Assembly: GCF_000143535.2 (NCBI RefSeq)
Contig: NC_037320.1
Coordinates: 186,001-250,000 of the forward strand
Direction of reading: 5' to 3'
Origin: Botrytis cinerea B05.10
Lineage: Eukaryota > Ascomycota > Leotiomycetes > Helotiales > Sclerotiniaceae
Length of the DNA: 64,000 nucleotides
Shown here in pieces: positions 1 through 64,000 of the stretch; position 1 is the stretch's first letter; every line of letters begins with the position of its first letter. The notes under the pieces were generated by a model. That model made no database searches, had not been told where the DNA came from, and worked only from the letters and a program-made list of their open reading frames with translations. The position numbers and the translations under genes are program-made.

Positions 1-358
1 CTTCAGCTTCAACATCTTGATACCTCTGCGCTATGGATGGGAAGGAAAAAATTGAAATGCCAAAAACTCAAATAATCTCGTAGAGAAGTCGATTCATTCG
101 AGACACCACTAAAATCAGAATGGTCAAGTCGAGGAAAACACCAAATTCGCTGTAGAGTGCAGACTGTATTTATGACGAGTGAAATTCCGATGATGATTGC
201 TCTCATTCAAAGATGGCAGCAAAATGAAATAAGAAAGGACTGGTGCAATGAAACTCAAAAAGTGAGATCGGAGAGGCGGTGCCTTTGAAGAGACTTGTCA
301 AGTAATTTCAAAATAGTAAAGTTATGAAAGCACTTGATGTGTAGTATCGATCTGGCGA
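1..358. other. Sequence downstream of the RGG-rich gene, no gene seen
   Basis: This lies 3' of the minus-strand gene ending at 359 and probably includes its 3' UTR. The only open frame, on the minus strand at 9-206, is short and has no recognisable features. Nothing else supportable is visible. Confidence 0.5.
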
Positions 359-2678
359 TTAGGGTTTGCTTTCGTTTATTGACTGGTGGAAACCCAAGAG
401 AAGTTCATCGAGCTCTTCGAAAAAACCTTTGAATCCCCCAGCTGGAAAGAAGTTACTCATATCCTTCTGCCAGTCGCGGTCCATCGTAGTGTGATCATTT
501 GCCTCCATATCTGTATCCCAGAGATCATGAAAAACAGCGACTCCAGCACAGATATTTGGCTCTGCTACAGTGCTCAAACCATTCCAGTTTCTGTTGATGG
601 TGAATTCGAGGCAGTAACCACCCTTTTGAGTCTTGAACCTATAGATGCTTTGAAGTGTAACCTTCTCGACACGTAGACCAGCCTGAACACGAGGGGTGAT
701 TCTAGGATATATGAATCCATACTTGTCTTTACGATCCTCCATTCTTCGAGTGTTTAATCCCGTACGAACATAAGGTTGCAAGCAACTTTGAACCAAGTCT
801 TGAAATGAACTCTCGACTATGGTGCCGGCTGTTTCACTGATGATCTCAATGGTCCAATCAACTTGTCTATTGGTATCTCTATTAGTAAGTGATCAAGAAG
901 TCAAGGATCATAAACTTACTCAATATCAACAGTCACAATCTCCACACACTTGTTGCGACGTTCTTCCTCAACAACTTTGACTACACCACATTGGTATCCA
1001 CCATATACCGTGTCAATGTCTGCCTCAATCTTGAACATTTGGCCTGATGAATTCTGTACGACGAGGATCGCAACGAATTTTGGCTTCACGTCCTGCAGGT
1101 CGTAGTCCGTGCTACTCCAAACCATGAATTTGTTAAGTTTTGACTTCACATCAGCCATCATGTGAATGACAACTCGAGGGTCAACACTAATCAAGTATGT
1201 GTCAGCTCGTGAATAAACTTCTGGTACATCATGAACTTACCCCTTTTCGAATATACCCCTAGTTCCTGTACGTTTCATCATCTTCGTGAAGGCATCCCAA
1301 TTTTGCTTGCCATCAGTCAAAACTGTTTGCCAGCGTGTAAGGTGCAGTTCTCCAAAATATACTCGCATCTGCATGCGGTCCTTGAGGCGAGTCAGCTCGT
1401 TGAGATGTTCGCTCAACTCCTTACGAAACTCTTCGACGGTGGCTTCCACTTTCAAAGAGCGACGGGGGCTCTGTTTGTTTAACTCTTCATTGGAAGACAT
1501 CTTGGAAAACTTGATACCAGAGACATGTTTTTGGCCTTCAAAACTGGTAGATGCTTCGAGGAGAGTAGACTCAGTAGAATATCGCGGTGGTACAACAATA
1601 AAAACAGTGTCTTCCATGTTTGCACGAGCATGAGCACTATCAGCAGCTTGTCGGATACCTTTGATGACTTCAATTATGGTAGTTTGACCGGATGGTGACG
1701 GGGCAGAGATAACTAGCCATCGGCGGGCACCATTCCAATGAATAAAGACTTTCCAAGTGGTTCTTAGACGGTCAAGATCCTTCATTTGTTCGCCAAATAA
1801 CTGCTCGGGGTTCTCTCCCCTCACTGGCCATTGATAGAATCCCTATGGGAGATCAGTGTCTACGACCGACTAAAGCAATAGACAGAAAAGACTTACTATG
1901 GCTGAGAATACCTCTCCTTCGACAGGTTTCTTCAAGAAGCGTGCTGTGTTGGTGCGCAAGCTTCGGTCATTTTCAAGTTGTAATTTCTTGGCTTCAGTCA
2001 TGAGTCCAGCTGGCACGGCCCAGCCAGTGCTTGAATTGAGACCTGACTCTCGTTCTTTTTTAATTGGACGGCGAGGTAGTTCCTGGTCGGCACGATGGTT
2101 ATCTGAAGGTACATGGCCAGAAAAGCCAGTACCATCGCGAGAACGTCCTCCCCGAGGAGCATTCTCGACCAATCGTCCTTATGATTGTTAGTATTTTTCA
2201 TGCCAATATACTTGACAATTGTGACGTACCGTTACCACGTCCCGTAGGTACGGAGTGGTGCCCGCCACGGCCAGCATTGCCTCTCGAGTTACCTCGAGTG
2301 GCTCCGCCACCGCGGTGGCTGCCATTGCGGCCGCTACCACGATCAAATGTTCCACGTCCGCGTCCACGAACATTGCTGTCGGTCCCACGACCACGTCCAT
2401 GGGTAGCATTGTTAATGCTACGACCGCGCCCACCTCCACTGGTGTCGGTTCCTCTGGTTGCCGGAGTCGATCTAGGAAGTTCCTGTCTGACAGCAGGAGG
2501 TCTATCTCCGACATTATTTGCCGGAGTAGGTGCTTCCTCAGCGTCGCCCGCCTCCGATTCCGCACACCACGCAGCAGCAGTATGAGTCTCATAACTTGTA
2601 AGAATTAGCTGTATGCTCGATTGAAATAATATGATGAGAATGAAGTTTTGCATACGTCGCGAGCTTGTTCGAATGCAT
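359..2678 (-). CDS. RG/RGG-rich protein of unknown function, 685 aa, six exons
   Basis: Function unknown. My splice model is 2678-2656, 2594-2230, 2177-1897, 1842-1241, 1186-920 and 878-359; it keeps frame throughout and uses GTATGC, GTACGT or GTAAGT donors, several with clear ACTAAC/CTAAT branch points. The start is ATG at 2678 (MHSNKLAT before the first intron); longer upstream frames lack an ATG. Residues about 55-130 are an Arg/Gly-rich tract (GRGRG, RGG, GRGNG), the kind that binds RNA or is arginine-methylated in other proteins. The remaining ~550 residues form a folded region, including W-K-V-F-I-H-W and W-L-V-I-S-A-P segments and a basic helical stretch. The overall look is like uncharacterised ascomycete proteins (possibly the DUF7905 group, from memory only). 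A role in RNA binding is inference from the RGG tract alone. Confidence 0.75.
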
Positions 2679-4827
2679 CTTGTCGATCTATATTCAACAC
2701 TTCTTTCTTTGAGAAGAACAAATACTGCGACGAGTAGTTGTAAGAAGTGGCACACGATCTATCACACTTTAAAATTGTGAGATGATCGGACTGGTTATGA
2801 AATGTAAGATTAAATCAATTCAAAAGAGAAAGTGAGGAGAATCGAGGTCTGTAGAGGGAAGAATTAAAAGCTTGATCGAAAGGTTGAGGCAATTTTTAAA
2901 AGAGATTGATAGTATCGGCAGCGATACTAAGATAAAATCAATTTCTCGATTGACGAAGGAAATTCAAGATTCAGAAATTGTTGCTGTTGTTGTCAAAAGA
3001 AAATTGAAGAAGAAAGTGGAAAGTGGAAAATGGAAAATGGAAAATGGATTGAAGGTGGCAAGATTTTAGGTTGACAATAATATCCCATAGCAACCGAAGA
3101 GGAAGGAAGAAGGTCAAGTTCTTCCCAAATTCCAGTAGAGAAAATTAGGCGAGTGAAGAGCGAAATGATGAGAACATCCTACTTTGTCAAATACACCATT
3201 GATATCTAATATAAAGCGGTGAAGAGAGAGAGAGAAGACAGAGAAGACAGAGAAGAAAAAGGTGTTAACTCTGACTTTAGAATATATGACGAGTCTTGAA
3301 GTGATAATGTTCGTTTCAGTTTCCAAGGTAAATTGTCAAAAAATATGGAGTGAAGAAGGTTGTCTATTCCTCTTACCTCGATAGTTCAATTTTTAAAGGC
3401 CAAATTTGCCAATTGGCCTCGACAGCGACGCAAAACCGGCGAGTATCCAAACGGAGAGAGACCTATCATACCGTCAGTGGATTGTTATTGAGTTGTTGGT
3501 TGCTTCTCAGAGATTACGCAGGTAACGGAAATATTGTATCAAGGATGTGAGTGTTTTTGACTTTTGGCTTGCGTACTTCAACATGAGGCTATCGATGACC
3601 AAATGAAAAGAGAAGCTGCTTCGTATGAAGATCTATCGATCAGACAAACGCATATAAAATGCCATGTAATTTCAATACATATGCATCTATCCGCGCATAA
3701 GCAAAAACGCTCAACAAGGATCACTGGGGCCACATGCATGAAAGGAAACCTTGGGAAATCTTGCAAAGGGCATCTCTCTTCTTTGAACCAATCGGTGTGT
3801 TTGACGTTGGTCCAAGTCCACACATACAAATTCAATCTGCGCACCCTGACTTCAAGCATGAACATGCAGTGCAGTTCACGAGATATCAAAACTTGACGAT
3901 TGACAGTGTATTTATCTCCTGCCAGGTAGCCTAGCTTGGCACATTGAGTACACAGATGCACGTTCGTTGATCTCTTTGGTACAATATTCGAATGCGACAG
4001 AAAGGAATTGTGCAAGAACATACAACAAAAGTATTTGCCCTCTTGCCTGGATTTCTTATTAGTCTGTGGTTTCATGTGAGATATCCAGATATTGTTATCA
4101 TGAATCCCAGAGTTGACAAGGTTGGGGACTTGCTCACCAATAGTCGGGAGAGAAAGTTCTCCCCCATGGCTTGCCACAGACATCTTTCTTTGGAAAAGAA
4201 AAGTCGTTGTAAGCGGTTATATAAAGAAGATTCTTTGAATGATGGGACATGTTTCTGAGGTATGTTGATACATTATAGTGCAGGGTGGAAAAGTTGTGTG
4301 CCAAAATGGCGAATTAAGGATCGTGGGAGGATTGTGGGAGGAAGGTTCCTCGAAACGAAAGCCAAATTATAAACCCAAGATGGACTTGTTGTTAGCTTAG
4401 CGTCGGAGGAGCACGGGAGAGGAACGGGAGATCGGCCGCACCTGAGCCACCATCTCTATCTGGGGAGGCTGGAGGCTGGAGCATTCATACTGTTTACTGC
4501 CCTCAAGACGACCCTCTGTGTCTCTTCTCGCGATGAGAAACAGACACACGCTTATTAGTATGTATGTATTCATTCGGCATTTAGCAGCTGTTCTTATAAG
4601 AGCAATTGAGTATCAGTTATTCATCGTCGAGACCGATGTGCCAGGAGATGACGTGCCGTAGGAGTGACAAGCTTTCCCCGCAGTCCACTTAAGGTTATTT
4701 CAGGTACAGGGACAGAGCAAGGTTACAAGGTTACAAGGTTAAATAAAACATTTCATTCCATGACCTAAACTCAAAAAGGTCAATCAACAACACATTAATG
4801 ATCCAATGAGGAATTCCAATATCGAAG
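2679..4827. other. Divergent intergenic region between the RGG-rich gene and ORC1
   Basis: About 2.1 kb separates two divergently transcribed genes, so both promoters should lie here. Positions 3222-3260 are a purine-rich GAGA/GAAGACA microsatellite. The longest frame (minus strand 3578-4183) has an unusual Cys/Trp-rich composition and no recognisable domain, and I do not call it. No RNA gene was recognised. Confidence 0.5.
3222..3260. repeat. Purine-rich microsatellite (GA)n/(GAAGACA)n
   Basis: A short GAGAGA run followed by about three GAAGACA-like units in the intergenic region. This is simple sequence, seen directly. Confidence 0.8.
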
Positions 4828-7378
4828 ATGTCGCCAACTCCAATCCTCCCTCCGTCAAAGGCAATACTTCCTTCGTCCCACGCGATTCTACCTACAGATG
4901 CAAAAACACGATTGAAGAAAGCTGAGAATGCAAGAAAACGTTTGGTAGCTGGCCGCACAGTGAGGGAGGATTCGGACGAAGACGAAGACTCCGACGAAGA
5001 AGCCGAATGGCAATGGATATATGACGACGAGAATTCCGAAGAAACTGCCTCGCCCTCGCAGACCGATGCTAAAGGGGGCGAAAACTCAGCAGTTAAGAGA
5101 ACGCGTCGACTTTCGAAAGGCACAGGAGCTAAGAGGATTGTTGGTGCTAGGGCTGGAAAGACGGTCTGCAGGATTGCAGATTGTGTTTTGATCAATAACG
5201 ATACTTCGAATACAAATTGGGTTGGAATTATCTCGGGCTTTGAAGAAGATGAGGGCTATGACGAGAATGCCGAGTCATACCATGATATAATGAAAGCCAA
5301 TATTTGGTGGTTCTGTAGCCCAAATGACATTCACAATAAAACGAAGAAGCGATCGGATTTTCTAGAAGTAAGGTTCTCCAGTGCTTACATCGTGCTTCTT
5401 ATAGCTAACGGTTATAGAATGAGCTCTACATCTCTTCTGATCTCGATACAATTTCACTAGCGACCATTAATGGTGTAGCTACGATCCTATCCGAAGAAGC
5501 ATTCAATGCCAAATTCCCAACAGGGAAAATACCTAGAAACCGAAAAGAAAAAGGGAAAACATTCATATGTCGCCGGGGATTACACAGCAAATCTGTCACA
5601 TATACAGACGAATTCGTATGGGATGATGTATACCATAACACGGAGGAAAGTGTTGAACAGTTGATCGAGAAGATCGAAAATAGCCTCCCAAGCAATAAGA
5701 GAAAGAAGCCTGTCCTTTCTCATCCTAAGAAGAAGAAGAAGAAGAAGCATCATGAAGATGATGACGCAAGCGTGGCATCTGAGCATGATGATGATGATTA
5801 TGAAGTGGATGAAGAAATCTTAGCAACACCGAGGAAAAGGCAAAAGACTACGAAAGCTATAACCCCTCGAAAACCACGCACACCCTCCAAGCTACTCACT
5901 CCTAGTCACAAACGGTTCGTCATTGGCGATTGGTCAAAAAGATTCATGCTGACAGTATTTGTAGGATTGTCGTTAAGAAGCCACTAGAATTCACGCCTTT
6001 GGGAATGCGTATGCTCTCACCATCCGTTAATGCTTCTCCATTTCAAACAGCTCGATCGCGTCTTCACGTTTCATCCGTTCCTGATACCCTTCCCTGTCGT
6101 GAAGAAGAATTCTCATCAGTATACACACATCTTGCAGCTGCTATTACAGATGGTACTGGCTCATGTATTTATATCTCTGGAACTCCAGGAACCGGAAAAA
6201 CTGCAACTGTACGAGAAGTTGTCGCACAGCTTAATGCATCTGTTTCAGCCGATGAATTAGATCCTTTTATTTTCGTCGAGATCAACGGAATGAAAGTCAC
6301 AGATCCACATCAATCATACGCATTGTTATGGGAAGCTCTCAAAGGAGACCGTGTGAGTCCAAGTCACGCGTTGGATCTATTGGAAAGGGAATTCAGCAAA
6401 CCATCCCCGAGAAGAGAACCATGCGTTGTTTTGATGGACGAATTAGACCAACTGGTAACGAAAAACCAAAGTGTCATGTATAATTTTTTCAACTGGCCTG
6501 GTCTGAGGCACTCCAAACTGATCGTACTCGCCGTGGCCAACACCATGGATTTACCTGAACGTACCCTTTCCAACAAAATCTCTTCACGTCTCGGTGTGTA
6601 ACATTACTCTTTATCTTCGATCAACTACGACTAACATCTAATTCTAGGTCTAACCCGTATAACCTTCCCCGGTTACACCCACGAGCAACTCCAAACAATC
6701 ATAACCTCTCGTCTAACCGATGTTCCCACCCACCTCATACACCCCGACGCAATTCAATTCGCCTCTCGTAAAGTCGCTTCCGTGTCCGGCGATGCTCGTC
6801 GTGCCCTCGATATCTGTCGTCGTGCTGTCGAAATCGCAGAATCGGAATCACTCTCTATCCCGAATACACCTTCTAAAACACCAGGCAAAGAAGAAAAGAA
6901 GGGGAAAGGCGTGGTTAGTATAGCGACGGTCAAAAAAGCCATTAATGAGGCGACAACGAGTCCATTGCAACAATATTTGAGAGCTTTGCCGTTGGCGACA
7001 AAAATGTTTCTAGCGGCGTTGGTACTGAGATTGAGGAGGGCCGGGACGGGAGAGTGTCTTGTGGGAGAGGTGGTTGACGAGTGTAGGAGGATGGCGAAGT
7101 TGGACACAGGGGGAAGTGTGGTGGGGTTTTTGCTTACTGGTGCTGGAGCTGGGGGTGGTAATAATGGAGAAAGAATCAGAGGTAAACAAGTAGGAAAAGG
7201 GGCAAGAGTTCAGGGAATGGGTGAAGCAGCAATGGAATTAATGGAGGCGGGTATTATAGGGATAGAAGTGAGGAAGGCGGAGAGGATGGGCAAGGTTAGA
7301 TTGGGGATTGGAGAGGAAGATGTTAAGGTTGCTTTTAAGGATGATCCAGAGATTAGGGGGGTGGGGTTCGTGGGATAG
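4828..7378 (+). CDS. ORC1: Origin recognition complex subunit 1, 798 aa, four exons
   Basis: Largest ORC subunit; it binds origins and, with Cdc6, loads MCM helicase in the nucleus. Exons: 4828-5367, 5418-5914, 5965-6593 and 6648-7378, all junctions in frame. In order: an acidic, Ser/Asp/Glu-rich N-terminus; a BAH domain (roughly residues 110-250) interrupted by intron 1; a basic/acidic linker with a Lys run and repeated TPRK/TPSK-type sites (possible CDK sites, inference); then the AAA+ module with Walker A GTPGTGKT at 418-425 and Walker B VVLMDELD (D504, E505). A sensor-type VANTMDLPER and the GDARRALDICRRA segment follow, then a winged-helix-like C-terminus. All are hallmarks of Orc1/Cdc6 ATPases. 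Length is normal for fungal Orc1. It converges with PRP46, 360 bp downstream. Confidence 0.95.
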
Positions 7379-7738
7379 CGGTAAGGGTGGGAGTAGCGAG
7401 AAGAGTCGGGGAAGGGAGAACATGTGGAGATAGATTGGATTGGGATATGTAGATGGATACAACGACAGTTAAATTGATACCCAGCACGACCACACACGAT
7501 AAACCAGTATAGCATAGTAATACAAAGAAGGAAGCAATGATTTCAAGATAGAAATTCCCAAAAATGGTCATCATTCATGTAGCAATGGTATATGTATGCA
7601 ATAAGTATCTAAACCACTACGCACGCAATATCATGAAACGCCAAACACGCCCCCCAGCTAAACTGCCTAGTCTCGTCTAGCTTCGCCCAAATACCTTCCC
7701 GATGCTTTTTTACATTTTCATATTATACATATACGTAT
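7379..7738. other. Convergent intergenic spacer, ORC1/PRP46 3' ends
   Basis: About 360 bp between two tail-to-tail genes. It should hold both polyadenylation regions. No gene-like frame was recognised; minus-strand frames here are shadows. Confidence 0.6.
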
Positions 7739-9325
7739 TTAGAATTTTCGTCGTCCAAGCTCTGGTTTCCATTCGAGAGGGTGGGATTCAGGGGTTGCGA
7801 GCTCGTCTTGTTTCCATACTTTGACTATTGGGGGAAGGGGTGGTTAGCATTTATTCCTCTTTGGAGGGAGTGTAAAGGGTGCTAAGGGTAAGATGGAAAA
7901 GTGGAGGAAGGTAAAGAGGGGGGAGGGAAAGAGGGAGGAAGGGAAATAGAGGAACATACTAGTTTTATCCGCTTCTCCCGTAATCAATCTCAGTCCGGTC
8001 TTATCGAACAAACTCGTGAAAATACCCGCCTCCGCATCCAAAGAACCCGGTTGGGCAATAGAGTCCAGCGCTTGATATCTATGACCCGTCTTCCAGTCCC
8101 AGAACGCCATCGATCCATTGTCTCCTCCGGAGAATAATACATTGTCTTCGTTCACACTGAGCGTGTTGATAATAGCATTTTGGCCGTCGAAGTTTTGCAT
8201 AAAGGCTCCCTCTGGACATTTCCATTGTTTGATGCTTCCTGCGCTGCCACTTGCGAATGTAAACTCCTTGGGATGGATGGCGAGTGCGCGGACACCTTTT
8301 TTGTGGTGGGTGAGGGCTCCCATACTTTTTCCAGCTGCTAAATCCCATAGGCGGACGGTAGAATCGAGGGAGGAAGTGATGACTTGTGGATCGGCTTCTT
8401 GGCACTTCAGATCTGATACTGTGCCTTTATGTCCAGATAATACGTGGATGTTACTCCTGGTCCTCATATCCCATACTCTTGCTACACCATCTCTTCCACC
8501 TGTAACCAATACATCCAGCGTAGGATGTAAAGCTAAAGTATAGACACCACTCAAATGCCCATGATAATGTCGAATCACCTTGTTGGTTTCCAGATCCCAG
8601 CACTTGACCATCTTGTCCTCTCCGCAACTAAACAAATACGGATGTCGAGGACTAACTGCCAATCCTCTCACAGTCGATATATGTCCGGTCAATGTGAGTT
8701 TCAATCCTCCAGTCGCCAAATCCCATATTTTAATTGTACGATCTCCAGCTCCAGAAGCAAACCAGCGATTCTCGGGCTCAACAGCTAGAGCACGCACCCA
8801 TCCCAAATGTCCAGATATCACGCGCATGAGTTTCCATGGGGCATGCCATTCAGGTTTTGCTTGGACGAAATTTTGTTTGCGCACTAAACTGCTGGATGGC
8901 AAGTTACTCTGCGCAGTAGATATCGAAGGGCCGTTCGCGTTAGGTGGTGCATCTTTGCCTCGGATTATAAGGCTGGTACTACTTCCAGCTCCAGAACTCT
9001 CGATTCGTGATGGAATTCCTTCGATCATCTTCATGGTATTATTGTCTGCAGCTGAGTCCCCATCTGTAGCTTGTACCTTAGCCTTCTTCCTCCTGTTCCC
9101 AGCCGCGGCAGCTTGTTTTGCGGCCAAGGCAGCTGGTAATTCTCGAACATGATCGTATTCGGCGTGGACTCTTCCTACCAATGCTAATTTATCTGCGGTT
9201 TCTGTAGATTTTGGATCGGGAATTGATTCTGTATCTGCGAAAAGAGAACGTGTTCGTTTGGCATTTTGTTTTATTAAAGATTGGATTTGATCGTCTGAAG
9301 GTAGGGAGGCGACTGCGGTTGCCAT
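7739..9325 (-). CDS. PRP46: Pre-mRNA-splicing factor PRP46 (PLRG1/PRL1 family), 483 aa
   Basis: WD40 scaffold of the NineTeen-associated spliceosome core, required for activation of splicing in the nucleus. There are two exons: 9325-7960 and 7824-7739. The unspliced frame reads through the 3' intron (donor GTATGT, acceptor CCAATAG) into a low-quality tail, whereas splicing gives the conserved ADKTIKVW end and a basic C-terminus ending GRRKF. Residues 1-150 are low complexity with a basic AGNRRKKAK patch. Seven WD40 repeats cover about 165-460, with typical GH...WD dipeptides ([52 protein letters not shown]). The N-terminal [18 protein letters not shown] signature is typical of this family. 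It is divergent from NAS6 across 270 bp. Confidence 0.95.
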
Positions 9326-9595
9326 AATGAATGGAGGTGGTTGATGTTAATAAGTTGCGCGTGTGAGGAGTTGCGATTTGGAAATTTATCGCGATAAAGC
9401 TTCAGGGACGTGAGCCACAGTCCGTCAAGCCACCGTATTGGCCACCACACCAGCCACTGAAGTCGGTTATTGGCTGTCGCTTTGTATTCCAGGCTCCTCC
9501 TCCACGCCATCATATGATATCAGAAATAATTTCATACAAGATTTCTTCTTTCAATCAATCTTTCATCAAAATCATACTTGACACATTGAAACAAA
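9326..9595. promoter_or_regulatory. Compact bidirectional promoter, PRP46/NAS6
   Basis: Only 270 bp separate the two divergent start codons, so both promoters must share or interleave this DNA. Pyrimidine-rich CT tracts with CAAT/CATCA motifs precede the NAS6 start, and a CCGTATTGGCC-like segment lies centrally. Assignment of specific factor sites would be speculation. Confidence 0.6.
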
Positions 9596-10772
9596 ATGGA
9601 AAAACCATCAGACGATAAATACGCCATTCATCAGGCTTGTCGAGATGGTAGAAGTAAGACACCCTCTCCTCCTCTCTCCCTTTATACTAATAAAGATCCA
9701 GCTGCTATCGTAGAGTCCCTTCTCAATGTAGGAGATCCCTAGACTTTCTGCTATGGAACACTTGGCTATATGCAAATATGAGTAGTACTCACAAATTGTA
9801 GGCCAACCCAAAACTCGCCTTTTTGAAAGATGACGACGAAAGATTACCTATTCATTGGGCGATTTCTTATGGACATTTGGACATTGCCATATTGCTTTCC
9901 AATGTGAAGAACTTTGATCCCGACGTACAGGTGTGTATATTCCATATCATCCCTTTCAAGGCTATAGGCAAACCTTGTTGATATAAATGGTAGGACGGAT
10001 CTGGATGGACACCTCTTATGATCGCTGTCAGCCTTAAGGAAGGTGATGATATCGTGAACTTGTTATTGAAGAAAGAGGCTGAAGTAAATGCCAAGAGTAT
10101 GTTTTATCCTTACTGCATTGCGATTCCGTTCAACTGATGCTCATCATCTCTTAGATTTCAGCGACCAAGTATGGCATTGCAGACTCTTTTGAACACCCTA
10201 CAAACAACCATCTAACTGACATTTAGACCGCTCTCCACTTTGCCACCTCCAAAAACAATCTTCCAATAGCCAAACTCTTACTATCGCAAACTCCACCTGC
10301 ATCCTGTAGAGTTAAGGACAAGCGTGGACAGTATGCAATTCATCGTGCAGCAGCTATTGGATCCACCCCATTAGTTGAGTTATTGTTGAAGAATAAAAGC
10401 CCGTTGAATCCTACAGATGTCGCGGGACAAACACCACTTCATCATGCGGTTGCCGAAGGTCATGGTATGTTGGTACTGTTCACTTGACTTTCTATATCAG
10501 ATTGAAAGACATTCACAACTACTTTTGGATGATTTCACTACGAATCTCCCAGCTTACTAAACCATACATTTAGGTGACACTGCAGTAGCTCTGTTGAAAG
10601 CCGGTGCGGAAACAGACAAGAAGGATGTAGATGGCTGCCTTGCATTGGACCTTGCTCCTGACAGTCAGGTTAGTGATTATTATCCTCCCATTTTATGACG
10701 TACCAAGCTTAAAACTTTTAGGTCAAGAAATATATAGTTCAATGGGCCGAGATGGAGGGTATCGATTTATAG
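9596..10772 (+). CDS. NAS6: Ankyrin-repeat proteasome assembly chaperone (Nas6/gankyrin), 239 aa, eight exons
   Basis: Nas6 (PSMD10/gankyrin) binds the Rpt3 C-domain and helps assemble the 19S proteasome base. Exons: 9596-9653, 9696-9727, 9802-9930, 9994-10096, 10155-10168, 10227-10464, 10574-10668 and 10722-10772. The phase closes exactly to a 720-nt CDS. The product begins MEKPSDDKYAIHQACRDGR and consists almost wholly of ankyrin repeats (LPIHWAISYGHLDIA, TPLMIAVSLKEG, TALHFATSKNNLPIA, YAIHRAAAIGSTPLV, TPLHHAVAEGHGDTA), ending EMEGIDL. Length matches yeast Nas6 (228 aa). Exon 5 is a 14-nt micro-exon encoding only N-F-S-D-Q, inside the NAKNFSDQTALHFA repeat; skipping it would break the frame. 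Confidence 0.9.
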
Positions 10773-11574
10773 CATGCTAGTATGGTTGGTGAAATTAATG
10801 AAATCTAATTGCATCTCGTTCCCTTCTCACTTATCCTCTTTTGAGATTCCGGTTTCTAATGCCAGATTCAGAGCCTTCAGGCAATACAGGGGTTGAATTT
10901 AATGTTGAACATTGACGTTCTTTTGAACTAAACATTCGTCTAGTCTAAATCACCCCCTGTAACCTACGATTCATGTACCATTTTCTCATTTGCAAGGAGG
11001 AAGAACTTTTTCAGAACTCACTCCTTTGGGCCTACCTCTCAAATGAAGTGGTATCAAATACGAGGCCGCTCCTGTTTGACTGTAGGGTGGATTAAAAGCC
11101 CACATAGCAGTGGCAATCAATGGAATACTACTTAATTCTTTCTTTCCAACTGAACTGAACAGTTTTCATTTACGCAGTCTCTCGGTTAGTACACATCAAC
11201 TAAGGTTATATGCACCCAACAGCTGAGTGAGGATGAATCATACCGACGAAGGGATGACAGCTCGGAACCGATAGACTGTGCCCCCACTCTTGCAAATCAA
11301 GCTTTCAAGTCCACTGTCAATTCGCTCATTCATTGGTCGCATGTCACCATTGCATCCCTGACTGATCAGATTGATAAGATAAAAATTGGTTCGGGAATCG
11401 CGTCGTCGTAAGCTGCGTATGCGTACCGGCATTTCTATTACTTATTATCGCTTGTTGTTGATTATCTTGGCGCCTGAAATGATAAATACTTGAATGCTAT
11501 CCGTCCTCCTCTGGTCCTGGCTTTTTCCTCCATTTTGGTCACTGTTCTTCCTGACCTCAAGAATAGTAGCCGCG
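10773..11574. other. Intergenic region between NAS6 and the secreted-protein gene
   Basis: About 800 bp, containing the NAS6 3' end and the promoter of the next gene. No RNA gene or repeat was recognised. An in-frame upstream ATG at 11494 would add 27 hydrophobic residues to the next protein. Confidence 0.5.
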
Positions 11575-13194
11575 ATGAAATCGAAAATGCTTTCACCGAC
11601 TCTAATTTTTGCTCCGCTGTTACCCCTATTGGTCAGCGCTAGTGCAGTGCCTGATCAATCACCACTGTTACTTCAAACATCCAATGGTCCCAGTATAGAA
11701 CACGCACGCGCAAATGCACCCGAGATTTTTAATACAATTCATTCGTCTATGCGGCAATGGGGATCTTCTCTGAAGCATAATGGGATGTCCTTTTTCCCAG
11801 CAACAGTACCTAAAGGAACTCTCTTTTACCATGGAACCCACACACCCGAGCCGGTTGAGGGGATGGAATGGTTAGCTTTCGAAATCGAGCATGCAGAAGC
11901 ATTTGCACGTCCAAGAAGAGGTCGAGGTCCTGGAGGTCCTGGAAATCATGGTCCTGGTAAAGGGAAAGGTCCTGGAGGGAAACCTCCTGGGGGACCGGGA
12001 AGAGGTCCTCCTCCTCATGCGCGAATGGACAACCATCCCAGACCCAAGCCCGAGCACGATAATAATGTTCATAATTCAGAAGATAAAGAAGAAGATAGCC
12101 GCGGTTATCTCCACACGTATCGTACCTCCAAGCCCCTCACCAAGCTCATCTACATTGACGGAATGTCCGCTGGAAAAACCAGCATGGGAACCCTTGATTC
12201 TACAGACTACATTATTCGCAATCTTTCTCCCACTTCAACAGAGCCGAACAATGATTGGATCCGTGCAGCCGATCTTTGTAAAATTGGAGAGGAATATGGT
12301 ATTGAAGGAGTTCTTCGCATGGAAGCGGGATTTGAAATTATTCTCTGTAGTTTCAAAGATGGGCTTGAGTTTGTAAGTGCTTCTCAAAGAGACGCCAAAT
12401 CTGGGGGCTTTGATAATGGAAAGGATGATGTGAGCCATTTTGAGTATGTGAGGGCCCTGGTATATAGGTATCAGGGCATTATGGGTGGAAGAGTGGAAGT
12501 CGATTATTCTTCTATGATTTCTGCCTTCTTTTACCCTCTCAATATTACTAACCCCGATCCTTCTCGTTCCGAACTTCCTAGATTGGTCGAACCTTTCGAA
12601 TCAGGTGATTTGGAGAGAATCCGCTCTGATGTTCTGCAACTTTTCAAATCTGGAGAATACGAGAAAAGAGAAACGATCAATTGGCAAAATGTCGTGGACA
12701 TGATTGTCACAAGGTATTCGGATCGTCTCAAGTTTATGGTTCAAAATGAGACGTCAGAAGCGGTGTTACTGTCGGAAATCAAATTGCTGTTGGATGCGCA
12801 CACGGATTATAAGAAGATTGATATTCCTTCCTCGATTGAGAAATGTGCGAGTCACTATCTAAGACCGGTGACACCGAAAACGGATGCAGATCATTTAATT
12901 CATGCTGCTATTTTGAAGGTGTCTCGTGATATCTGCAGTACTTTGTTTGAAGTCAGGGAATTAATAAGCAGTGATGAAAATGGTGCAAAAGAGGAGGAAG
13001 GAAAACAATTGATCAAAGAATTGATCAACGAATTGGATTGGACTACTTGGCTGGAATGTGGAAAGTGTGATTATGATGAGGTATGTTTCGTGGCAATCTG
13101 GCCCTGGGGAGGCTTGGAAGATCACGCTTCTCCGGGGTGTATTAAGAGGGGTGATATGGGTGATCGAAGGGGGTACTGGGATTGGGGACATTAG
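11575..13194 (+). CDS. Predicted secreted protein of unknown function with Gly/Pro-rich insert, 539 aa
   Basis: Function not recognised. It is a single exon. I prefer the ATG at 11575 because it gives a classical signal peptide (MKSKM, hydrophobic core LSPTLIFAPLLPLLV, then SASA); the ATG at 11494 would place a second hydrophobic stretch in front. The mature part has a conserved-looking LFYHGTHTPEPVEGMEWLAF segment. It is followed by a low-complexity basic Gly/Pro tract (GPGGPGNHGPGKGKGPGG-like, DNA about 11,910-12,020). A long folded region comes next, with SKPLTKLIYIDGMSAGKTSMG and several acidic/Lys-rich helices, and a Cys-containing C-terminus (LECGKCDYDEVC). SAGKTSMG resembles a P-loop only superficially. 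The product is probably extracellular or wall-associated (inference from the signal peptide). It resembles uncharacterised secreted ascomycete proteins. Confidence 0.8.
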   Translation: MKSKMLSPTLIFAPLLPLLVSASAVPDQSPLLLQTSNGPSIEHARANAPEIFNTIHSSMRQWGSSLKHNGMSFFPATVPKGTLFYHGTHTPEPVEGMEWLAFEIEHAEAFARPRRGRGPGGPGNHGPGKGKGPGGKPPGGPGRGPPPHARMDNHPRPKPEHDNNVHNSEDKEEDSRGYLHTYRTSKPLTKLIYIDGMSAGKTSMGTLDSTDYIIRNLSPTSTEPNNDWIRAADLCKIGEEYGIEGVLRMEAGFEIILCSFKDGLEFVSASQRDAKSGGFDNGKDDVSHFEYVRALVYRYQGIMGGRVEVDYSSMISAFFYPLNITNPDPSRSELPRLVEPFESGDLERIRSDVLQLFKSGEYEKRETINWQNVVDMIVTRYSDRLKFMVQNETSEAVLLSEIKLLLDAHTDYKKIDIPSSIEKCASHYLRPVTPKTDADHLIHAAILKVSRDICSTLFEVRELISSDENGAKEEEGKQLIKELINELDWTTWLECGKCDYDEVCFVAIWPWGGLEDHASPGCIKRGDMGDRRGYWDWGH

Positions 13195-16191
13195 CGTCTG
13201 GGGTAATTTTGAAAGTCTAGATACCTGCAGACTTTTGACTGCTGGATAGAGGAGAGTGAAGGGTGGATATATGGGTAGATTTGTATTATAGTGACAGCAT
13301 TCGGGATATATACACGATTGATTTAGTATTAATATGTTTCAATTCTATAAATATTGTAAGATTTCACGAATTTCTTCGAGCGACTTGGTACGCTACTCAT
13401 TGTTGTCAGGGGGAGCCGAGTAGATCCTCCAGGCAGGGAAATCACGGAGTTCTCAGTCGTCGTGTGGAAGGTCTGACAAACTCATCGCTCTTTAAGAGCT
13501 TAGGCGTCACCTTCCTCTCAGTGCCTTTCGTAGCCATATAACGAATTGCCAAGGAGAGTAGCGGGCAGGTCATTTCGCTGTCCGTTCATCTGTAGGATAG
13601 AAGAGGCAGGATAACCGACAGTCGCAAATAAGCAGTCACGTCTTGATTTATGATTCAAATTTCTTTACAATTAGACTAAGTAAATGAAATAGCCGGAATT
13701 TAGCATACGTAATTGTCCTGTGGTCGCTTCCGGACAAACGCTAATTCTGGGGGTTATGGTGATATTGGGGAAAGCTTTATCCAACAAATGGCATGAATAT
13801 GAAGGAAACTGTCTTATCAGAGATCTTGTCACAAGACTGAGTTCTTAGTAAGAACAAATGTACAAAACATAATGAGCATGTATAGAGAAGATTGGCGTAG
13901 AATTGATAATGTTCTTATTCGTCGTAGAAAACAATGCATCGATGCCTAATTCGGACTAGAACCTTCCGTCGTGAGCGCCCAAATTTCATTTTTACGTCAA
14001 CTAGAACAGAAATAAAAACGTTTCCAGCAACCTCGCAAGATTTTTACGACAGAACTAACTTCGAAATCAAGCCATTTTGTCGACCAGGACGGAATCTTGA
14101 ATGTCGCTTGAATCTGCTCAAATTCAGATATACACCCCATAACTCCGAAGGGCAACTTCATGTTAGGACTCAAGATCCCTTGGATACAGTGTGATATTAC
14201 GAGGCAAGATATTGTCGGGTCAAACTGAAATGGAGAGCTTGGATAACTTCAATCCGACGGCTTGAGGTGTAACCTTATCGATGACAGGAAGCGCGATCAT
14301 CTTTCAAAACGTTGGTGCTCTAGCGGGGCTGCAGAGATGCCAAGGACTTGGGTTGATCTGCGTAAAAGGGTTAGCGATAATTTAGGATGGTATTTGACAC
14401 CTGATAAGGGTCTTGATGGGGTTTATTATTTCCATTGGAGCACAATCGTGTTTGGCGCTTTACTCGTGCCAAACAAGTTGTACCTTATGATGCAACCGAG
14501 AAGGAAGCCATAAAATCGGAGAAAGGATAGAGGCGGGTGATCTTTGATCAAAGTTTCTGGCCAGCTCTTGCAAAGCGGTCCCGTTCCTGAGATCATGAGG
14601 GAAGGCGAATGCATTTCTCAACCCCTCTCGTTTGCGCAATCATCCACCTCACGTTGTCGTTCGTCGTTTCTTCTACAGATGTTTTCCCCTCCGAAAATCT
14701 CACAAGCGTTCTTCAAGCCATTTGCGTAGCTTAGTTGTTGCAGAGGCTGGAACCCATCTCACTGTTATTGAATCTAACGGCGAATAATCGGATTGACAAA
14801 CACACCATGTGTATTGCAACGACTCATACATCGGGAATGGTATAATATCATATGCCTTCGTCTGGCATTATCATTCTTCAATATTTAGCTCAGTAGGCCG
14901 ACGGCGACACCAGTTCAAAGATCTGACTGCGAACAGTTGAAATTCCATAATCTGCCCTGGGCAATCGTGTAGTCCCGAGACGTATGTAGTTGGATTTTCT
15001 TCATTCCTCAATACTGTAACTTATTTTATTCAGGATTGCGAGCGATTCTTCAACTTTGTACTATTTATAATTTCATGTCTGGATAATCCATAATCCCACC
15101 ACACTTTCAGTGCCGAACTCCGTCTATGTTGGGCAAATATCCCAGCACAAACATATCGGCTATATGCAAAATTTGACAATGTACCTTTCTACGTGTCAAT
15201 TATTTGCAACAACCCTTCCTGTTCAAATTTCCATATCTGAGAAATTCATTTCGTTTTGATGATGCGCTTTCCATTTCTCAGCCTGCTCAGCTCGTTTCAC
15301 TCACCGGCTCACCGCTTGTTTGTGTTCAATTATCTAGTCCACAGTCGCCGGTCAGGCCTGCTTATGATTGTGGACAGCATGCAAGTCTGTGTATGTATTA
15401 AGCATCATATCCTTCTTTTCTCATTCTTTTGACCTCTGGTACCTTCGATGCTCATTGCACAGCCTCTGTCCTCTTATTCAATAGAGAAACACTTCTTTCA
15501 ATTTGACAATAAGATGTTCGCGACAAGTTTTCGTCATAGGAAGTTCTCAAACCTAATATGCTGTCGTCCTTGACAGCCGTGCTTTCCTTGACACATTCTA
15601 GATCTTCGAATCATTGGCAATCCTCGGGCCAGTTTGCAATCTCGTTTCCTCAGTACGGCTTGAATTCAAAATTTTATTGAGCTACGATAATGAGACGGGG
15701 GGCGCAGTATTGTTGTTCTCGTGTCATAAACAAGCAGAGTATACTGCGATTCTGCCTGAATGCCCTCAAAAATACCCTTCTGAGGTGGCATGTCGTTGAC
15801 CAACCAATGAATTTTGAATTCAAGTCCATACACTAATAAGCCTCCTTACTAACTTCACTAGTTTTACGTTTCCTGAGAAACACATATATCATGTGTGTCA
15901 GACTGATTAATATAAATGCAAGAGCTATATCACACATGATCAGTTTTTGATAGTCTCATTGACGTCGCCGTTCCTTAACTGCCCCTCAACATCACATATT
16001 GCTAAAAAGCCCCTCCCAAATCGCAATATATTTTTACGAGACCAGAGCAAGTTTTCTCTCTTGCCAAGCTCCTTAGAATCACAGATATCTCTACAACGAT
16101 CCGATTGTCCAGCTCTTCCATTTATTCAGAAACGAGTCGAAGCATATTCTTTCACTACAAATATCACTTATCTGATTGTCACAAAATCCCT
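13195..16191. other. About 3 kb without a recognisable gene, upstream of the zinc-finger array
   Basis: All frames are short (under 115 aa) with no recognisable domain, and none can be joined convincingly. Base composition is ordinary, unlike the AT-rich block. It contains the promoter of the first zinc-finger gene; an in-frame non-ATG extension to 16105 exists but starts with TTG. No tRNA, rRNA or clear repeat was seen. Confidence 0.45.
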
Positions 16192-17844
16192 ATGCCGGTT
16201 TCGCCCTGGTTCAATCATATCAACTCCCCACCCTCCGCGAATCCCACCGGTATTATTGACAACTGCGAGGAGGTTGTAGAATCCTTTTCGAAGCTAGAAC
16301 AGCCGAACAACTTATACGGAAGTGAAGGCACTGGCAAATACTTCACTCAAATCCCATCACCAAAGAACAATGATAATGAAATTGGGCGCATAGAGAATTG
16401 CAATTCTTTTGTAAAAGTCGAACCATTTATATCTCCAAAACCCAACCATTCTTTTAATGTTCACGGGGACGTTCCTCATTACTTTAACAAAATCAACCAA
16501 TCTGTACGCCATGGATTTTTACAAAATCTAAAATTGCCGTCACACAACAATCTACGCACATCATTGCCCATTCGCTCTTTTCAATATGGTGTAGCAAACA
16601 ATGCCTCGAGCTCTACGGCCTTTGGGTTTCACGACTCAGAAGACGGTACAAATTCAATATCGAAATTCCAACATTCCATCTCTCCTCCTCCCAATCTTGA
16701 GTCATATACAGATCCACTTCAAGGCAATTCCGAAGGTCGATTCGATACCAGGGCCTATCAAGGGCAGCAATTGGCGAACAACTCGATTGCACAACTCAAT
16801 TCATACCAAAAACCCCCCACGGAGTATCATTATCAAACTCAAAACGTCTCACCAAGCCTATACTCTTATGTCCCTGTAAAGTACAATCGTTATGGTTCTG
16901 GCTCTTTCCTCAAATTCGGGAAAGACAGCTCTGGAAATCAACTGGCATATCCTCCTCAAGCATCCACGAATTTATTGCCTGTGGGCACAGCACCGACCTC
17001 TTCACGTACAAACGGACTGACTATTTCGACTTCGCGCCCTACTGATCTGTGGGGAAATCCTCCTGAAGTTCTGGGCATGCATTGGGGCGGTGATATTCTG
17101 TTTAACAATCTACCACATTCATCAAAAATGTCGATTTCATGCCAAGTATCTCAAAGCTACAATGATGCAAATACTTCGAATGGGAATACGTCTGTCTCGA
17201 ATTCCTACCCCTCTCAAATCTCTAAATCACCTTATAATCAAGTCGCGTATCAACAACACGGTTCCAACCATATAGAGTCTCACTCACCAAAGCTTTCATG
17301 TCCCTCAAATAGCGTTCATAATCAAGAAGATATTCATAGCATGAATCAGAACAAAAGCTTAGACCTTGATTGTATTCCTACTATGGAAATTGATCAACTC
17401 TGCCCGAGAAGCTTTCCAAGTACATGTCTACATCCTCAATGCCAATGCAAACGAACAAATAAGCCCAAGCTATACAATAGATACAAAGACTGGAAAAACC
17501 ACTTCAAACGTTCTCACCAAAAGCGATATCTCTGCGGCTTACCGAATTGCCCAAATGGTAAAAAGAAATACGGCACAATTGCAGAAGCCAAGCGTCATCG
17601 ACTCTCCGTTCACCGTTTTGGTAAGGCAGATGCTAAACACTGGAACTGCCAGGTTCCGGATTGTCGACGTAGTACTAAAGTGTTCATAAGAGGTGACAAG
17701 TACAAAGATCACCGAGATAGATGGCATGGGCCATTCCCCTGCCAGTATCCAGGGTGTGTAAGAGGGCTTGGTCATGGGTTCAAGGATCAAGAAGCACTTG
17801 ATAAGCATGGTCAAAAAGAGCATAGATGGAGCCAAGATGCTTAG
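16192..17844 (+). CDS. C2H2-type zinc-finger protein A, 550 aa
   Basis: Probable nuclear DNA-binding protein; target unknown. It is a single exon, starting at the first ATG (MPVSPWFNHINSPPS). Residues 1-400 are disordered, rich in Ser, Asn, Gln, Pro and Tyr, as in fungal activation regions. Residues 412-544 hold four consecutive C-x4-C...H-x4-H fingers: CLHPQC/HFKRSH, CGLPNC/HRLSVH, CQVPDC/HRDRWH and CQYPGC/HGQKEH. It shares finger order, the RWHGPFPC-like linker between fingers 3 and 4, and the final GHGFKDQ motif with the genes at 20342 and 24456, so the three are paralogues. It is the first of four same-strand zinc-finger genes. Confidence 0.85.
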   Translation: MPVSPWFNHINSPPSANPTGIIDNCEEVVESFSKLEQPNNLYGSEGTGKYFTQIPSPKNNDNEIGRIENCNSFVKVEPFISPKPNHSFNVHGDVPHYFNKINQSVRHGFLQNLKLPSHNNLRTSLPIRSFQYGVANNASSSTAFGFHDSEDGTNSISKFQHSISPPPNLESYTDPLQGNSEGRFDTRAYQGQQLANNSIAQLNSYQKPPTEYHYQTQNVSPSLYSYVPVKYNRYGSGSFLKFGKDSSGNQLAYPPQASTNLLPVGTAPTSSRTNGLTISTSRPTDLWGNPPEVLGMHWGGDILFNNLPHSSKMSISCQVSQSYNDANTSNGNTSVSNSYPSQISKSPYNQVAYQQHGSNHIESHSPKLSCPSNSVHNQEDIHSMNQNKSLDLDCIPTMEIDQLCPRSFPSTCLHPQCQCKRTNKPKLYNRYKDWKNHFKRSHQKRYLCGLPNCPNGKKKYGTIAEAKRHRLSVHRFGKADAKHWNCQVPDCRRSTKVFIRGDKYKDHRDRWHGPFPCQYPGCVRGLGHGFKDQEALDKHGQKEHRWSQDA

Positions 17845-20341
17845 CTCCAGACCCTCTTGTGTATATACAAACCTGTATTAGTATTTCGATCTACTTTTCC
17901 TACATAGCCGCGAATTCAGATTCTTTTTCCTCGAAGTGATTCCTAGTTTTCTTGGGGTAGAATTGCACATGGATGAAGTTTCTAATCTGAGGAAGATTAT
18001 GTCGGTGTCAAGGCTGAATCCGACACATCAATCAATATGCCTTCAGATATGTACCATATCACATTAGCAAGTCATGCTCAAAATTTCGTTGACGGATAAT
18101 TTCTAAGGCTCAAGCCGTATCCAGCTACCTACTACTTTTAACGAAATCTCAACTTGCGTGACTCCAAAATTGGAACCATCTTGCACGACTATTCATCATG
18201 TCACCCACTTGAAAGGGAATCACAGATTGAAGAGTAGGCTGAAAGGCTCGCAGCCTCACTACTTAGCGCTTAATATCTGGTGGTTAGTTCTTCCTTACCG
18301 TAGCACTCGGTAAGACTAGGGCCATCTTTCACCGATCTTGCTAGAAGCGTTCTTGGAATACCGTGTAGGTGCTTCCACGTTAGTAAATTCTATATGCTTC
18401 CATCATGCGGCTCTTGGTGGGGATACTGGAAAAATCTTGAATCGTTTTGGTATTAATTTATGCCCCAAGCCTTATCAACCAGGACATCAATTCAAGGCAT
18501 ACTAGCACTCTATCTAGCCTTTGATGGGATATCAGGCTTAATTACTATTGATTGGTAACGATGCACTTATGCAATTGCAGGGAACATGATGCCCTATATG
18601 CAATATGAACGAATTTTGGATAGAATGGCACGCTAACTGTAAGCTGACCGGGCGAAATGTATGAAAAGAAGTATGCCCTTTTGCAAGGCTCAATTCTTGG
18701 AAAATGGTGTTGTCGGCCAGAATTAGGCAAAGGAAATGATCTGGATGTTCGGGGCATTTTTTTCAAAGTCGCCTTTGCAAGGACGAAAGCGTCTAGTTTT
18801 GACGGATGCGACTGTCATGACACCATCTAGCAGTTGTTAGATATTTTGAGAAAGTTTACAGTAGCCTATTCTCTAAATTTTGTTATGATTTTTGGGGCGT
18901 GTCATCCTTGGTGCTACTTACCATTGCTACCACCATTGTTGTTGTTGTTTTGGCTTGACCTTTTTCAAGCACTGCTTATGCAGATGTTCCTTTTCGCCCA
19001 TAAAGCCGCCCTATTAGCCGATTGAGAATTTAAGATAGACCCTTAAGCTATAAAGCTTCTTCATCCCCTCCTGATATCGAGCTTGAGCAAGGTAGAATAG
19101 CGGTACGTATTCCCTAACTGTATTTGAGTTTTATACATCTCAATCCATACTCTCCTTCACACTTTGGTCTCCCAGGAGCCATATTATTTCAATTGTCATA
19201 AGAGTTTACACATGAATTTGAATATTTTGGCCGCAAAATACAGTACTAGATTGCGTGTCATTGACCTTGCTGATAGTCACGAGTTTTTTCTTTCGACTTG
19301 AAGCGAGAAGACTCTCGAGGATTGGTGCATACGGAGGGAGCTACCCCTACTACCCGAACATACAGGATGACACAGGGGAAACTTCTGAACAATCTACTAC
19401 CATGTATTGCAATCCGCACATAGGTCTGTGTCTCTTGAGATAAGTATTTTCCGAATGGGTCTGCATACTCAGATATGTGTTTATCTTCGAAAACTAAAGT
19501 TTGAGTGGCGTCTTGCTGGTCTACTTGGATTGTCGAATCATACGCTAATTATCGTACAGAAACTCTCGGTAGGGAAAATTCGGATTTGCCGCTTTTTGTC
19601 TGCTAATCTCAGGGGAAGCGAGTTAGTAAGACTGCTTGTGGTGAGATATCTTCAAAAATGCAATAGCGAGTCTTCGTTTTCGCCTATTCTTAAGTAAAAT
19701 GCGTTTCACATCAAAAAAATTTAGGCTCATGGCTGGCTATCTACCCTAGCGTTTTGGAAAGCCAAATATTGGAGCAAAGCTCTCCGGTATTTCAACCGGT
19801 CTATCTGCCATATTCGTATTTCATTCAGTAGCTAGGCTTGGACAGAATCTCAATATCATACATTATTTCCAGAAAACGGTTCTTCATTACTCATCTTCTC
19901 CCACGTTCTTCGCGATTTCTTGACAATCTGCCTTGCTTTTTGAAGCTTCTGCGACGCGCCAGTTCATTAGACGAGGTAAGTAGATTGCCCCAAAACTGCC
20001 CTATATGCCCCAAATATTCCCCATTCTAAATTCACCATCTTGATTGGAGTTATTAAGCACTGCTTTCTTTCGGTGAGTTCTGCTTAGTTCAAGTCACACT
20101 GTAGGTTTAAAGAGCTTCATACTCTTGGTATTATGCCCTTGGACTACCCCAAGGGTAGTACCCTGAACCCTCTACTTGGACTTTGGAAATGCATATAGAA
20201 TGAACTCAGCTGCCCGTCGTTCTATGGTAACTAAAGTACTTGACTTTTCCATCATTTGGATTGCAGTCAAAATTTGAAGTGCTATCAATCTAAAGAACTT
20301 TTTGTGTCCTTTGAATTATTCTCAAAGACAACATAGGCGAC
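17845..20341. other. About 2.5 kb spacer between zinc-finger genes A and B
   Basis: No frame shows a recognisable product. Base composition is normal. It contains the 3' end of gene A and the promoter of gene B. No homology to other parts of the window was noticed by eye. Confidence 0.45.
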
Positions 20342-21271
20342 ATGAGTTTTCACGGCAACCAATTTACGAGTCCCACTTGGGATGAGCAATACATCCAAGA
20401 CTCGGCTCTTGATCAACAGCGAGAAACTCCGGTAGCGTATGCTCCTAGGGCTCCACCGAGACTTCAGCATCATAATCCAGTCATCACTCAAGGCTATAGC
20501 GTTTTTGCACCTGCATCTATCACCGAAACCCCCGCCCAGCCTGCGATCCAGGGACATCAGCCATATACTTATTCATACACCAATGAACATTTGCAGCATG
20601 GCAACCAAATTCAGCAATATGACTCCGGATCTCCGCACTATGATCGCCCGATCATGTCGATGGATGTCGTAACTCAGGAAGCTTGGCCTTCGGAAAATTT
20701 CCATCAACATCATACCACTTACACACCCGCTTACACGCCCACTTACACACCTGCTGTCGACATTCCTCTCGAGCAACTTGCAGCCAATCATAACCCATTT
20801 CATCAACCTACTACGCAAATCATACCTCAAGATACCAACGCTTTCAATAATGCAGATGCAGATCCGGGTGTTTGGAGCCCGGGTGTCTGTCAACATGCAA
20901 ATTGTCTAGCAAAACCTTCGGACAAGCAAAAAAAATACCAAGAACATTCGGATTGGCGACGCCATTGGTTTAGGGTACATGTAAAGCAATACCAATGTCA
21001 GATTGAAGGTGACGTGTTCGGGACGGCCAATGAGCTCAAACGCCATTCTGAAGCTAAACATCAAACGGGGGCCAAACGGCATTACTGTCACATTGCAGGA
21101 TGTCAAGCTCGTGCGAGAGAGTTCAACAGGAAAGACAAGTTTCAAGAGCACAAGGAGAAATGGCATGGGCCTAACTACTGTTCTGTTCCTTACTGCGATC
21201 GAGGACCTGACAACGGATTTAAGAACGAGAGGATGTTGATGGATCATATACGCAGTCGTCATAGTGCGTGA
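20342..21271 (+). CDS. C2H2-type zinc-finger protein B, 309 aa, finger 2 lacking a Cys
   Basis: Paralogue of the proteins at 16192 and 24456. It is a single exon starting MSFHGNQFTSP. The N-terminal half is disordered (Gln, Pro, His, Thr-rich) with a small repeat YTPAYTPTYTPA at DNA about 20,715-20,757. The finger region spans residues 183-307: CQHANC/HWFRVH; a degenerate second finger in which only C219 remains before HSEAKH; CHIAGC/HKEKWH; and CSVPYC/HIRSRH. In protein C the equivalent second finger is C-x2-C (CQICSAVFG); here the aligned CQIEGDVFG has Glu222 in place of the second Cys, so zinc binding by finger 2 is doubtful. It is the shortest of the set. Confidence 0.85.
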   Translation: MSFHGNQFTSPTWDEQYIQDSALDQQRETPVAYAPRAPPRLQHHNPVITQGYSVFAPASITETPAQPAIQGHQPYTYSYTNEHLQHGNQIQQYDSGSPHYDRPIMSMDVVTQEAWPSENFHQHHTTYTPAYTPTYTPAVDIPLEQLAANHNPFHQPTTQIIPQDTNAFNNADADPGVWSPGVCQHANCLAKPSDKQKKYQEHSDWRRHWFRVHVKQYQCQIEGDVFGTANELKRHSEAKHQTGAKRHYCHIAGCQARAREFNRKDKFQEHKEKWHGPNYCSVPYCDRGPDNGFKNERMLMDHIRSRHSA

Positions 21272-24200
21272 GGTTCCCTGTAGAAGATGGCCATGAGAGA
21301 TATGATTTATGAAAGGTATGAGAATATCCTTCAGCTAAATGAATACATGGCTAACATCACGTTTTCTATCTTAGATTTATATATACGAGCCTATATATAA
21401 GATGCCCCGGTGGTATAGCGCTAGGATTTTATTCAGTGATGATTGGTGATGATCTTATCACTGGCAGCAATTGTGTTTGTGTTGAAATGAGCTTTTTTTG
21501 TTATGTTAAGGGGAATCGTGTTTGTTTGCTAGCGATACCTATGGTTTGTACACGATGTTTAACTACCAGTCTTTTGTATTTCTTGTTAAGATATCTCGGT
21601 GGACTTTTTAATTCTTTCAACAAACAAACACATATATTATCCTTCTCGCGTGTCTCTGAGGTGACGTCTAAAGTGTCGTGAATGTTAGCAGGCTTCGCCA
21701 AGAAAGCTTGTTTTGCTAGACCGTTGCGTAGGCCGGTCTGCTTGTGGCGGTGACCGCACCCCAGCAGGATTTCGGGATATCAGTAGTTTTTTTTTGGAGC
21801 AGTGACCTGGTGGACTATATATAGTGAATTGACAAAGATATTCGGACATGCCTTTAATAGAACGAGACCCTCCCTAGCATATAGATCCTGAAGAGACGCT
21901 CTTATGGTAATATCAGTCGTGGGTTGTTGTTCCATTCCATATTATTGGTAACCAGCACCAGTTCTAGTCCTCAAACCAACGGAAAATGTGTATTGAGAGT
22001 AGCAGGGCAGGAGATCATCCGCAGCAAAGCAACCCAGTATGCCAATTGAACGTCGTAACAACAAAGATTTAGTTATATGTCGGAGACGATACCATGTCGT
22101 CAACATCGAAACAAAAACACCATAGTCTCCGCAGAAGAGTGAGTATAATAAATATGTTTCCAACTTCCTGTACACCCAGACTTCAGACATCTATCCGAAT
22201 CATGCCGCAATGTAGGCTTTAACACAACCTGACCAAGTCCACGTATTAAAATCCATGAAGCCGATAAGTCATTCATGTTGATTCATTGAGCTGTCGCTCA
22301 GAACCTACGTAGATAATGTGCATTGGCAATTTTGGGGGAACCGGTGGTCCGAGAACTGCTAATGTAGTGCAAAAAGCAAAACACACGCTAGTAATTGACC
22401 TCATCCGTATCTTGACCTCACGATATTGACACCAACAACAGCCTGACAGCGACCATAGTACGGTGACTGTATGCAAATGATTGATTCCTTTGACATAACT
22501 CAATACCGTCATCCCAGAAGAATTGCCAGGGTTCTGGACGTCCGAGATGCGTGTTACCTCCTCCTGCGCTGGCCAGGGTCTAGTATGATAAATGCTGCCG
22601 AATAAAGGGTTGCCTTTGGCTTCACTGGCATCTATTACAATGCATGTGCAGGGCGTCGCTTTGTCGCTGCGATCAGTGTCGCAGCAGTGTCAATGATCGC
22701 TGTGCTTCACACTGTCTGGGTGGTTGTGACAGGCACGAACATTCTTCTTTGGCATTTTGGGAACAAACTTTGCCCTTAGCATGCGCCCTGTTGCCCAGAT
22801 TAATTTGGACAATAGACCTCATATGTCTGACCGATTAGGAATTGCTTTGTTGGACGTCTTCGATACCCTTAAAGCCGAGTCGCGTTGTTGCTTATGGGGA
22901 AGCGCAACTTTATATGCGCGGCTGGCCTGTAAGCTCGGTGACCTAATCCTCATATAGTCGCCCAAGGCGCTTTAACAACGCGAGACAGAGAACGAAGTAT
23001 GTTTTTTTGAAGTTTGGCAAGATTTTATCGCCGCAAATGTTTTCGCCCTAGGCGGTTCAAAGAATGAATATAGAAAGGTGGAATATCCGCTCGTTCAGAA
23101 TCATAACACTTCAAAACTCTCGATTGTTATCGACCTCAATCTCATGAGTTAAAGAAGACGAATCAATTCAAAATACGCGAGTTTATCAATGTCATCATCG
23201 GTATTGCCAGTATCTCAAATTCAAACTCAACTGATAACCTGGGTCCACGCATTTCCCTGATCGAATCAATCACTCGCAACAGAACTAGATTCAAGGACAA
23301 TTCCCTTTCAATCGCAGCGCAAGTTCTTGTCATTTGACAAGTTTGCCCGTGAATGCCCATCATGTAGAATTGCCCCAACACTAATGCACCAGCAATCACA
23401 GGAACAAAATCCTAATGCAATATAAATTCGACCATTCACTGCTCTTTACGACAACTGGTTCTGATTCAAGCTTCATTGGGCAAGCAAGGAGGAAGCCGTA
23501 ATGTAGGAGGTACTTTCTACGACGTCCCTACTTCAGCCTCGCCATATGCTAGGACATGTAATGGACTTATGAGATGTATTTCATTTTGGGAGTATCTTCC
23601 AGTCTATAGATGCAAGTTATTTCTTCCATTCTAGAATTTGTTTTATTCCATTCGATCCATTGAAGTTGCTAGATTATAGTTCACTCCGCTATCAATTTTT
23701 TATCTTCAACGTTTAATCGTCACGATCACCAGCCGTTCTTAACGGCTTTCGATAAGCCGTCTTTTCTGCCCGTGTTCTTTTGCCCTTCCTTCCCTTGTAC
23801 ATACTTTGCACTGCCGAACGCTGAGATTCATCGATATTCTCGTGATATTTACTTCATTGACCGACTTTTGATCTGTGGGACCAGAATTGCCCAGCTTCTG
23901 GATACCAGTTAGCCCCAGTTGCTGTTCATCTGAGTCGGGTATAAGAAGGGGTTGAAGCTTTCAAATTGCCTTCTAGCAAGAAAGACACTCACAGCCATGG
24001 AATGCCCTCTTTCTCATGCTATAATGCTCAGCCATTCTTGCCCATAACCTTAAAAAGTAACATAAGTTGCATAAAGATCTTTTCTACTGCCTATATGACA
24101 TCCATACATAACATGCTAAGTATATGTAAGTAATCTGAGGCCCGCCACAAATTTGTGTTTTCTCATTCTGATATAGAAGCAAACCCAGTATGCTAAGCCT

Positions 24201-24455
24201 TGCACAAACGTTTATATTCTTCATTCACTCTGAAAAATCTGAAAAATAAGTCTTAGGTGAGTTTGTTAATGGATGCTATTCATTTTGGGGCATTTGAAGG
24301 TCATGTTTTTACTAACGATGGATTTCCGCAAACGTAGATATTCGCTCGGGGGTGCGGAATACGATCTGCGAAATATTACCTCTATTTGACAAACCGCTCG
24401 TGCTATTAATTCCACAGGTTGTTGAAAAATATAGCCTAGGATACCATACAGAGTC
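21272..24455. other. About 3.2 kb spacer between zinc-finger genes B and C
   Basis: No supportable gene. Positions about 21,401-21,432 loosely resemble the 5' half of a tRNA (acceptor strand and A-box) but have no B-box downstream. About 21,690-21,780 is a locally GC-richer patch with short hairpins. Neither can be assigned. Confidence 0.4.
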
Positions 24456-25736
24456 ATGGCGTGTAGGGTGTGTGAGTTTAGGGAAGACCAACGCTGTTGT
24501 CAGCATGTTAACCGGGATTTGCCTCCCGAACCTCATTACACGACCACCAACAGCATTTTTCGCCCTCCTACTCACTCAAACGTAATCAATCAGGCTTCTG
24601 TTAGCAATATTTCCCATTATTCTCAATCAGTGGGGTCGAAACCTATTGGAAGCGAATCCACAAATCAACATCAAGATCCAGACATCCCTCATTTCAGTAG
24701 TTACGCACCACCAACTCATTTGTTCTGCAATTCAACTAGACAAATCTACCATCCCCCTTCTCTCTTTTACGATCCAAGAGCTTTCACCAACAATGAGCAT
24801 TCACATGGATCAAATTCTGGGTGGGCGAAACAAAGCCATTTAGACGATGAAGCAATTCAATCAAGCATTGCGAAGCCAGGGCAGTCAACTGAGCCAGAAG
24901 TAGAGTGGCCAGGCTTGGGGAATCCAGACGTGCAACGCTCTTTCAATATTGCATACCCCTCGACCAATTTCACTTCGATAAACCCCCTGCAAGCATATTC
25001 GCCTAGTAGGTGTGACGTATCGGGATATGCAAACAATTGGGAACGAGATCCAAGACAGCAGAACAACCTTGTGGCCTCAGTAAATGAAGGAATACAAGTC
25101 ACTATTAAGGATAATAGCCGAATAGCCCAGGCAGGGATTGTTTTGAAAGACCCTGAGTCTTCTACTATATCGGAAGCTCATTATCCTTACGTCAATATAG
25201 CCCAACCACAATATCCGACCTTCTATCCGTACAATCATTCTCAAATCCAGGAATCTTTTACCGTAGTCGCCACAAATCAAGAGCCAGCAGCTTGGGATAA
25301 CCAAAACCAACACTCACCATCAGATGGTGCAAGCGATTCATATCAGCTTCCTTGCAAATGCCCACATAAAAAATGCGGTCACAATAGCAAGAAGATTTTT
25401 AAAGAGTATTCCGAGTGGGAAGCCCACTGGTATAGAGCACATGAGAAGCGCTTCTCATGTCAGATTTGCAGTGCAGTATTCGGAACGAATGCGGAAGTCA
25501 AGCGTCACTCGACGGCTATACATGAAGATGGTCCTAAGGAATTCAGTTGCCAGGTCTCAGATTGTGCTGGTCGTGCAAAAGAGTTCAACAGAAAGCATCG
25601 CTTGAAGGAACATAAGGAGAAATGGCACGGACATTACTACTGTCCTGCGATGAATTGTCCTCGGGGTCCTGGACACGGCTTTAAGGATCAGAAACTACTA
25701 GATGAACACCGAATCAAATCTCATAGCCATGAGTAA
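24456..25736 (+). CDS. C2H2-type zinc-finger protein C, 426 aa
   Basis: Paralogue of the genes at 16192 and 20342. It is a single open frame from ATG 24456 (MACRVCEFREDQRCC). The start is less certain because GTGTGTGAG-like donors lie just after it, and an upstream or spliced start is possible. Residues 30-295 are disordered (Ser, Asn, Gln, Pro, Tyr). Four fingers lie in 302-423: CPHKKC/HWYRAH, CQIC/HSTAIH, CQVSDC/HKEKWH and CPAMNC/HRIKSH. The finger block is closely similar to protein B (E-W/D-W before the first His pair, AKEFNRK versus AREFNRK, KEKWHG), so B and C are the closest pair in the array. Confidence 0.85.
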   Translation: MACRVCEFREDQRCCQHVNRDLPPEPHYTTTNSIFRPPTHSNVINQASVSNISHYSQSVGSKPIGSESTNQHQDPDIPHFSSYAPPTHLFCNSTRQIYHPPSLFYDPRAFTNNEHSHGSNSGWAKQSHLDDEAIQSSIAKPGQSTEPEVEWPGLGNPDVQRSFNIAYPSTNFTSINPLQAYSPSRCDVSGYANNWERDPRQQNNLVASVNEGIQVTIKDNSRIAQAGIVLKDPESSTISEAHYPYVNIAQPQYPTFYPYNHSQIQESFTVVATNQEPAAWDNQNQHSPSDGASDSYQLPCKCPHKKCGHNSKKIFKEYSEWEAHWYRAHEKRFSCQICSAVFGTNAEVKRHSTAIHEDGPKEFSCQVSDCAGRAKEFNRKHRLKEHKEKWHGHYYCPAMNCPRGPGHGFKDQKLLDEHRIKSHSHE

Positions 25737-26571
25737 TTTAGGTGAATATGTCGTCAGAAGTTTTAGGAGGCAGTGAAATTTAAGAAATGACCTTCCATTG
25801 TGGAATGTGATCAATGATGCCAAGCATCGGGCTCATATCAGATTGAAAGAACGGTACGAAATCAGAACACCACAATCTTATGAAAGTTGCTAAGACTGTT
25901 TAGATTCATTTCTGTCAAAATTAAACATATTCTAATGGCCTCAACTCATTAGGTGAGAAGCAAGATCGGATGAGCAGGTAGATAGCTCATGTCAGTCAAC
26001 GTCTATATCAAAAGTTGGGATCGACGCCGACATCGAAACCACTCAGACATTCAAATGGGCCATTGGATTAATCGCTTGAGGGAAGGGGGGTCTGAGTTGG
26101 ATATTCACAAGCTACTTAACGAGTTTATGATGGGTCATGATTGACAATTTCTTAATGATGGACTGGAAGGTTTTGGGGTTTTGATTTCTAATGTCTTTAA
26201 CTTTCATGTAACTGGTTCTTTTAAATTACAAAATCTTTATACTATTTGTATCTAATCTGCTTCTGCCAGATTAAGAAGTCGGTATTCAAAGAAAGCCGCT
26301 CCAGCTATTCAGTGTGGTGTGGTATAGATCGGGCGAGCCAGGATCTATCACGATGACTTATAGATGAGGCTAGAGCAGAGAGCTGGCAAGTAGCCCAAAA
26401 TATTTAAACCGATAACTTTCCCCCCTTAACAAAATTGCAGAATATGCAGCAAATTTACTCATTTCTTTCTACTTTCCAGCTATTTCTCACCTGTGGCCGA
26501 GTAAAAAGGCTCTCATCGAGATTAAAAGCCAAAGATTCTGCCTCGAAGATTACCTTGCGAGCAACACAGCC
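25737..26571. other. Spacer between zinc-finger genes C and D
   Basis: About 830 bp with no recognisable gene. It is the shortest gap in the zinc-finger array and contains the promoter of gene D, with a pyrimidine-rich stretch close to the start. Confidence 0.5.
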
Positions 26572-27787
26572 ATGTCTCGACGAAATCTCGGTCAATCATC
26601 TTACGACAGCTGGGGATACGAATCAGCCTCACACCACACATACAGCACTTGCGGCAGTGCATACAGCGATGAACAACACCCCAATTTCTCCAACGTTCCA
26701 AGGGCCTGCTTCGACACCGGTGTGCACGGCAACGTCGTATTGAGAGACTTTCCCAGCAGCTTTCCGGATCCTATCGAATTAGACTATGCCGACTCAAATT
26801 GGGGCATTGCTCAAAATTTGTGAGTGACCACTCCCTGCATGACGAGCCTTGTTGTGCTGACAGGGCATTTTCGCTAGTCCCAATGAGGAATCGTTCCATC
26901 ATGCCCCAAACCTCCCCTCTTCCTCAGCCGATTGCGATTTTTCCTTCCCTGATTTCACATGCGATCCCAAAATTGAAAGTCCATTCATCCCAACGATTTA
27001 CGATTTTCAGGCACCTGGGTATTTTGATATTCACGATTTTTGTCTCGCTGGCGACAACTCTTCAACACCAGTCCCTTATTCTGAACAATTTGGATTTTAC
27101 GGCCCGACGTCAACTTACAAAAAGCTGCCAACTATCTCGACAGGAGCTGGCCCGTCTGTTCAAAACTGCGAGTATGCTGATCTTTTGGAGTCCACTTTCT
27201 GCGGACCGGCTCAGTGTCAGTGGCACGGATGTACATCCAGGGCAACATTTACCACCCAAAAAGCTTTCAAGAAGCATTTGAAGAATATACATCTAAAGCC
27301 CTTAGTCTGTGACTTTGGGGGCTGCGGCTATCAGAAACCATTTAGAAATAAGTATGACTTGGAACGGCACCGCCAAACTGCACACGTTCGTACACGTAAC
27401 CACGAGTGTCCGTTTGTGCAATGTGAAAACATAGGGTTCGCCCGCAAAGACAAACTGTGGGTTCATATCCGAGAATGTCATGATAAACCATCTACCGTCA
27501 GTATGTGTCCTGTGATTCATTGCGGGAAAGAAGTTGAGGCGCCTGTCTCCGAGCACATGCAGAAAGAACACGGAAGTTTGGAATGCGGGTTGACCGCATG
27601 TGGAAAGAAGCAAAGTCGCTTCACGGATGTTCAACTCGAAAGTCATTTGAAAAGTGCCCATGGATTGGATTCTGGGGAAGCTTCGAAAGCTGTTGGTGCG
27701 GCCAAGAAAACTTCGGATAAAACCTTGCGAAGAGGGGAGCTCTGCACAAAATCAGAGATAAGAGAATGTACCACTTGTAATCCCTGA
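26572..27787 (+). CDS. C2H2-type zinc-finger protein D, 385 aa, two exons
   Basis: A divergent member of the local array. Exons are 26572-26819 and 26878-27787. The intron has donor GTGAGT, branch point TGCTGAC and acceptor CTAG, and joins QNF to PNEESFHHAPN. An alternative acceptor at 26863 would enter a frame that runs into the wrong product, so I prefer 26877. Residues 1-195 are disordered (Ser, Asp, Phe, Pro). Five fingers lie at 196-344: CQWHGC/HLKNIH, CDFGGC/HRQTAH, CPFVQC/HIRECH, CPVIHC/HMQKEH and CGLTAC/HLKSAH. Fingers 1-2 are closer to generic C2H2 units than those of A-C. The C-terminus is basic. A nuclear DNA-binding role is inferred. Confidence 0.8.
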
Positions 27788-28399
27788 ATATTTGTTCGAG
27801 TGGATCTATTTCATCCGGTACATGGAGATACGTTCGGGGGTAGTGCACTTTAAACGCAGGAGACGAGTTTTTCATGGACAAGAATGTGTTTATTTCATGC
27901 ATCAATTACCGTGGTTTCTTGTATCTAGTCACTTTCTTATGTCATAGACGATGAATCCGCAAGGAGCTATAGACAGTGGTAGTTTTATAATTCCGCTTAT
28001 ATTGACAGCTTATCACATCTCATGTTTCCCAAAACTTCCCCCGTAAAAGGACCCCAAATATTGGACAAATTAGCACCGTCGTCTAGAGACTTTTACCAAT
28101 TTTCTTGAAAACTTATATCTTGTATGTTTCACGTTAGGTCCAAGGATACTGAGACAAAGTAGAAGAGTTAAATATGGGACATTTGTTGAATTTGTCAACG
28201 TGGCTGCACATGGTCGTATCTCTTTTGTGTTTTACATGTCTTATATGTATATGTCAGGATTACACATGGTAGATTGGCACTAAAATTTTTTGCATTAAAT
28301 TACTAATATGATTGATTTCTATGTTTGTGTTTGCTATGTCAAACACCTATCCCAGTCAGACAAATACTGAATCTGAAGATACCAGAAGAGCTTTTGATA
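27788..28399. other. Convergent spacer after the zinc-finger array
   Basis: About 600 bp between gene D (plus) and the minus-strand gene at 28400. It should hold both 3' UTRs. Nothing else was recognised. Confidence 0.5.
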
Positions 28400-29569
28400 T
28401 TATGAAGACGCTTGCAACCTCCCTGCAACAGGTTTTTTGGTGGTGGATCTAGATTCACTAGTCGTTCTCTTAGTCGAAGGTTTCTTTTCTAAAGACTTGC
28501 TAATATCGTTTCGCTTCTGAGATACGACCTTGGGGTCAGTCTTGGCGGAATTTTTGTCGCTAGGGTCATTCCGCTTGCCAGGTGTAACATCAGAGCTCCT
28601 CTGGCTAGGAATTTTGTCCCTGGAACCACCCTGCTTGGGAGGTCTGATCTTGGAATCTCCCTGGCTGGGAATTCCTTCCACGAAACTACGCTGACTAGGA
28701 AGTTTTTCTCTAGAGCTATCTTGGCTGGGAGGTTCGATCTCATGGCGCCTCCTTTCGGACTGTTTATTATCGAGATCTCTACTCCTCGGCTTTTTTGGGG
28801 GCGCTTTTGGTGCACTTTCAGGCTCATTTACAGGTGCAGAAGCCTTTATTGTTGGCTTTGGCTTTCTCTTCTTGAGATCATATGCCCAAACGAACTCGTC
28901 ATCCTTATTTAACACAGGTTCGCCACTCTTCAGACAACATAACATATGATCCTTTCCCTTGGAATCATAGAGCCATCCTTCAGCAGGGTCTACTATCATA
29001 TCAGTTGAAGATGGAAGCTTGAAATCCAGTTCCAAGCCTCTAATCTCGTGAGCAAGCCTAAAAATATTGTCTCTGAGCCCCTGTTCTGCAAACCTTTTTA
29101 TCCAATCATCGTAGCCTTTGTAACCCTTTCTATTGATGCAAATATTTGAGCAAATTTCAAAAATTTTCAATATTGCCGATACCTTATAGTCAGTACTGTA
29201 CAGTACCCCTAGAGTTTTTTTGATCTTGATTTCGTTGAGTCGTACACAGATGGGGCGATGAGTCATGTCGGCGTAGTAACTAATGTTATCTGGATCTTTA
29301 GATCTAATCACAGAAGCCTTCTTCCCTCTCTCTTGAACCTTTCGTTCTTTTAAGCATTCATAAAACCATACGTAATCCACAGCTTCGGTGCACATAGTGA
29401 CTTTTCTCGTCACAGGATCCTTAACCTTTTCAGCGCTGTGGACGAGCTTAAATGCGAAAGGTGCGGATATTTCCACCAGTTTGTCGTCCTCTGTCAACAC
29501 GCGTTTCGTGGCATGTTCCCCAAGATCAAGAACAAGAACTTTTGAAGTCTGTATAATCGTGGAAGCCAT
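28400..29569 (-). CDS. Unknown basic protein with tandem 10-residue repeats in the tail, 389 aa
   Basis: Function unknown. A single frame from ATG 29569 (MASTIIQTSKVLVLDLG). Residues 1-230 look folded, with hydrophobic strands, a VWFYECLKERK segment and a KGYKGYDDWIKRFAEQGL helix. From about 235 it is a charged, Lys/Arg/Ser/Pro-rich tail. Within the tail there are about five degenerate 10-residue units of form PSQxSSRExx (PSQDSSREKL, PSQRSFVEGI, PSQGDSKIRP, PKQGGSRDKI, PSQRSSDVTP), so the DNA repeats with a period near 30 bp. The basic tail could mediate nucleic-acid or chromatin contact (inference only). It may be lineage-restricted. Confidence 0.7.
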   Translation of the reverse strand: MASTIIQTSKVLVLDLGEHATKRVLTEDDKLVEISAPFAFKLVHSAEKVKDPVTRKVTMCTEAVDYVWFYECLKERKVQERGKKASVIRSKDPDNISYYADMTHRPICVRLNEIKIKKTLGVLYSTDYKVSAILKIFEICSNICINRKGYKGYDDWIKRFAEQGLRDNIFRLAHEIRGLELDFKLPSSTDMIVDPAEGWLYDSKGKDHMLCCLKSGEPVLNKDDEFVWAYDLKKRKPKPTIKASAPVNEPESAPKAPPKKPRSRDLDNKQSERRRHEIEPPSQDSSREKLPSQRSFVEGIPSQGDSKIRPPKQGGSRDKIPSQRSSDVTPGKRNDPSDKNSAKTDPKVVSQKRNDISKSLEKKPSTKRTTSESRSTTKKPVAGRLQASS

Positions 29570-31134
29570 ATTGTATCAATCAAGATGTGTATAAATGGTA
29601 ATTAAGTTGTAGTTGAGTACATACAGTCATTGGCGTGTTGATTCTAGTCCCGCACCAATTGAAAGAGTATACGGGATACTTAAATATATATTCTCGCCCC
29701 CTTTCTTCCAATCTAAATGTTGCAAAAAGAGTCTCACTTATAACACAAACAAGGTCAACAGTGCGGAATTTTCCCAATTTTTCAGTCTTGCGAGGTCATT
29801 CATGAGGGCCATGGGAAAATGCTTCTTTGTCATACCATAAAATTGGAACCAAAAATACGGAAAGAAAGCGGCTTTGAAGAAATTTCTGACCTATCCTAAG
29901 CCTCCAAAGAAGATCTTTTGTAACGTTTTATAAAATTTGTGTGTTGGGTCCAAATTGAGCAAGCATCAGGCGCTTGCCAGCGAAAATTGAACCGACTTTA
30001 GGGCCATTCAGTGAAGATCTAGATCAACGGGGAGGCGCAGTAAGTTCTGAAACAATGCAATGAAGAATAACGTAAATTAAAATGATGATAGCAGTGGTTT
30101 TTGCTTGTTGTGGTGGCCGCAGGTTATCACAAATAAGCGCCACAGCTCATCACGGTGTTGATACATGCCGTTCAACATGTCGCTAACGTGAACTGGACAG
30201 TGTTCAAAACAAAAAATCAAATGGGATAACGAAGAGGTTTCGATTTTCGCTAGTGTTAAATACACATCTACTTAGCACAGGGAGCTACATATCAATCCTG
30301 AAGTATCAGTGTCCGGAGGACTTCCTATCCTTGAGAATACACGCGAACCCATGAAGATGAGTATTACATGGACTACCTACAGCCATCATCTATGAAAACA
30401 CTTCTATAGGGCATTCACTGGTGACGCGAACGCTATAGCAATAAAATTCGACTTGTCGGACACAAGCGATAGAAGCCTGACCAAGTCATTATTACACATG
30501 TTCAATCTTCCAATCACATCCCTCCATAAATATCAAAATCCCCCCCCCAGAAAAAAAGTGTTACAAAAACAACAGTCTGTTCAACACTTTAAAAACTTCT
30601 TTATTCATCATTACACCTTGGGCCTTAGAGGTCGACCGCGGAATATTTTACTCTTTATTCACCAGAACGGAAATCGCCGAACAACTGCATTGCGTTCAAG
30701 ATGGATTGAGTGGCCGAAGCGTTCAAACCGACGATTTACATTTTCGTGGTAAAGGGTTAGAATTGTGGTATCTTCTGTATCAAAATCAATGTTTAAACAT
30801 CAAAGTCACTTTATTTTGCTCGATCACACAAAATCATCGATATTTCAGAGTTCGATGCCTGTTCCGCTATGGGAATCAGAAACTTGCCCAAATTGGTAAA
30901 GATTAAGCAGAGGCTAATGCTTTGACAGGTTCGGACTGTTGTGGGGATTATGTTGAAATTGTGCTGGATTGAGATATCTGAGGCCTTTAAGAATGTTGTT
31001 TATTCTACCATATGATATTTCTTAGGAACTTTATTGGTCCTTATATATAGATTTACATATAAATAACCAATATAATTGCCCCGTGTACTCTACAACAGCC
31101 AAATCTCATAGAAGCAAAGCAGCTCAACCACCCA
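29570..31134. other. About 1.6 kb without a recognisable gene
   Basis: Contains the promoter of the 28400 gene and the downstream region of the AhpD-like gene. A C-run occurs at about 30,541-30,548 within a short frame at 30453-30752 that has no convincing protein features. No RNA gene was recognised. Confidence 0.45.
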
Positions 31135-31807
31135 TCACATCTTTTCATCAACCTCCACACCCGATGGTAAACACACATCCCCAGCATTCAACATCATCGA
31201 AGCATACATAAACGCAGCAGACTGTTGAATGGCCCCAAGAATCCCCGCCTGTCCCAATACCGCCTCGGCAGCTTTGAATAATGGCATATCCAACGGACCT
31301 CTAGTCTGAGCTAGTTTTACAGCGACGCCATAGACAGCTTCTTGACGAGGTGTCACGCTTGCCGGACAATCTCCCGCTAGCATGGCTGCAACTTGCGAAG
31401 CTGTTAGACCTGCTTTCTCAGCCAAGATCTTGTGCGCATAAATTCCATATTTGGATTTGGTGGTTGATAAAACGCCGAGAACGGCACATTCAGCCTCGCT
31501 TGGGACTAGCAGGCCAGCGACAGCTAGTTGCAGATTCACCCAAGGCTGTGCAACCGTGGGCGTGTAACTGATTTCAATATTAATGTGGGTATTGAATTAG
31601 AGCATTTTAGGATAATACTAACAGCAACATGTTGAAGGGTCCTTGAAGTGATCCATCTGCCTCTTCCGTGACAATACTATTTTTATATACAGCCTTTGTT
31701 ATATTTGCTAGATAATTGTATTGAACAATTTGAGCCGCGTCAAGATTATCACTTGATGGTGTGAGAGGTGGAAATCTGGCGGCTCCCGTACAAGATGAAG
31801 ATGACAT
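31135..31807 (-). CDS. AhpD/carboxymuconolactone-decarboxylase-like protein, 205 aa, two exons
   Basis: Exons are 31807-31623 and 31567-31135 (donor GTTAGT, acceptor AATCAG), joining NMLL to YTPTVAQPWVNL in frame. The all-helical fold is recognisable from the PFNMLLYTP opening, EAECAVLGVLSTTKSKYGIYAH (residues about 85-106) and the following RQEAVYGVAVKLAQ helix, all typical of fungal CMD-like proteins. The C-x2-C redox pair of AhpD is not present; only the Cys of EAEC and the YAH histidine remain, so peroxidase activity is unlikely and the substrate is unknown. The length of about 200 residues is usual for single-domain members. It is probably cytosolic, as no targeting signal is seen. Confidence 0.8.
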
Positions 31808-32588
31808 ATCGTAGGATCAAGACGAGGCGAATTGAGGTATTTTTACAGACACGCCAAGAACTGAGGATATGCAAAGTGTCAAACTGGGAGCGGTGCTCAC
31901 ATATTTAACTAGAACGAGCCATTTTGTAGAAAGATGGGGGTTATATAGACTAAGATTAAAAGAGAGAAATCTGACATGTACCTAAGAATTAAGTAAAGCA
32001 TGAAGGTCACATATGCATGCAAATAGATGAATAAATTGAAGAATTTGCATTGTGATTCGGTGGTCAAATAGAATCACCCCTGTTGAATATGTACGGTCGC
32101 GGTGCAGAATCACTAGCAAATCTTTTGAAAGCTCCACATTTGATATGGGGATACTTTCGTGATACACTGTACCAGCATATCATGAACTCTTTAGATCTAC
32201 AAATGAGCCCAGGGGTTGTTAGCTAAGCTAATAACGATTTTGTCAAGTCGACCTCGGCTAGCATGAGATACATATTGTACCAAATGCTAGAGAAACATAA
32301 TTGCATTATATACAGTGATTAAAAGAGAATCGAATCTTTCTGGCATTCCATGCATGATTATTCTCATATTTTTCAGGGTAGCTCGCTTCAACCCAGGGGG
32401 GAAACATATCACTGATAGCTAATCGTACTGCCCCCGAGGCTTAAAATAAACAAAAATTGCAAAGGGTATCAAACTTTTCCTTCAAAACAAAACACTTAAA
32501 ATTATCAGATCCCATATATTTTCAAGAGCATTTTTTCCTCCTGAATCATGTATAGCATCCCCACTTAGATATATGCAATAACAAAGTA
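31808..32588. other. Intergenic region, AhpD-like gene promoter side
   Basis: About 780 bp upstream of the AhpD-like gene and downstream of the copper-fist gene. Moderately AT-rich. No gene or repeat was recognised. Confidence 0.5.
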
Positions 32589-34389
32589 TCACATGTTGTG
32601 TATAGTGCAGCCAATACAAGCGCAGTCATCGCCACATGGACAACTGTCCTTCTCGCCAGGGCATGGAATGTCTGGCACGCGATGGATAGTGCACCCTAAA
32701 CATTGGCAATCATCACCGCAGGGGCAGCTTTGAGTTTCTCCTCCACAGCCATCTTCTGCGCTGAAGGGATAATTTACGAAAAAGAAATCCGATGCTGAAA
32801 GGCTCTGTTCTTCTGCAGCTCCGGAATTAGTACTAGATGGGGTAGCAGGAGGTGGAGAAGTAGGGCTCTCTTTAATAATCTCTTGTGTCTGGATGGAAGT
32901 AGGTGCAATGTTCCCATTCGAGTTGATGCGCCCATGCGCGTGACCGTTGTTGTACAAGTCCGGTTCGACCCGCATCGATTCCCAGGCCGAAAGGACATAT
33001 TGTCTTGTCGCATCGTTATATGGATGAGCTGCACAACCAACACATTGACAGCCATCACCACAGCCACAAGTATGAACGGTTTCGGGGTTTTGAGCTATCT
33101 GGTTTGGATCAAATGTCAAAGGTGCGTTAGGAATAGATGGTTGTCCTTGAACATGAACGTAACTCATATCGTGGACACCTTGGCGCCACGCAGATGGCTG
33201 TAGTGGATTTTGATAAGAACCATATGTAGCAGGATATGTGAAGACGGTAGGTGGATACTGTGAATATATGGCATTATTCATCGGAAATCCGTTTTGTGGT
33301 ATTTGCGGGTTCATCATGGGAGTATTTGTTTGGGAGTTTTGAGTCGATGAAGGGTTCTTCTTTGAAGAACAACAACTTTTGGGTTTGGGTGTGGCTTGCG
33401 GAGGTTCTGACATCGTACTGGCATTCGAAGAAGTGTGACTGTGAGTGGTTTTTTGGGGCGCACAGCATGAACCACCACTCGTAGCAAGATTATCGATATG
33501 AGGTGGAGTTTCTGGAGTAGATGGCGCACAACAAGACCCACCGTTCATTTTAGGAGTAATTTGACCATTCTTCACTTCAGTTGGTGTTTCTAGGGGATCT
33601 TCCACAACTTGATCTAAACTGCTGAGCCCATTTGTGAATCCATTTGTTCGTATATCTAATATTGGCCCTCCTAAGCCATGCATAGGCGGAGGTAGTTGGG
33701 CAGGGACGGCGCCGTATTGTTGTTGCATAATGAGATATTGTGGTGGACCATATCCATAGGGTTGAGGAGCAGTCGACATATGATATGCATTTGGGGGAAT
33801 GATTGGCATTTTTTGGGTATGTTGATCGAAAGGAACTATATTGACTTGGTTTAAATCCATCCGTTCCAAATTCCCAGGATCAAATGATTGCTTCCTACTC
33901 GACTGTGGCCTTGATGCTGTTTTCTGTATTTTGAATGTGAGTTGCGTCGGGGAAGTAGGATCGGGTATGGAGTTGACTCGTTGTATAGGAGCCGGAGGAG
34001 TCGAGACAGGTGTGTCGGTACCACAGTGGCATGCTTGTTTCCTTGGAATGGCAGCAGTAACACTCCCACAGTTACATGGTTGGTCTTTTGAGTGAGGGCA
34101 TGCACTGAGTGGTCTTCCGGGCTTCCTCACCGGTACCATCAGTCTCTCATTCGCATGTGTACATTTTGTTGATCGATGGCCTCGAATACATGGCTCACTA
34201 TGGTGGTTTTATGTTAGCATATTGAAGACAATTGGTGGATAGGTCGAGTATCTATAAGTGGGTGTGTGTGTATGTATATATATATGTCTTTGGCTTGTGA
34301 ACCACTTCATATGCATACATTGATGAACACGCCAAGGACGGATGGGTCTCAACATACCAGGCCATTTTCAATCCATTGATTAACGGCAT
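32589..34389 (-). CDS. MAC1: Copper-fist transcription factor of Mac1/GRISEA type, 546 aa, two exons
   Basis: Copper-sensing nuclear activator; family members (yeast Mac1, Podospora GRISEA) switch on copper uptake when copper is low. Exon 1 is tiny (34389-34358, 32 nt, MPLINGLKMA plus two bases of Cys11) and is followed by a 160-nt intron and exon 2 (34197-32589). The spliced N-terminus forms a complete copper fist: C11, C14, C23, H25, then the RKPGRP minor-groove motif (35-40), C44 and H46. The middle is Pro/Gln/Ser-rich. It carries SCC doublets in two GGSCCAP repeats and one KSCC. Three C-terminal Cys clusters of form C-x-C-x3-C-x-C-x2-C-x2-H lie at 388-402, 502-516 and 530-544; in Mac1 such clusters bind Cu(I) and repress activation. 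Splicing removes an unrelated tail from the first frame. Confidence 0.9.
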
Positions 34390-34882
34390 CTTTGGGACAA
34401 TCGAAAATCTCTTGGAGTAGATCCAAAACCAAGTCGGCTGACCCGAATGGATAGACTGGAGGTGCAGATAAATTCTTTCAGACAACCTTATCTCGATGTT
34501 GTTTGTGTTCCGGAAATCACTATCTGCATGCGCAACGACCGCACGGAGGGGAAATCGGAAAGATGATCAGCGTCTGACTTGTGCGACTGATGTGGAATGG
34601 TTCCTGCGTGTTTCCGGAGAATCTTGAGTCCCCAACGTGTGGTTGGCAGAGGGGGGGGAGGTTTCAAGACGCAGTGAATTGTGATGAATCGATATCATGA
34701 GAAAAAGTGGGAGAGGCACTAGTAGGTCGTATCAGGCCAGTGAAGAAAAGCTGAATTGAGCTTGAATTATTTTACTTCGGGTGTGACAAGGTAATGAGGT
34801 GATGGGTGATGGGTGATGGGGTGGATAGAATATTTCTGGGCCAAAGTAGGGAGGAGAAGTGTTTGAAGCGATCCGAGCTGAT

Positions 34883-34950
34883 GGTAGAACGGGTAAGGTC
34901 AACAAGACACGACAGGACTGGACAGGTCAGGACAGGATAGGACAAGGTAA
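34883..34950. repeat. Degenerate GGACA-type tandem repeat
   Basis: About ten degenerate copies of a 5-6-nt unit (GACAG/GGACA/GGATA) in the leader region of the copper-fist gene. A related trio of CAAGGACAG units follows at about 35,063-35,091. Confidence 0.7.
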
Positions 34951-35062
34951 GATGTTAGTAACAATGAAGCCTTGTTTGTTCTTTTTTGCCCGGTTTTTAT
35001 TGAGAATTGTTAATTGTTGATTGATTTTTCTCGAATTTGTTTGTTCTATTCGTAAGGTTTGC

Positions 35063-35091
35063 AAGGACAGCAAGGACAGCAAGGACAGGAG
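35063..35091. repeat. Three tandem CAAGGACAG units
   Basis: Three near-perfect 9-nt units, related to the GGACA repeat at 34,883. Simple sequence, seen directly. Confidence 0.8.
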
Positions 35092-35261
35092 GAGGATGAA
35101 CTTGGACGGCTCGAATAACAATGTTTCCCAAAGAAGATTGAATGGGAGGAGATTGAGTTACTCATGATATCGTAAGATCTCAAAGTGGTAGGTAGTAGAT
35201 TTCGCGTTGACGGGGGTCATATAGTATAAAGTAGTATTCTCGGTATGTAGCGCGTACGTAG

Positions 35262-35325
35262 TGGGGTGAGAGTGAGGGTGAGAGAGAGTGAGAGTGTGCG
35301 TGTGTGTGCGTGTGCGTGTGCGAGA
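35262..35325. repeat. (GA/GT)n microsatellite
   Basis: Alternating GTGAGAG then GTGTGCGTGT repeats. Open frames reported on the minus strand across this stretch (His/Thr/Leu-rich) are artefacts of the repeat. Confidence 0.85.
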
Positions 35326-35738
35326 GTCAATATGAATATGGAATTGCTGACTGCCCTTGACTTGAGAAGAGAGTGAAGAGAAGTTTGGAAGAACCTTGCA
35401 GCTGGGTGAGCAAGTTTTGATTGGTGGCATTTGATCCCCGTGCGTCGAATCTTGAATCTTTTGGGTTGACATCGAGACATCTACAACATCAATACGAGAG
35501 ATACCAATGGACCGCGTCTTGGAATCGATCTTCACTCCATAGTATGGGTAAGTCGAAACAATGGAGTCGGTTTGAAAACTGGGAAGGCTGCGCTAGTACT
35601 CGGAACAGAAGTGTGATATCAAGAAGATATCAAGATGATATCAAGATGATATCTAGCATTCATGATTTATATATCGGTCGATCTGGCTTCCCCTTACCAG
35701 ATGATGAATGTCCAATCGACTTGTAAGCTCTCGTATCT

Positions 35739-35752
35739 GGGGGCAAGCCCCC
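35739..35752. repeat. GC-rich perfect inverted repeat (6-bp arms, 2-nt loop)
   Basis: GGGGGC-AA-GCCCCC followed at once by AAACCCCC and a CGCTGCGCTCG patch. It stands out from surrounding AT-leaning DNA and resembles the end of a small mobile element, but no partner end was found. Confidence 0.5.
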
Positions 35753-36590
35753 AAACCCCCACAGCTCGCTGCGCTCGAAGATGTTTTCTATACAATACGC
35801 ATCTACGAGGAGCACGCAGACAGTGATTTCAAATGGTCGAACAGTCTCATAGTCTGCCTCCACGGCAGTGGCTCCCGGAGGGCCAGCGGAGCGTCATTTG
35901 TTTCAGTGATGAAAGTATATCTACTGAGTTTCTGCTGTCAACGTTTCTATTACTCTCATCTCGACACGCAAAGTCTCTACCAAGTACCCTCGCCTTGGGT
36001 AGCATTCTGTACTTGAGAAATTCCATCCATCAAGGTCATGTAGATCAACTACTCGAAATGGCGAACTGGACCATACACTATGGGCAAGCCATCTCGGCCA
36101 TCACCCGTGCCCGCATTAAAGTTAGATCTAATTCAAACCTTCAAGGGACCATTTCCATTCCTCATGCAAGCCACATCCTCCTCCTTCACTCCATGCAAAG
36201 AGACAACATCTGGTTCGCTTATCTTATCGGACAGTGCGGTGCATCTAGCTATCTACTGGCTGCTTCGACAGGAGGCGGAGTGGCTGAGTGGCTGAGTGGC
36301 TGGGGATGAATAAATGTCACACGTTTGCATAAATCCACGGGCCAAATCCGCATAACAGTTACATTAATGGTGGGGTAATGCGAAAATCAAAATATATTTT
36401 GCAATGCTCTCTGGGTATTATACATTCCGAAACATCAGGAGAGAGAGAGAAACATTCAGAAACAACGCGACGACGAGACGGCGAGACAGCTTCAACTCAA
36501 TTCTCTCCTTTCCCCAAAATCACGCTTTCATAACAAGGTAAGCAAGCAGACTTGACTAAGTATACATTGGGGTTGTGGAGCGAGTCTTCA

Positions 36591-36645
36591 TCTCCATCTC
36601 CATCTCTATCTCTATCTCATCCATTCCTTCATTCATTCATTCAAG
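36591..36645. repeat. (CATCTC)n and (ATTC)n microsatellites in the EFM7 leader
   Basis: About six CATCTC/TATCTC units followed by ATTC units, 250-300 nt upstream of the EFM7 start. Such pyrimidine tracts are common in fungal promoters and 5' UTRs. Confidence 0.75.
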
Positions 36646-36891
36646 TATCGTGTTTCACTAAGAAACACGTTGGGAAGTTGGGTCGGAATAAGTCTATTCA
36701 GTCTGATATTGTCAAACTGTAGAGATTTCACACAAGTCCTCTGACAAATCTTTCATCTCAAGCACTTCTTCTTTTCGTCATTCTCTCAACGTTCCCATTT
36801 CGTAACTAACACATTGACCTCGTTTCGTCTAAGAAGATTCCACAAGCATCATATCATACACGTGATTACTTACTCCATTCAATAATCTATC

Positions 36892-37686
36892 ATGGCTGAT
36901 TCGGATTTCGAAGATGGTCCCGATCTGTTCGCTGAACCGGACGATTATTATCCTCCATCGCCGAAACCAACCACAGAAACCCATACACTACTTTCCGGTC
37001 AGACACTGACTCTGCATCTGGTCGGTCACAATCCACTGTGGGGCCATCATCTTTGGAATGCAGGTCGCATAATATCCAACTACTTGGAAAAGAATCCTTC
37101 TTTGATTACTTCGAAATCAGTATTAGAGCTTGGTGCAGGTGCAGGTCTTCCAAGTCTTACGTGTGCTTCCCTTCGTGCCCAAAATGTTGTGGTTACGGAT
37201 TATCCAGATTCGGACCTCATCGATAATCTCAGAAAGAACATCTCGGTATTCTATGAGCAATTTCCCGAGCTGAGGGTGAATGATAAAGAAAGCCTGGTTG
37301 CTGAAGGTTATTGTTGGGGCGCTGATCCATCCCCGTTGCTCTCACTTCTACCTTCAGAGGAGAAGGAAGCTGGCTTCGACGTGTTGATACTTGCGGATCT
37401 TCTTTTCAATCATTCCGAGCACGCAAAGCTATTGGATTCTATCAAGAAGACTCTAAAAAAGAATAAGGATTCTACGGCCTTGGTATTCTTTACCCCATAT
37501 CGACCTTGGTTGTTGGAAAAGGATTTGGCATTCTTTGACTTGGTACGAGAGGGGGGTATGACTGTTGAGAAGGTCTTAGAGGAGAAGATGGAGAAAGTAA
37601 TGTTCGAAAAGGACAGGGGAGATGAAGAACTGAGAAGGACAGTTTTTGGCTTCGTTGTGAAATGGGCCGAGGAAGATAGTAGTTAA
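36892..37686 (+). CDS. EFM7: Protein N-terminal and lysine methyltransferase EFM7, 264 aa
   Basis: Yeast Efm7 (Nnt1) methylates the N-terminal glycine and adjacent lysine of translation elongation factor eEF1A in the cytosol. It is a single exon. The product opens with an acidic MADSDFEDGPDLFAEPDDYY typical of the family, then NPLWGHHLWNAGR (residues 47-59), a signature that precedes the SAM-binding motif I LELGAGAGLPS (78-88). VVVTDYPD is motif II and DVLILADLLFNHSEH is the motif IV/post region characteristic of seven-beta-strand family-16 methyltransferases. Length matches the family (about 260 aa). Start context and length are both good. It stands alone, divergent from the copper-fist gene. 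Confidence 0.92.
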   Translation: MADSDFEDGPDLFAEPDDYYPPSPKPTTETHTLLSGQTLTLHLVGHNPLWGHHLWNAGRIISNYLEKNPSLITSKSVLELGAGAGLPSLTCASLRAQNVVVTDYPDSDLIDNLRKNISVFYEQFPELRVNDKESLVAEGYCWGADPSPLLSLLPSEEKEAGFDVLILADLLFNHSEHAKLLDSIKKTLKKNKDSTALVFFTPYRPWLLEKDLAFFDLVREGGMTVEKVLEEKMEKVMFEKDRGDEELRRTVFGFVVKWAEEDSS

Positions 37687-38519
37687 TCATCAGCATATAA
37701 AGAATTGATTTCGGCGGCTGAGCAAGAAACAGGCGAACCAGCCGGCTAAGCTATGCTTCGCTGCCCGGCTCTGGTGCGGATGAGACTATTCTTACCGTCA
37801 ATCACGGACCTTGAACACCGCAGATGACAATCCATATGGCCTGCGATATATGCGAAAGTCTTTGTACCGCGTAGAGCCAACTTTCGGCCTATGTTGAATT
37901 CGATAGAGCGCAGGATTCATCGCTGCAGAGTAGAACAATAATCGCTGGCTGTTCTACCACAATGAACGAACAGTGAAAGCTCTGCACTTGCGCAACAATC
38001 ATATACACACACAAAAAATTGCACCTTCAAATTGACCATGTATACCGCCTACCATCAAACAATAAATCCTCACCAACAACACCACTGCTTGCATTAAAAT
38101 TCACACATCACAAATCAAGAATCAAGAATGGAGCACCATGGGTCGCATAAGCATAAGTTCCTGTGGCCGCCGATGACAAGCAGATCCAAACTCGACGCAA
38201 TAAATCATTACCACCCAAGTACATTGCAAGCGTTCTCCCTGGGTAGTTTTATGGTTTCGGGTGAACATTTCTTTGTTTCAAATCAACTTGGTAACCATGT
38301 GAAAACCGTGTTTTCGTACCGTGCCGACTTTCTTAGAATGTCCAAAAATATTTTTCTTTGTCCTCAGAACACCCAAATAGGTCTTGAGTGCAACTTTCTC
38401 GATGTCTCTTCCACGTCGATCTACTGTTCCAGCAATTGTATCAATCCACCTCGCACGAAAGATGACACTCGTATGTTCTCCGTCGACAAGGAGTACTTCT
38501 AGTGATTCAATTGTTCTCG
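37687..38519. other. Spacer between EFM7 and the coiled-coil gene
   Basis: About 830 bp. A plus-strand frame at 38128-38502 (124 codons, MEHHGSHKHKF) ends in a stop just before the next gene's frame. It could be an upstream exon or leader ORF, but no convincing splice joins it, so I leave it uncalled. A GC-richer patch with GCCGGCT/CCCGGCT repeats lies at about 37,740-37,770. Confidence 0.45.
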
Positions 38520-40115
38520 ATGAAAGCATTGATAGATCAATGGACAGATGGCAAGTCTCTCAGGAGGTTGCTCAGCTCGGTATTCATGAAAGGTACTCGA
38601 TCAAAGCAGATATCTGATTCCACAGCCAAGCCTTTGCCAACACTAAATACGGTTTTGGTTTCTGAAGCACCTCAGACAGCAACAACATCAACTTCAGTAA
38701 ATCAGGGCTCGAGCAGAGGAGAGACCTCTTCGATATCTACATTCGGAAGCGGATTGATGAGAAGAATAAGAGCAAGTAGAATAAGTCCTAGTGCGGATAG
38801 TCCTCTCCGAAGAGAACCCCTATCGCCTTCCAGCGTAGTGTTGACCGATGCCACATCACTTTCATCTCCGCATCAACAAAATCTTAAGAAATGTCGCACA
38901 TGCTCCTACGAGCTGCCGACATCAATAATTGACCAGGGAGATCCACCGGAGCGAGCACCTTTGACTGCAAGGTACCCCGAGATATTTACCTACATGAGAC
39001 GAAATGGTGTCCCAAACTCTGCTCTAGCTTTGACGAATGACATTGTGAGAAACTTGAACGAAATATTCTACTGGGAAGGACAATTCAATGATCATAAGAG
39101 GATTGTAAATCGATTGGATGATGAATATGAGTGTGTTGAGATGACTTTGAATGAACTCAATCACCTACTTCCATCGTCAGGTAGCACAGTTCAAGGTGAT
39201 CGAGATGCGAAATTGGAAGAATTGAAATATCTTTCCAATGTTTCCTCGCGCATTCAAGAACAAAAGCGGGAGCTACAAGAAGCTACAGAGCGCGAATATG
39301 GAGAATTAAGTGAGCAAAGAAACACATTATTCAACACGTTGAGGGACGTGTTAAGGGATCGAAATCTTCTAGATAAAAAAGGAAAGAATTCTCGATCGAA
39401 CCAATTTTATCGCATGCCGACTTCACAACTCGTACCTCAACACAAAGCACGTCGAATATTCACCCACAGCGAAGAAGCTCGAGAACGGATCGAAAACGAA
39501 CAACGAGAAGCCGTGGATCATATGAAAGACATGGGATATCGCTTAGAAGCGACGCATCAACGGCTCGATAATTGGAAGCATTATTATGAGAACGAATATG
39601 CAGAATATGCACGTGCAGTTAAGAATGGAACAATGGAGCCTGCTAGGAGTTTCTTCGATCTGACTCTATTGCAAGAACATCAGGGGGCAATTGAGGGGGT
39701 CATTGAGGCCGAGAACGACTATGAGAAAGCGAGGAAGCGAGTAAGGATGTTGAACGTGGTGCTTAGTGATGTTTATCAGTCGAGTGGGTTCGCAAACTGT
39801 CCAGACGATGGCTATAGGGTCTCACTGGAAGAGGCTATGGTCGGGGATGTCGATAGAGAGTGGATTCTAGGTTGGATGGAGAGGAACAATGAATCAGTAG
39901 AATTTGGGGCTGATAGAGACGAATGGGAAGCAAAGTCGATTGGTTTGGGCGATAGCGTCAGCGTGGTTGCGAAAGGGAGAGAGAGAAAAAGAATTGATAG
40001 GTGGGGAGAGATGTGTATGGCAATCGGGAATGACCTTCCACAGTTGCCGAAAGTGGTTGATCATAAGTCTGCGTCGGAGCCCAGCCAGACAGGCTTTGAT
40101 GTCGCAAATCAATGA
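38520..40115 (+). CDS. Coiled-coil protein of unknown function, 531 aa
   Basis: Not recognised by function. The ATG at 38520 (MKALIDQWTDGKSLRRLL) is the first in frame; the frame extends slightly upstream without ATG and an upstream exon cannot be excluded. Residues 1-120 are Ser/Thr/Pro-rich. A KKCRTCSYELPTS segment with a lone C-x2-C follows, then a RYPEIFTYMRRNGVPNSALALT region. From about 180 to 440 it is rich in long charged helices (NEIFYWEGQFNDHKRIVNRLDDEYE, ERIENEQREAVDH, NDYEKARKRV), predicted coiled coil by eye. The C-terminus includes ESVEFGADRDEWEAKSIGLG. It resembles fungus-specific hypothetical proteins. No catalytic motif was seen. Confidence 0.75.
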   Translation: MKALIDQWTDGKSLRRLLSSVFMKGTRSKQISDSTAKPLPTLNTVLVSEAPQTATTSTSVNQGSSRGETSSISTFGSGLMRRIRASRISPSADSPLRREPLSPSSVVLTDATSLSSPHQQNLKKCRTCSYELPTSIIDQGDPPERAPLTARYPEIFTYMRRNGVPNSALALTNDIVRNLNEIFYWEGQFNDHKRIVNRLDDEYECVEMTLNELNHLLPSSGSTVQGDRDAKLEELKYLSNVSSRIQEQKRELQEATEREYGELSEQRNTLFNTLRDVLRDRNLLDKKGKNSRSNQFYRMPTSQLVPQHKARRIFTHSEEARERIENEQREAVDHMKDMGYRLEATHQRLDNWKHYYENEYAEYARAVKNGTMEPARSFFDLTLLQEHQGAIEGVIEAENDYEKARKRVRMLNVVLSDVYQSSGFANCPDDGYRVSLEEAMVGDVDREWILGWMERNNESVEFGADRDEWEAKSIGLGDSVSVVAKGRERKRIDRWGEMCMAIGNDLPQLPKVVDHKSASEPSQTGFDVANQ

Positions 40116-41290
40116 TCCAGGCAGCGGATCCTGGACTTTCTGCTACTCAATCCGCCACTCTTATATATCTAATTTTGCATGTAAACTTTGGACGACACTT
40201 CTCGAACCATTCACAATCTGTGATCATTTTATCTATAATTATGCCATGTGATAGAATTCTGAGTTTCCAATCTTCGATGTGTTGAAGCTACATAGTAACA
40301 ATCTATTCAAGATATTATCGACAGTATGAGTATTTAGGACCTGGTGCACACTTTTGTCGTGCGAAGATATTGCAGTGCTGTTCTTGTTTGAATGAAAAAA
40401 CACTGGTTTGTATAGGCAAGTAGTTCCCACTGAGTAGAACAAAAGAAATCAAACTTAGCTAACCATAATGAGAGAATTTGAGAAGGATCGGCCATTCTGA
40501 ACCCAGCGTTTATTTGTCTTTGCCAATAAAATTTTCGGAGAATTCATAATTCAATCAACCATGTTCTGGCGACAGGTCGGCTTTCGGATAAGATTGGACA
40601 TCTGTCACGGTTTCCCTATTCGCTATGGATTAGGATTGTGAGAACACATTGGTTGAAGACAGTATGTAAGTATCTGGTGTGCCCAAAAATGTAGAAGGGT
40701 TCTGTACTTTTACACATACTAATGGAATTGCGTAGAACGGAGCAAATATTTGAAATTCTCTGTGCTTGTATGTGTATACACTTAGAGCTTCACCGTCTTG
40801 AGACTTTACAGCCGGTCATAAATCTGATGGATAATGGCTGATGACAATCTCGTTGGGCTTCCCGTTTTCTACGACATTTTTGCATCTCGGTTAGCCCTTT
40901 TATACAAGCTCCGTCTGTGAGTAGCGCTCATGCGAGTAAAGCCCATGCAGATTCCTAGCGAAATAAAGAATAGTCACTCAATATCAAGTTTAATACTATC
41001 GAAGGCCTAGGTATGTTGGAAAATCCTGATTATGACTGTAAGTAATGACATCAAACTACTTCGTTACCTGATGCTGGGAATCACATATGTCTCAATCAAA
41101 AATAAAATCGGTTGAAGACTTGGGCTGAGCACGTACAAAGTCTGTTCACCTACGTAGTTTGGGCAGCATAGTGTTCGCAAGAGCAGCATAGAACTGTGAA
41201 TTGTGCATCATTCTCTTTTAATTGGATACTAATACCTCAACCAAGTTGAGTATATTTAACGATATAAAAACGACGCAATGTAGAGAGCGT
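40116..41290. other. Intergenic region before the kinase-like gene
   Basis: About 1.2 kb between two converging genes. No gene-like frame. One GGCCTAGGTA at about 41,005 shares the core of the palindrome that is abundant beyond 43 kb. Confidence 0.5.
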
Positions 41291-42871
41291 TTAAGGTGGG
41301 GGAGCAGCCGCTGCATCCTTAGCTTCTTGGTCGAGTTTCTTTATTTCTTGCCAAGTTGGACCTGGATCAATCCAAGTTCCGGCTTCTATTCCTCTGCGTC
41401 TGACCATTACAAATGCTATAGCTTCTTCTGCATATTCATCAAGCGGAAAGTCCCTATCAGTGAGATTCCCATCTTCTAACTCTCTAGGTAACCAGTCCCC
41501 ATAAAACCGATCAAAGGCTGATGGATTGTCACGAACCATCTCTGCTCGTGCGGCCACTCGTTTATCTTCATCAATTATCGCTTGTTTCTCCGCTGCCAAT
41601 TTTTTCTTCTGTACCACTTTCTCTGCTTCCAATGCACCTGGTTGGAGTAATTGCTTGAGCCTTTCCTGGGAGAAAGTATGTTCTTCTGTGAACTTATTAT
41701 CCTTTCCCGGGATGGTATCATCTACAATCCAACCAGGCAATGCCCTAAACAAGTCCGAGTTAAGCGCTCTCTCTGTCGCCGGACCTTCAAGTTCTTGTAG
41801 CAATTCTCTGGCGGATGGTCTTTCTTTATAATCAAGCACTAAGGATCTTTGAAGCATAGCTTCAAACTCTCCACTGTACATGTGGTCGATAGGCTGTACT
41901 CTTCTGGGATCCATTGTGATTCTCCTCTGGTCCTCCTCCGTAAGATCTGTAAAAGTTTTGCCATTGGGAATAGCGAGCTTAGTAGTCGTCCTTAATTGAG
42001 AAACTAGTGAGTATACAATTGAGCCGGCACGCCAAATATCACTTTTGGCACTCCACCAATTTAATTCGGGGGGGTTATGTCTGTAATCGATACCGGTGAT
42101 GTCCTCCTCCAGAAACCCACCTTCGAAATCAACAAAATTTACCGTGTCGAAGTCTCCCAACTTTATGTCTGGATACACCAAACTATGTGATCCACCTTCG
42201 GGCCAACAAAGATATACATTCTCGGCATCAAGGTCTGGAACGATTATTGACTTGCGACCTTTGTGTAAAGGATCATTATCGTACTTCGGATGATCATTGT
42301 GAAGGAAAGCCAGCGCATCAATAATCTTATGATAGAGTTTCCATATGAATGCTTCGGGTAGCCGACTTCTTTGGATGACGTAGGCGCGACGGAGTTGTTT
42401 GACATTTCCAACGTCACAAAACTTGAAATATTGGGCCAACATGAGTTTGCCCCTTTCATTGCGGTATTGATGAAAAGCTTCAAGCTGTTTGATAGTTTCA
42501 TGACCACTCTTGATATATCGGAGGTAGGCTTTTATTTCAACTTGGCGTTTGGCATTGTAGCTTTTGCTGGCGATTTCGCTTGGTAATGTGACTGCGTCTT
42601 CGCTGGCTGGAGAAAATGAGGGAGTCCTTTCTTCGTCCACCTCATCTGATATGGCATACAGCTTGAGTTCAAATTGACGTTTCCCAGGATCCCGCGTGTC
42701 TGTAACTCCAAGATGAATAAATTTCTCATAGCTGCGCAGATGGGAATCAATTTGAATATCCTCAAGCTGTAAGCCAGGGTCTGGTATATTTGGATTATTT
42801 CGAAGGTTAATGGTGGGAATGGTACGCAAATAAGCAACCGCCCTCTTCTCGATTGGAAATGGTGGAGCCAT
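41291..42871 (-). CDS. Protein-kinase-fold protein with degenerate catalytic motifs, 526 aa
   Basis: It is a single exon from ATG 42871 (MAPPFPIEKRAVAYLRT). The kinase C-lobe is recognisable: EAFIWKLYHKIIDALAFLHND (helix E), then VPDLDAENVYL where the HRDLKPEN loop should be. Asp213 and Asn218 keep the right spacing, but HR is replaced by VP and the catalytic-loop Lys by Asp215. DFG appears as D240-F-D. YRHNPPELNWWSAKSDIWRAGSIVYSL matches the APE/DxWxxG region, and DYKERPSARELLQELE matches the subdomain XI arginine. No clear glycine loop or VAIK lysine was found in the N-lobe. A long charged C-terminal helix follows. It is probably a pseudokinase or a highly diverged fungal kinase of unknown substrate. 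It is the last gene before the AT-rich block, less than 300 bp from its edge. Confidence 0.8.
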   Translation of the reverse strand: MAPPFPIEKRAVAYLRTIPTINLRNNPNIPDPGLQLEDIQIDSHLRSYEKFIHLGVTDTRDPGKRQFELKLYAISDEVDEERTPSFSPASEDAVTLPSEIASKSYNAKRQVEIKAYLRYIKSGHETIKQLEAFHQYRNERGKLMLAQYFKFCDVGNVKQLRRAYVIQRSRLPEAFIWKLYHKIIDALAFLHNDHPKYDNDPLHKGRKSIIVPDLDAENVYLCWPEGGSHSLVYPDIKLGDFDTVNFVDFEGGFLEEDITGIDYRHNPPELNWWSAKSDIWRAGSIVYSLVSQLRTTTKLAIPNGKTFTDLTEEDQRRITMDPRRVQPIDHMYSGEFEAMLQRSLVLDYKERPSARELLQELEGPATERALNSDLFRALPGWIVDDTIPGKDNKFTEEHTFSQERLKQLLQPGALEAEKVVQKKKLAAEKQAIIDEDKRVAARAEMVRDNPSAFDRFYGDWLPRELEDGNLTDRDFPLDEYAEEAIAFVMVRRRGIEAGTWIDPGPTWQEIKKLDQEAKDAAAAPPP

Positions 42872-43150
42872 GATGTTGATAGTTACTTATGAGACGAGTT
42901 ATTCCAGGTCAAGTATCGACATTCAACTTTGATAATTTCTACGTTCTTTGAGGACAAAGATTATTCAGGCATTGAATGAGCGATGAGATTGTTATCAAAG
43001 AAACAAGGTATAAGATATCCGGAAATGTCGAATGTCCTTTGTTGTACGTTGTTTGATCACTACTTACCTCAAGATATTCTCAAAAGGATGAATGGTGCAC
43101 ATAAGAGAATTCATCTCGACAATCTCTGCCGAAGCATTAAGTAAAGATAG
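42872..43150. promoter_or_regulatory. Promoter-side edge of the genic segment
   Basis: Upstream DNA of the kinase-like gene. Base composition drops from ordinary to strongly AT-rich within about 300 bp around 43,150. No defined regulatory motif can be named. Confidence 0.4.
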
Positions 43151-44900
43151 ATATAATTTAAATATTTCCTTTCTACAATTGAGAATATGTCTTTAGTCTA
43201 GTCCATTTATTTATATAAATATACGGAGGTGAGGGTTTTATATAACAATGATATACAGCTATTCATGGATTCTATAAATCTCATCAAAAACAATCATTAT
43301 ATCTTATTTGTAATAATGGAGAAAGAAATACACAGAGTGATTATAATAGATTCAAACTTGAAGTGTGTTCTTACAATATTAAAAAAACAAAGTACGTAGA
43401 CTTGTACTAGATATATACACATCACTTTTACTTTACAACGAGTTATCGGGAAATATATTTTTCAGACTATTAAATTGAAACATTGCTTTTTTTGTTGATG
43501 ACTAAGAATTTCTAAATCGTCTAAGTTCGTAGTTCTCGAATTCTTTATCTCGATAATTAATAATACTATTAATGATGTAGTTTATCACCAAGCGGATTAT
43601 ATCACTAAAAAGATTACTTCAAAATACATCAAAATTAGTTATTTTAAATGTTCATTTTTGAATAATTAATTATTATTTTTGAAAAGCAAAAGAATTTAAG
43701 ATGATAATGAAAATTTAAATTTTTAAAAATCAAGTTTATATATAATTATCTCTATTATATTAAATTGAAATAGAAAATGTTACGATTTTCATTACCGGTA
43801 ATACCTTTTATATTAATTCGAATTTTTAATAAATAATTAGAGATTCTTATCATTTATAAAAACAATATATTAATAAATAAATAAAGTGCATAGTTATATA
43901 CAAACAAATTTTGTATATAAATTGAATGATTCACTTGGTGATATGATCTGCTCAATGATGAACTATGTTATATATAAGATTACAATATAATATAATATAT
44001 AAAAGCTAATCTCAAAGCCTCTAGGTCTTGCTGTACTCGAATTTAAAATATTAAATTGATAATTTGATAGATTAATAGAATTAGTTTTAATATTTTTTCT
44101 CTGTTTTTATTCTTATTTGTATAGTCTGTAGATACAGTGTTATATTTAGAAATTTTTACAAGCAAATTTTAATCTAAAATCAAAACGTCAAAAATTAAGT
44201 CTTGTCTTCAATACGATTTTCTGATAATTTAAATCATTCAGAAGTGTTAAATACGGGATACGATTATTAAAAAATCGAACTCGCTTTATTAACTAATTGT
44301 GAAGGATTCTTGTAGAAATTTTGAAATTTAAGTTGAATTATATAATTAAATTTAACCTTAAGTTCAATCATTACAATGAATTAAAGAGATATGATCTAAT
44401 TTGTTAAGTTTATTAGATTTATAATGTTTGCTAAATCTGTTAGATTTATTGAACTTTTTAGATTGATTAAATTTATAAGCTTTATAAACTTGAAGTTTAA
44501 TAATGTAATATAACTAATATAGTAACTTCAAAGCAAAATAATCTGTTTTTTAATAATAATAACAAGAAGGATTTTTAACGTTTAATAAGCTGACAAAAAA
44601 TCAATTTTGAAAAACGATTGAGATTCTAAAAAAAATATAAATTTGTAGATTTATTTGATACCACTTAGAGATCCAGATACAAGAATTCTAGAACTTCTTT
44701 TTTGACTAAAAATGAATCGATATGAATTTTAAGATTTAGAAGAAATCAAGCATGATTTACTAGAAATGAATAAATATACAAATTATGAGAGAGAATACTT
44801 ATAAAAAATAATTAAACATTAATATATATATAAATGTAAGTAAAACATTGTTACGTTACATTTTAAATACATCTGAATCTAAAATCTTATAGAATGTTAA

Positions 44901-45166
44901 TAGTCGGCTCTTATAAGCAGCCTTTTAGTTCCTACCTAGGTAGTTGGGGAAAGCGGTTGTTCTTTGAGACTTTTTTATGAGTAACTTCTTCAATTCTTAA
45001 AATAGAGCTATAAACTTAATATTATTGAATTGTTATAATTTTACTGAATTTAATAATACAATTTGTTTGCAAATAGTATAATATTTCTTGAATAGGAATA
45101 GGTGCTTTTTAGGGATAATCGCTTTCTTTAGTTAGGAACTAGAAGGTTGCTTATAAGAGCCGACTA
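44901..45166. mobile_element. Non-autonomous inverted-repeat element (MITE), TTAA- or TA-flanked, 266 bp
   Basis: The outer 32 nt at each end are inverted copies matching at 30 of 32 positions, both differences being transitions; they begin TAGTCGGCTCTTATAAGC. The inverted repeat continues inward for at least 22 more positions, gapless with only transitions, provided the 8 nt CCTAGGTA at 44935-44942 of the left arm are taken out. TTAA directly flanks both sides (44897-44900 and 45167-45170), as in piggyBac-type insertions; alternatively the target is TA and the termini begin GTCGG (Tc1/mariner-like). There is no internal ORF. The intact termini inside degraded DNA suggest insertion after most of the RIP, or mild RIP. 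Confidence 0.8.
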
Positions 45167-45459
45167 TTAATAATAATAATAAGAGTAATAATGTTTATTA
45201 ATACAAATCGAGCCAGTATAAAATTAACCCTTACAAATATTCCTAGAGATGGAAAAATATATTGAATGATGAGTTTGTCGAAATACTACAAAGAGCAATT
45301 TTATGTATAAAAAGTGAAATAATTCCTTGAATAACTCTTGTACTAATTGAAATGAAAATATTTTATTCAAAGATTTTGAAAAAGTAGATGTAGTTGGTAT
45401 TTGAAGTATTATTGAAATTCTTTAGAAAAGGATATTTGTGCTATTCATAATGAACTCTA

Positions 45460-45892
45460 TAACGTGGTTTACTAGTATACAGATGACTTATTTTATATAC
45501 AAAATTCGTCTGTGTATAACCATACACTTTCTTTATTTATCAATAGGATTTTCTGGAAATTCAAAACATGAAACTTGAATATATATAGATCTAAAGAAAT
45601 CTAATTAGTTTTAAAAGGTTCGAATTAATAAAGTATTTATTATAGAGATACCTAGGTAGTCTTTTTGTAATGAAAATCAGTACGATTTCCATTTTCTTTT
45701 TAGAATATAATAGAAATACTCACCTAGGTATATAAAAACTAAATTTCTAGAGAACTAAATTTTTGTTGTTATTTAGAGCTCTTTTATTCATGAAAAGCAA
45801 TGATTGAGTACTGAAATATAAATAAACTTGGAATTTAAAAAGCTTAATTTAGATGATTTTCAAAATGACTCGTATACTGATAAACTACGTTA
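45460..45892. mobile_element. Dispersed inverted-repeat element, copy 1 (433 bp)
   Basis: Terminal inverted repeats of about 21 nt: the left starts TAACGTGGTTTACTAG and the right, reverse-complemented, reads TAACGTAGTTTATCAG; both continue with TATAC. The body aligns along most of its length with 56933-57355, differing mainly by C/T and G/A transitions. It carries two CCTAGGTA units (45651-45658 and 45723-45730) absent from the other copy. A TA target is likely but the flanks are ambiguous. No coding capacity. Confidence 0.75.
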
Positions 45893-48800
45893 GTAGACTT
45901 GGTATTTTGGATAGATGTTTAATAAGCTTGTTTTCTATAACTTGAATACGTTTGAATAACTGATAGATTTTAATATCAAAGTTTGATATGTAGGTATTCT
46001 AATAAAAATGAAAAGTCCATCAGGAAAAATCTAATGTATTGTTAATATAAATCACAAAAACTATTGGATGAATAAAAGATTTTGACTAAACATTTAAGAT
46101 TTATGTCATTGCTAGACACTTTTATATGAAAATGCATAATTTTTTGAATGAAATCTATGTTTGTTACTGATTGTGTCTTGTCTTGATATATTATGTTTTT
46201 ATAATTGACGAAGTTTCATGTATTTTCAAATTATCATGATTGTTCTAATGGTTTAAAATTTTAGATTAAACAAAACTTCAATTGTTATTTTTTATTAATA
46301 TTGTACAAACAATTCATTTCAAGTTTTAGCGGGGAAAGTTAAATATTACAATATATAGCCAATTTTATAAAGAGAAATTTTTTAAAATATCAAATATTTA
46401 TTTCAAGATGTTATTTTTCATTAATATTTCCTTTGTAAAAGTTAAATATGTAATATAATAAATATTGATTATTTAAACCATAAACCAAAGTTGAATATTA
46501 TTGAATATAATCAAGAAAATACTTAAACCCTTTGAATGAATAAATGATAATAGAAATAATCTTTCACACGTAATAAATTTATGATTATAGAGGCAGAAAT
46601 TTGTCTCAATATTTTAGAACATAAATTTATATCAAGTTAAGCAATGAAATTTTTGTTTATTAAATAGAAATTTTTTATATGTATTTATAGAAAGAAAATG
46701 ATATCCATGATAATGATCTTACACAATACTAAATTTTAAGACTATTATTATCATAAAATTATGAATTATAAATGTTATTATTTAAATCTTGACTATCTTT
46801 TTTTGATCAAATCAATCATTTTATTTTTTTACATTTTATTCGAATATATATTTCATGTTATTTACCAAAAAAAATTGTTTAAATTTAAATACTAAATGTT
46901 TTCAGTAGTAATACTAGTTATAATAATAGCATTGATTTATATCTAAAGAAATCTTTCAAAAGAAATTGAGATATACTAAATCAAGGAATTATGATAATAT
47001 ATTATTTAATGAAGGATTTAAAAACTATAAAAGAAAAAAGCAATTTTTTAATAAATGATTCTGAATTACTGATCCTATAGTATTGCAATTCTATTATTTA
47101 TTTTGGAAAGTATTTTGGATTTAACATGTATGACTTCACAATCACTTATTATGAATAGCTATAATTATTATTTATATATTCCTTTTATTTTATTTAAAAT
47201 GGAAATATATTAATTTAAATAATAAAAGACTTTAAATACTTTTAATCTTTCTTAAATAAATCTTATATCCCTACTTTAACATTTCTACAAACTATAATTC
47301 CGAAAAATCCAAAAGATCCCTTTTTCATATTTAAGAAATTCCTTTCTATTCTTTTTCTGGCATTCCTTTCTTTCTACTATACATTTCCCACTTCTTCCTT
47401 AATAAAATCAATTTTATATTATATAAAAATATCAAAAAAACTAACAAAAGAGTAATCGGATCTTTGGAAAATGATAATTCGAAGAAAAAGGATTATACGA
47501 TTTATAAATTGTTTGAAATATTAATGATTCAATCTAAGTTTCATAGATTCTGATAAAAGAACTATAGATTTATAAAAGGCACCATATATAAATATTGAAT
47601 TTTCACCTTCCGCCGAATAATTTCATATAAATAGAAATTAATGATATAATTAAAACTAATTATTATATCATACAAAACGAATTATATAAAATATAAAGAA
47701 AAAAATGATTCTTAGAAGATTGAATATTTAATCTGATAATGGAATGAATAGAAAGGAATTCTTGACTCAATTTATATGAATTTATTAATGCGATCTTTCT
47801 GTAAATTTAAACTAAAATTAAAACCAATTTTATTAGATTATCCTTTTTGATAATCATTGATTTAACAATGTGTTTAACATATTTTAACATATTTTAAATA
47901 TAATAATTTCCATCTATAAAAATGGTAATTTCAATATCATGAACCAAAGAAATTTTTATGTTTATAATAACTTTTTTAATAGACGTTTTTTGTGTTAAAA
48001 ATCAGGAACATCTCTAATTAATATAGTTGGAGTTAAGAAAATAAATTATTATTCTCCATAAACTTATTAACCAAGAGAACCTTGGAAATGAGCAAGTTTG
48101 ATCAATTTTGAAATGTAATTAGGTAAAAGCTGAATTTGTTACCTAGGTATTAAACTTAAGTAATATGATAATCTTAATAAACTTATAAATTTGAATCTTT
48201 TTGGGAATGAAATTACATTCAACTTCTTCTAAGAGTTGTGGCCATTGCTAGTAGCACCCTCAGCGAAAATACACCAAAAACTATCATTTATTCAACTTTT
48301 CAATCCCCTGGAAATTTGATATAATCTAAAGTAATTTTTGTTAAAACTAATTTAAAATCATTAAAATCATTTAAAAGAATGAATTAAATTTTTTGGAAAT
48401 TTTTTCAATTGAGATACAAAGTTTTCAGAAAAATTGATTATTTTGTATGATAAAAACATTATATATTAGAATATTCTGAAAATTTCAATTTCGAGGTTTT
48501 GTATTTCAATTATCAAAATCATTAAAGAAATTTTATTCATTTTTTCTGAACTATTATTTAGCAAATCAAATTATATTAAAATTTTTAATTTTTAATATAA
48601 TGATTGAAAAATTTATGTAATATTTAGTTTTGTATAATAAAACACCATTTTTGTAGGAATTTTATTACAAATTGATAAAGGGTATTATAGACTATAACAA
48701 TAACTTTTATAAGAAAATAATTTATTAAATATTTTTTTATCAAAGTACTATCAAGGATTCATAAAAAAAAAATTAGATTGTAACTTATACTAATTAATAA

Positions 48801-50713
48801 CCTTATAAGACCTTATTTCATTTCTAATCCTATTCATCAAATTCTCAAATAATCGTATTTTATTTGAAATACATTGTGCAGGGGTATAAAAACAAAGAAA
48901 TGAAAAGTTAGATTATAATTATTATATGAATTCTCACAACTTGTACAATTAATTTTGTTTTCAGAATTTTACAATGACATCGTCTTGATAAAATCAAGTT
49001 TTATCTTAAGATAGAAATCACTTCTATTTTTTATCATATGATTTAAAACACGCGTTATAATTGAAAGCTGATTAATCAAAAGTAAATACAGATACCTCAT
49101 ATTATGAATCTATAATTCCCTAGTAGGATTAGAACTGTCAAATTGAGATAGATTGAAAAATGGGTATCGAAATGATAAAAAGAATGTGTGAAATGAAATC
49201 AAAATATCTTGAAATATTTATTACAGTGAAAGTCTTTTATTAGTATTTTTCTGTGGTTTTATATGGAATGATTATCTTTTTATTTGTTATTTGTTAAATT
49301 TTCGAAAAAGAAAGATAGAATTAAATGATTATTATATTTCTAATTGATTGAAAGACGTTTTAGGCTTAACAATATTATTCAAACTAGAATTGAAAATAAA
49401 AGGAAAGCTTTATTATATCACCTACCTATGTAGATTTTGATTAAGATATAGAGTTTAGAAACTCTAATTGTTGTCAATGGTGAATACCTAAGATATTACT
49501 TTTGTTATTTCAATCCAAGTAATATGAAAAAGGGGCTACTTTAGTCTCAAATTTCTCTTTTTTAACAAAAGAGAAATTGAACCAATTAATAATTCAAATT
49601 TGGAAAATAAAGCTTTTATTTTGATTACTTTGAATGTTGAACTTCTATAGAATTAATAAAATCAATATTTCAAGAAATCCGTAGAGAAATTTAAAGTTCT
49701 CAGATTTGTATGAAAAAAAAGGGTTAGATTCAATTATCATTTTTGATAATCTCTTGAATTAAAAAATTAAAAGTGATATTTAAAAAAAAATGCTAATTTT
49801 GAGATTTTGAGTGTCTAGGTACTAGAACACAAAAAAGTATTACTTTACAAATTTATCTCAATTTAAATTTTATAGTTTTAAAATTTAAGTGAAGGCTCAA
49901 ATGAAAGTATCAAATAAGAACATTATTTATATTACAAAAATTTCATAACAACCTTTATCAAAGATTATACTTGAAGCTGGATTAGGATACATATTAGGAT
50001 TTAAATACTAATATTTGAATGGTTTTAAGTTGAAGGATATTTTCGATGTTATCTTCATTTTAGTCTAATAAATAAAAGATATAAAGTCACATTAATAATT
50101 GTATTTATATATTGAAATTTAAATTGAAATTCAGATTCATATTTAGATTATAAAAGAATACAAAAGCTTATACAACTCGAGTTCGAATAAAAAGTGACTG
50201 AAAACTTTTTAACCTTTTCATTCTTGAAAATTTTATAAGATATAATAGAAGTATAAATTTAGATTCTGAGGACAGAAAAAATAAATATAAAAATTATTAC
50301 AGAATTTGTTATTACCTAGGTACTTATGATTGTGAAGATTTAACAAAAATCTTGCATTTTATAATTTGAGTTGATATATAAATCATTTTTAATAATAACA
50401 TTAATAAATGATAAGTTTGAGAACACTAAATCAATCACATAACTGGCTATATTAATAAAAGTCTTATATCTACTCACAAAACTTACCTAGCTAGGTATAT
50501 TACTATCATTAAATTGATAAAGAGAATTTAGTTCTCTGTATTTAGTTTTTTATTTCGAAGTTCAATATGTTATACTACATATCAAAATTAACCTAATAGA
50601 AATGGAAAATTAAATTAATCTTTGTGTACATAGAAATGTTTTTGTTTCCTAGGTAGTATTAAGTTGATAGATTTCAAAATTGTATCATTGGATTCAACAA
50701 ATATAGATTTTAT

Positions 50714-50900
50714 GACAGATTACTCTCATACCCCGTAAGAGCAATTTAATTACTCTTATGCTCTTAAAATATTTTATCAATTCTATATAGATTCAAGTCT
50801 TTCAAGGCTGTATTCCACATTCTCGCCTCTCCACCCACTCTATAATAGAATCTACCTATTCATTTATATAAAAATGATTTAACAGTATGTCACCTATAAG
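50714..50900. mobile_element. Degraded relative of the foldback/Mutator-like element
   Basis: The stretch beginning GACAGATTACTCTCATACCC and followed by a GCAATTTAATTACTC-like segment and TTAAAATATTTT parallels the left arm at 60915. A CTATAATAGAATCTACC stretch further on recalls its internal repeats. A possible right terminus (GTGTAAGAGTAAGCTG) lies near 51,090-51,105, but the match is weak, so the right boundary is uncertain. Confidence 0.55.
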
Positions 50901-53900
50901 AGTATATCCTGGATGTTGACTTCTATTCCATTGTAAGAACCAATTAGCTGTGTATCTAGGTACGAAAATTAAACTAATCTTTTGTAAATAAAAATATTTA
51001 CTACATCATACACTTTCCTATCATAGAATCTGCACATTCCACTATTGATATTATTTAGATCTCATATGAAATCTATGCAAACTTTAGAGAGTGTAAGAGT
51101 AAGCTGTTTTTCAATTTCACAGCATAAAAACAATCAAATAATATTTCGGGATATGAGAATAATTTGCTATATTAGATTGATACACCTAAATGAGAGCTTC
51201 AGATTTATTAAATTTGTTAAAACAATCAATGTTCAAATGCAAAATAAAGGATTTATCAAGTGAACTATAGAGATTCAAATTGAATATTAAATCTATTCTA
51301 ATAACATAAAATTAATTATACTTGTTGAAATCTATAACTACGGTTAGATTAAAATCTCTATAATATTTAGATTTAAAATGAAGAATTTAGTTAATTCAAA
51401 TACTATAATAATGTTATAATCTTAGCGTACTTCCCTTATATTTTTTAAAAGAAACAAAATGATTGAAAAAATGCTTTGTACTTTTAACTAAATAATTTTA
51501 ATTATATGATTCATTTTTTCTAATTTGATTCTTATGATTTTATAGTTAATTTTCATTCTGTTTTAATAAGAAACATGATTATATTATTGTTTTATTGTAG
51601 AGTAGAACGTTTCTTATATTTGATTTTGAGTGGATTATGATAATTCATATATTTGAATGAAATAATGTAATTGATATTAAGAAGTTTATTATACTTTGAT
51701 TTCTATAATGTGATAAATATAAAATGAAGAGTAAATACCTATCTTTCGTGGAAAAAAATTATTATTATTAAAGAGTATACACTGTTCGATTATTTTCATA
51801 AGCGGAACAGTTTTTGTTATTTATTTTGTTAATATAATTATTAATTAGGATTTGTAGATTTGGGCTTTAAAATTATTGTAGATGGATATCAAATTAAATT
51901 TAAATTTAAATTTTTTATTGATTTTATTGATATTCTAAATATAGATGATAAGTATTCAAAAAGAACTGTTATAATTGAATTAATCAAATTTGAAATATAA
52001 CAAATGAAAACTTCGATTTTCATTCTAAATTTTTGAAACTTGTATTGAACGACTTTTTGTGCTTTAATAATTAGGTAATCGTACAGTTTTCCTTTTTTTA
52101 AAAAGAAATCCTTGAGATTGTATATTAGATTGAAAGATCGCGTAGTATTATAATTACCAGTTGAGATTGAAGATGGTAATAGTAGTGGTAGTAGTAACAG
52201 TATCAATTTTTATTTAGTGAAGACAGATTTAAAATCTACATTCTATAATATCTTAAACAAAAATAAAGATGTATTAAATTAAATGTCTCAAAATTATAAT
52301 AATTAAATAACCGTTGAAAATGTATCTAATTTATAATTTTATAAAACCATTCAAATAGAACTCTTTCATTTTATTTAAAGTAAGTATATATTGATTCAAC
52401 GTAATATTGATTTTTGTTACAAAAACGCGATAATCAAAAGACTTACTTTAAAATCATTAATGGATTAAAAAACAATGAAATAATCATTTTTGATTAGAAA
52501 TATAGATTTTACATGAAATAAGTAAGTCAAAGGAAAAAGTCTATTTAAGTAGTCAGTATATTAGTATAAAAGTTAATGAGAATAAAGAGTTTGATAATTT
52601 TAAATGATCTTTTTAATAATGATAAAAAACACTTGGTTTGACTTATAATTATAATTAAGAGATTTTTTTGAATATCTATTATTCAAAACATCTTTAAAAT
52701 TTAACATAATAAAAAAATATACAAAGAAGCCTTATTTTACTTTTAAAAGTACTCAAAATTAATACTTTAATAACTCAATTCTTATAATATCAGATGAAAC
52801 CTTTATAAAAGAAATTAATAAACACCATATAAACTCGAATTTAAAAAAAAGGTAGAAAAAGCTCAATTTTGTATTAAAAATTATATTTTTAGTAATTAAT
52901 TAAAGATTTTAGTTTTTATTTGAATTATTCCATTTGTTAAATTTTATAAGAATACTTTTTAATATTTATTTCATATTATTAATAATAAATCATAAGTCAA
53001 ATGTAAAATTACATATATTAAATAATATCAAACATTGACTAAAATAATTATAATATATCAGACTATGAAGGTTTTATTCGGATATAATTAGACATATCTT
53101 GATTTAATATTTATTGATATTTTGATTATACATGGAAGGATTTATTATATATTAATAATTTTCTTGCTGAAAAATTGAGGAACTATATTAATGAGTTTTG
53201 AAGAGTATATCATTTGCTTTTTATTTTAATTTATAATATAATATGTCCAACGTATTACTTTAATTTGTTTATGAAGACTATAATTTTATTATTAAAAAAT
53301 ACCCTTTAAAGTTTTTTGAAATCTTTTGTAATAATTTCTTTATTGAATTCTAGTATAAATTTGATATAATTTTTTTTTTAAATAGAATATAATAATCGAA
53401 GTTTGAATTTGAAACTTATAAAAAAGAGATTATTAAATTATTGAATTTTGATTTCAGAGATTTATTAATCTTCTATTTTTTAATTCTTGATAGTAATTAG
53501 GGAAGGATATATTTAATTAAAAAATATATAATATTACCTAGGTATTAGTATTAATATAATTTAAGAACTATAACTAAATATCTCTTAAAATAGCCTTCTT
53601 CGAAAATTTTTTATAAGAAAAACTGTAATTAGAAGGATCATTCAAGCTGATAGTATTTCTTATATTATGACAATTAAGATTTTATTACCTAATAAATTCA
53701 ACATATTATTTAATTTTGATATTGATTATTATACTTTTGCTTATGTGGCTTAGTTTAGAAGGTTAAATTCTTCTTATACATTATATTTCAATATTATAAA
53801 GTGGAAAAGAAACTATATAAATAATAGTAATCCTACATAGTAATATATTATTAATAATTTTGATAAGGTTTTACATATGGAATGTAATGTTTTACGTTTT

Positions 53901-56900
53901 TATAGCTTTTTTTGAATAGTATATCTAAGAAAACTATTTTCTCATCAATTTATATTTTAAATCATTATATAATTAGCTATAAGCTAACCTTATTTGCCAT
54001 AATAGAAAATAAATAACATATTTGAGATTAAAATCATTATATTTCTTGAATAAATAAATCATTTTGAGCTGTTATAATATAAAATACTTTTTTTCTTTCA
54101 ATTTAACTCATTACTTTTAACTTTCGTAATGAAAGCAATAATATTATTCTCAAACAAACCAAAGGCTCTATTTATAAGAATTATCAATACGATTGAAATA
54201 TAATTGAGAATCTTCCATCTAGGTATAAAGAGTCTAGTTAAATATCAAGCTACTACTGCTACTACAGTTTGAAAGTCTATAATTAATTAATTGAATATTA
54301 ATTAATACTCTAGCTTTTTTACAAATTCAACCCTTATTAATTAAACCATGTTAATTACTGAGATTTGTAAAATCTATTAAAATATTAATAATTACATAAT
54401 TATCTTAAATTTTCAAAAATTTGAGAGAATTTATCTCAAGGACTTGTTTTATTATACCTAGGTATTTATATTCTTTTAAAGAGGGGATGAAAAGATTATA
54501 AATAACAACCTTGGAATATGGATAAGATTCATTACTTAGTTTCATATATGATTATTGGATTTGTAAAATTTCAATCATTTAGTAATGTAAATTCTAGAAA
54601 TTGATTAATTCAAATATATTTATAAAAAGCATTATTTTAATAATTTTCCATATAATTATATATATAATATTCTTAATTTCAATATAGTATAATGTTATCG
54701 ATAATAATAGCCTTTTTAGAACAAATAACATATAATTCTATATTTTGAGGATTCTCTTAAAATAAGATATAATAAAGTTATCAATAAGTTATATTAAAAT
54801 TAATCTTACCTAGGTATATTGTAAACATTATTGGTTTTGTATTTATTTTAATTTCAAACTAGTTGATAATGAAGATTTCTTTATTACTAAGGTGAGTATA
54901 TTTCTATTGATTATACTTTTTATCCACTTATTGTTTTTTAAAGTAGTATTAATTTATTAATGACTAAAGTTTTTAAGACTTTTAAAATTTCATCAATTAA
55001 ATTTTAAATTTAAGAGAATATCTTAGGATATATTTAATATCACTAATCAATATTATCATAAAAATAATGAAAGTAAAATACTGTAGAGATAAGGAAAGTA
55101 TTAAGATATTATTAATTAGAGATTTATTATATCGACCCTGAGCGAGATCGCAAATAGCAATTCGTATAACAGATGAGATGTACCTATATAGAATAATAAT
55201 TTATGAGGTTATTACTGTTAGTTTTTTATTAAAAGAATCGAATATTAATTAGTCATTATTTAACCCAATTAACCCTTTAAACGTTTTGAAATCATCAACA
55301 GATTAAATACAAACATCAAAAGAAATAATGATGTACTTATGTATCTATGAGGATATAAACACAATAATAAATATAATACTGATCGCAATGTTGATAAATT
55401 CTCTTATAAATTGTACACTGACATTCTTTATACAAGAAGACATGATTAAAAATTTATTAGAATTAGGAAATTTATAATAATAACATACATGTTGTTAGTA
55501 CTATAATGAAGATAGTCAATATTGGGAAAACTTAATATTTAAATATCTATTGCTTTTTTGATTATATGTTTCTTGTTAGAATGAAAAATTATCGTAATTC
55601 TATTGAATACTTGAGCTTTAGACTCCATGATTGTAATGAATATTTCAAAACAGTAAATATATCCCCTAAGATACTAATAGAGGATATCTCACTTATACAT
55701 GGATCATACTAACCAATCGGATTTTCAGGACATTGGGCCTTCTCATCAATTTAGAGATATATCTCATGACAATTAATAAAATGTTTTCTATTATGATATA
55801 AAGAAATATCATATTCTTTATATCCATATAAATCTAGGAACCTACTTATACATTTGAGCCCTTTTTATTAAAGTTTATTTGATATTTCCTTTAAAATTGG
55901 GTACTGTTTTTGAATCTAAAGATTGATTTTTATATATAGTAAAATCTCTCTTACAGTCACCTACCTAGGTAATGTATATCAATTAATGATTTATAAAGAA
56001 GGTAGAATCCTTAATTGAATCCTTCGCAACTCGTTGTGTATTTTTACAATAGTATTTAAATCCAAATCCAAAATGAATCCCCCATAAACAGATTTTCGAA
56101 AATCGCTATATTATCTTTTAAAACAATCTTTTTGTATAATAACTAACAGTTAACTAAAACAACAATGAATGATTATTATTCTATAGCAAAATAGCTTTTA
56201 TAGTATTACTAATCTGATAGTATAGTATATGATTAATTATTCATATTCATATAATAGTTATAATTATTAATAAAGTCCAAAATAGATAGGTAGTTATTTT
56301 TTTTAAATAATTTTCGAATGATCCATTAACTATTTTGACTTTTGAAGGAATAATTCGTAGTTATTCATACATTTTAATGATATTAGTTTTCCTATTATAT
56401 ATTATAGATAGAATCAGAACCAATGAATTATTTTTTTATACTATATAATATATATTATATGAGAGTACTATCATTGGAATGAAATGTTTTTCATAGGATG
56501 GTATTACCTTTTTCTTTTTTCAATAAAAAAATAAAAAACACTAAAAGTCAATTTATATATTTCTGCTGTTATATATTCTACCTATATCTTATATGTAATT
56601 TAAGAAGATGTTGAAAACAAATAGATTTTAAGAATAAATACGATGTAAAGCTTTAGTTAACTTTCTTATTAAATATAAAACTATAACTAGAGTTTAATTT
56701 ATAAAATTCTTTTTTTCTATGGAGTCTAAAATAAAGAATATAATTATATTTACAGCTTATTTTTTATTAGTTTTGTATTGCCTAATTTTATTTGACAAAA
56801 AAATCCCGATTTATTATCATCTATATTTTAAGTATTATAGATATAGATCTACTTAAATATAAGTAAATTAGTATAGAGAATTTGATTTGATGTCTTGATT

Positions 56901-56932
56901 TTTTTAAAAAATATTGTTTATTTGGGAAATAA

Positions 56933-57355
56933 TAATGTGGTCTATCAGTATGCAGGTCATATCATCATATAGGCCATCTCGTTTTATACACAAGATTCGT
57001 TTGTATATAACCGTGCACTTTCCTCATTTAATAATATAATTTTAAAAAATCTAAAAGTATGAAATTTAATTATATGATTATTATAAAAATCTAATTGTTT
57101 ATTAGAAATTCGAATCATTAAAGTAGTTATTAAAACAATAATTTTTTTGTAACGAAAATCGTAACAATTTCCACTTTTTTTTACAATATAATAAGAATAT
57201 TTATATAAAAACTAGATTTTTTAAAAGCTGAATTTTTATTATTATTTAATGCTCTTTTTTTTCGAAAATAATTATTAGTTATTAAAATGATAATATTGAA
57301 AAAGGCCTAATTTTGGTGTATTTTCAAATAGCCCACATGCTGATAAACCACATTA
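56933..57355. mobile_element. Dispersed inverted-repeat element, copy 2 (423 bp)
   Basis: Same family and orientation as 45460-45892. Termini are TAATGTGGTCTATCAG on the left and, reverse-complemented, TAATGTGGTTTATCAG on the right. Shared landmarks include ATTCGTTTGTATATAACCG, TTTTTTTGTAACGAAAATC and TATATAAAAACTA. Relative to copy 1 it has extra sequence near the left end (about 56,960-56,975) and lacks both CCTAGGTA units. No coding capacity; presumably mobilised by a transposase encoded elsewhere. Confidence 0.75.
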
Positions 57356-60300
57356 GTATAATATCTCATATGAAATTTTTAAAATCTATCCCTTCTTATA
57401 AATCATAAAGAAGAATATTTATCTAATTATATTATCCTTATATCTTTAATAGATTTGGATTTTGTATTTAGAATAAATAGATATAAATATAAAACTCTAT
57501 ATATAAATAAATCTTATTTATTATTGTAGAATATTTTAAAAAAATTATCATAAGTTTAATAATTATTTATCTTTTAATGTTTCTATATATAAATTCCTGT
57601 ATTTTATAATCGATTTTGGTATTTCAATAGAAAAATAAAAGTAGATTAGATTAAATATAATTATTACAACTTTTAATATTAATTGATAAAAGGTTTTTTC
57701 GATTAAAATCAATAAATTTTATATTTAGGTAGATATGAAGTATTTGTGTATTTTGAAAGTTGAAGGAGTATTTGGATATAGTATTCTTATATCAATTGAA
57801 TCAAATTGTATATCGATTGAAGGTATATTGATTGAATTGTTGTATTTAGTGTATTTGTTGTTTTATTGAATAGGTATTAGTATTATAAATTATATTATTT
57901 ATTGATGATTATGTTTGTATATGGATTATTCAAGGGGTTTTAAGTTAGAGTATTAGGGGATAATTCAAAAATATTATATTGATGGTATTCAAAATGAATA
58001 GAAAAGTTTAATATGAAATAGGTAATGATTTTGAAAAATCAGATTCAAAGGTATAAAGATATTTGGAATTGAGAATATTGTATTGATGTGAGTATTTATA
58101 AATCGTATTTGAATATAATCAAGTTTTCAATTTAATTTAAATATATTTTTAATTATAGAACAATTTATGGATTTCGAAAGAAATGAATGTTAATTTTATT
58201 TGATAATTTTATTCAGTGATTATTATTTTAGGATTATATCAAAATAATGAGAATGATAGTGATAGTATTTATTAATATTTAATAAATCGAAATAAGATTT
58301 ATTCGAAAGATCTATTTGAAATATAGAAAAATATTAAGGTATAGATTTATTTGAATATTATAAAAGGATCTTGAATATCTATTTGAATAATCTCTTTATA
58401 TTAATTAATACATTTAGATTTTTAAATTCTTTTTTAAAATATCTATTAGAAAAACAATATATATATATATGTTTTTTTGAATGTATATATATCTAATTTA
58501 GATTATATATATAAAAACGATCTTTTTCAAAAGGGATATTTGTTTTGTTTAGATTATATTCTAAAATAGATTTATAATATTTAAGATTAATAGATTTATT
58601 AATATTTTTGTTTTCTTCAATTCTGATATAGCTAGAGAATTATTAAACCTGCACATTCAATATCTTTTAAAAGGCAATCAACAACTAATATGCCATTAAT
58701 TTTATCAGTCCAAAACAAATTATCATTTAACTTCTATTTCAATATGTTACGTATTTAAATTGCATACCGAGGTAACTTCTCATTTATCGATAAACTATTG
58801 ATCCGGAAAGATAATAATACTAATTTTTCAACTAATGGTATTTATTGAATTCATTATATGTTACAAAACATATATATATAAATATATATCTATGAATCTA
58901 ATTACACACAAATAGACTCTTTTTCAATATTGAAAGTTTGTTTAAAGATTTAATATTTAAGAATTGTCCTGTCTCCTACAATAAACAGAAATATATATTA
59001 ATAAATCATAAAATAGGAAGTGCCTTTTCTTTGATTAGATATACTTACGTAGGTAGGTGGATAAGAAAATAGAATTTGGTATTATGAAATATAATGTCTA
59101 ATAGACTATTTCCGTATTTATTTTTAAGATTAAAATACCTTATTTGATCAATGTTATAGTTTATGATTTCAAGTTTTACTTACTTTGTTACTTAGGGACA
59201 TAATTTCTTTCGGTGAATGAACGAGTGAATGATATGAATAATAAATGGTACTTCTCTGCAATACTAAAACCAATGAACTATTACTCATTTTCATTAAATC
59301 ATAAATATTACATATAATAACTAGAATTTCAATAACCTTTCTTATAACACATATATCTTTCAAGAATTAAATATCAATTGTATGACCTAGGTATATACTA
59401 AATTTTTTGACGACAAATTATATGTTTTTTGGAATGATAATTATTAAGGAGACAACAAGTTTTCTATTAGTAATACAATGAAAAAAACTATTTATTTTAT
59501 TCATGTTTCTTAAAGATTAGGAAAATATGATTTTCTACATTACACTTAGGTATGAATAATTTCTATAATCTTTACTGAAATGAAGATATTGAAGTTTAGA
59601 GCCAAATAATTTAATTTAAATATAAATTAAGAGTTATTTGTTACAAAATAGATTTTGTTATAAAGAACAAATCTTTTTCTAGTGAATCTTACATATTATC
59701 TTAAGATCAAATCTGATCAGGTTTCTTAATCCAAAAATGGGTCATTCGTTTCCAAAAAAAAAACTAGAAGCTAATTTTTTAAAAGAAAACGGTCTTGATA
59801 ATACTATTTTATAACGGTAGTCAAGTTATTCTCAACATTTATAATAATTACGAAAGTTTGAGATCTCCTAAGAGAAATGCGATAAATAAAACGGTTAATC
59901 AAATTGACAGTATTTTAAGATTTTGATTCCATTTTTACACAACTTAAAATATACTCATAAGAACAATTTTAAAAGAGGGACTAGCTAGATTATACTTATG
60001 TATAATCGATCGTTAGACAGGAGATCATAATTCTATAATCAACAATATCATTAAATATAACAGTGAGTTAGGTACTGTAATACTCCTAAATATTAAAATG
60101 TAAATCTTATACTATTGAAATTGATTTTCTTTTTTCTTATACTGTTCAGATTTTAGTTTCAATAAACTTTGTTCTACAATAATTTCTAACATTCAATTGT
60201 AAATTTTTTAATAGGTTTTAAATCTTAGATTCTAAGTTTTATTCTAAATTCTATGTTATTGTATAGGTTTGTAGGGCGAGGGGAAATCCTAGAATCTCAT

Positions 60301-60905
60301 TTAGATTTTAAAATCTCAATAATTGTTTTTTCAAAAGATTCGAATCATAATCTTACAATTGAGATTCTAGATTGTAACTCAATATTATAGATCCTAGTAA
60401 CTATCAAACAATTTAAGTGATATGAAAAGAATTTAGATCAACTTTAAAGGCAGGTATGAAAGTAATTAGGTTCATTTTTAATGATCTCAGAATAATTTAC
60501 CATACTTAGCTGTAAGAAATTTCATTCTTATAATAAACAAGAGTATCCATTCTATTTTATTGATTGATTTATTCAAACTAATACAAGGTCATAAATTCAA
60601 AACGACTGTATATTTATGATTTTGATTTTGTTATGAAAGATCTTGAGCTTTTATTGAGTTCAGTTATTACTTTCATAATATCATTTAGTAAAAGTAGATC
60701 TAAAAGTTATGTATTCAATAGATTTTAATCTCTTTTGAATTTCAAAGAATAGTATTTTTTAATGAAATAGAAATTATATTTAATTCTCTCTAACATTTGA
60801 GGATGTTTTGTTTTAGTCATATTGAGAATACTGAAAAAAGGTTTCGATCTGATATACAATCTGAAATAGATTAGGTAATATAATAATCAGAAAAGTAATG
60901 GTTAT

Positions 60906-60914
60906 ATCAAAATA
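60906..60914. repeat. Left copy of 9-bp target-site duplication
   Basis: ATCAAAATA immediately before the element at 60915; identical to 61387-61395. Confidence 0.85.
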
Positions 60915-61386
60915 CGGCAAATTACTCTCATACCCCTTAAATGTTATTTAATTATTTTCCTACCCTAAAATTTGAAAAAAAATTAGTTTCATAACCCTTA
61001 GATTCTATAATAAAATCTATTATAGAATTTAGCCTAAAATTATAGAATCTAGCCATTTTAGATTAGATTCTAAAAGCGTAGATTTTATAATAGATGATAG
61101 AAGGGTAGATTCTATGATTAAAAGTATGGATTCTATAGTAGGCAATAGAACGGTAGATTTCATGATAGGCGACAATAGGGTAGATTCTATAATAAAGTAG
61201 TTTATAATTTTTATCTTTTTCAAATATAGAATCTAACCTCAAAAGGTTAGAATCTATTCATTTGATTATAGAATCTATCATAGATTTTATTATAGAATCT
61301 AAAGAGCATAATAGTAAAAATTTTTCTGAATTTTAAGGCATGAAAGTAATTAAATGACATTTGAAGGGTATGAGAGTAATTTGCCG
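60915..61386. mobile_element. Foldback/Mutator-like non-autonomous element, 472 bp, with 9-bp TSD
   Basis: Both ends read inward CGGCAAATTACTCTCATACC, then continue as imperfect inverted repeats for about 115-120 nt per arm (through the TTAGATTCTATAATAAAATC segment). That leaves a short centre made of tandem GTAGATTCTATAAT-type units. Perfect 9-bp direct repeats ATCAAAATA flank it (60906-60914 and 61387-61395). Long inverted repeats with a 9-bp duplication are typical of Mutator-like (MULE) or foldback elements. The minus-strand frame at 61029-61223 (repeating IESTLL units) merely translates the internal repeats. A related fragment occurs at 50,714. Confidence 0.85.
61076..61200. repeat. Internal minisatellite of the foldback element, period about 25-27 bp
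   Basis: Four to five degenerate units beginning GTAGATTYTATRATA and ending in GAAGG/GAACG/ATAGG, in the centre of the 60915-61386 element. Confidence 0.7.
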
Positions 61387-61395
61387 ATCAAAATA
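61387..61395. repeat. Right copy of 9-bp target-site duplication
   Basis: ATCAAAATA immediately after the element ending at 61386; identical to 60906-60914. Confidence 0.85.
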
Positions 61396-63267
61396 ACTAA
61401 ATGTCGTTTAAATAATGTTAAATATTAATTTTAGTTTTATTTCAATCTGAATCTTTTTTTTTTTCAAAAATAATAGAATCAATTTTTTTGACCATAATAT
61501 CGATAAATTATAGATGTCTATGTAAAATTCAATTAATAATCTTTATCTTACATTTGAGTATTCAACAGATAATATATTTATGATCTTTGTCAATATTAAT
61601 ATATAATACTAACTTTTGTATATACAACAAATTTCGTAATTTCAAAGTTTATTAAAACAATATTATATATATGTATTCAGAAACTATACAGAATTATCAA
61701 TACATAAACAAAAAATTACGGAAATCAAATAAATTTTGAATCATAATTTATTCACAAAATCTATTGGTTTTTACATGTAATAGTGATTTATCATTCATTT
61801 TAAATGATCATATTAAGTTATATTAATGATAATATTACACTTGACTTATATCATCAATTGAATATAGAGTAAACAATGAATTATGAATTTTTTTAAAAAA
61901 GAATTACTTCAATGATAATAATATACCTAGGTGAAGTCCTTACACATTTTAATGCATATAAATAAGAACATAAAATACACTTTTAATTTCGTTTTTTTTT
62001 CGATTTAGCTTATTAACATTACTTTCAAAAGTATTACATAGATTTATTTAAATCATTAAACGTATAAATGATTACTGTTGTTAAATGTAATTTGATTTTA
62101 TTCAAACAAAGTCGTTCTAGAACTTTGAATATAAATTTAAATAAATATTTATAATCAAAAGAAGAAGTAGAAAAATGTTTTTTTCCTTTCTACCTTGGTA
62201 TTTTCTTTCATAAAGATATGATTGAAACATCAATAGTTAATTTTGTTATGAATATGAATAACTTCATTTTTGTAATTTATAATTATAGTATTTAAGTATA
62301 ATAGAAAAGTATAAAATATTAAGCCTTAAAATAAAAAATAAAAAATAAAAAATTCTTATATAAATTAAAGTCGTTTTATTATTGAGAAAGACTTTTCATA
62401 TTTTGATTTATTAAATGAGAATAGAAATGATTGAATCCATATTAAATCGGTTATTAGCATAAAATAAATTTTGATTCAAAACGCTTTTTGTTAATTATTA
62501 ATAATACTTTGATTAAAAACATTATAAACAAAGCTGAAAAAGACTCCTTAATATGTTTAATATCAATATTAATAGAGAGAAAAATGCCTACAAAAATTGA
62601 AATAAATTAAGTAATTTAAAACAATTTAATTTTGTTTCATACAAAACGATCGATTATGTAATATTATTGAATGTTTTAATACCTAGGTACTTTGTTTCTA
62701 ATTCATTCTACATATTTAAAACTTTCTCGAGATTATTTATTATATCATTCAAGATTAGGTAAGATATAAATTTGATTTACTGTTTATTTTAAAAGTTGAT
62801 TATATTCATTTATTATATTTTAAGAAGTTTAAGAAAAATCATGACCTGTTATTTAATCTGAATTATATAAGTTAAAATGATTATGACTGCAAAAAAATTC
62901 ACGAGAGCGAATTTTTGATTTTGTTAAAACTGGTATGCTCTTTGCTTAATAAATATATTCGAATTCAATTCAAAAGAAATTAATCATTCTAAAATTTGCT
63001 TTTTGTCTCAAATATCGAAATATAAAATTAATAAGTAACAACTTTATTAATATGTTTGATATTATGATTTTGAAAAGCAATAAGCCATTTATTTAGTATT
63101 TTATTTTCAAAAAATCAAAATACCTAGGTAATGAACTTATCGATCAAAAGAGTTAGCTAATGTTGTAAATGTAATTTCTGACTTTAATTTAAAACTCATG
63201 ATTTAACTCGAATTATAGTAGATTTTAATTGTGACAAAAATAACGGGAAAAAAAGAGATATTGAAAG

Positions 63268-63330
63268 CCACAGCCCCAGACCAGCAACAAACACAACACA
63301 AACAAAAAACAAACAAAAAAGAGGAAAACA
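63268..63330. repeat. C/A-rich low-complexity island inside the AT-rich block
   Basis: A stretch of about 60 nt made of CAGCCCCAGACCAG followed by CAACAAACACAACAC-type simple sequence, with G almost absent in its second part. It retains many CpA dinucleotides, unlike what RIP would leave. Origin unknown. Confidence 0.6.
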
Positions 63331-64000
63331 ATTACAAATACTCAAAATGCCATGAAATTAATTGAAATATTATTTAAATTCTTTATGAATTCTTTATAAA
63401 TTCTTTACTAAAGATATTTATTCATGTAGCATATTATATTGAGTTTAAATAAATCTATAATAATTACAAAATTACTTATAATGCTATATTGGAAAGCAAT
63501 AGACTTTTTTTTAACGATACTCAATACAATCAAAATAATTTGAATGCACATTTTCCACATTATTAGAAAGAAAATCAATTATTTTCATACTTTCTAAACT
63601 AATCCAAATTTAGTTTTATACTATTTATATTGTAAAATCCATAATTGATTTTTTTAAAAAAATCCTAAATTCAAATTTTCAATTATAGATTCCATAACAT
63701 ATTTTAGATTCTAGCTTTGAAATTTAAAGTCTGATTTAATTATATAATATTTTTCTTTGGAAGATCCAATAACATTTTTTAGAAAAAATATAGAAATGAT
63801 AACTTTATAATCATAATTCTAAACTATAGTCTTGAGAAACTACAAATTTTAGCTATTATTGAATTTATAGTAATAATATCATATAGTATTATTTCATGTA
63901 TCAATACCTAGGTATCTTGTTTATCGGTATATAAATTAAAATTCAATTTAAATTAATGTTTGTAATATCGTAGTCTCTCCTTTTTTTTTGTAAAAAAAAT

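Follow-up and report, generated by a model that had tools for sequence, protein, structure and literature searches.

The window analysed here, a 64,000 nt stretch of the Botrytis cinerea B05.10 genome, includes an AT-rich, gene-poor block at 43001–64000 (21 % G+C) that belongs to a cluster on contig C11 and carries numerous copies of a short palindrome, TACCTAGGTA. How the same short word came to lie at so many places in this block is the question raised by the locus. No open reading frame appears within the block in a list of frames of at least 120 aa, and the block is possibly a centromere.

Abundance of the palindrome

A sequence-only reading of the window had counted 11 exact copies in about 21 kb, together with five one-mismatch copies, and estimated that about 0.01 copies should occur by chance. 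Recounting the AT-rich 21 kb returns the same 11 exact copies and raises the one-mismatch copies to 11, two of which (50484 and 50488) overlap and share one 14-mer. The expectation was about right, at 0.01 under an order-1 model and 0.06 under an order-3 model. The AT-rich cluster DNA examined, 71 kb made up of window positions 43001–64000 and loci L065–L069 (picked inside or beside clusters and not centred on sites), holds 46 exact copies against an expectation of 0.65 and a mean of 0.03 for 60 control palindromes of equal make-up. Genome-wide, 702 copies stand against 62 of the reversed word, so that the predicted enrichment holds. Copies are dense in cluster DNA, with 46 in 71 kb, compared with 43 among the matches listed for the roughly 3 Mb of chromosome C1 outside its densest group; among the listed sites the enrichment does not track AT-richness as such. 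The observation is confirmed as real, and is larger than had been stated.

A full-text literature search returned no description of the motif, its longer forms or fungal CCTAGG palindromes among the matches listed, as judged from titles and abstract openings. Likewise, searches on fungal TA footprints, Botrytis AT-rich DNA and centromeres, and Sleeping Beauty footprints returned no such scar in the titles and abstract openings of the matches listed.

Filled and empty sites

An alignable paralogue is available for 9 of about 119 exact sites (91 in AT-rich DNA, 28 elsewhere). A permissive all-against-all alignment of the AT-rich DNA gave mostly chance matches at 57–60 % identity, and stricter scoring was therefore used. 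Removal of the 8 nt unit betters the fit in all 27 alignments and at all 9 testable sites. Among controls, such a removal helps at 180 of 4,844 positions taken at random and at 12 of the 273 TA-N6-TA words with other sequence. None of the 27 aligned partners carries TACCTAGGTA within one mismatch. The exact unit is the best or joint best removal in 20 of the 27 alignments, with a shifted removal better in the remaining 7. Gaps of 7, 8 and 9 nt occur in 20, 34 and 13 alignments, and half of the 8 nt gaps, 17 of 34, correspond to the TACCTAGGTA unit; counted by distinct sites these become 20, 22 and 13, so the 8 nt peak itself is small. In the clearest cases the empty site is a single TA, and the insert sits between two TAs.

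All three internal comparisons on which the sequence-only reading relied are reproduced. The inverted arms of the element at 44897–45170 fit once the left arm, which holds a candidate scar at 44933–44942 (motif match and arm comparison), loses 8 nt; by eye, the differences in about 20 letters beyond the unit are transitions. The copy at 56982–57358 holds, by alignment, both empty sites of the second family. Against it the site at 45649–45658 scores 28 with its unit (45651–45658) and 39 without, and removal improves 7 of 7 alignments of this site to paralogous copies. The neighbouring site at 45721–45730, with one outer mismatch (CACCTAGGTA), shows an 8 nt gap (45723–45730) against the same copy and five others, six aligned copies in all. 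For a further exact copy at 53535–53544, the sole alignment (16 against 17) lends weak support to absence from the partner. The flanks of TACCTAGGTA copies are unrelated to each other; with no aligned partner carrying the motif, it is not a constant component of a single repeat family's consensus. The comparisons support the view that the unit is a clean insertion into TA at unrelated places.

A four-nucleotide series

The unit had been taken as fixed at 8 nt. Judged by spacing and alignment, it is one step of a 4 nt series: TA, TACCTA, TACCTAGGTA, TACCTACCTAGGTA, TACCTACCTAGGTAGGTA. The pattern TACCT-N{g}-AGGTA occurs 46, 6, 3 and 1 times at g = 0, 4, 8 and 12 in the 71 kb of cluster DNA, and 91, 11, 4 and 4 times in a 136 kb set whose exact counts are inflated by loci chosen because they bear the motif; neither set has a single case at g = 1–3, 5–7 or 9–11. 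Across the whole of C1, g = 4 yields 21 sites and every other spacing from 1 to 9 yields 1 to 7 each, as tallied. Summed over spacings 1–9 genome-wide there is no excess (486 versus 679 for the reversed control); only the 4 nt classes are enriched. TACCTACCTAGGTA itself occurs 90 times genome-wide, against 2. The word TACCTAGCTAGGTA at 50484–50497 exists as had been reported, but its counts lend no support to a special 5+5 nt product: it has 8 copies genome-wide versus 11 of its one-letter relative TACCTATCTAGGTA and 90 of TACCTACCTAGGTA. From the motif match and these counts it is probably a three-unit scar with one letter changed.

At TACCTA/TAGGTA words, removal of 4 nt helps at 13 of 18 sites, compared with 93 of 637 for other TA-NN-TA words. 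A 4 nt insertion fits best at 10 of the 18 testable sites, leaving a fixed 8 nt unit unsupported; four of these ten rest on a single alignment, and four are also one-mismatch copies of the 10-mer TACCTAGGTA while six are not. A putative one-unit scar of this kind, TACCTA at 53686–53691, has 4 nt as its best removal in one alignment. At one TAGGTAGGTA site 8 nt fits. The remaining candidate two-unit scars of the window, recognized by motif match, lie at 48140–48149, 50313–50322, 54455–54464, 54807–54816, 55962–55971, 62680–62689, 63121–63130 and 63905–63914; the one at 55962 is preceded by CACC and is possibly a decayed three-unit form.

When maximal runs are counted over the 71 kb of cluster DNA, TACCTAGGTA has 36, TAGGTACCTA 2 and TACCTACCTA 1, unlike the outcome of independent single insertions, which suggests that the palindrome arises in one event. 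Unpaired products are rare, with one TACCGGTA and no TACCTATAGGTA in 135 kb; C1 holds one TACCTATAGGTA. Written as (CCTA)n and (GGTA)m, the forms seen are n,m = 1,0; 1,1; 2,0; 2,1; 2,2; and one 3,2 (C1 514552). Nested and tandem copies of TACCTAGGTA are also apparent. Comparable TACC/TAGG strings may occur between the genes of Sordariomycetes.

Decay and chromosomal distribution

Copies with 0, 1 and 2 mismatches to TACCTAGGTA number 46, 43 and 53, an excess of 45, 38 and 15, and these counts look like neutral decay. A single age predicts a two-mismatch excess of 16 and steady accumulation one of 26; the observed 15 fits one age slightly better, not decisively.

Listed sites with T/A flanks form a group on each of 17 of the 18 chromosomes, although the two lists behind these 17 clusters require T/A-rich flanks and are biased to AT-rich DNA. 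Chromosome C7 has no dense group in any of four site lists, the nearest to one being a pair of sites separated by 7 kb. In a flank-free list covering C1 to 3.06 Mb, the densest group accounts for 7 of 50 listed sites; the 15 kb rule is also satisfied by nine smaller groups, each of 2–3 listed sites. Published B05.10 centromeres are based on low GC content, on size and on the scarcity of genes (PMC10971195); the AT-rich clusters are probable candidates for centromeric DNA. A general AT-rich or RIP effect was rejected: 66 of 73 AT-rich marker words lie outside clusters, and around these 66 no listed TACCTAGGTA comes within 5 kb, the lists being a sample of the 702.

Search for a source element

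About 240 kb (0.6 % of the genome) was read for a possible source; it yielded no element whose ends are TA-CC...GG-TA, nor any bounded by TA-CCTAG...CTAGG-TA, the form for which a search had been proposed. Three inverted pairs start with TACC, each the inner part of a longer repeat, and one more is found at locus L069 (3525–8458). A 172 bp candidate at locus L017 (856–1027) has 11 bp terminal repeats TACCTAGTTAT; it was discarded because this word is unenriched (39 genome-wide versus 62 for the control). The TA-duplicating elements of these AT-rich blocks, which we take to be Fot1/pogo-like (Flipper type and others) and MITE-like, share with the scars the TA duplication and the location; in those examined, however, TA is followed by ACGTG, AGTTGAG or ACGTAACG, termini that differ from CC...GG and cannot yield it, so Fot1/Flipper-type elements were rejected as the source. 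A DDE_3 profile gave two of nine matches over the cut-off, one without stops (330 aa), and a DDE_1 profile gave 53 over the cut-off, 24 without stops; none was tied to CC...GG ends, which were sought in loci L070–L082. Since the 0.6 % of the genome read yielded no CC...GG-ended element, we infer the source of the scars.

Origin of the insertions

At sites with paralogues, the alignments show inserts placed at TA, in 4 nt steps, with one copy filled while its relatives are empty. A TA-targeting cut-and-paste element is supported as the simplest putative source, and it is an even call whether the inserts are short repair scars left at TA after such a Tc1/mariner-like transposon was cut out. The earlier suggestion of excision scars from a TA-targeting transposon survives in its clean TA insertion and its scar idea, whereas its 3+3 and 5+5 footprint arithmetic is unsupported. 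A break at TA, probably from transposon excision, would leave on each side a 3′ overhang whose last letters are CCTA (sometimes CCTACCTA). As CCTA ends in the self-complementary TA, two overhangs would be able to pair through it, and filling of the two-letter gaps would give TA-CC-TA-GG-TA, with 8 nt added. If one overhang were lost, the other could pair with the TA on the far side of the break to give TACCTA or TAGGTA, with 4 nt added; longer overhangs would give TACCTACCTAGGTA and TACCTACCTAGGTAGGTA, and flanking TAs pairing with each other would leave no trace. The scars would then decay by ordinary mutation, being densest in gene-poor AT-rich blocks, and the source element may be extinct, rare or beyond the sequence read here.

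Tc1, Tc3, Mos1 and Sleeping Beauty are Tc1/mariner elements with excision footprints, and real excision footprints are usually more varied than those seen here. Tc1/mariner elements have a TA target, 3′ overhangs and 2–3 bp footprints repaired by end joining (PMC8151067, PMC3464196). The scars resemble such footprints in the TA target, its duplication and the few letters left between two TAs, but differ in their 4 and 8 nt steps, central TA, perfect two-sided palindrome and longer 4n forms, and in that the donor was not found in about 240 kb. The 2–3 bp rule accommodates the one-unit form (CC plus TA) but not CCTAGG or the longer 4n forms. Additionally, the excision reading is opposed by a 4 nt overhang exceeding the 2–3 nt known for Tc1/mariner, by longer scars that demand transposon ends of the form CCTACCTA, and by an uneven chromosomal density that demands a second assumption (DNA age or targeting). 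The lower share of TACCTACCTAGGTA in clusters (25 of 90, versus 82 of 133 T/A-flanked 10-mers) is unpredicted by the overhang model and counts against it too. The TA-bounded events of ciliate internal eliminated sequences are thought to be Tc1/mariner-like or piggyBac derived (PMC3464196); excision there is precise, whereas here a scar is added.

If the inserts are excision footprints, they would be the fossil trace of an element that the sequence read did not reveal, and TA pairing of self-complementary overhangs would account for the uniformity of the palindromic footprints; should they instead stem from break healing, they would point to a new end-addition reaction. On either reading, datable short insertions could gauge the age and breakage of centromere-like DNA, and 4n nt presence/absence could provide strain markers where little else aligns. 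The scars would serve as a fossil record of past DNA breaks in hard-to-read chromosome regions.

Alternative explanations

Break healing without a transposon is unlikely but retains some weight: a polymerase would put CCTA units on 3′ ends at TA in a telomerase-like manner, and the ends would pair through TA. Repeats of the 4 nt unit to the left and right, as (CCTA)n and (GGTA)m, agree with this, as does the absence of an identified element, although the TA placement suggests a TA-cutting enzyme. To our knowledge, no enzyme has a template for CCTA addition. In the relative Sclerotinia the reported telomere repeat is TTAGGG (PMC3158057). Addition of its G strand would place GG at the left and CC at the right, the reverse of the arrangement in the scars. 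The more specific proposal, that fungal centromeres heal their TA breaks through a dedicated CCTA-adding, TA-joining reaction so that centromere cores keep a countable, datable record of breakage, has a small chance of being correct. A selected protein-binding site is improbable. Short motifs concentrated in centromeres include the Malassezia 12 bp AT-rich motif and the CENP-B box, and a putative palindromic centromeric or regulatory site with a CENP-B box-like role could be suggested by the palindromic form, by the grouping of listed T/A-flanked sites on all but one of the 18 chromosomes, and by the 28 euchromatic copies, mostly outside long reading frames (7 inside, versus 52 % of random positions). 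However, paralogues differ by 4 or 8 nt indels and not by substitutions, the excess of 45/38/15 at 0/1/2 mismatches approximates single-age drift of a sequence not kept against mutation, and C7 is without a dense group in the site lists. Unlike those motifs, the scars appear as decaying insertions absent from paralogues, in clusters that are only putatively centromeric.

In yeast mitochondria, GC clusters are short, G+C-rich palindromes inserted into AT-rich DNA, and a self-contained mobile palindrome of this type, copying into TA, had been offered as the alternative to excision. The identical insert amid unrelated flanks and the nested and tandem copies would suit it. It is nonetheless very improbable: at 10 of 18 testable sites, six of them without a one-mismatch 10-mer, the insert is best fitted by the half alone, CCTA or GGTA, and the palindrome is too short to offer ends that a mobilizing enzyme could use. 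The scars also differ from GC clusters in being nuclear, 4–8 nt and not tens of nt long, and built in 4 nt steps. Least probable of all is slippage or tandem duplication of existing TACC/TAGG words with no break enzyme. The 4 nt periodicity and the TA-NN-TA tendency in the flanks would agree with slippage, yet the clearest empty sites are a single TA, with no TACC or TAGG to duplicate, and removal of 4 nt seldom helps other TA-NN-TA words.

The flanks do tend toward TA-NN-TA, and target preference past the TA is weak (p = 0.045 and 0.021). A candidate preference for T at +3, strong when compared with all TAs, is weak against TA-NN-TA controls and was discarded.

Motif copies in the window and genome

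The B. cinerea B05.10 genome carries a genuine, genome-wide series of short insertions that grow in 4-nt steps. The series is densest in AT-rich blocks, which, judged from listed sites with T/A-rich flanks, lie on 17 of the 18 chromosomes; no earlier description of such a 4-nt TA series was found in the literature searched. In the window, positions 186001–250000 of contig C11, G+C content is 41–46 % in gene-bearing DNA up to ~43 kb, then ~21 % in gene-poor DNA. This AT-rich part holds 11 exact copies of the 10-mer TACCTAGGTA, as the sequence-only reading had counted, and 11 one-mismatch copies rather than the five then reported; in 100 dinucleotide-shuffled versions of the window, the count of exact or one-mismatch matches never exceeded 4. 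Flanking sequences differ between copies and show no kinship. The enrichment extends to the whole assembly (42.63 Mb, 18 contigs), where the 10-mer occurs 702 times and the reversed word 62 times.

Evidence for insertion

Within ~240 kb of non-redundant sequence, nine exact copies fall in repeats for which paralogues can be aligned. Deleting the 8-nt insert CCTAGGTA raised the alignment score in 27/27 alignments (mean +8.8), the exact unit was the best or joint-best place for removal in 20/27, and none of the 27 partner copies carried the motif (one mismatch allowed). Removal gave a gain at 180 of 4,844 random positions and 12 of 273 other TA-N6-TA words. Clean 8-nt gaps coincided with the CCTAGGTA unit in 17 of 34 alignments and with a decayed copy, TACCTGAGTA, in one more; counted by distinct site, 8-nt gaps (n=22) barely exceed 7-nt gaps (n=20). 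Insertion explains these sites more simply than loss would, as one copy is filled where as many as seven others are empty. The paralogues are old repeats (64–81 % identity) and single alignments are imperfect; it is the set that shows the motif to be an insertion.

Step size, unit order and decay

In 71 kb of cluster DNA (window positions 43001–64000 plus loci chosen inside or beside motif clusters), TACCT...AGGTA pairs at spacings 0, 4, 8 and 12 number 46, 6, 3 and 1, with none at spacings 1–3, 5–7 or 9–11. The corresponding counts in 136 kb, which includes loci picked for carrying the motif, are 91, 11, 4 and 4. In a complete listing of chromosome C1, spacings 4 (n=21) and 8 (n=7) stand against 1–4 for each other spacing within 1–9. 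Only the 4-nt classes are conspicuous, as the genome-wide sum over spacings 1–9 falls below the reversed control (486 vs 679). The word TACCTACCTAGGTA occurs 90 times on both strands genome-wide (control 2), 25 of them within clusters, and seven places have at least two units per side, one with three plus two.

After masking of the full motif, the one-unit words TACCTA and TAGGTA occur 120 times in cluster DNA (51 expected; next similar word 59). Removing 4 nt improved alignment at 13 of 18 testable one-unit sites, compared with 93 of 637 other TA-NN-TA words. When 4- and 8-nt removal competed, 10 of the 18 were best at 4 nt, 3 at 8 nt and 5 at neither or tied; two of the three favouring 8 nt are one TAGGTAGGTA site (8/8 and 7/8 alignments). 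Four of the ten also match the 10-mer at one mismatch, which may mark them as altered two-unit scars; this is not so for the other six. The spacings, long forms and one-unit sites together define a series TA(CCTA)n(GGTA)m, with n and m small, and the fixed 8-nt unit proposed earlier gives way to a 4-nt step.

Maximal runs of this grammar in the 71 kb comprise TACCTAGGTA (36), TAGGTACCTA (2) and TACCTACCTA (1). Independent single-unit insertions would yield comparable numbers of these, which argues that one event creates the whole palindrome, CC to the left and GG to the right of its centre. Copies in tandem and nested copies also occur. Words at 0, 1, 2 and 3 mismatches number 46, 43, 53 and 229 against 0.65, 5.1, 38.5 and 253 expected, an excess of 45, 38, 15 and none. 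These excesses agree with neutral mutation at ~8 % per letter; a strongly selected site would not give them. A single age fits the decay a little better than steady accumulation, the background being uncertain.

Proposed mechanism and source

A TA-targeting enzyme would leave 3′ overhangs ending in CCTA on both flanks, and the break ends could pair at TA because TA is self-complementary. Overhang paired with overhang would give TA-CC-TA-GG-TA, overhang with the TA of the opposite flank TACCTA or TAGGTA, and flank with flank TA; 8-nt overhangs would produce the longer forms. Of the unpaired products, TACCGGTA occurs once and TACCTATAGGTA not at all in 135 kb, with one TACCTATAGGTA on C1. Such a break-and-anneal mechanism is a good fit: it would explain why inserts come in steps of 4 nt, why TA lies at their centre, why CC stands left and GG right, and why unpaired products are rare.

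Tc1/mariner transposases leave 3′ overhangs at TA sites and 2–3-bp footprints (PMC3464196, PMC8151067), so the series most likely stems from a transposon broadly of this type, although the overhang in the model exceeds the usual Tc1/mariner length. Of the excision-scar idea in the sequence-only reading, the insertion stands; the transposon behind it is inferred. Against such a source, the sequence covered, 0.6 % of the genome, yielded no element with CC...GG ends, and the TA-type elements examined carry other ends. An inverted pair, TACCTAGGTAACTTACTT / TACCTAAGTAACTTACTT, lies 4.9 kb apart at L069:3525-8458, a locus in or beside a cluster; the only TACCT...AGGTA pair above threshold in one of the inverted-pair searches, it is possibly chance, possibly element ends.

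Genomic distribution

Two site lists requiring T/A-rich flanks, a choice that favours AT-rich DNA, gave 133 distinct sites. Eighty-two of these form 17 groups (at least 2 sites within 15 kb), one per chromosome on 17 chromosomes, C7 being without. Of 73 occurrences of an AT-rich marker word, 66 lie outside the groups, and no listed motif comes within 5 kb of any of these 66; thus, the motif does not simply follow from AT-richness. In a flank-free list of C1 to 3.06 Mb, 7 of the 50 matches listed fall in the densest group (755–765 kb), and nine smaller groups among them hold 2–3 sites each. The contrast in motif density is large: the 71 kb of cluster DNA hold 46 copies, whereas ~3 Mb of C1 outside its densest group hold 43 among the matches listed.

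Published B05.10 centromeres were predicted from their size, low GC content and absence of genes (PMC10971195). The motif clusters may be centromeres. C7 has, among the matches listed, one motif pair 7 kb apart, and its centromere may be younger or located elsewhere. Without a dense motif group in these lists, C7 nevertheless shows AT-rich marker words crowded at 1.81–1.87 Mb.

Sites in ordinary DNA fall within frames of at least 100 codons in 7 of 28 cases, vs 52 % of random positions. Copies of TACCTACCTAGGTA outside clusters make up 65 of the 90, and a separate regulatory role for them is conceivable.

Other repeats and elements

An inverted-repeat element at window positions 44897-45170, with 42-nt arms (93 % complementary) and ends near TTAATAGTCGGCTCTTATAAGC, is a possible MITE. 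Elements of ~420–590 bp with ends near TA-ACGTGGTTTATCA are inserted in cluster DNA at four places in other loci (L065:5902-6494, L065:6737-7172, L068:583-999 and L027:2558-2982); their ends resemble those of Fot1-like elements (L073, L074, L081; open frames 406–621 aa). A further Fot1-like family, represented at L082:357-2214, has a 598-aa open frame in 12 copies and is probably recent; the L082 copy has ends TA-ACGTAACGTATGGGGAACTCGGACA and a 17-nt direct repeat. At L062:331-837, an inverted-repeat element of ~506–527 bp with ends TAAGAGTTGTGGCTATAGCTTG is missing from three paralogous copies. Inside a cluster on C5, a microsatellite-like array of AGAAAGGAGAATT units occupies L052:2662-2720.
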